From positions 1-36,024 of the forward strand of contig JAJYWM010000286.1 of NCBI GenBank assembly GCA_021791455.1: a stretch of DNA of 36,024 bases, written 5' to 3'. Of the stretch, positions 1 to 36,024 are shown piece by piece (position 1 is the first letter of the stretch; each line of letters begins with the position of its first letter). This stretch comes from a bacterium (GTDB lineage Bacteria > Chloroflexota > Dormibacteria > UBA8260 > Bog-877). The position numbers and the translations under genes are program-made. Below the pieces are notes generated by a model, which saw only the letters and a program-made list of their open reading frames with translations, made no database searches and was not told where the DNA came from.

Positions 1-85
1 GGCTCGCCGGGGGCAGGTGTCGGGGCCCGGCTCGGGCTCTCGGCCAGCAGACGCTAATCTGCCACTGAAAGCGCGAAGACGGCGC

Positions 86-168
86 GCCGGGGTGGCGTAA
101 TGGTAGCCGCAGCGGTCTTAAAAACCGCAGCTCGCAAGAGCGTATGGGTTCGAATCCCATCCCCGGTA
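86..168 (+). tRNA. tRNA-Leu (anticodon UAA)
   Basis: The acceptor stem pairs 86-92 with 161-167, with discriminator A at 168. The anticodon stem 112-116/124-128 encloses a 7-base loop with TAA at 119-121. A long variable arm with stem GCTC/GAGC (131-134/137-141 region) and a T-arm with loop TTCGAAT identify a class II leucine tRNA. CCA is not encoded. The gene is intact and serves as the integration target: its 3' part is duplicated at 35470-35531. Confidence 0.96.
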
Positions 169-171
169 CCC
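110..171. repeat. attL core: direct repeat of tRNA-Leu 3' end
   Basis: These 62 bases, covering the tRNA from before the anticodon stem to just past the discriminator, recur without mismatch at 35470-35531. Similarity continues imperfectly for about 18 more bases (TTTGATCTCG at 176-185 and 35536-35545). Such a duplication is the usual product of site-specific integration into a tRNA 3' end, and the adjacent integrase supports this. Left of it is chromosome, right of it is the element. Confidence 0.95.
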
Positions 172-226
172 ATATTTTGATCTCGCTTAAGGGCTGGCGA
201 CGCCACACCGGGTTCCACCTCATGGC

Positions 227-252
227 GTTTGTGGAGCAGTAGTGGAGCAACG
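227..252. repeat. Left copy of 26-bp arm repeat (GTGGAGCA pairs)
   Basis: A 26-bp sequence containing two GTGGAGCA units 11 bp apart occurs here and, without mismatch and in the same orientation, at 35356-35381. Two related TGGAGCA units (about 273-290) follow inside the integrase 3' end. Both copies lie inside the element within about 115 bp of the core repeats. The position suggests arm-type sites for the integrase or excisionase, but binding is inferred. Confidence 0.6.
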
Positions 253-255
253 TGC

Positions 256-1404
256 TCAAGCCGGGCCTTCCGATGGAGCAATCTGGAGCAGCGAGTCGAG
301 GGTGTCCGCCGCCGCCCGGCTCATGGTCTGAGTGACGTGGGAGTACGTGTTGAGGGTGATCGCCGTGGTCGAGTGGCCCAGCAGATCGGAAACGATCTTC
401 GGGTGAACGCCCTGGCTCAGCAGAAGCGTTGCCGTAGTGTGGCGCAGATCGTGGAACCGAATTCGGGGCAGGTCCGCAGCCCTCAGCAGCGGCTCAAACC
501 CCTGGCGGACCAGTCGGGTCCTACTCATTGGGCCGCCGAGGAAGTGAGGGAACACCAGATCGTGGTCCTCCCAGGCGGCCCCAGCCATGCTCCGTTCGTC
601 AGCCTGACGCGCCTTGTGAGCCCGCAAGGCTTCGACCGCCAAGACGCCCAGCTCGACCCGATGCCTTGACTTCTCCGTCTTCTGCCGCTTCGTGCTGGTC
701 AGACCAAGGCCTGGGAGCGGCTGAAGATTCCGGACCACGGCGAGTGATCCGTGGTCGAGGTCCACGTCCTGCCAGCGCAGGCCGAGCAGCTGCCCCTGCC
801 GCATCCCAGTGGTCACTGCGAGCACGTACAGGGCCTCCAGGCGGTTGCCTTGCGCGGCGGTCAGGAGCAGCTGCACCTGTTCCGCGTCCAGCGTGGACAT
901 CTCGCTCGGGGCGTCCTGAGGCGCTTCCACCAGGGCGGCGGCGGAACGGCTCACGAGTTCCCACTGTTCGGCCTGCCTGAGGGCCTTGTGCAGCACCGAG
1001 TGGAGCCGGTGAACGGTTGACGAGCTGATCCCCTTGGCCGCCGCCGCCGCATAGCAAAGCTGGAGGTCCCGAGGGCCAAGACGCGCCAGGGGGATTCGGC
1101 CGATGGCCGGCACCGCGTGGATACGGAGCAGCTGTTCGTACCGCACCCACGTCCTCGGCCCGAGCCTTGGCTTGACCCCCTCCAGCCATTGCGCCAAGAA
1201 TTCGTCGGTCCTCAGGCGGAATCCGGCACCAGACCGATTCACATCCTGAGCCCGGACAGCCTCAGCCAGCTTTGCAGCCGCCTCGGTCCGGCTCTTCGCG
1301 TACCACTTCTGCCGTCGGCCCGTCGGCCAGGTGATCGCCGCGACCCAGCGGCCGTCGGCGGCTCGACGGTAGATCGACCCCTCGCCGTTGCCCCGTCGGC
1401 TCAC
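256..1404 (-). CDS. int: Tyrosine recombinase (element integrase)
   Basis: This 382-residue protein would catalyse integration and excision at the tRNA-Leu site. The N-terminal 60 residues (GEGSIYRR...DGRW) resemble the arm-binding domain of phage and ICE integrases. Residues about 65-160 form the core-binding helical domain. The catalytic domain carries R202 (TTGMRQGQLLGLRW), a lysine near 239, H318-x-x-R321 (HDLRHTTATLL), H344 (LGHS) and nucleophile Y354 (NTYSHV), so all expected residues are present. Length is normal for the family. The start is GTG at 1404, overlapping by one base the TAG of the upstream gene (TAGTG), which implies translational coupling. The 3' end lies 88 bp from the tRNA, as is typical for tRNA-targeting integrases. 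Confidence 0.96.
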   Translation of the reverse strand: MSRRGNGEGSIYRRAADGRWVAAITWPTGRRQKWYAKSRTEAAAKLAEAVRAQDVNRSGAGFRLRTDEFLAQWLEGVKPRLGPRTWVRYEQLLRIHAVPAIGRIPLARLGPRDLQLCYAAAAAKGISSSTVHRLHSVLHKALRQAEQWELVSRSAAALVEAPQDAPSEMSTLDAEQVQLLLTAAQGNRLEALYVLAVTTGMRQGQLLGLRWQDVDLDHGSLAVVRNLQPLPGLGLTSTKRQKTEKSRHRVELGVLAVEALRAHKARQADERSMAGAAWEDHDLVFPHFLGGPMSRTRLVRQGFEPLLRAADLPRIRFHDLRHTTATLLLSQGVHPKIVSDLLGHSTTAITLNTYSHVTQTMSRAAADTLDSLLQIAPSEGPA

Positions 1405-1928
1405 TACTTGGGAATGGCGAGCAGCTCGACTGCCAGCTCAGGGTGTGCCGCGACGATTCGCTTCTGGCGGCCCGTTGTGACCCCGAGGGCATCCCAGCGA
1501 GCACGCCACCCGGCCTCGGGAGGGAGCTCGCGGGTCATGTGCCAGATGATCTCCCGATCAGCGAGTTCCTCCAGCCTCCATGGCACGTCTCCCACTTGGT
1601 TGTGGGCGGCGTCGCGCTTCTTCAGGTTGCCAGTCAACTGCCATTCCCCGAATTCGTGGGCCGGCTTGCCAGCAAACTCAGCAGTCGAGCGCCCCTGCAC
1701 CTCGAGCGGGACGAAGAGTGTTTCGTGGATCCACATTCGTCCCTTCGCCGATAGCTCCTGCCGATCTCCTGTCCGGCTCCACCGCACCTCGGCCGAGGGG
1801 TGGACCACGCGGCGCACGGTCGTTGACCCACGGATCTTGCGCCTCATCTCGTTCGGCTTTCGGCTGTCGAAGACGATATACCCAGGAACTGCAGTGCCCG
1901 GCTCGGGCGTGTAACCTGAACCTGTCAC
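1404..1928 (-). CDS. Unknown protein coupled to integrase
   Basis: I do not recognise this 174-residue protein. It has no signal peptide or membrane segment. It is soluble and rich in charged and aromatic residues (for example WHMTRELPPEAGWRARWDALG near the C-terminus). The GTG start at 1928 is supported by a strong Shine-Dalgarno sequence, AAGGAGGT, about 9 bases upstream, and its TAG stop overlaps the integrase GTG by one base. Position first in an integrase operon is compatible with a regulator or directionality factor, but no helix-turn-helix is obvious. The better excisionase candidate is the HTH protein at 34868-35194. Confidence 0.8.
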   Translation of the reverse strand: MTGSGYTPEPGTAVPGYIVFDSRKPNEMRRKIRGSTTVRRVVHPSAEVRWSRTGDRQELSAKGRMWIHETLFVPLEVQGRSTAEFAGKPAHEFGEWQLTGNLKKRDAAHNQVGDVPWRLEELADREIIWHMTRELPPEAGWRARWDALGVTTGRQKRIVAAHPELAVELLAIPK

Positions 1929-2074
1929 GGAGCCTCAACCTCCTTGGCCGGGCGGCGGGCCTTCCAGGGGTCGCGCCGCCCCTACTACCTACTCGGAGTC
2001 TACGCCTCTTCTGGCGTTAGTCGGCACCTTCTGGCAGCGGGGGGCACGACTGGGCGCTCTCAGTACCGAAACCC

Positions 2075-2083
2075 TGATAGCAT
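2075..2083 (+). promoter_or_regulatory. Extended -10 promoter candidate
   Basis: TGATAGCAT matches an extended -10 element (TGn plus TAnnnT) and lies 34 bp before the ATG at 2118. No convincing -35 is visible. It fits transcription of the cargo genes to the right. Confidence 0.4.
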
Positions 2084-2117
2084 CTCCTTCCATCGAACTG
2101 GCGTTTGGAAGGCGGTC

Positions 2118-2606
2118 ATGACTGGAAAGCGGCGGAGGCTCACTGCCATCTCCGGCACGGTTCTCGGGACAGGTGCCGGCTTCGCGTGGGAGACGTGGCC
2201 AAGCGATGCGGACTTTGCCCAGGTCCTATTCACGGAACTCGCGGATCGGAGAGTGCTCTTCAATCCGTGCTCGTGGGAGGAGCCGGAGCACTGCGTACAG
2301 TCCGCGATCGAGCTTCGGCACCACCTCACGGCCATGCTGTCGCAACTCCCGGCGAAGTCGGAGCTTCGCCCGGTTGTAGAGCACCTCCGTGCGGCGTGCC
2401 GCACGTTCTGCGATGAGATGCGCCCGGGGCAGGGGCCTGCCTTCCTTCCTCCTCACTTCTCCACGAACTACATGACTCGTGCGGCCTTGGCCCGGCTGCG
2501 CCAAGGGTTCAGTGCGGCGCTCCAAGGCCTACCGGAGCGGTACCAGATCGCTCCAGAGCACCAGATCGCTGAACTGCTCCGGGACCCCCGGGCCACGATG
2601 TGGTGA
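2118..2606 (+). CDS. DUF6650-like protein
   Basis: This 162-residue soluble protein begins TGKRRRLTAISGTVLGTGAGF and contains the segments LADRRVLFNPCSWEEPEHCV and RAACRTFC. From memory these resemble the uncharacterised DUF6650 family, where a similar RRVLYNP...EHCV core is followed by a conserved helical region. Function is unknown. The start at 2118 is chosen because GGAAGG lies just upstream and a possible extended -10 lies at 2075. The in-frame extension to 1944 would run through the promoter region. It is the first gene of the rightward cargo block. Related genes are often found among accessory or defence genes, but nothing here proves that role. Confidence 0.75.
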   Translation: MTGKRRRLTAISGTVLGTGAGFAWETWPSDADFAQVLFTELADRRVLFNPCSWEEPEHCVQSAIELRHHLTAMLSQLPAKSELRPVVEHLRAACRTFCDEMRPGQGPAFLPPHFSTNYMTRAALARLRQGFSAALQGLPERYQIAPEHQIAELLRDPRATMW

Positions 2607-2666
2607 CCACGGTCGCTCTCTTGGCGCGACCGCCGACCGGCCGCCGCGCGGGGCAAGGGGGACACC

Positions 2667-3578
2667 TTGAACGCCACTGACCTGATCGTCTATCTTATCG
2701 GTGATAAGGAGGCTGGGCGTTCAGGGCCCCCATTCATGGGGATAGGGACCTTCACCGTCCGCGAACTGCAGGCCAACGGGACACCCGGGTCCGGTGCGCT
2801 CCGGCTGTCTCTCCTCTTCACCCGAGACGAGCGCATCCCACCTGAAGGTTCGCGGTTCGTTTCGATTGAGGCGGAAGTGCACACGACGCGGGTCCCGCCC
2901 CGGACTCGGGGCCGCGTAGTCATCGAGGCTAACAAGCGGCCAGAGCTGCAGCTGGCCGGTGTCCAGTCGTTGGAATGGGAATGGCGACTTCTCCCTGAGG
3001 AATTGGATGCCATCGAGGCTGAAACGTCGCCAGGAGACCGCTGGCGGCACCTAAGGCTCGAACTCCGCGGCATCGTCCAGGTGCCCTCAGGCACGTTCCC
3101 TGCCACTGGGAGTAGTGACTTCCGGGTGCCGCTCTCGGAGTGGGAGGACTTGCTCCGCTCACTCGGCTACGGAGTGGCGCCAGCAGCAGCGCAGCTGTCT
3201 GGCCTGGCCGCCACCGCTCATTCATCGTGGGCCGAAGTTGAGCGGCGCCTTGCCCCCGCTCGCCAAGCTCTGCGGGCCGGGGACACCCATACAGCGCTCA
3301 CCAAGTGCCTCGATCAATTCGCAGCGCTGGCGGAGAAGCCATACCAGGCGGAGAGCTGGGTTACCAAACTCCCGGACGACCCTACGCAGAAGAAGCAGTC
3401 AGTAGCGGGCCTGCTGGCAGCCCATTGCACGTACCTCAATCGCGTCGGCTATCACCGAGACGGCGATCCAGGGGACGGCGAGGAACTACATCCCTTGCCG
3501 CTCGATCACTGGGAAGCGGAGGTAGCCGTTGGCGTATCGCAGTTCTTGCTGACCCTAGCACTCCGCGAGGGGACCTGA
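2667..3578 (+). CDS. Unknown two-domain cargo protein
   Basis: Not recognised. The 303-residue product has a beta-rich N-terminal half (about 1-160) and an alpha-helical C-terminal half (about 180-303). The latter contains ARQALRAGDTHTALTKCLDQ and YLNRVGYHRDGD, loosely like helical HEPN-type domains of abortive-infection proteins. That resemblance is weak and unproven. The start is TTG at 2667 with AAGGGGG 6 bases upstream. The gene lies between a DUF6650-like gene and a small membrane protein gene (3587), 60 bases and 8 bases away, so an operon is likely. Confidence 0.75.
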   Translation: MNATDLIVYLIGDKEAGRSGPPFMGIGTFTVRELQANGTPGSGALRLSLLFTRDERIPPEGSRFVSIEAEVHTTRVPPRTRGRVVIEANKRPELQLAGVQSLEWEWRLLPEELDAIEAETSPGDRWRHLRLELRGIVQVPSGTFPATGSSDFRVPLSEWEDLLRSLGYGVAPAAAQLSGLAATAHSSWAEVERRLAPARQALRAGDTHTALTKCLDQFAALAEKPYQAESWVTKLPDDPTQKKQSVAGLLAAHCTYLNRVGYHRDGDPGDGEELHPLPLDHWEAEVAVGVSQFLLTLALREGT

Positions 3579-3586
3579 CGAACCGC

Positions 3587-3934
3587 TTGAAGTTGCCCGC
3601 CAACCCGGGGTGGCCCGGCGTTGCCGTTGGTGTCGGCCTCATTGGAGCCGGGGCCGCTTGGATGTCGGCTCACCTTCCGCTGGGGTGGGGGTGGCTGGGC
3701 GTCGCAGGAGGGCTTGGCCTATTGCTCTGGGCGGGCGGGGTGGCCGGGTGCTCGGTCCTGAGGGCAGTTGCAGACCGCCGGAGAACTGCTCGGCGGGCGG
3801 AGGAGCAAGCGGCCGCCCAGGCTGCGCGGAGGGAGGCTCGGCGCAAAGAGAGGGCCGCTTGGTGCCCGGGGACCCCCGACGGCAACCATCGGTTCCTCGA
3901 TGGGATATGCCGTGCGTGCGGGCAGACGCAGTAG
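3587..3934 (+). CDS. Small membrane protein with C-terminal Cys motif
   Basis: If it starts at TTG 3587, this 115-residue protein has two hydrophobic segments (about residues 9-25 and 33-52), then an Ala/Arg-rich charged helix with many RRAE/RREARRK residues, and a C-terminal C-x(16)-C-x2-C stretch (CPGTPDGNHRF...CRACG) like a small zinc ribbon. The start is uncertain: the upstream gene ends 8 bases before, GAGGGG precedes by about 14 bases, and an in-frame ATG at 3662 would lose the first membrane segment. It probably belongs to the cargo operon. Function unknown. Confidence 0.6.
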   Translation: MKLPANPGWPGVAVGVGLIGAGAAWMSAHLPLGWGWLGVAGGLGLLLWAGGVAGCSVLRAVADRRRTARRAEEQAAAQAARREARRKERAAWCPGTPDGNHRFLDGICRACGQTQ

Positions 3935-4026
3935 TCGTTCGACCTGCTTGCCCGCGGGTCTCGACGGGCCACTAGTCGGATGGCGCTACCACGCCCTATC
4001 CTCGTGGCACCTACGACCGTCGGCCC

Positions 4027-4043
4027 GGAGGTGACCTGAGATC
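4027..4043 (+). promoter_or_regulatory. Strong RBS followed by an ATC start codon
   Basis: GGAGGTGA at 4027-4034 is a near-perfect Shine-Dalgarno sequence. The next in-frame codon at normal distance is ATC at 4041, and the frame is closed upstream by TGA at 4032. The first canonical start in frame is GTG at 4110, which would remove the conserved N-terminal strand (YYGDNLDIL) that this methyltransferase family carries. Initiation at ATC is therefore inferred. Confidence 0.6.
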
Positions 4044-5747
4044 AAGACCAACGTCCTCTACTACGGCGACAACCTCGACATCCTCCGCCGGTACATCCCT
4101 GATGAGAGCGTGGACCTGGTGTACCTCGACCCCCCTTTCAACTCGAATGCCAACTACAACATCATCTTCAAGGACGAATCGGGACGCAGGTCCGACGCCC
4201 AGCTCCTGGCCTTCGAGGACAGCTGGCACTGGGGACCCAGCGCCGAGGCGACCTACGCCTTCCTGACGGAGACAGCCCGGCACCAGGGGCGGGTGCCAGA
4301 CACCGTGAGCACGATCATCGGAGCGCTCCGCGCTGGGATCGGCGAGAACCAGATGATGGCCTACCTCGTGGAGATGGCCGTCAGGCTAGTGGAGCTGCGG
4401 CGGGTGCTGAAGCCCACCGGGTCCCTGTACCTTCACTGCGACCCGACAGCCAGTCACTACCTCAAGGTTGTCATGGACACGATCTTCGGCCCGGGCCAGT
4501 TCAGGAATGAGGTCATATGGCGACGCACCTTCGCACACGGTTCATCTTTGAGGTGGGGAGACACCCATGACTCACTGCTCTTCTACACGAGGTCGGGTGA
4601 CTACAAGTGGCGGCGAGTAGATCAGCGCTTGACAGATGCCTACGTCAATTCGAAGTACCGCTTCGAGGATGATCGGGGCCGGTACCGCCTCGTGGTGCTC
4701 ACGGGCCCGGGGACTACCCGAGGGCCCTCGGGAGAGCCCTGGCGGGGCTACGACCCGACCACGGCCGGACGGCACTGGGCTGTGCCAAGGCGCACGGTCG
4801 AGGCCATCCGTGCCGCTGGCGTGGAAGTGCCAGACGACTTACACGGGCAACTGGAAGCGCTCCTAGAACACGGCTACATCCGCTTCCCGGCAACGCGCTT
4901 CGGGCCCGGAGTTCCCGAGTTCAAGCTCTACCTGCCGCCCGGGCAACCAATTCAGGACATGATCCTCGACATACCCCCACTAAATAGCCAGGCCAGAGAG
5001 CGACTGGGATACCCCACGCAGAAGCCGGAGGCGCTCCTGGAGCGGATCATCAGCGCCAGCAGTGACGCGGGCGATGTGGTCCTTGATCCCTTCTGCGGCT
5101 GCGGCACGGCCCTGGTCGCCGCCCAGAAGCTCGACCGGAAGTGGATAGGCATCGACGTGACGTACCTCTCCATCGCGGTCATGCGAGCCCGCCTCAAGGA
5201 CACCTTCGGCCTAGCCGACGTGGAGGTCATCGGCCAGCCGACGGAGGTAGAGGGGGCCAGGCAGCTCGCCCAGTCACCGGAAGGCCGGTACCAGTTCCAG
5301 TGGTGGGCGCTGGGCCTCATCGACGCCCAGCCAGTGGGCGGCGTGGAGCGGAAAGGTGCCGACCGCGGGATCGACGGGCGGATCACCTTCACCGGCCAAG
5401 ACAAGAAGCTGGAGTCGGTCCTGGTGAGCGTCAAGAGCGGCCACGTGAACTCGGGCCAGGTCCGGGATCTGAAGGGCACCGTGGAGCGAGAGAAGGCCGC
5501 CATGGGGATCTTCGTCACACTGGAAGAGCCTACGAGGGAGATGCGGCTGGAGGCCACCACGGCTGGCATGTACCGGGTCTGGGAGAGGGACTACCCCAAG
5601 ATCCAGATCGTCAGCATCCGGGAGTTGCTGGAGGAGGGCCGGAAGCCGTCCCTGCCGCCGCTGGTCCTGCCGACCTACCAGCAGGCTGAGCGGGTCAAGG
5701 AGAGAGGCGGGGAGCAGATGACGCTGGATGAGGCCGGGGCGGGCTGA
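4041..5747 (+). CDS. Beta-class DNA methyltransferase fused to PD-(D/E)XK-like domain
   Basis: Predicted adenine or cytosine-N4 methyltransferase of 568 residues. The catalytic motif IV DPPF (residues 30-33) precedes the SAM-binding motif I DPFCGCGT (349-356), the order of beta-class enzymes. The intervening 200 residues hold the target-recognition region. After residue about 400 a second domain follows, with ERKGADRGIDG (near 436-446) and VSVKSG (462-467). This acidic residue plus D-x(n)-(E/V)xK pattern resembles Mrr-like PD-(D/E)XK nucleases, so one protein could both modify and cut DNA. The start is taken as ATC 4041 (see the RBS entry). Using GTG 4110 would cut off the family N-terminus. 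A membrane-anchored protein gene follows after 5 bases. Role as stand-alone restriction-modification or anti-restriction is inferred. Confidence 0.88.
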   Translation: MKTNVLYYGDNLDILRRYIPDESVDLVYLDPPFNSNANYNIIFKDESGRRSDAQLLAFEDSWHWGPSAEATYAFLTETARHQGRVPDTVSTIIGALRAGIGENQMMAYLVEMAVRLVELRRVLKPTGSLYLHCDPTASHYLKVVMDTIFGPGQFRNEVIWRRTFAHGSSLRWGDTHDSLLFYTRSGDYKWRRVDQRLTDAYVNSKYRFEDDRGRYRLVVLTGPGTTRGPSGEPWRGYDPTTAGRHWAVPRRTVEAIRAAGVEVPDDLHGQLEALLEHGYIRFPATRFGPGVPEFKLYLPPGQPIQDMILDIPPLNSQARERLGYPTQKPEALLERIISASSDAGDVVLDPFCGCGTALVAAQKLDRKWIGIDVTYLSIAVMRARLKDTFGLADVEVIGQPTEVEGARQLAQSPEGRYQFQWWALGLIDAQPVGGVERKGADRGIDGRITFTGQDKKLESVLVSVKSGHVNSGQVRDLKGTVEREKAAMGIFVTLEEPTREMRLEATTAGMYRVWERDYPKIQIVSIRELLEEGRKPSLPPLVLPTYQQAERVKERGGEQMTLDEAGAG

Positions 5748-5752
5748 GCCGC

Positions 5753-6232
5753 ATGGACCTCTGGGGAGTCATTGGGACGGTGATCGCCACGGCGTCGCTC
5801 GGCTGGAACGTATGGACCCAGTGGCTTGCAGGGCCGCGCATTACCGTGCTCTGGGAACCCAGTTGGAGCGGTCCTGGTGGGCGGCTGGCCGCGCATGAGA
5901 TTGAGCCGCGTGAGGACGCGGGAGTCCACTACTTGAAGCAGGGTTACTCTCCGGCCCTGGCAGTGACTGTGAAGAATAGGGGTGGACAGCGGGTGCTCAT
6001 CAACCATGTGGCTGTCACCGGTACGCATCAGCTAGCTATCCCCGTCCCATGCCCGCCCATGCCGCGCGTGATCGAGGCGCACAGCGAGGCTGTGTGGGAG
6101 CCTGACAGTACGAGTGAGATAGTGGCCCTCATCGGGCGCGTTTCGGGCTTGGACGCTTCCCGACGGTACGTTTGGGCCGAAGTCCGGCCTTCAACTGGGC
6201 GACTGCGGCGGTCGAGAAAGTTGGCGGTTTAA
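5753..6232 (+). CDS. Unknown membrane-anchored protein
   Basis: The 159-residue product begins with one membrane segment (MDLWGVIGTVIATASLGWNV). A beta-rich globular part follows, with ALAVTVKNRGGQRVLINHVAV, typical of an Ig-like fold. The ATG lies 5 bases after the methyltransferase stop, so the two are almost certainly co-transcribed. I do not recognise a family. It could be a partner of the methyltransferase-nuclease or independent cargo. Confidence 0.78.
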   Translation: MDLWGVIGTVIATASLGWNVWTQWLAGPRITVLWEPSWSGPGGRLAAHEIEPREDAGVHYLKQGYSPALAVTVKNRGGQRVLINHVAVTGTHQLAIPVPCPPMPRVIEAHSEAVWEPDSTSEIVALIGRVSGLDASRRYVWAEVRPSTGRLRRSRKLAV

Positions 6233-6493
6233 AGCGCTGGGCGTGGGCGATTCCCGAAACGCGCACCTCCTATCCTTGGTGGCGCCGGCTGGTCGAGGCA
6301 GTGGCAGACAGTTCACCACCAGATGCGCCACCCCTTTACAGTGGTCTCGAAAGCCCGGAGAATGCTCGCGGCGGTCTTCTGGCTGCGCTCGCAAGACACC
6401 TTGACCCTGGCGATGGCCGTGGGGTTCGCGGATCACTGTTTATCCGTCGGGGAGATCGTTGTGGTGGTCAGCGGCCACGCGCTCCCAGATCGG
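6233..6493. other. Intergenic stretch without convincing gene
   Basis: The plus-strand frame open from 6323 to 6565 lacks a ribosome binding site and runs antisense into the 3' end of the gene at 6494-7135. No repeat or clear terminator is visible. Confidence 0.5.
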
Positions 6494-7135
6494 CTACGGA
6501 AGTTCGTCGACGAGGTCCGTAAGGATCGCGAACTTCCTATCCAGGTGAGCCACGAAGAGGTCTAGACGTGGTGGAAGATCGCTGACCCGAGGCATCCAGA
6601 ACGGCCCAGTACTTCCCGTGATTTGAGCGATCGTCGTGGCCGTAGCGGCCTCCCAACGGCTCGCATCCTCCCAGAGGGCGTCCATTGTCCCCAGGTCTTG
6701 GGGGCTAGCGCAGCGAGCTCTAGCCAGAATGAGGCGGCCTTCTGCAGCACATTGCGTCAGTCGGGTCTGACGTTCGCTGAAGGGCACTGTGCGGGGATGA
6801 AGTAGGCGCACGTATTCCCTACGCACCTCGTCTCGCTGACGAGCAGGGGTCAGGATGACGAGCGTAATGAAGACGATCGCCAAGGCTGCCAGGGAGGCCG
6901 CAGTTGCCGCCAAGGCAGCAAACGTGGCGGTCGAGACAAGCCCAGAGGCGCTGCCGAGAAGTCCGCCCACTGAGCCTCCGAGCGCGATACCCACGCCGAT
7001 CAGGAGGGTGCCCCAAGTTGTCTTGACGAATAGACGCCAGTCCCTGATCGCTCGCGGCCACATGGACTCCCAGACACCCAGGGGCGGACCCTGCTTCGTG
7101 CTCTCCCGAGCCCATCTGGCGAGCTGTCTCACCAT
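6494..7135 (-). CDS. Unknown two-helix membrane protein
   Basis: This 213-residue protein has a basic N-terminus, two hydrophobic segments (about residues 40-58 and 66-94, rich in Gly and Ala), and a soluble C-terminal half. The ATG at 7135 is preferred because the upstream extension to 7255 is low-complexity and has no membrane or domain features. It faces the plus-strand cargo operon convergently. No family is recognised. It may be envelope-associated cargo. Confidence 0.7.
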   Translation of the reverse strand: MVRQLARWARESTKQGPPLGVWESMWPRAIRDWRLFVKTTWGTLLIGVGIALGGSVGGLLGSASGLVSTATFAALAATAASLAALAIVFITLVILTPARQRDEVRREYVRLLHPRTVPFSERQTRLTQCAAEGRLILARARCASPQDLGTMDALWEDASRWEAATATTIAQITGSTGPFWMPRVSDLPPRLDLFVAHLDRKFAILTDLVDELP

Positions 7136-7294
7136 TGTCTGGCCTGGATCAGTGGGTAAAGGCAGCGGGGAGGGCTGGTAGCAAGGGGAGAAGGTGCGTC
7201 GCTGACTCGGAGAACACGTGCTATCCAACCATCCCCCGCAGTCTATCCTTGCCACCCGGCGGATCGGACCTTCTGCAGCAAGGGCAGGCCCGCC

Positions 7295-8692
7295 TCAACT
7301 GGACCCACTACCCACCACCCGCACCGGGGCTCGCTCCGGCAACCGCGGCGCGGGCAGCCTGAGCCCCGACACCGCAAACACACCTCCATCGCCCTCAGGC
7401 TCCTCCACCATCCGGGTCGGCCCGAACCCTGCCGCCCGCCGGCGAACCTCGCCCTTGGGCCGCGGGCCCAGTCGCTCCGCCACGAACTCCGGGGTGATCC
7501 ACACCCTCCGGGTCGGCGCGCCTTGGGCGATGGCCCGATGCAGCAGCGACTCCATGCGAGTCTCCACGGCCCGCAGCCCGTCCTCACCCGGGGCCGCGTA
7601 CCCGGTGACCAACAGCTCCAGCGCGCCGGCGCTCAGCGGGACCACCCGCCGGGCGAGCCCGTAGGCGTCGAGCAGCCGGGGCCACAGGTGCGAGCCGGCC
7701 ACCTCCACCCGCTCCGCTGCCGTCAGGCTCGCCACCTCTACCACCTCGAAGCGGTCCAGCAGTGGGTCGGGGATCGGATCGAGGGAGTTGGCGGTCGCCA
7801 CGAAGCTCATAGCCACCGTCGGGTAGGGCACCCCCACGTACCTGTCGGTCCAGGTGACCGAGCCCAGCAGCTCCAGCAGCCAGGCCGTGGGCGAGCCACT
7901 GAGCCGGGCCCAGCCCCCACCCAGCTTGTCGATCTCGTCGAGAACCACCAGGAGCCGCGACGTGCCAGCGCGCCGGACCGCCCGGATGATCGCCCCAGGC
8001 TCCGCCGAGCTCCACACCCGGTCGGCACCCGCCAAGTAGACCTCATCCATCGAGGCCATCGGGACGGACACCACCTCGCACGGGCGGCCCAGAGCATCCG
8101 CCATCGCGCGGGCCAGGGTGGTCTTGCCGGTCCCCGGAGGGCCGACCAGGAGCAGGGGCCGGATGCGATGCTCGCCGCCAGCCTGCAGCTCCAGGTGGGC
8201 TTGCGCCGCCACGCGGTCGGCCAGGAGGGCCTTCACCCCGGAGTGCCCGCCGTGGGCCGCGTCGAGCGCCCGCTGCGCTGCCAGAGCGACCGGCTTGCGC
8301 TCGGCGGGAGGCTCGCTCCAGGGAAGCTCGGCCACCAGCCGGAGCCAGTTCCGCTGATGCTGCGACCCATCCTCGTCGGCCAGCACTCGCTCCGCCACCG
8401 ACTCGACCTCGGCCTTCACCGCGCCGGATGCCTCAGCCACCGCCGCCCGGGCCGCCGCCACCAGGTCCCTGTCGAGGTTGATCGCCCCCGGCCGGGCCTG
8501 CTCGGCGTCCGTCCGCTGCGCCGCCTCAATCGCGGCCTCGGCCTTCGCCCGCACCTCCTCCTCGCGCTCCTCTTCCTCGGCCCGCTCAGCCTCGGCGCGC
8601 AGCCGGACGGGACAGTCTTCTCGGGGGACCGTCGGATGGACGACCCCGCAGCTCGAGCACGGGCGCAGCGGATCAAGGTCGAAGCGAGACAC
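7295..8692 (-). CDS. Lon-type AAA+ ATPase lacking the protease domain
   Basis: This 465-residue protein has the ATPase architecture of Lon but no S16 protease domain. An N-terminal Cys motif (CSSC...C, residues 12-27) precedes a charged coiled-coil. The Lon-like segment NWLRLVAELPWSE leads into the AAA+ core: Walker A GPPGTGKT (184-191), Walker B LLVVLDEIDK (247-256), sensor-1 VATAN (298-302) and arginine finger LLDRFE (R314). After the small AAA subdomain it ends in a basic and Pro-rich tail where Lon would continue into its Ser-Lys protease. The start is GTG at 8692, supported by AGGAGGTGG 5 bases upstream. It may remodel DNA-protein or secretion complexes of the element. The role is inferred. 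Confidence 0.9.
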   Translation of the reverse strand: MSRFDLDPLRPCSSCGVVHPTVPREDCPVRLRAEAERAEEEEREEEVRAKAEAAIEAAQRTDAEQARPGAINLDRDLVAAARAAVAEASGAVKAEVESVAERVLADEDGSQHQRNWLRLVAELPWSEPPAERKPVALAAQRALDAAHGGHSGVKALLADRVAAQAHLELQAGGEHRIRPLLLVGPPGTGKTTLARAMADALGRPCEVVSVPMASMDEVYLAGADRVWSSAEPGAIIRAVRRAGTSRLLVVLDEIDKLGGGWARLSGSPTAWLLELLGSVTWTDRYVGVPYPTVAMSFVATANSLDPIPDPLLDRFEVVEVASLTAAERVEVAGSHLWPRLLDAYGLARRVVPLSAGALELLVTGYAAPGEDGLRAVETRMESLLHRAIAQGAPTRRVWITPEFVAERLGPRPKGEVRRRAAGFGPTRMVEEPEGDGGVFAVSGLRLPAPRLPERAPVRVVGSGSS

Positions 8693-8861
8693 TGAGCCAC
8701 CTCCTGCCAGCCACCAGGGCCGCCCGCAGAGGGCAGACCTGCCCCCAGATCCTGATCTACAGTGGCGCTCAACACCATCGGTCGGGGCCGGCGACTGGTC
8801 GCAGTCTACCCCAGAGCCGTCGGATATAAATCCCACCCCGCTGAAGAGGGAAGGTTGGGGC

Positions 8862-9113
8862 GTGAGGTCACCAGCACCGCTCGCCGTGGCCCGGGCGGCC
8901 CGGACCTACAGCATGGCGCAGGCGACCATGGCCCGGGCCCAGCACCGGGCCGAGAGGGCGGGCGCCACTCTCCGCGCGGCAGCCCTCGGCGCTCCCGATG
9001 GCCGCGTCTCAGCCGGCCTCTGGCGGGTGAGGATCGACGACCGCGGGGAGCTCACCGTTGCGGCCATCCCCCAGGCCCCGGTCAACCAGCTGTCTCTCCC
9101 CCTCGGCGACTGA
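8862..9113 (+). CDS. Small unknown plasmid-type protein
   Basis: The 83-residue product starts at GTG 8862 behind GGGAAGG. A TATAAA at 8825-8830 may be its -10. It is Ala/Arg-rich and helical at first, then contains a short beta region (SAGLWRVRIDDRGELTV) and ends QLSLPLGD. It is the only plus-strand gene here and overlaps the 3' end of the minus-strand gene at 9082 by 32 bases. Not recognised, but coding is supported by the binding site and composition. Confidence 0.65.
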   Translation: MRSPAPLAVARAARTYSMAQATMARAQHRAERAGATLRAAALGAPDGRVSAGLWRVRIDDRGELTVAAIPQAPVNQLSLPLGD

Positions 9114-9480
9114 CGGCGGGGACGGCCCGACGCTGGGTGCGGGCCGTGGCCTCCACAGTCAACACCACTCGCAGGCCCGGCCAGCCAGCGCCACCAGCCC
9201 TCAGCCGGTCGATGGCAACCCTGAGCACGTCGGCCTCGGCCACGTGTACGCCAGCCGCCATCGCTTCGCTCAGCAGCCGCCGGACCCATACCTCCTGGTC
9301 GGTTCTGAGCTGGACACGGGAGACCCTCTCCGCGACTGTCGGTCGCGCCGCGGCGTCAAAAGACTGGCTGAGGTCCTCGTCGCTTGCCTCATCAAAGGAC
9401 TCGCTGAAGTCCTCGTCGTCGGCCTCATCGACGGTCTTCCAGGCCGGTACGTGCTCCATGTCCACTTGCCAGTCCTCCAC
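9082..9480 (-). CDS. Ribbon-helix-helix-like protein, second ParB-type paralogue
   Basis: This 132-residue protein has an acidic N-terminus (DEADDEDFSESFDEASDED) and a C-terminal block RVQLRTDQEVWVRRLLSEA followed by EADVLRVAIDRLRA. The block is closely related to that of the neighbouring gene at 9480-9929 and, more distantly, to 29112-29348. A strand followed by two helices suits a ribbon-helix-helix DNA-binding dimer. The GTG start overlaps the upstream TAG by one base, so it is the third gene of the par operon. It may bind the centromere repeats or modulate its paralogue. Function is inferred from context. Confidence 0.75.
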   Translation of the reverse strand: MEDWQVDMEHVPAWKTVDEADDEDFSESFDEASDEDLSQSFDAAARPTVAERVSRVQLRTDQEVWVRRLLSEAMAAGVHVAEADVLRVAIDRLRAGGAGWPGLRVVLTVEATARTQRRAVPAVSRRGGETAG

Positions 9481-9929
9481 TACCGCCGGCGGGAGCGCTG
9501 CCTGAACTCCGTCAAGATCGCCTCCCGCAGGTCGGACCAGTCCGCCTTGCTAGCCCGGAGGCGGTCAAGGGCGAGTTTGAGAACATCTCCTTCGCTCAGC
9601 CGCACCCCGTCCCGGATCGCGTCCGCGAGGATTCCGCGCATCCACAGGTCCTGGTCAGGGTTCAGGGTCACCTTGCTGCGGCGTGCCGGCGTTCGTGTCG
9701 CTTCGGTTTGCTGGCCCTCTGGGCCACTGGCCCATTGAGCCCTTGGCCTGGTGGCCCGCCGAGCCTTTGGGCTACTGGAACGCTGGGACGCTGGAACGGT
9801 AGTCTCTTCTACAGGGTCTGGCGCCGGCGCCGGGGCGTCCGAACGCGGATGCATGGACGGCACGGCAGGCACAAGCGGCGGGCGCGATGTTGACCCCACT
9901 TTGTTGCGCAGCGCGTCCAGACCGTTCAT
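9480..9929 (-). CDS. ParB/ParG-like centromere-binding protein candidate
   Basis: The 149-residue protein has a long Pro/Ser/Arg-rich flexible N-terminus (about 1-85). A compact C-terminal domain follows: KVTLNPDQDLWMRGILADA, then EGDVLKLALDRLRA. The strand-helix-helix pattern and basic flexible tail resemble ParG-type ribbon-helix-helix partners of small ParA proteins. Its ATG overlaps the ParA stop by 4 bases (ATGA), which indicates coupled synthesis with ParA. The likely target is the palindromic 60-bp repeats at 10801-10990. Confidence 0.78.
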   Translation of the reverse strand: MNGLDALRNKVGSTSRPPLVPAVPSMHPRSDAPAPAPDPVEETTVPASQRSSSPKARRATRPRAQWASGPEGQQTEATRTPARRSKVTLNPDQDLWMRGILADAIRDGVRLSEGDVLKLALDRLRASKADWSDLREAILTEFRQRSRRR

Positions 9930-10678
9930 CCCGCAACCTCCTGAGCAACCGGGCCGACCATGGCCCGCACCATCTCTGCCACCGCCCGGAACTCGGCGGC
10001 CGCGGCAGCCACCGCCTGCCCCGGCGTGGGCGTCCTGACCAGGGCGGCCCGGCGTGTTCGCACCGGCAGCCAGGCGTGGTCGCTCACTGGGGGCGCTACC
10101 GAGACTCCGGTGGCTTCCACCAGGGCGACGAAGCGAGCCACCATCCCTCGCTCCCGTGCCCGACCGGCAACCCGGTTGGGTACCACCAGCACGCGGGTGT
10201 CCGCGTGGCGGCGCAGGAAGCCGGCGAGCGCGTCAATGCCGAGCACATCCAGCACCACCGGGACTACCGTCAGGCCGGCGGCGGCCACAGCCGCGTCGGC
10301 CAACGCTCCCGTGCCCGGATGGGTGTCAAGCACCACCGGAATCAACCACCGCGACGCCCAGGCCGCCAGGCGCTCAGCCAGGACCGCAGGGTCGGCCCCG
10401 GCGAGCTGTGCCAGCCGCGCGTCCCCCGGCATCAGGTTGGGCTGTGTCGCGCCGGGATCGCCCAGGCAGCGCACAGCTGACCACCTGCCGTCGCAGAGCC
10501 AGGCCAGGAGTGGGGCTCGCTGGCGAATCTCGGGAGACGTGCCCCATCGGTCAGTCGCGCTCCCCCAGTCCCAGTCGAGATCGACCAGGACACCATCGAG
10601 TGCGGCCGCCAGCTCATAGGCGAGGGTGGTCTTGCCGACTCCTCCCTTGGCGCTCGCCACGGCGATGATCACTCCCAT
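9926..10678 (-). CDS. parA: ParA-type partition ATPase
   Basis: This 250-residue protein is a small ParA/MinD-family ATPase for element segregation. The deviant Walker A KGGVGKTT lies at residues about 12-19 (MGVIIAVASAKGGVGKTTLA). The Walker A' region reads GVLVDLDWDWGSA, and the Walker B equivalent PVVLDTHPGTGA. There is no N-terminal HTH, as in type Ib ParA. The ATG at 10678 is chosen because the family begins at this strand, and TGCTATAGT lies 6 bases upstream. The open frame to 10912 merely translates the upstream DNA repeats. It is followed by two overlapping ribbon-helix-helix-like genes. Confidence 0.93.
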   Translation of the reverse strand: MGVIIAVASAKGGVGKTTLAYELAAALDGVLVDLDWDWGSATDRWGTSPEIRQRAPLLAWLCDGRWSAVRCLGDPGATQPNLMPGDARLAQLAGADPAVLAERLAAWASRWLIPVVLDTHPGTGALADAAVAAAGLTVVPVVLDVLGIDALAGFLRRHADTRVLVVPNRVAGRARERGMVARFVALVEATGVSVAPPVSDHAWLPVRTRRAALVRTPTPGQAVAAAAAEFRAVAEMVRAMVGPVAQEVAG

Positions 10679-10684
10679 GCCACA

Positions 10685-10693
10685 ACTATAGCA
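10685..10693 (-). promoter_or_regulatory. parA promoter, extended -10
   Basis: Read on the minus strand, TGCTATAGT ends 6 bases before the parA ATG. No Shine-Dalgarno sequence fits in between, so a leaderless transcript is inferred. Confidence 0.6.
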
Positions 10694-10800
10694 GGCTGTG
10701 GCCCACGAGCCCAGAAGCCCGACGGGCCAATGGCCCGGAGAGCCTGAGGGCTTGGGGGCCATTGGCCTATAAGGCCACCGGCCCACAGGTCCAGGGGGCA

Positions 10801-10990
10801 GTCGGCCCGGCGGACTACCTCCGAGGGCTGCGGAGTCGAGTGCGCGGGACACCCTGTCCCGTCGGCCTGGAGGACCACTTCCGAGGGCTGCGGAGTCGAG
10901 TGCGCGGGACACCCTGTCCCATCGGCCCGGCGGACCACTTCCGAGGGCTCTGAGTCGAGTGCGCGGGACACCCTGTCCCCGCGGCCCGGT
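10801..10990. repeat. Three 60-bp tandem repeats with palindrome: probable centromere
   Basis: Units at 10801-10860, 10861-10920 and 10921-10979 (one base shorter) are nearly identical, with the start of a fourth. Each contains the perfect palindrome GGGACACCCTGTCCC, at 10846-10860, 10906-10920 and 10965-10979. Spacing is about 60 bp, close to whole helical turns. Lying upstream of parA and the ribbon-helix-helix genes, this matches the layout of a type Ib par centromere and operator. Confidence 0.75.
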
Positions 10991-10993
10991 TCC

Positions 10994-11473
10994 TCAGCTA
11001 GGGCGCTGGCGCCGGGCGAAGATCGCCGCCACCCTGGCCGCCTCCTCAGGAGTGGGTCCACGCCAGGCCACAGGGGACGCGGGCACGGGCGGCGGCGGTC
11101 CTTCCCCCTTGCCCGGCTCCTCCCCCACAGGTGGCGGGCTCCAGGAGCGCTGCTCGGCCATTTCCGCGATCTGCTGATCAAGGCGAGCCACGGCGGCGAC
11201 CAACTCCGAGACTTGGGCTGCCAGGGCCAGAAGGTCGGCTTGGCCGGCCGAGGCCTTCAGTGGCTTCCGGGCGGGGGCCGGCCGCGGGCCTTCCCCCAGG
11301 ACTGGATCTTCCCCCACAGGTAGTGGGCTGGGTTGCTGCACCTCCCGCTCCAGCAGGTGGCGGATCACCGAGCTGGGCGTGCCCGGCTGCTGGCTGAGCC
11401 AGGCGTGTTGGGCGGCAGTGAGGCGGACGCCGAGAGCGCGGGTCGGCGACTCTAGTGAACCTTCATTGGTCAT
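10994..11473 (-). CDS. Relaxosome accessory protein candidate (RHH-like)
   Basis: This 159-residue protein starts at ATG 11473 and is divergent from the relaxase gene. Residues about 12-45 (ALGVRLTAAQHAWLSQQPG...SSVIRHLLEREV) look like a ribbon-helix-helix domain. A Pro-rich linker and a coiled-coil (about 80-110, LLALAAQVSELVAAVARLDQQ) follow, with a second Pro-rich tail. The fold and the position next to oriT and a MobF relaxase suggest a TrwA/TraY/MobC-type nicking accessory protein that also represses its own promoter. TAGGAT lies 6 bases before the ATG, so translation may be leaderless. Confidence 0.7.
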   Translation of the reverse strand: MTNEGSLESPTRALGVRLTAAQHAWLSQQPGTPSSVIRHLLEREVQQPSPLPVGEDPVLGEGPRPAPARKPLKASAGQADLLALAAQVSELVAAVARLDQQIAEMAEQRSWSPPPVGEEPGKGEGPPPPVPASPVAWRGPTPEEAARVAAIFARRQRPS

Positions 11474-11479
11474 GGTCCG

Positions 11480-11485
11480 ATCCTA
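11480..11485 (-). promoter_or_regulatory. -10 of accessory gene promoter
   Basis: TAGGAT on the minus strand, 6 bases before the ATG at 11473. There is no TG extension and no clear -35. The GTGCACA copies at 11494 and 11517 would overlap this promoter, which suggests autoregulation. Confidence 0.4.
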
Positions 11486-11645
11486 CGCCCGCCGTGCACA
11501 TATTGAGCCCGGCAGTGTGCACATGGCCGACTTCCCGGGTCGTGGGGGTGGCGCGGCCAGCGTGCACAACCTACCGTCGGTTGCTGGGTGGGGCACTCTG
11601 AGGTGTTTAGAACCCTTGCATCAAGATGCGGCCCATCGCCACGTG

Positions 11646-11654
11646 TGCTAGCAT
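11646..11654 (+). promoter_or_regulatory. Relaxase promoter, extended -10
   Basis: TGCTAGCAT ends 7 bases before the ATG at 11662. No ribosome binding site fits in between, so the relaxase mRNA is probably leaderless. Confidence 0.55.
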
Positions 11655-11661
11655 GTGGCGC

Positions 11662-14600
11662 ATGTGGAGCGTGGCGAAGATCAAGGACCCCGGCTACTAC
11701 CTCCGCTGCGTCGCGGACCGTGCCACGGCCCGGGAGCTGGGACTGCGCCGTCTGGCCGCCGCCACCATCGTGGCCTACGAGCTGGCCGACGGCACCGTGC
11801 TGGAGGCCGGCGAGGTGACCGGCCTCCGCCGCCAGGTCAAGGTGCAAGGCCTCCGGCTGGCGGACGGCCGCGAGGTGGCCCTCGACCAGGTGGAGGTCAT
11901 CCGGGACGGGCGGAGGGTCACGGGCTACCGGCTGGCGGACAAGACCGAAGTCCATAAAGAGGATGCCCGGCGGGTGACCCTCAGCCGCAAGCGGCTGGCG
12001 GCTTACCGGCTCGCGGACGGCACCGTGCTGGACCGAGACCAGCTGCGGGCCATCACCGCCGGGGAGGCCGTCGCCGGGCTCACGGACGCCTCGGGGCGGG
12101 CCGTGGACGCGGCCATGGTGGCGATCCGGGACCAGGCCAACGGCCGCATCCTCGGGTACTACAGCGAGCACGGCGAGGCTCCGGGCCAATGGATCGGCAG
12201 GGGGGCGCTGGAGGACCTCGGGCTCACGGGGCTGGTGTCGCTGGACGAGAACCGGGAGGCGTACGAGCGGCTGATGGCAGGGCTGCACCCCACCACCGGC
12301 GAGCGGCTGACCCGGGGCCAGCCCGGCGGGGAGCGGGTGTCGGGTTTCGACCACCTGGTCACTGTCCCAAAGTCGGTGTCCCTGCTGTGGGGTCTGACCA
12401 CCGACCCGGAGGTGCGGGCAGCGCTGGAGGCCGCGCACCATGAGTCCATCAGCGAGGCTCTGGGCTGGCTGGAGTCCCACGTGTCGGTCGCCCGCCGCGG
12501 CCACGCCAGCAGCGGTCGGGACGACGCCCATCCGGACACCATCCACCACGTGCCGACCTCCGGCCTGATCGGCGTGGAGTTCTGCCACCGGGCCACCCGG
12601 CCGGGCGAGAACGACCCGTGCGGGGACCCCCACCTCCACACTCACATCACCATCGCGAACCTCGCCCACGGCGAGGACGGCCAGTGGAATGCGCTGGACG
12701 CGGAGCTGATGTACCCGCTGCTGAGGAGGGTCGGGGCGGTGGAGGAAGCCGCCTTCAGGCGCGCTGCCACCGCCCGCCTCGCGGCTCTGGGCCACCACAT
12801 CGACTGGACCCAGCCGGTGAACGGGATAGCCGAGCTCAGGGGGCTGGACCGCCGGGACTGGATCGAGCACTTTTCCCGGCGGTCCGCCGAGGCCGACGCG
12901 GTGCTGGAGCACAAGGGACTGATGGAGGCGGCCGGCTCGGGGCCTAGCACCGCCCGGGACCAGGCGGGTCACGCCACCCGGCGCGCCAAGGAAACCGGAC
13001 TCTCGACAGAAGAGCTGACCGCCACCTGGCAGGCACGTGCCGCAGACATCGGCCTCGGGCCCGAGCAGGTGGCTGCGGCCCTCCAGCGGAAGGAAGCGCC
13101 TCAGGCGGAGCCGGAGCTGACTCCCAAGCTTGCGGCCCAGCTGGCGCGCGAGCTGACCGAGCAGGACAACACGTTCGGGCTCCTGGACGCGATCCAGGTG
13201 GTCGCCAACCGGTCACGGCTTGGGATGACCGTGGCCCGCGCCGTGGAGCTGGCGAAGGAGCTGACCCACGGCGCCACCGACCAGATCGTCGCCCTGAAGC
13301 AGGAGGTCCGCACGGTGATCCGGCGGGACGACGGGCGGGTGGTCAAGGTGCGGCTCAAGGACGAGCTCGCCGAGTGCTTCACCACCAAGGAGGTGCTCCG
13401 GCTGGAGCGCGAGGTGGTGTCCATCGCCAGGGAGCGCAGGCTTGCCGGAGCGGGAGTGGCCCGGCCCGAGGCTCTCGCCGCTGCGCTGGCCGCTCACCCC
13501 GAGCTGGGCGAGGACCAGGTGGCAATGGTGGCCGGGCTGTGCACGGATGGAGCGGGAGTCGCCCTTGGGCTGGCCCCCGCCGGCCACGGCAAGACGACCG
13601 CGCTCCGACCGGCCACCGAGGCGTGGCACGCCAGCGGCCTCACCGTTCTCGCGACGGCGCAGATGGCCGCCCGGGCCGCTGAGCTCGGAGCCGGAGTCGG
13701 GCTGGACCCCCAGCGGGCCATGACCATCGCCGCCCTCCGGCAGCGCGTGGAGGGCACGGCCGACCAGCCGGCCACGACCGCCCTACCCCATGGTGTGGTG
13801 CTGCTGGTGGACGAGGCGTCGGTGGTTGATCTCCGGGACCTGGTGGCGCTGGAGCGCCACGTCCGCTCCGCCGGCGGCAAGCTGGTGCTGGTGGGGGACC
13901 CCCAGCAGCTGGGGTCGATCGGGCCGGGAGCGCCGCTCCGCGAGCTGCCCCGGCACGTGCCGACCTATGAGTTGCTCGAGAACCGCAGGCAGGTCGAGCA
14001 GTGGGAGCGGCGGGCCGTCGAGGACCTCCGGCACGGCCGGATGGCCGAGGCCGTGGCGGCCCTCGACGCCCACGGCCGGATCGTCTATGCCGAGGGGGAG
14101 AGCCGGCAGGCGAAGAGGGCCCTGATCGCCCAGGCGGCTCAGGACTACCTCGCCGCCAGGGACCAAGGGCAGACCGTGGCCCTCATGGCCGCCACCCACA
14201 AGGACCGCCTGGCCCTCAACGCCACCATCCGGCCGGAGTTGATCCGGCGGGGCGAGGTGGCAGCCTCGGGGATGAAGGCCGGGGAGCTGGAGATCGCGGT
14301 CGGCGACACCCTCCAGATGCTCAAGAACTCGCCCAAGCTGGGGGTCAAGAACTCCCACCTGGTCCACGTCGAGCGGATCGACAAGGAGGCGGGCTCAGCC
14401 GAGGTTCGTCGACCCGACGGGGAGGTGGTGGCGGTGGACCGTCTCTACCTCGGCAAGTACGCCGCCCACGGCTACGCCGAAACCGTGCACAAGGCCCAAG
14501 GCCGGACCGTGGACGTGGGCCTGGTGCTCGCGGACAGCGCCGCCCTCAGCTCCCAGTGGGGCTACACCGCCCTGACCCGGGGCCGGGAGGCCAACCGGGT

Positions 14601-14958
14601 CTACTTCGCCGGTCCGAGGCCCGCCGACCCCGAGCACCACCTGCCGGAGGAAGAGGCGCCCACTCGCAAGAAGCAGGCGCAGATGCTCGCGGCGGGGCTC
14701 ACCCGCGACCGCAGCAAGGAGCTGGCCTCGGAGGTGATCGCCGCCCTCGACCGGGGCGACCGGCAGGCCGTGGAAGCGAGGCTCGCCGCCACGGTGGAGC
14801 AGACCCAGGCCACCGCCCGCAAGGCTGCAGCTCAGCAGGCTGCACAGGCGGCCGCGGCTGAGGAGGAGCGGCGGCGCAAGGCGGACGCCGAGTACGACGA
14901 GTACCGGCGGCAGCACCAGGAGCGCGGGATGCAGCGGACTCGCGGGCCGAGGCCCTGA
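11662..14958 (+). CDS. MobF-family relaxase-helicase (TrwC/TraI/TraA type)
   Basis: This 1098-residue protein would nick oriT, stay bound to the transferred strand and unwind the DNA. Conserved N-terminal parts are AKIKDPGYYL (Y12, Y13), GYYSEHGEAPGQWIGRGA (Y166, Y167), VPKSVSLLWGL (235-245) and the metal-binding HLHTH (H324, H326, H328). The helicase half has Walker A AGHGKTT (near 640-646), Walker B LLVDEAS (about 714), GDPQQL (about 745), HGYAETVHKAQGRT (about 937) and GYTALTRGR (about 966). Unusually, about 150 residues with four copies of a YxLADGTVL-like motif separate the two tyrosine pairs. The ATG at 11662 fits the family N-terminus and lies 7 bases after a -10. The next gene follows after 2 bases. 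Confidence 0.95.
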   Translation: MWSVAKIKDPGYYLRCVADRATARELGLRRLAAATIVAYELADGTVLEAGEVTGLRRQVKVQGLRLADGREVALDQVEVIRDGRRVTGYRLADKTEVHKEDARRVTLSRKRLAAYRLADGTVLDRDQLRAITAGEAVAGLTDASGRAVDAAMVAIRDQANGRILGYYSEHGEAPGQWIGRGALEDLGLTGLVSLDENREAYERLMAGLHPTTGERLTRGQPGGERVSGFDHLVTVPKSVSLLWGLTTDPEVRAALEAAHHESISEALGWLESHVSVARRGHASSGRDDAHPDTIHHVPTSGLIGVEFCHRATRPGENDPCGDPHLHTHITIANLAHGEDGQWNALDAELMYPLLRRVGAVEEAAFRRAATARLAALGHHIDWTQPVNGIAELRGLDRRDWIEHFSRRSAEADAVLEHKGLMEAAGSGPSTARDQAGHATRRAKETGLSTEELTATWQARAADIGLGPEQVAAALQRKEAPQAEPELTPKLAAQLARELTEQDNTFGLLDAIQVVANRSRLGMTVARAVELAKELTHGATDQIVALKQEVRTVIRRDDGRVVKVRLKDELAECFTTKEVLRLEREVVSIARERRLAGAGVARPEALAAALAAHPELGEDQVAMVAGLCTDGAGVALGLAPAGHGKTTALRPATEAWHASGLTVLATAQMAARAAELGAGVGLDPQRAMTIAALRQRVEGTADQPATTALPHGVVLLVDEASVVDLRDLVALERHVRSAGGKLVLVGDPQQLGSIGPGAPLRELPRHVPTYELLENRRQVEQWERRAVEDLRHGRMAEAVAALDAHGRIVYAEGESRQAKRALIAQAAQDYLAARDQGQTVALMAATHKDRLALNATIRPELIRRGEVAASGMKAGELEIAVGDTLQMLKNSPKLGVKNSHLVHVERIDKEAGSAEVRRPDGEVVAVDRLYLGKYAAHGYAETVHKAQGRTVDVGLVLADSAALSSQWGYTALTRGREANRVYFAGPRPADPEHHLPEEEAPTRKKQAQMLAAGLTRDRSKELASEVIAALDRGDRQAVEARLAATVEQTQATARKAAAQQAAQAAAAEEERRRKADAEYDEYRRQHQERGMQRTRGPRP

Positions 14959-14960
14959 CG

Positions 14961-15368
14961 GTGGGCTCGCTGCTGGGGCCGCTCACCCTCCTGGCCCTTG
15001 GCGCGGGGGCGGCCCACTGGTGGCTCATCCCGGGCTGGAGAGCTCTGATGAGACTCTGGGGACGCCGGGCGCCGGCCGCGGGCCGGCCACGGAGAGACAC
15101 CTACCGCGAGTGGGCGGCCGATCCGTTCACTCCCCCGGCCGAGCTGGCGGTACTGAGCCACCACCCGGACCCCTTGGTGCGCTGGCAGGTGGCGATGAAC
15201 CCCAGCACCGGCGGCTGGACCCGCGAGCGCCTCGACGCCGACGACGAGTTGGAGGCCCTCCGCGGGGGCTACGGGGAGGGGCGCGAGGAACGGGCCGCTC
15301 TGGCTGGGACCTGGCCGTGGTCCCTGCCGGGCGACCTCGACGCGTGGCGGCAGTCTTGGGCGGTCTGA
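14961..15368 (+). CDS. Small membrane protein downstream of relaxase
   Basis: The 135-residue product begins with one membrane segment (residues about 3-22) and a basic stretch. Residues 55-83 (FTPPAELAVLSHHPDPLVRWQVAMNP) look like a single variant HEAT/LRV-type repeat, often a protein-binding motif. GTG start 2 bases after the relaxase TGA, so it is co-translated. A role in anchoring the relaxosome or coupling it to the membrane is possible but unproven. Confidence 0.75.
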   Translation: MGSLLGPLTLLALGAGAAHWWLIPGWRALMRLWGRRAPAAGRPRRDTYREWAADPFTPPAELAVLSHHPDPLVRWQVAMNPSTGGWTRERLDADDELEALRGGYGEGREERAALAGTWPWSLPGDLDAWRQSWAV

Positions 15369-15432
15369 CACCGGCAATTTCCGGGAGCGCCAGCGGGTGA
15401 GACGCTCCAGCGAAAGCCAAGGAGGTGGGTCG

Positions 15433-16125
15433 ATGAACATCAGCCGTCGCGGATCGGTGATCGCCTTGGCGATGCTCGCCGGGACCCTCGGGGTCAGCGG
15501 GCTCATCGGCTCTCCAGCCCGGACCACCGTTGGGCGGCTGGGCAGCTCCGCCGGGACGGCCAGTACCGTGTCCCTCGGCAGCCTGCCGCGCCCGCGCCAG
15601 GTGAGGCCCGCCGACGTGGCCGTGGAGCCCACTCCCACCCCGTCACCATCGGCTGTGCCCACCGCTGCTGCAACGCCCCGGCCCACGACCATGGCTCCCG
15701 CGCCACCCAAGCGCTCCGAGCCAGCGCCTACCCCCTGGCCGACTCCAAGGCCCGTGGCGACGCCCTCGCCGACTCCCGTCCCCACCCCAGCAGGTCCCAT
15801 CGAGAGCGGGCCCCTGCCCGACCTGACGTGGACAGTGGTCAACCAGGGCGGCGCGCCCGTGGTGTCCACCGGCACCTCGGTCAGCGCCACCTACACCTAC
15901 CCTCCCGGCACCTACACCACGGGCATCGCCGTCTCCACGAGCTGGGGGAACTACTCCCTCTGTACGACGGAGACTGCGACTTCGGTCAGCGGGCCAATCA
16001 CCTTCACCAACAGCGGCGGGGAGTGTGGGTACGACCTCTCCTGGCAGGGCTTGCAGGTCACCGGCTCCGCCCCCACCAGCGAGACGATCACCGTCACCCT
16101 CTCCTGGTACCAGTTCGCGTGGTGA
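15433..16125 (+). CDS. Secreted protein with Pro/Thr-rich linker
   Basis: This 230-residue protein has a basic start and hydrophobic signal segment (residues about 8-26). A linker rich in Pro, Thr and Ser (about 65-125, PTPTPSPS type) probably spans the wall. The C-terminal domain is beta-rich with two cysteines (about residues 178 and 200). GGAGGTGGG lies 3 bases before the ATG. It is probably exported or surface-anchored. Its position behind the transfer genes suggests mating-surface or cargo function. No family recognised. Confidence 0.8.
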   Translation: MNISRRGSVIALAMLAGTLGVSGLIGSPARTTVGRLGSSAGTASTVSLGSLPRPRQVRPADVAVEPTPTPSPSAVPTAAATPRPTTMAPAPPKRSEPAPTPWPTPRPVATPSPTPVPTPAGPIESGPLPDLTWTVVNQGGAPVVSTGTSVSATYTYPPGTYTTGIAVSTSWGNYSLCTTETATSVSGPITFTNSGGECGYDLSWQGLQVTGSAPTSETITVTLSWYQFAW

Positions 16126-16147
16126 TGGGGGCGAGCTTCACGCCCTC

Positions 16148-16165
16148 AGCCCGACTTTGACGGGA
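16148..16165. repeat. Left 18-bp terminal inverted repeat
   Basis: AGCCCGACTTTGACGGGA here recurs as a perfect reverse complement at 18283-18300, enclosing 2153 bp. It lies 23 bp after the preceding stop codon. Likely transposon-end sequence (see the right copy). Confidence 0.7.
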
Positions 16166-16189
16166 CCCTGGGGAACACGCCCAGATCCG

Positions 16190-16218
16190 TTGACACGCAC
16201 GTCCTTGAGTGCTAACAT
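16190..16218 (+). promoter_or_regulatory. Strong sigma-70-type promoter
   Basis: TTGACA at 16190-16195 and TAACAT at 16213-16218 are 17 bp apart, with TGC directly before the -10. The GTG start at 16225 is 6 bases downstream, so the transcript should be leaderless. Confidence 0.8.
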
Positions 16219-16224
16219 CCGGCC

Positions 16225-17031
16225 GTGTTCTCACGGCCGCACCTCTATTTCCAGCTACGGGGCTGGGTAAGGAGTACCCCGGCCAGGGGCTCAGTCCTCG
16301 GCGTGCTGGCTACAGCCCTGGCCGTCGGCAGTACCTTCGCGCTGCCGGTTGCGACCGGTGGCGCGCTCGGCTCACTCCTAGCATCCGCCTCCTGTAACCC
16401 CGGTCGCAATCCCAGCAACGGCGTGCAGAACGAAGCATATGCTTACCACAATGTAGGCTACACAGTGGGCGGTATCTACGGCAACATCGTTGTGTACCAC
16501 CCTTTCCTTTACCCTACGGGCGCGGATACCACCACTGAAGCCCAAGAACTGAGAGGCTTTGAATCTGGCGGTCCATACTTCGCTCAGAGCGGCTGGATCG
16601 AGAGCTATGCCACGGGCTCCGTCGCTCGCCCATACTTCAACTGGCAGAGCCCTGACGGCTCATACCTTGGTGTCTACGACACGACTCTGAGCTGGGGGGG
16701 TACGTACCCGTTCAAGATCTATTACAACAATCCCTCGTCGGGCGACTGGCGCTTCTATGCCGATGGTTACTGGTATCCGGCTAACGGAGAAGGCGTTAAT
16801 CTGGGGTTCTCGCCCAGCGACGGTCGCGTAGAGGGAATCACCGAGGACACGGACTCCCAGATGCCGGGCGGCTACCTTTCCCCAGCGTACTTCACTGGGA
16901 CCCACTTGTACTACAGCGGCGGCTGGAATGACATGGGAGGATCAGGGGGCACCACGAACGGCAACTGGTATACAGGTGGCGTAAGCAACTCCACGCAAGA
17001 GTACACCTATGACAACTACTGTCCGTACTAG
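16225..17031 (+). CDS. Secreted aromatic-rich protein
   Basis: The 268-residue protein has a twin-basic N-terminus and a long hydrophobic signal segment (about residues 22-55), with C57 near the likely cleavage region. The mature part is rich in Gly, Tyr, Trp and Asn (YNNPSSGDWRFYADGYWYP), typical of a beta-sheet extracellular protein. C57 and C266 could form a disulphide. The GTG start is fixed by the promoter 6 bases upstream. Codon use is visibly more AT-rich than in neighbours, and it lies inside an inverted-repeat-bounded segment, so recent acquisition is likely. I do not recognise the family with confidence. Confidence 0.82.
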   Translation: MFSRPHLYFQLRGWVRSTPARGSVLGVLATALAVGSTFALPVATGGALGSLLASASCNPGRNPSNGVQNEAYAYHNVGYTVGGIYGNIVVYHPFLYPTGADTTTEAQELRGFESGGPYFAQSGWIESYATGSVARPYFNWQSPDGSYLGVYDTTLSWGGTYPFKIYYNNPSSGDWRFYADGYWYPANGEGVNLGFSPSDGRVEGITEDTDSQMPGGYLSPAYFTGTHLYYSGGWNDMGGSGGTTNGNWYTGGVSNSTQEYTYDNYCPY

Positions 17032-17608
17032 GCTAGTCGTTGGTATATTGAGTGCGCTTGGTCTGGCCGTAGCTGGGCTTGCCGGGCATGTGCTGCTGAC
17101 TGGCAAGACTGCGACAGCGGCAACTCCACCGAGCTTCGGGGGCGTGGGGCCGGTTTGGGCAGGGGGACAAGTGACGTTGGCAGGGATGACCATTGGTGCC
17201 CCGCCTGTTGGTATGCACCTTGCGGCGACTGCCGCTGCTGCAACCGACTCGGCTGCTAGCGCCGCAGCGCAGAAGGCATGGCCCGTTCCCGGTTCACACA
17301 TACAGAACGTGAAGTTGGCACTCGTGTCCGGTGGCCCATATGCTACCCCTCAGCTGGCGTGGGTCGTGATGTATGCTCCAGGGGAAGCGCCCTACCAGGT
17401 CAACCCGATCTCTGGCACGCCAGTCGTCACAGCATGGGTCTTCGTTGATGCAGCGGACGGATCTGTCTTTACCATGTTCGCGAGCACCGAACCGCAGCCC
17501 GTGGCGACAGGCAGCTCCCCTGCCCCCAGCGGCAACCCGACTTCCACCGCTCCGGTCTCACCGCCGCCTGAGGCTGCGTCCCCGAGCCCGTCGCCGTCGG
17601 CTCCATAA
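17009..17608 (+). CDS. Secreted or membrane-anchored protein
   Basis: The 199-residue product has an N-terminal hydrophobic segment (about 8-30) that could be a signal peptide or anchor. An Ala-rich helix, a beta domain (LAWVVMYAPGEAPYQV...AWVFVDAADGSVFTMF) and a Pro/Ser-rich tail follow. Its ATG lies inside the preceding gene (23-base overlap), so the two are translated from one mRNA and may form a pair. The FVDAADGSVF stretch recalls small PepSY-like or propeptide-like domains, but this is weak. Confidence 0.75.
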   Translation: MTTTVRTRLVVGILSALGLAVAGLAGHVLLTGKTATAATPPSFGGVGPVWAGGQVTLAGMTIGAPPVGMHLAATAAAATDSAASAAAQKAWPVPGSHIQNVKLALVSGGPYATPQLAWVVMYAPGEAPYQVNPISGTPVVTAWVFVDAADGSVFTMFASTEPQPVATGSSPAPSGNPTSTAPVSPPPEAASPSPSPSAP

Positions 17609-17674
17609 GGGCGACGTATCCTGGGCCGACCGGGCCGTCCGACCAGCCTTGCGCGGTCCCCGTCTTCTTCTCCT

Positions 17675-17926
17675 TTGGCTACTGGCCCATCTGGGGTGAT
17701 AGTGGAGATCGAGAAGCGCCACCCCCAATTTGATCTCAACCGCCAGCGCATGCGCTATGCCCACTTCCGGGAGTTGCGGGTGTTCGTTGAGTTCGGTACC
17801 GTGGAGGCTGGCTGCAAGAGCGTGCTCGCCCACCCCCTCAAGCAGTCCGGGATGCGCTGGACCGTCCGTGGCTCTGGCGGCATCCTCGGCCTCCGCTGCC
17901 GGCAGGCCAGCGGTCCCACCCGTTAG
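17675..17926 (+). pseudogene. ISKra4-like transposase, C-terminal remnant
   Basis: The frame encodes only the end of a transposase: EIEKRHPQFDLNRQRMRYAHFR, then GTVEAGCKSVLAHPLKQSGM and WTVRGSGGILGLRC. From memory the VEAGCKSV...LKQSGM.WTVRGANAI..LRC segment is typical of ISKra4-family transposases. The catalytic N-terminal part is absent, so it is dead. It is directly followed by a remnant of a different family. Confidence 0.8.
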
Positions 17927-17937
17927 GAACAGGTCTG

Positions 17938-18213
17938 GCAACGGAGCGGCGCATCCGGACCCACATCTTCCTCTGCGTTCTGGGCTACCTGATGGAAAAT
18001 CACCTGGGCCAGCGGTTGCTCCGGGCCGGCGCCCCCTACAGCGCCCGGGCAGCGCGTGAGGCGCTGGAGCCACTTCGGGTGGTCTCGTGCAACCTCCCCA
18101 GAGTGCAGGTCCCGATCCGGACCTGCACCTGGCACACCCCCAAAGCGCTGGCTGTGGCCTCGGCCCTGGGCTACACCGTCCCCGCCAGGCTACCCCTCCC
18201 CACCACCGCCTGA
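17938..18213 (+). pseudogene. IS1634/IS4-like transposase, C-terminal remnant
   Basis: Read from 17938, the frame gives ERRIRTHIFLCVLGYLMENH, then the GLPYSARAALEAL-like segment, and ends with TWHTPKALAVASALGYTVP. This matches the C-terminal part of IS1634-type DDE transposases. The rest of the gene is missing. The fragment ends 70 bp before the right 18-bp inverted repeat. Confidence 0.8.
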
Positions 18214-18282
18214 TATGGCCCCGCCACTTCCGAAGTCGCTGTTATGACACGACCCGCCCCCTTCGATCTCATTTTGCTCGGC

Positions 18283-18300
18283 TCCCGTCAAAGTCGGGCT
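18283..18300. repeat. Right 18-bp terminal inverted repeat
   Basis: Perfect reverse complement of 16148-16165. It lies close behind the IS1634-like remnant, as the right end of that insertion sequence would. No target duplication is visible outside the pair (CCCTC against CAGCG). Confidence 0.7.
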
Positions 18301-18319
18301 CAGCGGCTCTCTCTGCCGG

Positions 18320-18499
18320 ATGAGCGAGAGGCTGGCGAGCGCCGATGCTCAGGCGCTGGCCTCAGTGCGAGCGGGAGGACTGGAGCAAGGCGCGTTCAGC
18401 CATGAGGTCGAGCGCCGCGTCACCGAGGGCGAGCTGACGGATCAGGAGGCCCTGGCGGAGTTGGACCGGCATTTCGGGCACCCCCGGCTGAAGGGGTGA
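18320..18499 (+). CDS. VbhA-like antitoxin candidate (59 aa)
   Basis: This short gene encodes MSERLASADAQALASVRAGG followed by GLEQGAFSHEVERRVTEGEL and TDQEALAELDRHFG. Length and pattern (ALAS.R..GL..., then a helix with G-E-L-T-.-.-.-A) resemble the VbhA/FicA antitoxins that inhibit Fic AMP-transferases by occluding their ATP site. The usual inhibitory S/TxxxE/D-type helix seems to be present only approximately. No Fic protein (HPFxxGNGR) is visible in the window, so the antitoxin would be an orphan. No clear ribosome binding site precedes the ATG. Confidence 0.6.
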   Translation: MSERLASADAQALASVRAGGLEQGAFSHEVERRVTEGELTDQEALAELDRHFGHPRLKG

Positions 18500-18518
18500 C
18501 CCGATCGGGGATGGGGCA

Positions 18519-18527
18519 TGCTACCAT
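18519..18527 (+). promoter_or_regulatory. Promoter candidate for the CRISPR array
   Basis: TGCTACCAT (extended -10) lies 9 bases before the first CRISPR repeat. It would start transcription at or just before the array. An inverted repeat CTACC-N5-GGTAG (18521-18535) overlaps it. Confidence 0.45.
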
Positions 18528-18536
18528 CTCGGTAGG

Positions 18537-18690
18537 GTCTTCCCCACGCGCGTGGGGGTTACATAGGATACGCAATCGGCCCCCGGCGGTGACGGTCGAA
18601 GTCTTCCCCACGCGCGTGGGGGTTACAGGAGTCACCTGCACCAGCTCCCGCCCGAGCACCACGTCTTCCCCACGTGCGTGGGGGTTGCAG
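18537..18690 (+). CRISPR. Orphan mini-CRISPR array, three type I-E-like repeats
   Basis: Repeats of 28 bases lie at 18537-18564, 18601-18628 and 18663-18690. Each begins GTCTTCCCCACG and contains the hairpin core CCCCACGCGCGTGGGG. The third is degenerate (ACGTGCG, GTTGCAG), as expected for the trailer end. Spacers are 18565-18600 (36 nt) and 18629-18662 (34 nt) and are unrelated to each other. The repeat form resembles type I-E repeats of GC-rich bacteria. There are no cas genes in the window. Confidence 0.88.
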
Positions 18691-18788
18691 GGCAGGCCAT
18701 GCCCGCCGGGGGGCTGGGACTGTGGCTGTGCTCTTCCTGTGACCGTTGATCAGGACGCCCAGCCAGGGCTCAGTCACGAGCCCGCCGC

Positions 18789-19550
18789 TCAGAGGCTCGG
18801 AATCTGGTGCCGCCGCGGCGGCACCCGTACGTGCGCCACTCGTCGCCGGCGAATCGACTCAGCGGCATCCGTTGCCACCTGATCGCTCACAACCACGGCG
18901 CGGGTCGCGACTCCGGTGACCCGCTCCAGGTCTGCGGCCCGGGCCACGGCCCGCTCCACGTCCGTATGGTCGGCAGTCAGCGATGCCTCCACGACGACAT
19001 AGCCGGAGACCTGCCCAGGCGCCGGCCCCCAGGCAAAGAGCCCGTTCACCTTCGTGATCGCGTCGGCGGCCTGGGGCGTGAGCGCCTTCGCGGCCACTGC
19101 GGCTGCCAGCTGGGGCCGGAGCTCGTCGATGGTGATCGGCCGGAGCGCGCCAGGTGCAACACCGACTGCGGCCTCAATGCTCCACACGGCCCGCACCGCT
19201 TCCTGGCGCTCGTACTCGGCACCAACCAGATTGCTCACCCGGCCGTTGGCCCGCTTGGCAATCGTCTGCACTTCCGCGAGCCGCTCTTCGGTTCGCGTCT
19301 GGGCGGCGGCCAGCTGCTCCAGCCGCTCCTCGGTCCTCACTTGGGCGGCGGCCAGCTGCTCCACACGTCCCGCCAGCTGCTCCAGCCGCTCTGCCACCTC
19401 CGCGAAGCGGGCATCGGTACGCGCCGCCAGCCTCTCCACCTGTCCTGGCAGTGCCAGCAGGTCCTCGGTGAGGAGTTCACGCCGGAGGGTGTCGCGAGCC
19501 TCCGGGTTCGACCGAACTGCCCGGATCAGGGCGTCGAGATCAACCGCCAT
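18789..19550 (-). CDS. Coiled-coil protein with DUF3782/PD-(D/E)XK-like C-terminus
   Basis: In this 253-residue protein a helical N-terminus is followed by a long coiled coil (about 35-105) with two near-identical heptad blocks (RTEERLEQLAAAQ). A compact domain follows (about 125-250) with VVVEASLTADHTDVERAVARA and a final strand HVRVPP. The layout resembles DUF3782-type proteins, in which a coiled coil precedes a PD-(D/E)XK fold. The usual ExK is replaced by EAS, so nuclease activity is doubtful. It is the last gene of the transfer operon, 65 bases after its neighbour. Confidence 0.75.
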   Translation of the reverse strand: MAVDLDALIRAVRSNPEARDTLRRELLTEDLLALPGQVERLAARTDARFAEVAERLEQLAGRVEQLAAAQVRTEERLEQLAAAQTRTEERLAEVQTIAKRANGRVSNLVGAEYERQEAVRAVWSIEAAVGVAPGALRPITIDELRPQLAAAVAAKALTPQAADAITKVNGLFAWGPAPGQVSGYVVVEASLTADHTDVERAVARAADLERVTGVATRAVVVSDQVATDAAESIRRRRVAHVRVPPRRHQIPSL

Positions 19551-19615
19551 GCCCGAAGTCTACGCCGTCGTCAGGCTGCCACCCCGTTCGTCGCAGATCG
19601 GGATTGCCACGGCGG

Positions 19616-20161
19616 CTAGCGCTCGTCGTTGGCTCCGCAGTCGCAGTCAGGGCCGCAGCCCCCGGCTCCGAGCAACGGGCCCACCACTTGGCTGAGGGCG
19701 TCGAGCGGCAGTGCCACGTGGGCGAACACGTGGTCAGCCAGGCGATCCATGCCGATCTCCCCGACCGCCTCACTGAGCGGGAACGAGCCCAGGATGGTGT
19801 CGCACCAGACGCAGCCGTTCGACAGGTAGCCCTCGGGCCGCTGCCGCGAGCGCCGGACCTTCAGGGGCCCTACCTGCCGCTCCTTCAGCCAGGCGGGATC
19901 GAGCGCATCCCGCAGAGCCTCGGCCACGGAGTCGAAGTCAAGGAAAACATCGTCGTCGAGTCCCAGGTACGCCATCGCATCGGACTTCTCGACGATGACG
20001 CCCGCGATGGCCCGGTTGGGCTTTCCACAGCGATAGCAGCGATCGGCGATCCCCACCAGCCCGACCAGGACCGGGTGGTGCTCAAGGCAGTACTCGGCAG
20101 ACATGATCGGCGTGACTTCCAATCCCACTTCGCGATCCTCCAAAGGTTCCGCTTGGCCCAC
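19616..20161 (-). CDS. Zinc-ribbon-like unknown protein
   Basis: The 181-residue product has three possible metal sites: CYRCGKPNR (residues about 46-49), NGCVWCDTILGSF (near 119-122) and a C-terminal Cys cluster (GCGPDCDCG). The CYRCG...NGCxxCDxxxGDF pattern recurs in uncharacterised bacterial proteins. The GTG start at 20161 is 2 bases after the upstream TAG. An in-frame ATG at 20104 is an alternative. It lies within the coupled transfer operon. Function unknown. Confidence 0.7.
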   Translation of the reverse strand: MGQAEPLEDREVGLEVTPIMSAEYCLEHHPVLVGLVGIADRCYRCGKPNRAIAGVIVEKSDAMAYLGLDDDVFLDFDSVAEALRDALDPAWLKERQVGPLKVRRSRQRPEGYLSNGCVWCDTILGSFPLSEAVGEIGMDRLADHVFAHVALPLDALSQVVGPLLGAGGCGPDCDCGANDER

Positions 20162-20163
20162 AG

Positions 20164-20781
20164 CTACCACAAGTCCACGCCGCCGGAAACGTCGGGGGAA
20201 CCAGTCGCCGGCCCGGCCACTTCCTCGGCTGCAGCCGCCTGCCGCTCCGCCAGCCCTCGCGCCACCTCCCAGGGCTCCATGGGCAGGGGCAGCTCGGGCG
20301 GCACCGCGGCCCAAGCGCCCTCGGCGGCCTGGTCGGTCGCCGCTGCCGCCTGAGGTCCGGCCAGCTCGGCGTACGACGCCGGCTGACTTCGGAAGCAAGT
20401 CGGGTCGCACCGCTTGAAGCTCAGGACCCAGCGTTCGTGGGCCCGCTCCAGGTCGGTGTCCCAGTCGGTGATCCGATACACGGGCGCGGCCCCGATCTCG
20501 CCGTCCTTGACGGCTGGGGTGTAGGCCGCGTCCAGCCGGGCCTTGAGCGCCCGGAGCGTCGCCACGGCGTCCGCGTGCCAGGGCCAGCAGGGCTTGACCG
20601 CCTCGGAGGGCTCAGGCCAGCCGGACCGGAACACGTGGTCCACCCAGCTCATGAGGGCGCGCTGGGCGTAGGGACGTGACTCGGGCGGGAGGTCGCACCA
20701 CGGCGACCAGGGGGGCGCGGCGGGAGGCGCGGCCCCCTCAGGGGCCTCTCCCTCTTGCGGGCCCGGCTCTTCCTCATCCAT
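20164..20781 (-). CDS. DUF4913-like conjugative-element protein
   Basis: In this 205-residue protein an acidic Pro-rich N-terminus is followed by a Trp-rich helical region, KPCWPWHADAVATLRALKARL and then ITDWDTDLERAHERWV. From memory this recalls the W-x2-W-x-H core of DUF4913 proteins found on actinobacterial plasmids and integrative elements. AAGGAGG lies 9 bases before the ATG at 20781. The role in transfer is unknown but the association is recurrent. Confidence 0.65.
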   Translation of the reverse strand: MDEEEPGPQEGEAPEGAAPPAAPPWSPWCDLPPESRPYAQRALMSWVDHVFRSGWPEPSEAVKPCWPWHADAVATLRALKARLDAAYTPAVKDGEIGAAPVYRITDWDTDLERAHERWVLSFKRCDPTCFRSQPASYAELAGPQAAAATDQAAEGAWAAVPPELPLPMEPWEVARGLAERQAAAAEEVAGPATGSPDVSGGVDLW

Positions 20782-20874
20782 GGCTCAGATCCTCCTTGGA
20801 CGGCGGGCGGCAGGGTCGTCGGGATCTGCCTGCCAGATTTGCACCAGTGGTGGCTGATCTCCCGCCAACGGCCA

Positions 20875-21147
20875 TCACAGCCCCGGCAGCCGGGGGGTCA
20901 CCTGCCGCCGGCTCCCGCGGCGATTGGGCCACCGCCGGCGGCAGGCAGCCCGGTACCGGCGCTCCGCCTCCGCGGCTGCCTTCTCGATCTCCCGGCCGCG
21001 GGGGTCTGCAGCCACCTCGCGCGGGTCCTTGCCCAGGCTTCCACACTGAGCTGCCCACCAGGCTTCGCGGAGAGCATGGGCAATGTCTCGCTCCTCCTGT
21101 AGGGCGGCCAGCTCGCCATCGCTCGGTGGTACCGCGGTCATGGTCAC
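20875..21147 (-). CDS. Small charged unknown protein
   Basis: The 90-residue, helical, Arg/Ala/Glu-rich product (ELAALQEERDIAHALREAWW) ends in a basic tail. The GTG start at 21147 overlaps the stop of the upstream zinc-finger gene by 4 bases (GTGA). A 93-base gap follows before the next gene. No family recognised. Confidence 0.65.
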   Translation of the reverse strand: MTMTAVPPSDGELAALQEERDIAHALREAWWAAQCGSLGKDPREVAADPRGREIEKAAAEAERRYRAACRRRWPNRRGSRRQVTPRLPGL

Positions 21148-21422
21148 GAGGCCCTGTCCGTCAGCAGCTCCGCCAGGGGGCGGCGGCCACGCGGGCGGAC
21201 TCGCGGCGTGGACTCCGGCAGGCCCCGGTCACGCCGCCGCTGAGCGGCCTTCCGGCAGGAGTTCGAGCAGGTCCGCCGGGGCCGACCGGGCCCTCTCGCC
21301 GGCCCAACTGGCGCCCCACAGACGGCACAGCGCCCCGGGCGCATTTCGTCCCGCACTACGCGGGCCCTACGGACGCGAGAGAGAGTGGGGGCGGGCCCCT
21401 GAGCCTCGGCTCCGGCGATCAC
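21144..21422 (-). CDS. Small zinc-finger protein
   Basis: The 92-residue protein has one treble-clef-like motif, CAVCGAPV then RRTCSNSCRKAAQRRRDR (C-x2-C-x(14-16)-C-x3-C), as in many plasmid-encoded DNA-binding proteins. GTG start overlapping the upstream stop by 4 bases. Probably nucleic-acid binding. Confidence 0.72.
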   Translation of the reverse strand: MIAGAEAQGPAPTLSRVRRARVVRDEMRPGRCAVCGAPVGPARGPGRPRRTCSNSCRKAAQRRRDRGLPESTPRVRPRGRRPLAELLTDRAS

Positions 21423-21547
21423 GCCACTTCCTCTTCCTGCCCGGCCGGGGCGGACACCCCGCTGGCCGCCGCCAGCCCAGCGAGCGCGGCCCGGAGGTCC
21501 GCGATTTCGGCCTCCACCTGGTCAAGGCGCGCGGCGGGCTGGGTCAC
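21419..21547 (-). CDS. 42-residue coiled-coil peptide
   Basis: A very short gene between the coupling protein and the zinc-finger gene. The GTG at 21547 overlaps the coupling protein TGA by 4 bases, and its own TGA overlaps the next GTG by 4 bases. The heptad stretch ARLDQVEAEIADLRAALAGL suggests a coiled coil, followed by an acidic end. Two overlaps make it very likely to be translated. It may be a regulatory or structural partner of the coupling protein. Confidence 0.65.
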   Translation of the reverse strand: MTQPAARLDQVEAEIADLRAALAGLAAASGVSAPAGQEEEVA

Positions 21548-23124
21548 AGCGCGTCCCTCAGGCGCGCCCACCACGAGGGGACGGCGCGTGGAGCGGCGAG
21601 CGCAGCCCGAACATCGGCATTGGCGCGCTGGACTTCCCGATCCTCGGCCCGCGCCATCGCCTCCAACAGCGACGGGAGCGCTGGCAGCTGGACCGGGCGC
21701 GCTCCTTCGCGGCCCATGAGCATCGCCTTTCCCTCCGGGAGGGCGGCCAGCGCCGACGCCTTGTAGTTGGGCGTCTCCACCAGCGTGTGGGACTCGCTCT
21801 TGCCCCTGTGGGAGGCTCCGGAGGAGCCGGAGCCTCCGCTCTGCGACCCCACGCTGGGCCGCCAGACCTGGCGCTCCCCGAGGGACTTCGACACGTCGGT
21901 CAGGAAGTCCATGTCCTGCAGCCCCGCCCCCACGAGCCGGTAGGCGGCGGTGTCCCAGATCGCCGTGGCCCCGGGCTGGCCCCAGCGCTCCGTCAGCTGG
22001 CTCCAGGACTGTGCGGCCACGGCAACGGCAATCCCGTGGCCCCGGGCCTGAGAGAAGACCTGCACCAGGTTGGGCAGAGGACTCACATTCGCCACCTCGT
22101 CGATCACCACCAGAAGCGGGGGGGATAGCCGGCCCGGCAGGCGGCCCGGCCCGGCCTCGGTCGCCGCGGCATTCAGCTCCGCTTTCTCCAGGAGCGCGTT
22201 CACCAGGGCCACGGTGAGGGTGGCAAGCGGGCTCGCCGCACTCTTGCCGCCCTTGTCGGTGATGAATAGGGTGTCCGACGAGGTGAGGAAGGAGTCGATG
22301 TCGAAGGCGGGTTCGATCAAATCTGGGGTGCACCCATCAAGCACTGCCGGGTCTGCCAGGGCTGCTAGCACTGGCCTGGCGCTGTGGAGGATGGACTGCT
22401 TGGTGTCCTCAGCCTTGCCGGCGAGGGCTGCCAGGTCTTCGCCAAACCCGGCCCGCGACCTGTGAGCTTTGAAGATTTTCTGCGGCTCCGTGAGCTCATC
22501 CTTGCGAAGCCACCCAAGGACGCGCTTGATGCCGGCGCCCTCTAGGGCCGCGGCATGGGCCCAGGCCGTGAGCGCCTGGACGGCGAGGACAGACCAGATG
22601 GCCTCCGCAGGTGGCCGGCCCAGCTCAACGGTTTCCAGCATCACTGTCATTCGGTCCTTCGCAACTCCCGGCACCTCACATCCGTCGAGCGGATTCCACC
22701 GCACTCGCTGGTAGGGCAGCGTCTTGGCCAACTCGCCGCGCCAGTCGAGGACTTGGACCTTCCCCAGACGTGCCCGTCGGGGCCCGGCGAACCTCGCCAG
22801 GTCCGTCCGGGTCGAGAGGCACAACACCGGGCCGGGCCAATCCTGCAATCCCAACAGGCCCAAGAGCCAGCCGAGCGACTTGTGCCCGCCAGGCCCGGCC
22901 AACATCAGCGCCGTGGCCTCGGTCACGGGCACTCCATTCACCACGCGCCCGCCGGCCAGGATCGCGTCTCGATACCAGTCCTCACCGCGTTCGGGCAGCC
23001 CACCCGTGAACCACCTGCCAGCGCCGTCCCCGGCGGCCATCCCGAGATAGATCCCGGTCCTGCCCCACCCTGCAGGGGGGAGTGCCACCATGCCCTCGGG
23101 CATCGCGTGGCGCACCAGTCCCAT
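21544..23124 (-). CDS. Type IV coupling protein ATPase (VirD4/TraG-like)
   Basis: This 526-residue protein would recruit the relaxosome and pump DNA. The P-loop region reads LMLAGPGGHKSLGWLLG (77-83), with His in place of the Gly that normally precedes Lys. The Walker B strand is LLVVIDEVANVSPLPNL (D342, E343), followed by the VirD4-type segment HGIAVAVAAQSWSQLTERWG. The segment WNPLDG and the all-alpha region between are also family-like. Unlike classical VirD4 it has no N-terminal membrane segments. The immediately upstream gene, overlapping by one base (TGATG), encodes two. The ATG at 23124 is set by that overlap. Confidence 0.9.
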   Translation of the reverse strand: MGLVRHAMPEGMVALPPAGWGRTGIYLGMAAGDGAGRWFTGGLPERGEDWYRDAILAGGRVVNGVPVTEATALMLAGPGGHKSLGWLLGLLGLQDWPGPVLCLSTRTDLARFAGPRRARLGKVQVLDWRGELAKTLPYQRVRWNPLDGCEVPGVAKDRMTVMLETVELGRPPAEAIWSVLAVQALTAWAHAAALEGAGIKRVLGWLRKDELTEPQKIFKAHRSRAGFGEDLAALAGKAEDTKQSILHSARPVLAALADPAVLDGCTPDLIEPAFDIDSFLTSSDTLFITDKGGKSAASPLATLTVALVNALLEKAELNAAATEAGPGRLPGRLSPPLLVVIDEVANVSPLPNLVQVFSQARGHGIAVAVAAQSWSQLTERWGQPGATAIWDTAAYRLVGAGLQDMDFLTDVSKSLGERQVWRPSVGSQSGGSGSSGASHRGKSESHTLVETPNYKASALAALPEGKAMLMGREGARPVQLPALPSLLEAMARAEDREVQRANADVRAALAAPRAVPSWWARLRDAL

Positions 23125-23618
23125 CACTCGTTCCCCCGCCCGGCGGCTTGGTCCGCGAGCCAGTCGTCCATCGACATGTCCAGCCGCTTGCCCCCTTCGC
23201 CGGTGGCGGGCGGGGCCTGGCGGCCCTTGCCACCGCCGCCGCGCGGGCGCTTGGACGGGCGCTCGCGGCGGGGCCCCAGCGTCGGCAGGCCGCGCTCGTG
23301 CCACAGCCCGAGCACATACGCCGCCACCGCGAGGCCGACGACCACGAGCACAACGGGCACCCAGGCCACGGCCCCAACCCCCCAGGTGGCCCACAGCAGG
23401 CCTCCAGTGGGGCGGTGCTCCACCTCCAGCGTGACCATTGACGCCCAGCGGCCCGGCACCGACCAGATCTGGCCTTGCGGGCCATTACCAGACAGCAACA
23501 GCACGAGCCAGACGAGTTCCCAGAGGCCGCTTACCACCAAGGGCAGCTCGCAGCCAATCTGGAACGCTTCGGACCGCCCGCCGCCCAGGCTGCTCTTCGG
23601 CAGCTCTGGCCGGCTCAT
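23124..23618 (-). CDS. Two-helix membrane protein, probable anchor of the coupling protein
   Basis: The 164-residue protein has transmembrane segments at about 25-43 and 78-105, separated by about 35 extracellular residues. A basic Gly-rich cytosolic tail ends in DMSMDDWLADQ. This is the topology of the N-terminal part of VirD4 proteins, which is missing from the next gene. The ATG at 23618 overlaps the upstream stop by 4 bases, and the stop overlaps the coupling protein ATG by one base. Confidence 0.8.
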   Translation of the reverse strand: MSRPELPKSSLGGGRSEAFQIGCELPLVVSGLWELVWLVLLLSGNGPQGQIWSVPGRWASMVTLEVEHRPTGGLLWATWGVGAVAWVPVVLVVVGLAVAAYVLGLWHERGLPTLGPRRERPSKRPRGGGGKGRQAPPATGEGGKRLDMSMDDWLADQAAGRGNE

Positions 23619-24136
23619 CGGCCCACCCCCACAAGCTTGCGCAGCCAACCCCTACCGCCGCGCGACGCGCTCGCAGACGGGAACCGGATGCCAAACTCTC
23701 GCCCAAGGAGAGAGAGATCGAGCGTCCACTTCCGGCGGGATCGCTCGGCGCAGACGGCCAGCTCATGCTGCGCGTACTGCGCCGCGTCGGGGATCGACCA
23801 GCTGTTCACGGAGGCCAGGTGTTCCAGCGCCTCTCGCGCGACGCGATCCGACCCCGACACGCTCCGCGTCCGGCCCAGGTGGGTTGAGGCATGGCAAAGG
23901 TCGCAGAGGCAGGCGATGTGCGCGAGCACCTGCCTGTTGCCCTCGTATCCCCAATACTCATGCGCATGCAGGGGCCGGCCGCCACCACTGCTCCCGCAGG
24001 CTTCGCAGCGGTGTGAGGCTCGTCTGTACACCTCGCGCCGGATCTCATCCCAGCGCTCGGGTAGCGCAGTGCGTACATTCCGCTCCCAGCAGGATTTGGG
24101 AATCAACGTCAGCGGGAGGCGGGGCGAGTTGGCCAT
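23615..24136 (-). CDS. HNH-like zinc protein, copy 1
   Basis: The 173-residue protein begins RLPLTLIPKSCWERNVRTAL and has CEACG (C44, C47), HAHE (H57, H59), CLCDLCHASTHLG (C78, C81, H86), and then a helical region ending LDLSLLGREFGIRFP. The C-x2-C...HxHE...C-x2-CH arrangement is that of HNH-type nucleases found on actinobacterial plasmids. A paralogue with the same domain order lies at 31390-32055. ATG at 24136. The 3' end overlaps the next gene by 4 bases. Whether it cuts DNA or is a structural zinc protein is not known. Confidence 0.78.
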   Translation of the reverse strand: MANSPRLPLTLIPKSCWERNVRTALPERWDEIRREVYRRASHRCEACGSSGGGRPLHAHEYWGYEGNRQVLAHIACLCDLCHASTHLGRTRSVSGSDRVAREALEHLASVNSWSIPDAAQYAQHELAVCAERSRRKWTLDLSLLGREFGIRFPSASASRGGRGWLRKLVGVGR

Positions 24137-24153
24137 GTTCACACCATATCGCT

Positions 24154-24546
24154 CTACCAGGTCACCACCACAGTGTTTGACACGTTGGAGCGCTCCTGCA
24201 AGGTGAACTTTGTAGTGCCAGTCACGCCCTGCACGACAATCGTGCAACTCGTAGAGCCGCCAACGACTAGGCCGTCCTTCACGCATGCATTTGCCAACAG
24301 TTGCCATGGGCTGGTGCCGCCATTCAGCCCATAGGTGCCACCCTTCACCAGGCCCTTTACGGTCAGCACCACCGCGTACTCAGAGCCGCCAATCTCCGCA
24401 GCAGGCGGCCCCGCGCTCAGGTGCAGCGACACGGCCGCCGGAGCCGCAGTGGCCTTCGGAGCCACCGGCGCGGACGCCTGCCCGCAGCCCGCGAGCAGCA
24501 GCGCAGCGACCAAGACAGCCGGGGCCAAGCGCAGAACCTGTCGCAT
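24154..24546 (-). CDS. Lipoprotein
   Basis: The 130-residue product has a lipobox LLAGC with the acylated Cys at 21, an Ala/Pro-rich spacer, then a beta-rich domain (EYAVVLTVKGLVKGGTYGL, CTIVVQGVTGTTKFTL) resembling an Ig-like fold, with two further Cys. GGGAGGTGA lies 5 bases before the ATG at 24546. It lies between the VirB6-like gene and the HNH-like gene in the transfer operon, so a surface role in mating is plausible. Confidence 0.85.
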   Translation of the reverse strand: MRQVLRLAPAVLVAALLLAGCGQASAPVAPKATAAPAAVSLHLSAGPPAAEIGGSEYAVVLTVKGLVKGGTYGLNGGTSPWQLLANACVKDGLVVGGSTSCTIVVQGVTGTTKFTLQERSNVSNTVVVTW

Positions 24547-24647
24547 GCCATCACCTCCCGCTCGAACTGAACCTACCACCACAATACACCGCGCGCGCAC
24601 GTAAATAAGCCCATGTGCAACCGCACGGGAACCGTCATCCAACCGTT

Positions 24648-26522
24648 TCATGGTTGCCCTTCCGTTTTCTTCGGCTCGCTGGGCGGTTTCTGCGGCACCC
24701 CGAACTTCTGCGCGTGCGCCCGAAGCTGCGCCTCCAGGTGCGCGGACTGCGTTTGGGTGAACTTCGCCGCCGCGCCCACCCGTGCGGGATGGCTTCGGCT
24801 CTGCACGTTGAACGCGCCTGTCGCTACCGCCTGCTGGCGCATCCCCTCGAACTCCGCCTTGGCCTGGGCCCGCTGAGTGTCAGTTGCCAGCTGCGCGTCG
24901 GTGATGACGGTCTGCGCCTTCAGCCTCGTGGCGGCTGCCGCCTCGTCGCGCTCGGACTGGCCCAGTGGCGCGCCAGCCTTGTACTGTGGGTTGAGACCCC
25001 CAGTCGTCATATACTCCCTCACGCTTTCATCGTCACGGCCTGCCGCCATCGCATCAGCCCGGCCCATCAGGCCATCGTGGCTGGCTTGCGCTTGGGCCAT
25101 GCGCGCTCCCGCCTGGTCGGTCAAGGCTTTGTCAACCTGGTCCCAATGGGCGGTCAATTTCGCCTCGCCCAGCCGCCCGGCCTTGGTCGGGGTGATGGCC
25201 CTCGAAGCGTCTGCCGCGGTGGCCGTGCCCATCGCCATCCGATACCCGGCCATCGATCCAAACACGAGGCTCTGGCCGCGGGGCTCGGTCGGACGCAGGA
25301 TTCCTCCAGGCGGATGCAACAGCCCCTTCGCGGCCCCCCCAACGGTCAGCGTGCCGACGCCCACCGCGTCCGCAAATGCGTTGTGACGAGGGAAGAACAT
25401 GCCCAGCATTCCATGAGGCCCAGCTCCAAAGCCACCTCCACCGCCTCCACCACCGCCTCCGGCGGCGCGACCACCACCACCTGCGCCGTCGCCCTCATCC
25501 AGGCGACCCCGGCCGAGCCTTGTGAGGCCGCTGCTGAGGTGCCCAGCCGCAGCGGTCCCAAACACATTTCGGAACGCGCGCGGGGCCAGAGCGGCCACGT
25601 CGATAAGCCCAGCCGCGCCCATGCCGGCCCCACCCACGGTTCCACTCTCGGCGGCACGGACTAGTTTGTCGGTCAGAGCCAGGCCGACGGTCATTAGCAA
25701 GAGGGTGATCGCCACCTGCAGCGGGCCCACACCGGGCGCTCCCAACGCGAGCGTCAAGGTGATCGCGAAGCCGACACAGCCGATGATCTGGGCAGCGAGA
25801 GCGCCCGTGGCCGAACCCAGCCACCACTTGTAAAACCCGTTCTGAGGGTCATACAGAGCGATCGGAAGGGCGAGGGGCATTAAGGTCAGGCAGAAGATCA
25901 GGATGACGCTCCGCATGAACATCAGCCAGACCAGGTAGGCGAGGAAGAACGCCATGAGCAGGCCAAACAACACCAGGACTGGCGTCATCTCCGGCCCGGC
26001 CGCCATCGCCGAGACAGCGGCCGTCACCACGTCCTGCATGAACAGCTTTGCAATCCCGCCTATCATCACGTGCGAGGTAACAGCCAGAAGGTTCCCCATC
26101 AGCGCATAGCCGACCTTGCTAAACGTCGTGGCGACGAACCCAAACAAGTTGTATGCGATGTTTGCAGGCGGGGACAGGAGGATCATCAGGAAGCCCCATT
26201 TGGGCACCACGTCCATCAGCACCATCGTGGGCGTCAAGTTCTCGTTTGTGGCCCAGAGCTTCATGATCCTGGCTCCCGCGATTAAGGTCAAGATCGCCAT
26301 CGCAGATGGTGTCAGCACGGCGTACAGCGAATGGACTTGGGACACTTGCGCGGGATTGATCTGCCCCGTCAGGGTCTCAAAAAGGAACCCTAACGGCGTC
26401 TTCGGATTGGCTGGGTTGCCAAGCAAATTGTTGAAGACGACGGACCAGAGCGCACCCAGGGGGTCGGCCACATCGTGGGCAATCGTGCCAATCAAGTGCG
26501 GCAGCAGGCCGAGCCAGCTCAT
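24648..26522 (-). CDS. VirB6/TrbL-like polytopic membrane protein
   Basis: This 624-residue protein has hydrophobic segments at about 65-87, 108-133, 140-160, 180-200, 203-224, 236-262 and 268-287. A cytosolic C-terminal half of about 330 residues follows, with a poly-Gly linker (345-368), and ends in a basic Pro-rich tail. The organisation matches TrbL/VirB6 inner-membrane channel subunits of type IV secretion, including the central PLALPIALYDPQNGF-type loop. It is the only recognisable mating-channel subunit in the window. The ATG at 26522 overlaps the stop of a 57-residue membrane protein gene by one base. Confidence 0.83.
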   Translation of the reverse strand: MSWLGLLPHLIGTIAHDVADPLGALWSVVFNNLLGNPANPKTPLGFLFETLTGQINPAQVSQVHSLYAVLTPSAMAILTLIAGARIMKLWATNENLTPTMVLMDVVPKWGFLMILLSPPANIAYNLFGFVATTFSKVGYALMGNLLAVTSHVMIGGIAKLFMQDVVTAAVSAMAAGPEMTPVLVLFGLLMAFFLAYLVWLMFMRSVILIFCLTLMPLALPIALYDPQNGFYKWWLGSATGALAAQIIGCVGFAITLTLALGAPGVGPLQVAITLLLMTVGLALTDKLVRAAESGTVGGAGMGAAGLIDVAALAPRAFRNVFGTAAAGHLSSGLTRLGRGRLDEGDGAGGGGRAAGGGGGGGGGGFGAGPHGMLGMFFPRHNAFADAVGVGTLTVGGAAKGLLHPPGGILRPTEPRGQSLVFGSMAGYRMAMGTATAADASRAITPTKAGRLGEAKLTAHWDQVDKALTDQAGARMAQAQASHDGLMGRADAMAAGRDDESVREYMTTGGLNPQYKAGAPLGQSERDEAAAATRLKAQTVITDAQLATDTQRAQAKAEFEGMRQQAVATGAFNVQSRSHPARVGAAAKFTQTQSAHLEAQLRAHAQKFGVPQKPPSEPKKTEGQP

Positions 26523-26695
26523 CAGCGCTTACCCCCATCTTTGGCTGCGGTTTCTCGCGCCCACGCCTCGGGCTCGGGCCAGCCAAGCACCACCGCCCCG
26601 ATCTCGACCAGGGTCGGGGTCAGCACGATCGCGAATGCCAGCACGGCGGCGATCACCGCCGCGTCTGCCACGAAGGAGAGAAAGTGCTGGATCAT
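26522..26695 (-). CDS. 57-residue membrane protein
   Basis: The product is MIQHFLSFVADAAVIAAVLA followed by FAIVLTPTLVEIGAVVLGWP and a charged end. It has one long or two short membrane helices. Its TGA overlaps the VirB6-like ATG by one base, so it is part of the operon. Position and size would suit a small pilin-like or VirB3-like subunit, but there is no sequence evidence for either. Confidence 0.65.
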   Translation of the reverse strand: MIQHFLSFVADAAVIAAVLAFAIVLTPTLVEIGAVVLGWPEPEAWARETAAKDGGKR

Positions 26696-26766
26696 GCGAG
26701 TTTCGCCGCTCCGATCAGTTCGTTCATCTCGTGGGGCCCCCTCTTTGGCGAAGCGTTGTCAATGAA

Positions 26767-26952
26767 TCAACTTTCCGCGCGAGCCGCCCGAGACAGAAAC
26801 CGGCGCGCCTTTTGCAGCTCTTTGCGGGCGTCGGCGAGGTCCAACAACACGTCCGGGTCGCCATCGCGCTGCTCGGCGGCGGCCGCGTGGAGGTACCGGG
26901 TCGCCCGGATGGTCGCCAGCTCGGCCGCGTCGAGACTGGTCAGCTTGCTCAT
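26767..26952 (-). CDS. Small helical protein (61 aa)
   Basis: It is a charged, entirely helical product (DVLLDLADARKELQKARRFL) with no membrane segment. The ATG at 26952 overlaps the preceding stop by 4 bases. It is followed by a 71-base gap. Unknown function within the transfer operon. Confidence 0.6.
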   Translation of the reverse strand: MSKLTSLDAAELATIRATRYLHAAAAEQRDGDPDVLLDLADARKELQKARRFLSRAARAES

Positions 26953-27152
26953 CGCCGGTCCCGTCGCGCGAGGTGGGCGAGGTGGGCGATGGCCTGACGG
27001 GCCAGCTCATCGTCGCGCGCGTCGCCGCGCGGTGACGGCGGACGGGCGACCAGCTCACGGGCCCACTCCCAGGCGTCCTCCATGAGGTTTAGCGCCTCTT
27101 CCCACCACGGCTGATAGCCACTGCGTCCGATCAGATAATTCAGAACTCGCAT
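26949..27152 (-). CDS. Small helical protein (67 aa)
   Basis: The start at 27152 is supported by AAAGGAGCG about 8 bases upstream. The product has an aromatic helix (PWWEEALNLMEDAWEWAREL) and an Arg-rich end, so it may be membrane-peripheral. It overlaps the next gene by 4 bases and follows the PKD-like gene by 14 bases. Not recognised. Confidence 0.65.
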   Translation of the reverse strand: MRVLNYLIGRSGYQPWWEEALNLMEDAWEWARELVARPPSPRGDARDDELARQAIAHLAHLARRDRR

Positions 27153-27166
27153 GTTTTGCGCTCCTT

Positions 27167-28264
27167 TTATGAGCAGTTCGTTTTCGTCGGGCAGACCGGG
27201 ATGCTCTCGATTTGGCCGACCACAATCCAGTGTGGGGCGACGGGCAGGTGCAGCCAGTACGACCCCAGCGACTTCTCATGGCGGCCCTGGGCGTCCCGCC
27301 AGATGGCAACCGCGCTCACCCACAGATCCTGAGTGGCCGTCACCGGGATCTGGTCTTTGGGGGTGATGACCGGGTACGGCGTCGGATGCTCGCCATGAAC
27401 CGAGACGTCGTAGTAGGTGAACTGCACGGTGCTGTTCGGGCCAGGTGTCCCCATCGCGCCGGGCGAGGCGTCGAATTGGCTTCGGCCATCGCCAAAATCC
27501 CACGTAACGCCGACCCTTTGGATGGCCACCGCGACCGTCAGCACGAGCGACCGTCCTCCCGCCGAGGCGATAGGGCCACTCGTCACTGTCGTCGATTTGA
27601 GGAGGAGTTCGGGCACGTTCGAATTAGCCACGACGTAGTTTGTGGCGAGGTCCACCAGGGCGTCCCGAGCAGGTAAGCTGGCGACCGTACCGCCGCGCAG
27701 CTTTTGCGTGACCAGCGCCTCGAGACCGTTCACTGCGGGGGTGAGCTGAGACCACACGACAGACCACTTGGTGACCGGCACGAACGAGAATCCATCCGGG
27801 ACCCATGGGGAGTAGTCGCATGTCGCCGGCGTGGTGGTGGTGGCCGGGGTGACCTGGCCAGTCCGCGAGTAGTTCGCCAGGATGTAGTACTCGGCGATGG
27901 GCGGCACACCGAACCCGAGGCCGCCACCATGTAGGCCGACCAGGTGCTCGTGGCCGAACGGGTCCGTCCACGCCAGCTGGCCGCCTGCGCCTACTCCCAC
28001 AGCTTCACCCACGAAAAAAGGGCCGGCGCAGATCGCCTTGGAGATCGTGCCAATGGTGCCGCCGCCGCCTGAGCCCGCGCCCGCCTTGGGGGTAGGGCCG
28101 GGGATCGCGTCGAACGCCGTCACGGTCGCGGTGTTCGAGGAGCAGGCCGTGATTGATGTACATGCCGGCGGATCTGCGGCCAGCACTGGGGATGCCAGCA
28201 GGCCCACGGCGCTGAGCGCGATCCCAGCAGCCAGCACCGCCGCCACGGCGCGACGGCTCAGCAT
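27167..28264 (-). CDS. Secreted protein with PKD-like domain
   Basis: This 365-residue protein has a clear signal peptide (MLSRRAVAAVLAAGIALSAV, cleavage probably after SPVLA near residue 29). A Gly-rich and Cys-containing region follows, and a C-terminal domain carries VTWDFGDGRS, the hallmark of PKD domains. A final beta stretch ends near two cysteines. The ATG at 28264 lies 7 bases inside the upstream lipoprotein gene. PKD domains mediate extracellular contacts, so a mating-surface role is plausible. Similar two-gene layouts in monoderm transfer operons cannot be confirmed by eye. Confidence 0.82.
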   Translation of the reverse strand: MLSRRAVAAVLAAGIALSAVGLLASPVLAADPPACTSITACSSNTATVTAFDAIPGPTPKAGAGSGGGGTIGTISKAICAGPFFVGEAVGVGAGGQLAWTDPFGHEHLVGLHGGGLGFGVPPIAEYYILANYSRTGQVTPATTTTPATCDYSPWVPDGFSFVPVTKWSVVWSQLTPAVNGLEALVTQKLRGGTVASLPARDALVDLATNYVVANSNVPELLLKSTTVTSGPIASAGGRSLVLTVAVAIQRVGVTWDFGDGRSQFDASPGAMGTPGPNSTVQFTYYDVSVHGEHPTPYPVITPKDQIPVTATQDLWVSAVAIWRDAQGRHEKSLGSYWLHLPVAPHWIVVGQIESIPVCPTKTNCS

Positions 28265-28965
28265 CCGGGAACCGAGCCCGAGGGCTGCTGCTTGCCGGCG
28301 TACTCGACCCACGCAGCCGAACAGGTCACATGGGCGACCGGGGTCCACACCTCGGTCCGGAGGCCGGGGAGGCCAGGAACGGGCGGGAGAGCCACGAGGC
28401 TCCCCTGGAGGACCCAGGTCACGGCTGGGGCCGTGGCGGGGATGGCCATGAACACTCGGCCTCCCGACGCAGCAGTGGTGCAGGCACCGCTGCCATGCAC
28501 CACGACGGCGATCGGGCCCGCTCCCGCAGCGCTTGGCGCGTTTGGGGGTGTGGCAAACGCACCAACCACGTGCCACATACTCGCGAGACAGCCCGGCGGG
28601 GTCTCGACCAAAGTTTGCCCCTCGCCAAGGGTGGTTCTCCACCCAGGCATCGCCAGCGCCCTACCCAGCACGTCAATCACATCCAACTCGGCCTGCTGGC
28701 GAGCGGTTGGGGGCATGCCATCGGGGCCGCCACCGGTCAGGATCACGGTTGCGGCTGCCCACCCCTTAAATCCAGCCTCATCCGCCGCGACCGCTGAGGT
28801 GGGCTTGGCCGTGGGGCTCGGGGTCACCGTGAGTGTGGACGAGGCCGTGGCCGACGGGCTCGGCGTCGAGCCGGAGGGCGCGTGGTGAGTGACCGAGGTC
28901 GCGCCGCACGCCGCAAGAAGTAGCCCGGCCGCGAGGCCCGACGCCATCAGGGGGTACCTACTCAT
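28258..28965 (-). CDS. Lipoprotein, first gene of transfer operon
   Basis: The 235-residue protein has a lipobox LLLAAC (Cys 20), a Ser/Thr/Pro-rich spacer (about 28-58) and a soluble domain with Cys pairs (near 126, 161, 212 and 235). GAGGAAC precedes the ATG by about 3-7 bases. It is the promoter-proximal gene of the long minus-strand operon, transcribed from the operator-bearing promoter at 29034-29063. Extracellular function is inferred from lipidation only. Confidence 0.83.
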   Translation of the reverse strand: MSRYPLMASGLAAGLLLAACGATSVTHHAPSGSTPSPSATASSTLTVTPSPTAKPTSAVAADEAGFKGWAAATVILTGGGPDGMPPTARQQAELDVIDVLGRALAMPGWRTTLGEGQTLVETPPGCLASMWHVVGAFATPPNAPSAAGAGPIAVVVHGSGACTTAASGGRVFMAIPATAPAVTWVLQGSLVALPPVPGLPGLRTEVWTPVAHVTCSAAWVEYAGKQQPSGSVPGC

Positions 28966-29033
28966 CTCAGTTCCTCGGCCTCAAGGGGTCTCAATGGGCG
29001 GCGGACCTGAGACCGAGCCCGCCGCCATTCAGC

Positions 29034-29063
29034 AGTGTAGCACATTGCTATCGCGATACACAA
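29034..29063 (-). promoter_or_regulatory. Transfer operon promoter with embedded palindromic operator
   Basis: On the minus strand, -35 TTGTGT (29058-29063) and -10 TACACT (29034-29039, preceded by TGC) are 18 bp apart. The palindrome TATCGCGATA (29049-29058) fills half the spacer. A repressor bound there would block the promoter. The divergent ribbon-helix-helix gene at 29112 is the obvious candidate regulator. Confidence 0.65.
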
Positions 29064-29096
29064 ACAGTCCCATGTCTCTCTTTTGTCGCCGACCAA

Positions 29097-29105
29097 TGTT
29101 AGGAT
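29097..29105 (+). promoter_or_regulatory. Promoter of the divergent RHH gene
   Basis: TGTTAGGAT (extended -10) ends 6 bases before the ATG at 29112. No ribosome binding site fits, so the mRNA is probably leaderless. Confidence 0.5.
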
Positions 29106-29111
29106 GCCCCC

Positions 29112-29348
29112 ATGGCGAGAATCAGCCACCCCAGGCCCCGTCCGGACGAGCGTCGTATGAGCGTGGTGGTGGCGGCAGACGACGCGAAGTGGCTCGACGG
29201 AGTACTGGCAGACGCCCGCCGCAAAGGGGCGCTCGGGGTCGGCAACTCGGCCCTCATCCGCCTTGCGTTCAGCCGCCTTCGGGCTGAGCCCTCGGACAAG
29301 GTGGTAGCCGAGCTCATCCGGCTGCGCGGGCGGGGCCAGGACCAGTAG
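29112..29348 (+). CDS. Ribbon-helix-helix-like regulator candidate
   Basis: This 78-residue protein has MSVVVAADDAKWLDGVLADA and SALIRLAFSRLRA, a strand-helix-helix pattern related to the two proteins of the par operon (9082-9480, 9480-9929) but without their long N-terminal extension. It is divergent from the transfer operon, whose promoter contains a palindrome. A role as transfer repressor is inferred. Its last 35 bases overlap the convergent gene at 29314. Confidence 0.72.
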   Translation: MARISHPRPRPDERRMSVVVAADDAKWLDGVLADARRKGALGVGNSALIRLAFSRLRAEPSDKVVAELIRLRGRGQDQ

Positions 29349-29544
29349 GGAGCCGGCGGAGGGCCCAACGCCAGCCCTCCGGCACGAGAGACAAGAGGAC
29401 TGGGCGCTCCTCCTCGTACGCCGCCAGGGCGAGAACGACCCAGCCTGCCTCCCACACGGCTGCTAGGCCGACCATGAAGATAGCGGCGCGCTCTTCCAGT
29501 GAGTGGGTACGGGCGTTCATGCTGCGCGGGGGGTTGTGCGTCAT
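29314..29544 (-). CDS. Small membrane protein (76 aa)
   Basis: The ATG at 29544 overlaps the stop of the upstream gene by 4 bases. The product has one membrane helix (AAIFMVGLAAVWEAGWVVLALAA, about residues 21-43) and a basic C-terminus. It is convergent with and overlaps the RHH gene. Unknown function. Confidence 0.62.
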   Translation of the reverse strand: MTHNPPRSMNARTHSLEERAAIFMVGLAAVWEAGWVVLALAAYEEERPVLLSLVPEGWRWALRRLPTGPGPARAAG

Positions 29545-30008
29545 GGGCACGCCAGCAAATGCTTCCCCGTGGGGGCAGTCACGATGGTGAAAGTGGGGAC
29601 CCGCTGATTGCCCTTTACCACGACCTTCATGAGGTGCCCGTACAAGGTTCTTGTGTAAGTGCTGCCGCCCGCACCGGGGCCGCCGCACATGACGCCCAGG
29701 GGAGGCGAAAAGATCTGCGCCTTGCCCGTGACCGCGAAGGTCCACCCATCTGCGGTCTGCACGGGCATGGACATTTTGGAATACCCGGAAAAGTCCTGTT
29801 CCACCCACTGGGCGTCCGTTTGATCCTCCTCAGCGATGAGCGAGTTGCCACTGATCACAGGAAGTGGACTTGGATGACTCACCACTACAGAGTTGCTGGT
29901 GGCGGCAGGATGAGTCAAGTACTGAGAGCCGAGGTACAGTGCCCCTCCGAATGCGACAAACAGCAGCAAAGTAACGGTCGCTTTGGCTAGGCGGATCGCA
30001 AAACTCAT
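29541..30008 (-). CDS. Membrane-anchored extracellular protein
   Basis: The 155-residue protein has a single N-terminal membrane segment (about residues 9-30) and a mostly beta extracellular part with two Cys (near 107 and 154). The ATG at 30008 is 6 bases after TGTTAGGGT. The topology, a short cytosolic tail with an extracellular domain, resembles bitopic subunits of secretion systems, but sequence similarity is not evident. Confidence 0.72.
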   Translation of the reverse strand: MSFAIRLAKATVTLLLFVAFGGALYLGSQYLTHPAATSNSVVVSHPSPLPVISGNSLIAEEDQTDAQWVEQDFSGYSKMSMPVQTADGWTFAVTGKAQIFSPPLGVMCGGPGAGGSTYTRTLYGHLMKVVVKGNQRVPTFTIVTAPTGKHLLACP

Positions 30009-30014
30009 AAGAAC

Positions 30015-30023
30015 ACCCTAACA
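30015..30023 (-). promoter_or_regulatory. Extended -10 promoter
   Basis: On the minus strand TGTTAGGGT ends 6 bases before the ATG at 30008, the same geometry as the promoters of parA, the relaxase, and the genes at 16225 and 29112. Confidence 0.5.
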
Positions 30024-30112
30024 CGAGAGCTAACACAAAAAAGGCCGTCTGCGCGAGCCAACTCGACCAACGCCTGCCCGTGATGTCTTGTTGCTGCAGC
30101 TCGCATCATCAC

Positions 30113-31393
30113 TCAGCCAGCAACCGACTGAACCTGCTTCACCAAGATGGTGCCACCCACCGTAGCTGTCGCCCCGTCGGCCCAAGTGATCTGGGCGGAG
30201 TACGGGGTAAGCCCAGTGACGGGGAAGGAGTACCAAACGCTGCTCCCTTGGAACGGATAGTTGGCACTGCCAAACGTCCAGTCCACTGCGACAATGGAAC
30301 TGGTGTCCCCGGTGATCCAGAAGTGCTCAGCGAGGCCGGTGATCGCAACGGGAGCGCTTGGGTCCGGGGCGTACGGACCAACCGCCATGCAAACCGATTC
30401 GGGCGGAGCAGACGTGGTGACCGAGTGAGCCGGGTGCTGTGTGACCACCGTGTGTCCCGGCACCCATACGGAGGAAGTTGTGTACCCCGGGGGAACCCAG
30501 ACAGTCGAATACGTGTAGCCAGGGGGAACCCACACAGTGGAAGTCGTGTAGCCAGGGGGCACCCACACAGTGGAAGTCGTGTAGCCAGGGGGAACCCAGA
30601 CAGTCGAATACGTGTAGCCAGGGGGAACCCACACAGTGGAAGTCGTGTAGCCAGGGGGCACCCACACAGTGGAAGTCGTGTAGCCAGGGGGCACCCACAC
30701 AGTCGAATACGTGTAGCCAGGGGGAACCCACACAGTGGAAGTCGTGTAGCCAGGGGGCACCCACACAGTGGAAGTCGTGTAGCCAGGGGGAACCCAGACA
30801 GTGGAATAAGTGTAATGGCCCGGGTACCAGGTCGAGGTGTACCAGCTTGGGTGCCAGGCCCTCGCGAGACACCTCCACCAGTCCCCCGTGTACACGAACT
30901 GCCACTTTACGCACAAGTAGTACCCGCTGTGCCAGTGGCGGGGATAGCCCCAGTGCCCACTGACCCATGTCTTGACCGTCTTGTTGTAGCCGGCGTGGTA
31001 GGTCTTGACCGTCTTGTTGTAGCCGGCGTGGTAGGTCTTGACAATCTTGTTGTGCCCCGGGTGGTAGGTCTTGACCGTCTTGTTGTGCCCCGGGTGGTAG
31101 GTCTTGACCGTCTTGTTGTAGCCGGCGTGGTAGGTCTTGACCGTCTTGTTGTAGCCGGCGTGGTAGATTCTGGCAGTCGTATAGTAGCCGGCCTCGTACG
31201 TTGTGACGGTCTTGTAGTAGCCCGGATAGTACTTCGACGTGGTATACGCTGGGGAAGTTGTCGTCACGCTCCCGCCAGCTGATGTGGCGCACTTCGGGGT
31301 GCTGGCAGCTGCGGCGGAACTCAGGAACAGGATACCGAAGAGCGCGGCCAACGCAAGGACTAGGGTGCCAGCGCGGACCGTATGAGAACTCAT
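30113..31393 (-). CDS. Secreted fibre-like protein of 11-residue repeats
   Basis: This 426-residue protein has a signal peptide (about residues 8-30, ending SSAAAAS). Residues about 59-146 consist of eight 11-residue units of the type YNKTVKTYHAG. An aromatic spacer (147-193) contains two Cys. Residues 194-314 contain eleven units of the type YTTSTVWVPPG. The C-terminal domain (about 330-426) is beta-rich (VDWTFGSANYPFQG...AQITWADGATATV), like an Ig or PKD fold. Both repeat sets share the same period and a YxxxTVxxxxG frame, so they probably descend from one unit. A stacked beta fibre or wall-spanning stalk is inferred. ATG at 31393 overlaps the HNH-like gene stop by 4 bases. Confidence 0.88.
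   Translation of the reverse strand: MSSHTVRAGTLVLALAALFGILFLSSAAAASTPKCATSAGGSVTTTSPAYTTSKYYPGYYKTVTTYEAGYYTTARIYHAGYNKTVKTYHAGYNKTVKTYHPGHNKTVKTYHPGHNKIVKTYHAGYNKTVKTYHAGYNKTVKTWVSGHWGYPRHWHSGYYLCVKWQFVYTGDWWRCLARAWHPSWYTSTWYPGHYTYSTVWVPPGYTTSTVWVPPGYTTSTVWVPPGYTYSTVWVPPGYTTSTVWVPPGYTTSTVWVPPGYTYSTVWVPPGYTTSTVWVPPGYTTSTVWVPPGYTYSTVWVPPGYTTSSVWVPGHTVVTQHPAHSVTTSAPPESVCMAVGPYAPDPSAPVAITGLAEHFWITGDTSSIVAVDWTFGSANYPFQGSSVWYSFPVTGLTPYSAQITWADGATATVGGTILVKQVQSVAG
30452..30814 (-). repeat. 33-bp tandem repeats, VPPG set
   Basis: Eleven units of 33 bp encode YTxSTVWVPPG. Unit types alternate with period three (TYS, TTS, TTS), giving a 99-bp higher-order repeat with very little divergence, so the array expanded recently. 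Confidence 0.9.
30956..31219 (-). repeat. 33-bp tandem repeats, KTVKTY set
   Basis: About eight 33-bp units encode YNKTVKTYHAG and variants (HAG, HPG, EAG). The outer units are more divergent than the inner ones, typical of an ageing array with internal homogenisation. Confidence 0.88.
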
Positions 31394-32055
31394 GATGTCA
31401 CCCCCAGTAGGCGGCGCAGCAGGCCGTCGCTTGGTCCCCCCAGCTCCTTCGGCACTCGGATGCCGAACTCGCGGGCCAGCAGGGGAAGGTCGAGGCGCCA
31501 CTCGCGCTTGGAGCGCTCGGCGGTCGGCGCCAACTCCCGACGTGCGTACTCCGCGGCTTGTTGCACGGTCCAATGGTTCAGGTCGGCGAGATGTTGCAAC
31601 GCTTCCCTGGTCGCCTGATCGGAGCCCGAGACGGTGTGAGTGCGTCCAAGATGCGTCGCTGCATGGCACACGTCGCACAGGTTGGCGATGCGTGTGAGCA
31701 CCTGCCGGCCGCCCGACCAGGACCAATATTCGTGGGCCTGCCAGGGCCTTCCGGCGTTTCCACCTCCACATGCCTCGCACACGTGTGGCTTGTACACCTC
31801 GTGCCTGATCTCATCCCAGCGCTCCGGCATTGCGGAACGCACATTGACGTGCCACATTCCGTGCGGGATCAGCGTCAGCGGGAGGCAGGACACACTTGGA
31901 GGGACGCCGCCGGGGCCTGACTCGTAGGCCGCGAGCGCCTCGGTCCGGCCGCAGCGGCAGGCGCCCGCCGACGGGTCCGATGCCGGGCACCACGACGCAT
32001 GGCCCGCGGTGACCAGCGCGTGGTAAAGGTGGTAGGCCACCCCAGGCTCATCCAT
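31390..32055 (-). CDS. HNH-like zinc protein, copy 2
   Basis: The 221-residue protein has an extra N-terminal region with WCP...CRCG, then the same order as the protein at 23615-24136: LPLTLIPHGMWHVNVRSAMP, CEACGGGNAG, HEYWSW, CDVCHAATHLGRT and LDLPLLAREFGIRVP. The ATG at 32055 is chosen because it starts the Cys-containing extension. GTG 32070 or ATG 32097 are alternatives. It is coupled by a 4-base overlap to the fibre protein gene. Each paralogue precedes an envelope gene by a 4-base overlap, an odd repeated pairing. Confidence 0.76.
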   Translation of the reverse strand: MDEPGVAYHLYHALVTAGHASWCPASDPSAGACRCGRTEALAAYESGPGGVPPSVSCLPLTLIPHGMWHVNVRSAMPERWDEIRHEVYKPHVCEACGGGNAGRPWQAHEYWSWSGGRQVLTRIANLCDVCHAATHLGRTHTVSGSDQATREALQHLADLNHWTVQQAAEYARRELAPTAERSKREWRLDLPLLAREFGIRVPKELGGPSDGLLRRLLGVTS

Positions 32056-32106
32056 TGCCTCAATCGTCACTCGGAATCCACGACAAATCCGCGACATTTC
32101 GGGGGG

Positions 32107-33489
32107 CTACCGAGGTGCCCGCGCGGGCCGCGCGCCCGGGAAGGCCCTCTTGACGCTGGGCGGAACGTCATCCTCTCCGCGCCACCTGCCGGTCGGCAGG
32201 TCCACGTGAGCATTCAGGATTCCCTGTGGACCGCTGCGATTCTTCGCCACGACCACTTCGACGAACTCTGGGTCCTGCTCCTTGGTGTAAAGACCCGGCC
32301 GATGCACAAAAATGACAACGTCAGCGTCCTGCTCGATGCTGCCGGAGTCACGCAGATCGCTGAGCTGCGGGCGGCGCTCCGTGCGCCGCTCCGACTCCCT
32401 GTTGAGCTGCGACAGGGCGAGAACCGGGATGTTCATCTCGCGGGCCAGGCTCTTCAGCGCGCCTGAGATTTCCGTCACTTGCTCCGTCCGGGAGCGGCCC
32501 TTGGACTCGACGTTCACCAGCTGCAGGTAGTCCACGACCACCAGCCGAATGCTGTGGGCGGCCGCCATGCGACGTGCAGATGCACGAATCTGCATGATCG
32601 TCTGGCTAGGGGCGGCATCCACGATGAGTGGCATCGTGTCAAGGCTCTCGGCGCACTCTGCCAGGGCGCCGATGTCCCGTTCCGCCACAGCGCGGAGCTT
32701 CAGGTGTTGCGAGTTGACGCCGGTCATGGAGGACATGGACCGCTCCGTCCAGGAGGACCGGCCCATCTCCAGGGAGATCACCCCCACCGGGACCCCGAGC
32801 TGCACGCAGAGCAGCGCGGACCACCCCGCCAGGGAACTCTTCCCCATGCCGGGCCGGCCGGCGAGCACCGTGAGCTCACCAGGCGACATCCCCCCAGTCA
32901 GCTGATCCACTCCGGCGATACCCAGAGGCAGGCCGGCCAGCCGAGCCCCTCCACCAGAGGCCAGCGCCTCCCGCAGCTCGGCGACCAGGGTCAGGGCATC
33001 ACCACCGAGGGAACGGGGCCCGCCCCCCGCTGGCGACCCGTCGGCCACCTCGAACACGGCTCTCTGAGCTTGATCGACGGCGCTGCCGGCGTCAACCTCA
33101 GGATCCTGTCCCAGCTGGGCCAGCAGCCCCCCCGCATGGATCAGCCGCCGCTTCACGGCGGCGTCGCGGACGATCCGGGCGTAGTACTGGAGGTTCGCGG
33201 CGGTGGGGACCGCCGCCCCCAACGAGGTGAGGCCCTCCAGCCCCCCCACGCGCTCCAGAGTCCCAGCGCGCTCCAGCTCGTCGGCCAGGGTGAGTGTATC
33301 GAGCGGCGTCCCCCGGGAGAACAGGCTGAGCATCGCCCGAAAGATGTCGCCGTGGGCGTCCAGGTAGAAGTCGGCTGGGCCCACGAGCCCGACCACCTCC
33401 GCGACCAGGGCAGGCTCCAGGAGGAGCGAGCCCAACACTGCCCGCTCGGCGCCCTGGTTGTGCGGCGGGACCGGGGCCAGGGGGCTCAT
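32107..33489 (-). CDS. dnaB: Replicative DNA helicase, DnaB family
   Basis: The 460-residue protein is full length for DnaB. The N-terminal domain (NQGAERAVLGSLLLEP...DFYLDAHGDIFRAML) is followed by the linker and the RecA-like core: Walker A GRPGMGKSS (211-219), VISLEMGRS, Walker B LVVVDYLQLV, and the conserved LSQLNRESERR and LRDSGSIEQDADVVIF motifs. It unwinds DNA at the fork and would support autonomous replication of the excised element. The ATG at 33489 overlaps the initiator stop by 4 bases (ATGA), so helicase and initiator are made together. Confidence 0.95.
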   Translation of the reverse strand: MSPLAPVPPHNQGAERAVLGSLLLEPALVAEVVGLVGPADFYLDAHGDIFRAMLSLFSRGTPLDTLTLADELERAGTLERVGGLEGLTSLGAAVPTAANLQYYARIVRDAAVKRRLIHAGGLLAQLGQDPEVDAGSAVDQAQRAVFEVADGSPAGGGPRSLGGDALTLVAELREALASGGGARLAGLPLGIAGVDQLTGGMSPGELTVLAGRPGMGKSSLAGWSALLCVQLGVPVGVISLEMGRSSWTERSMSSMTGVNSQHLKLRAVAERDIGALAECAESLDTMPLIVDAAPSQTIMQIRASARRMAAAHSIRLVVVDYLQLVNVESKGRSRTEQVTEISGALKSLAREMNIPVLALSQLNRESERRTERRPQLSDLRDSGSIEQDADVVIFVHRPGLYTKEQDPEFVEVVVAKNRSGPQGILNAHVDLPTGRWRGEDDVPPSVKRAFPGARPARAPR

Positions 33490-34871
33490 GCATTGGCCTC
33501 CGGGACGCTTGAGGGAGCCTCGCCTGGCGAGTCTCCGACGGTAGGTACGACGGTACATACGACGGTAGAGGCCGATGTTGATCTTGGGCCAGTCCCGCAA
33601 AGTCCAGTCTTGGAGTCCCGCAAGGTCCAGTCTTCAGTCCCGCCAGGTCCAGTCCCGGAAACTGGACCTGGCGGGACTGGTGGCCCCCCCAGAGGCTCGC
33701 CCGTGGCCCACCGAGGCAAGGTCACCCCCAGCGCCGCCAGAGTGTCCACGTAGCTCTGTCCCTCCCCTGCTTCGACGCGTCGCGCTACCGCCACCTCATG
33801 CTTGGCTTGGCCGGCAGCCGCCAGCCGCTCGACGGACCGCGCGCGGTCCGCGGCCATAACCTCCGCCAGCGCGTCACCCTCGCCGCCGGCCAGGAGCATG
33901 GCCGCGATCTCCGCCGGCTCCCAGCGGGTCAAGAGCTCACCGACTACCTCTATCTGAGATGCCGACGGCCGGCGGCCCTCGTAGGCCCGCCGCCAAGCCC
34001 GCAGCACCGGGACCGGCAGGGGGCCGCCACCCTGCCGGGCGGCGCGGTCGCGGGCTGCCGTGAGGTGCCATTGGCCGGGGGCGAGCCCCTCGGTGAGGGT
34101 GAGCCGGTAGCGGCGGTCCGCGTCGCAGATGGCCTCCGCGGCCATCGCGATCCGGCGGGCGACGCGCCAGCGCCGTGCCCACCGGAGCCCCAGCATGTCG
34201 GCCAGTCCGCCCGCGCCGAACACCGGATACCGCCACGCCGCTGGGAGGGACTCCGCCTCTAGCCACACCCAGAGGCGGGCAGCGATCTCATCCCGTGCTC
34301 TGATGCCGTCCCAGGTTGGGGCGTGGAGGTAGGTGACCGCCCCGCCAGCAACCAAGTCGGCCATCACCTGTGAGATGGTGACGTGCCCGTCCTGGTGCCC
34401 CCGAAGCACGAAGCGGGCATCGTCGATCAGGCCCCATATCCAGATCGCCTCGGCGCCGCCGGCCTGACGCAAGACGGACTCATACGTGGCTCCGCGCAGC
34501 CGCACGAGCGAGGCTCGCGCTAGACGCCACTCCTTCCCGCCGGCCGCACCGCCAAGGGCGCGCGCCGCATCTCCCAGCGAGTAGAGCACGCGCCGGTCGG
34601 GCGGACACCCGGCCCGTACCCAGCGGGTCGCCACGTCCGCGAAGATCCGCTGGTCTCCCACCGTGAGGGCCGACCCGCTCAGCCGTCGCAGCGGCAGACC
34701 GTACAGCACCAGCTGCGGGACCGCCAGGTCGTCCGCCGACTGCGGGCGTGGATGCCAGATCGGCGCCCGGCACATATCACGCTCCACTGCCAGGGTGTCC
34801 CGCCCCTTGGGGCGGAGGGCCAGCGTCACTGGCGGAAGGCTGCCAGGCCCCAGCTCATCCGCCCCCATCAC
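33486..34871 (-). CDS. RepA-like plasmid replication initiator
   Basis: This 461-residue protein has the layout of winged-helix plasmid initiators. The segment VPQLVLYGLPLRRLSGSALT leads into RVLYSLGDAARALGG, then EWRLARASLVRLRGATYES, a typical first winged helix. A second helical domain lies around 190-300, and a Pro/Gly/Ser-rich tail (about 400-461) carries the iteron DNA. It lies upstream of and is coupled to dnaB. GTG start at 34871 overlaps the HTH gene stop by 4 bases. It would bind the iterons and load the helicase for the excised circle. Family assignment rests on pattern and context. Confidence 0.78.
   Translation of the reverse strand: MMGADELGPGSLPPVTLALRPKGRDTLAVERDMCRAPIWHPRPQSADDLAVPQLVLYGLPLRRLSGSALTVGDQRIFADVATRWVRAGCPPDRRVLYSLGDAARALGGAAGGKEWRLARASLVRLRGATYESVLRQAGGAEAIWIWGLIDDARFVLRGHQDGHVTISQVMADLVAGGAVTYLHAPTWDGIRARDEIAARLWVWLEAESLPAAWRYPVFGAGGLADMLGLRWARRWRVARRIAMAAEAICDADRRYRLTLTEGLAPGQWHLTAARDRAARQGGGPLPVPVLRAWRRAYEGRRPSASQIEVVGELLTRWEPAEIAAMLLAGGEGDALAEVMAADRARSVERLAAAGQAKHEVAVARRVEAGEGQSYVDTLAALGVTLPRWATGEPLGGPPVPPGPVSGTGPGGTEDWTLRDSKTGLCGTGPRSTSASTVVCTVVPTVGDSPGEAPSSVPEANA
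33536..33567. repeat. Three CGACGGTA repeats, 12-bp pitch
   Basis: CGACGGTA at 33536-33543, 33548-33555 and 33560-33567. They lie beside the iterons and just before the dnaB start. The pitch is a multiple of three and they encode TVV repeats, so a DNA role is less certain than for the iterons. Confidence 0.5.
33591..33679. repeat. Iteron cluster and 19-bp-stem hairpin: probable replication origin
   Basis: Direct copies of AGTCCCGCMARGTCCAGTC lie at 33591-33609, 33614-33632 and 33636-33654 (pitch 23 and 22 bp). An inverted copy at 33661-33679 pairs perfectly over 19 bp with 33635-33653 across a 7-base loop. The cluster lies in the 3' end of the initiator gene. Because the pitch is not a multiple of three, the repeats are read in different frames, so selection acts on DNA. 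Confidence 0.75.
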
Positions 34872-35194
34872 CGGCCCCTCCGGCCGCTGCCCAGCCGATG
34901 GGGCCGGGCACCGCTGCGGTCAGCTTCGGGGGTAGGCCGACTGGTCGGCTCAGTGTCGGCCGACGGTATGGCCTGCTCGCCGGCCATACCAGCGGGCCAT
35001 GCCGCCGGTCGCGGGCCCGCCAACCCCCGAATGTCCTCTACCCGGTAGCGGGCCACCCGCGAGAGCAGGGTGACCTTGGGCAGGTCGCCCCGAGCGACCA
35101 GCGCTCGAAATGTGCGGTCGGCCAGGCCCAACATCCGTGCCGCCTGGCGGGCATCGACCAGCAGTTGGTCGGATCGTAGTGCCGAGATCCTCAT
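34868..35194 (-). CDS. Excisionase-family HTH protein
   Basis: The 108-residue protein contains LLVDARQAARMLGLADRTF, then RALVARGDLPKVTLLSRVAR and YRVEDIRGL, the winged-helix pattern of the MerR-like excisionase family (HTH_17). The C-terminal half is Pro/Arg-rich and probably flexible. The ATG at 35194 has GGAG 6 bases upstream and is preferred over 35206. As first gene of the replication operon and near the right end it could be the excision directionality factor, a regulator of rep, or both. Its gene overlaps the initiator gene by 4 bases. Confidence 0.82.
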   Translation of the reverse strand: MRISALRSDQLLVDARQAARMLGLADRTFRALVARGDLPKVTLLSRVARYRVEDIRGLAGPRPAAWPAGMAGEQAIPSADTEPTSRPTPEADRSGARPHRLGSGRRGR

Positions 35195-35200
35195 GGCAAG

Positions 35201-35219
35201 CTCCATCCGCGTGATGGAG
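35201..35219. promoter_or_regulatory. Inverted repeat upstream of the HTH gene
   Basis: CTCCATC (35201-35207) and GATGGAG (35213-35219) form an inverted repeat over the ribosome binding site of the HTH gene. Could be an autoregulatory operator. The GATGGAG half resembles the GTGGAGCA arm motif. Confidence 0.4.
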
Positions 35220-35355
35220 CCTGTCCTGGTCCCTCGGCGCCCCGAGGGGGGACATGCGGCGACCTACTCCATCAGGGTAGCACGTCCTTCGGCCCCGTGC
35301 CTTCCCTGGCCTACCTCAGCCTTTTCTGGTCCCGTGGGCTTGCTGGTCGCTGCCG

Positions 35356-35381
35356 GTTTGTGGAGCAGTAGTGGAGCAACG
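35356..35381. repeat. Right copy of 26-bp arm repeat
   Basis: Identical to 227-252 and 88 bp from the right core repeat. In the excised circle the two copies would flank attP in direct orientation. Confidence 0.6.
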
Positions 35382-35469
35382 CGCTGCCGCTCCTTGCCGT
35401 TCCTTGCCGTCCTCAGCAGGCCCCAATGAGATCGCAAACCACTTCCACATACCGCCTAGACCGGGTACT

Positions 35470-35531
35470 CAGCGGTCTTAAAAACCGCAGCTCGCAAGAG
35501 CGTATGGGTTCGAATCCCATCCCCGGTACCC
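35470..35531. repeat. attR core: duplicated 3' part of tRNA-Leu
   Basis: A perfect 62-base copy of 110-171. The sequence to its left (ACCGGGTACT) does not restore a D-arm or acceptor 5' half, so this is a tRNA fragment, not a gene. It marks the right end of the element. Confidence 0.95.
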
Positions 35532-35822
35532 CCAGTTTGATCTCGATTAGAGCGCTGATGCCGAGCGGATTGGACGCCACCCAAATGCGCTTGACGGCAA
35601 CCGTGACGGCAACCCACCGCGCCATTCACCCTGGCCCCCACGCGCTCGCCTCCGATCTGGTCGAGCGGCCCGGGAGGGAGTGGCGCTTTCGGCAGGCCGG
35701 TGGTTGACAGCGCCGACAACACCCTGGACCTAGCTTCACTGACTGCCCGATCAGACTGGGCAATCCGTCGGGCTCAGTGATCGGAGTGGCCCGATAAGCT
35801 GGCGGAAGGCGAGCCGTCAAGA
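35532..35822. other. Chromosomal flank without recognisable gene
   Basis: This is the natural downstream flank of the tRNA-Leu gene before integration. Open frames here are either antisense translations of the tRNA or low-complexity. No terminator is evident. Confidence 0.5.
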
Positions 35823-36024
35823 CTAACTGTCCGGCTCGCTCCAAACAGTCCGCCACTCCCCAATCCAAAGTCGAAGAGCACCCAGGCCAGCTGCCACCCC
35901 GACCGGCCAGCCGACGACCCATCCCCACATCCAAAGCGAAGCGCCGAACGCAACTCGATCCAGCAAAATTGCTGTCCCACCCATCACTGAGGGCATGATC
36001 AGGCCCACGGAAACTAGGTGGGGT
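35823..36024 (-). CDS. Partial membrane protein at window edge
   Basis: The minus-strand frame stays open to the window edge and ends at 35823. It encodes hydrophobic segments (SVMGGTAILLDRVAFGASLW and WVVGWPVGVAAGLGALRLWI), like the last two helices of a small polytopic protein. A GTG at 36008 is an internal start option. Chromosomal, outside the element. Confidence 0.45.
   Translation of the reverse strand, partial: PHLVSVGLIMPSVMGGTAILLDRVAFGASLWMWGWVVGWPVGVAAGLGALRLWIGEWRTVWSEPDS

Follow-up and report, generated by a model that had tools for sequence, protein, structure and literature searches.

The open reading frame located between 30,113 bp and 31,393 bp of the window (by which we mean the whole stretch of 36,024 bp that was analysed) encodes a repeat protein, here called the fibre. 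Its gene is an accessory one carried by an integrated mobile element, and we tentatively read its product as a predicted Sec-secreted surface adhesive that may help cells to stay together.

Repeat arrays, predicted structure and C-terminal domain of the fibre

The fibre gene (P0001) is on the minus strand, with its ATG at 31,393 bp and its stop codon at 30,113 bp, and encodes 426 amino acids; the coordinates given in the sequence-only reading were right. From the start codon, all on the minus strand, it encodes a signal-peptide-like N-terminus (residues 1–30; 31,304 bp–31,393 bp), repeat block 1 of eight units with the core unit YNKTVKTYHAG (residues 59–146; 30,956 bp–31,219 bp), a non-repeat spacer containing Cys161 and Cys175 (residues 147–193; 30,815 bp–30,955 bp), repeat block 2 of 11 units of the type YT[TY]STVWVPPG (residues 194–314; 30,452 bp–30,814 bp) and a PKD-like C-terminal domain containing Cys335 (residues 331–426; 30,113 bp–30,403 bp). 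The spacer was present in three of the four sequences now available for this protein and the C-terminal domain in all four. The N-terminus appeared signal-like by eye, and the fibre is predicted to be Sec-secreted.

About 19 units of 11 residues in two blocks had been proposed, and this was confirmed. There are 19 (8 + 11) units of 11 residues, the final one of block 2 being imperfect. At a lag of 11 residues, the identity was 0.78 for block 1 and 0.92 for block 2; 2000 shuffles of each block reached at most 0.25 and 0.30. Both arrays were also called by Tandem Repeats Finder, which additionally reported block 2 as a 99 bp three-unit higher-order pattern. The block 2 units were 0.95 identical to one another. 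After residue 30, aromatic residues (Y/W/F/H) made up 22% of the protein and acidic residues 2%, and the composition was Thr-rich.

A frame of YxxxTVxxxxG, said to be common to both blocks and to suggest their common origin, was rejected. The frame of block 1 is YxxTVxxxxxG and that of block 2 is YxxxTVxxxxG, so that TV is shifted by one position and no positions other than Y1 and G11 align; the mean identity between block 1 and block 2 of P0001 was 0.19. A common origin, which the frame does not support, draws better support from the relative P0003, as the two blocks of that protein are 46% identical to each other.

No LPXTG-type motif was found in any of the four sequences, query included, and no hydrophobic C-terminal tail was seen by eye in the same four. 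Judged from its sequence, the fibre is a protein without a recognised wall anchor.

AlphaFold gave the repeats a pLDDT of 22–37 in a full-length run and of 40–45 in a second run on residues 238–426. The second model contained one strand, at low confidence, in each of the seven units that it covered, and the full-length model had a strand in 3/8 units of block 1 and in 1/11 units of block 2. These predicted strands are a hint only, being compatible also with full disorder. The stalk or filament proposed in the sequence-only reading is therefore unproven: the repeat pLDDT was below 50 in both runs, and full disorder, which had been named as grounds for abandoning that reading, is possible.

When the imperfect final unit of block 2 was left out, six of the eight variable nucleotide columns in the first 10 units were silent, versus an expectation of 28%. 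The binomial P of 0.008 for this difference is rough, as the calculation treats the units as independent though they are not. In core units 3–7 of block 1, five of the six variable columns altered the residue.

The protein had been described as running from a signal peptide to an Ig-like end. The signal-like start, read by eye, stood, but the end is better termed PKD-like, on weak matches. A search of the PDB with a three-sequence profile listed chains of the collagenase ColG first (E 0.026–0.035). With a longer alignment as the profile ColG was matched at E 0.025–0.032, and with the single sequence at E 0.77. A Foldseek search with the AlphaFold model of residues 238–426, in which the domain had a pLDDT of 27–68, placed a ColG PKD domain at the top (E 0.013). 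This search gave 718 matches at E ≤ 10 and none at E ≤ 0.001; its first 20 rows included eight PKD domains and six of the adhesin SiiE. No PKD family of Pfam was listed for P0001–P0004. The C-terminal domain thus appears weakly PKD-like, PKD being at the top both by sequence profile and by predicted fold.

Family assignment and relatives of the fibre

Searches of Pfam and NCBIfam revealed no family above cut-off for the fibre. The sole PHROGs match was to a tape measure protein (E 1e-4) and covered only residues 61–146, which is repeat block 1. Because it was confined to these residues and was not seen in P0003 or P0004, this match was taken to be repeat bias and the tape-measure identity was rejected. 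These family searches agree with the earlier statement that no described adhesin could be recognised. New_glue (E 0.013 and 0.011) and, in P0003, Dr_adhesin (E 0.27) were below cut-off and were also rejected. None of the thioester, Cna or polymer adhesin families of Pfam was listed for the fibre (for thioester and Cna, in P0001–P0004 and to E 10).

In a search of 5.8 billion proteins that scored the 7995 candidates with the most shared words, three relatives were found at E ≤ 0.01. A query restricted to the last 102 residues returned the same three relatives (248 candidates). P0002 (305 amino acids) is near-identical to P0001, with an identical start, spacer and end, and lacks five units of block 1 and six units of block 2 (121 residues); it may be a natural length variant or a collapse in short-read assembly. 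P0003 (360 amino acids, 48% identical) has different 11-residue units and a similar spacer that also holds the two cysteines. P0004 (423 amino acids, 38% identical) has kept the ends and the Gly-aromatic turns, with irregular spacing. The C-terminal domains of P0003 and P0004 were 79% and 72% identical to that of P0001, though the repeats differ; the mean unit identities of the repeats between P0001 and P0003 were 0.45 and 0.27. The 11-residue period was therefore present in three of the four sequences, two of which are near-identical, and the ends and the punctuation in all four. Absence of the repeats from all relatives had been named as grounds for abandoning the sequence-only reading; the relatives keep repeats.

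Counterparts of Cys35 and Cys335, which flank the array, one at either side, were present in all four sequences, and the spacer cysteine pair in three. Conserved cysteines on both sides of the array fit joined ends as well as a linear stalk, and we infer a Cys35–Cys335 disulfide that would join the two ends.

Among plasmids, 13 records matched part of the fibre, none over more than 80% of its length; two of these were Escherichia coli AIDA-I genes and nine were from Thermus. The best plasmid match by E value, H12 of Iodobacter (E 2e-6; 29% identity over residues 53–164), was set aside, judged by its annotation alone. Matches to P0003 in three of 400 genomes of the phylum were to acidic TDHDGFDTTAN repeats and were rejected as composition, and weak matches in three of 110 genomes of the class (E 0.005–0.006) were gone on re-alignment. 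No relative was found in viral contigs with the fibre, the C-terminal alignment or the coupling protein as the query, nor in genome contigs searched with the fibre. A literature search of partial coverage found nothing on Dormibacteria together with relaxase, on aromatic 11-residue repeats or on undecapeptide repeats. By these comparisons the fibre represents a rare protein family; its kind is that of accessory repeat proteins of the surface type carried by mobile elements.

The integrated element and the gene neighbourhood of the fibre

The window contains a complete integrated element of approximately 35.4 kb. It is bounded by two identical 62 bp attachment-site repeats on the plus strand, between 110 bp and 171 bp, where the repeat covers the 3′ part of a tRNA-Leu(taa) gene (86 bp–170 bp), and between 35,470 bp and 35,531 bp. 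Between these repeats are a tyrosine integrase gene (256 bp–1404 bp, minus strand; PF00589, E 6.9e-27), a ParA-type ATPase gene, a TrwC-type relaxase gene (11,626 bp–14,958 bp, plus strand; PF08751, E 4e-61) and a type IV coupling protein gene (21,544 bp–23,394 bp, minus strand; PF12696, E 2.8e-26). Attachment-site repeats, integrase, relaxase and coupling protein are together the mark of an integrative conjugative element, and all four were found; the location of the fibre on a relaxase-bearing element was confirmed.

A polytopic membrane protein (24,648 bp–26,522 bp, minus strand), without a Pfam match, is VirB6-like by size and hydrophobicity only. No VirB4 family match was found among 30 ORFs of the window, which include every ORF of at least 500 amino acids other than one that is located antisense to the relaxase gene, with the fibre scanned from its ATG. 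PF03135 (VirB4) was found in neither of two related genomes, which are both metagenome-assembled and perhaps incomplete, and PF12846 was matched in related genomes only below its cut-off. As VirB4 was not found, self-transfer is uncertain, and the element may be mobilizable only or may use an atypical channel. The coupling protein had 32 matches at E ≤ 1e-10, of which 24, headed by the protein of the window itself, were at 53–100% identity and eight at 26–29%. Among the named ones, two were from 'Candidatus Dormibacteria' assemblies and one was from an assembly labelled Verrucomicrobiae, so that the element's host is probably a member of the Dormibacteria.

Other features were seen on the element. 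A 60 bp tandem repeat of 3.2 copies (10,801 bp–10,989 bp) overlaps the start of the listed ParA-type ORF and the stretch before it, and is a possible centromere-type repeat. The ORF between 4110 bp and 5747 bp encodes an N6/N4 DNA methylase whose C-terminal part resembles a restriction endonuclease; this single gene may constitute a modification or defence system. Three copies of the 27 nt repeat GTCTTCCCCACGCGCGTGGGGGTTACA, with starts 62–64 bp apart, are located between 18,537 bp and 18,689 bp and presumably resemble a type I-E CRISPR mini-array; no Cas-type Pfam match was found among the 30 ORFs scanned.

The fibre gene belongs to a run of five ORFs on the minus strand. This run consists of a replication-protein-like ORF (33,486 bp–34,871 bp; PF10134, E 0.0087, below cut-off), a DnaB-type helicase gene upstream of the fibre (32,107 bp–33,600 bp; PF03796, E 1.9e-76), a 235 amino acid ORF without a Pfam match, which we take to be HNH-like from its motif (31,390 bp–32,097 bp), the fibre gene and, next downstream, a 155 amino acid ORF with an N-terminal hydrophobic segment (29,541 bp–30,008 bp). 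The stop codon of the HNH-like ORF overlaps the ATG of the fibre gene (ATGA). A simple scan, which is weak evidence, found no minus-strand terminator-like site from rep to the fibre gene. A 78 amino acid ORF on the plus strand (29,112 bp–29,348 bp) then divides the minus-strand genes. Beyond it, a second minus-strand run extends from a lipoprotein-like ORF (28,258 bp–28,965 bp) to the coupling protein gene. A secreted-type ORF with a weak PKD match (27,167 bp–28,642 bp, minus strand) probably has its true start internally.

Two related loci, L002 and L003, came from a genome scan with the coupling-protein alignment. Eleven genomes of the class had a coupling-protein match at E ≤ 1e-30, and the two close ones containing these loci were compared with the window. 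In L003 the 78 amino acid ORF is 71% identical and likewise points away from the coupling protein. With a conserved plus-strand ORF between the fibre run and the coupling-protein run, co-transcription of the fibre with transfer genes is unlikely. The fibre groups with the replication genes and not with the coupling-protein run, and its link to transfer is indirect.

L002 has the same backbone as the window, with identities of 64% for the replication-protein-like ORF, 74% for DnaB, 48% for the lipoprotein-like protein (52% in L003), 45% for the polytopic membrane protein, 61% for the coupling protein, 73% for the relaxase and 70% for the secreted-type protein beside the relaxase. The secreted-type protein with the weak PKD match was 40% identical in both L002 and L003, and the HNH-like gene of L002 was 61% and 69% identical to the two copies in the window. 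L002 had no match to the fibre, and the 155 amino acid ORF was unmatched in both L002 and L003. In place of the HNH-like ORF and the fibre, L002 contains a stretch like the first 60 residues of that ORF, followed by the lipoprotein. Since the fibre gene is absent from a locus with the same backbone, it is accessory and not a core transfer part. It is not the sole accessory gene, as two secreted-type ORFs between 16,225 bp and 17,608 bp were likewise unmatched in L002.

The comparison also revealed several features beside these genes. The HNH-like ORFs at 23,615 bp–24,307 bp and 31,390 bp–32,097 bp are 61% identical over 165 residues, and the N-terminal 60 residues of the latter have their L002 match after dnaB, apart from the HNH gene. 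The Pro/Thr-rich secreted-type protein adjoining the relaxase gene (15,397 bp–16,125 bp), which is the one 70% identical in L002, is a stronger candidate than the fibre for a core surface component of the element. The 29,112 bp–29,348 bp ORF shows 42% identity over 50 residues to the window's own ORF at 9480 bp–9929 bp and possibly encodes a small DNA-binding protein. Short tandem repeats of 12 bp and 23 bp occur at the end of the rep-like gene (33,536 bp–33,654 bp, and 1975 bp–2092 bp of L002) and look like iterons inside a coding region.

A region homologous to the C-terminal domain of the fibre was found in L003, in a 1561 amino acid ORF directly before the coupling protein gene. The two share 33% identity over 108 residues, at E 1e-8 in a four-sequence database and at E 1.6e-5 in the genome search. 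This ORF is secreted-type with a signal-like segment inside it, matches PKD_4 below cut-off (E 0.048) and has no cysteine in the homologous region at the place of Cys335. The L003 genome was the sole one with a match to the C-terminal domain in 110 genomes of the class (at E 0.01) and in 400 from the phylum (at E 0.001); the L002 genome had no match at E up to 10. The other PKD-like protein of the window did not match the domain (E 0.84) and was rejected as its homologue.

Proposed role of the fibre and comparison with known systems

If the fibre is a surface adhesive, the ATGA stop-start overlap would couple its translation to the rep-dnaB run, and it would be made when the element replicates, as would precede transfer. 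Each unit would form a single beta strand ending in a Pro/Ala-Gly turn, and the units together a sheet-like body, rich in aromatic residues and Thr and poor in acidic ones, whose two ends Cys35 and Cys335 may link. The fibre would be placed at the surface without sortase. The body and the PKD-like domain would attach to the envelope of the donor and to adjacent cells or matrix, and the carrier and partner cells would thereby be held together. Gain and loss of whole units would tune the length of the body.

It is almost as conceivable, both readings being at well under even chances, that the fibre is cargo of benefit to the host: a matrix or wall-coating protein by which the carrier sticks to particles or biofilm, with no role in transfer. 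Its gene is accessory, and an ORF on the opposite strand lies between it and the coupling-protein run. The aromatic, Thr-rich composition with 2% acidic residues would suit such a protein, release would be possible without an anchor, and PKD domains, which the end resembles, are common in secreted proteins. Cargo genes typically have their own promoter, however, and the ATGA overlap with an ORF of the rep-dnaB run is unlike that arrangement; a domain homologous to that of the fibre also adjoins the coupling-protein gene of another element (L003). Because of this overlap with the replication run and this related domain in L003, the adhesive reading was placed slightly ahead of host cargo.

A role in exclusion or masking, in which the fibre coats the carrier and blocks docking by a second copy of the element, a phage or a rival element, is very unlikely. 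The fibre is accessory and predicted to be exported, and between P0001 and P0003 the repeats (0.45 and 0.27) have diverged more than the C-terminal domain (79%), a pattern that surface proteins under diversification may show; but most of the exclusion proteins known are small lipoproteins or membrane proteins, and no homology to any was found in Pfam, NCBIfam or PHROGs. It is just as improbable that the array is a decaying or low-value one, an unstable repeat expansion without selected function: P0002 lacks 11 units, the 0.95 identity of the block 2 units is such as recent copying gives and AlphaFold was not confident, but the frame is open across 19 units, block 2 variation is mostly silent, the ends and spacer are kept in P0003 at 48% identity and P0002 may be a mere assembly collapse.

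The fullest form of the adhesive reading would be a new class of adhesin: an aromatic beta-meander of 11-residue strand-turn units with a Cys35–Cys335 disulfide and a PKD-like end, varying in length by whole units, made during replication of the element and holding donor and recipient together in uncultured Dormibacteria. This combination, taken as a whole, is unlikely. If a mating role is true, the fibre would represent an adhesin sequence type unlike the thioester and aggregation-substance classes and a simple repeat open to study as a material; if it is cargo only, it would be one more accessory surface-type protein.

Compared to known systems, the best profile and fold matches of the fibre end were the PKD domains of the clostridial collagenase ColG (4jrw, 2y72, 4aqo, 4tn9); these matches were not significant (E 0.013–0.035), and no catalytic domain was seen in the fibre. 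As short repeats punctuated by Gly and Trp, those of the fibre presumably resemble the WXXGXW family. The fibre had no profile match to that family (PF12779; named in PMC8078820): PF12779 was not listed for P0001–P0004 in hmmscan to E 10, a search in which the HMMER filters drop most weak matches.

The means by which cells of Gram-positive bacteria are kept in contact during DNA transfer are known for few plasmids (PMC8092201). PrgB and other aggregation substances are surface adhesins on Gram-positive conjugative plasmids (PMC7726212), as the fibre would be on its element in the adhesive reading. PrgB differs in having an LPXTG anchor (PMC8092201) and a polymer adhesin domain; no such motif and no Pfam match to such a domain was found in the fibre. 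Plasmid pLS20 of Bacillus subtilis encodes the thioester adhesin TIE, without which mating is not efficient, chiefly in liquid; TIE has neither a sorting signal nor a lipobox (PMC8092201). It contains thioester and Cna-type domains, whereas the Pfam listing for the fibre included neither. Like the fibre, TIE is element-encoded and secreted-type, with a multi-unit body and no sorting signal (PMC8092201), and it sets a precedent for adhesins that act in conjugation while lacking both sorting signal and lipobox.
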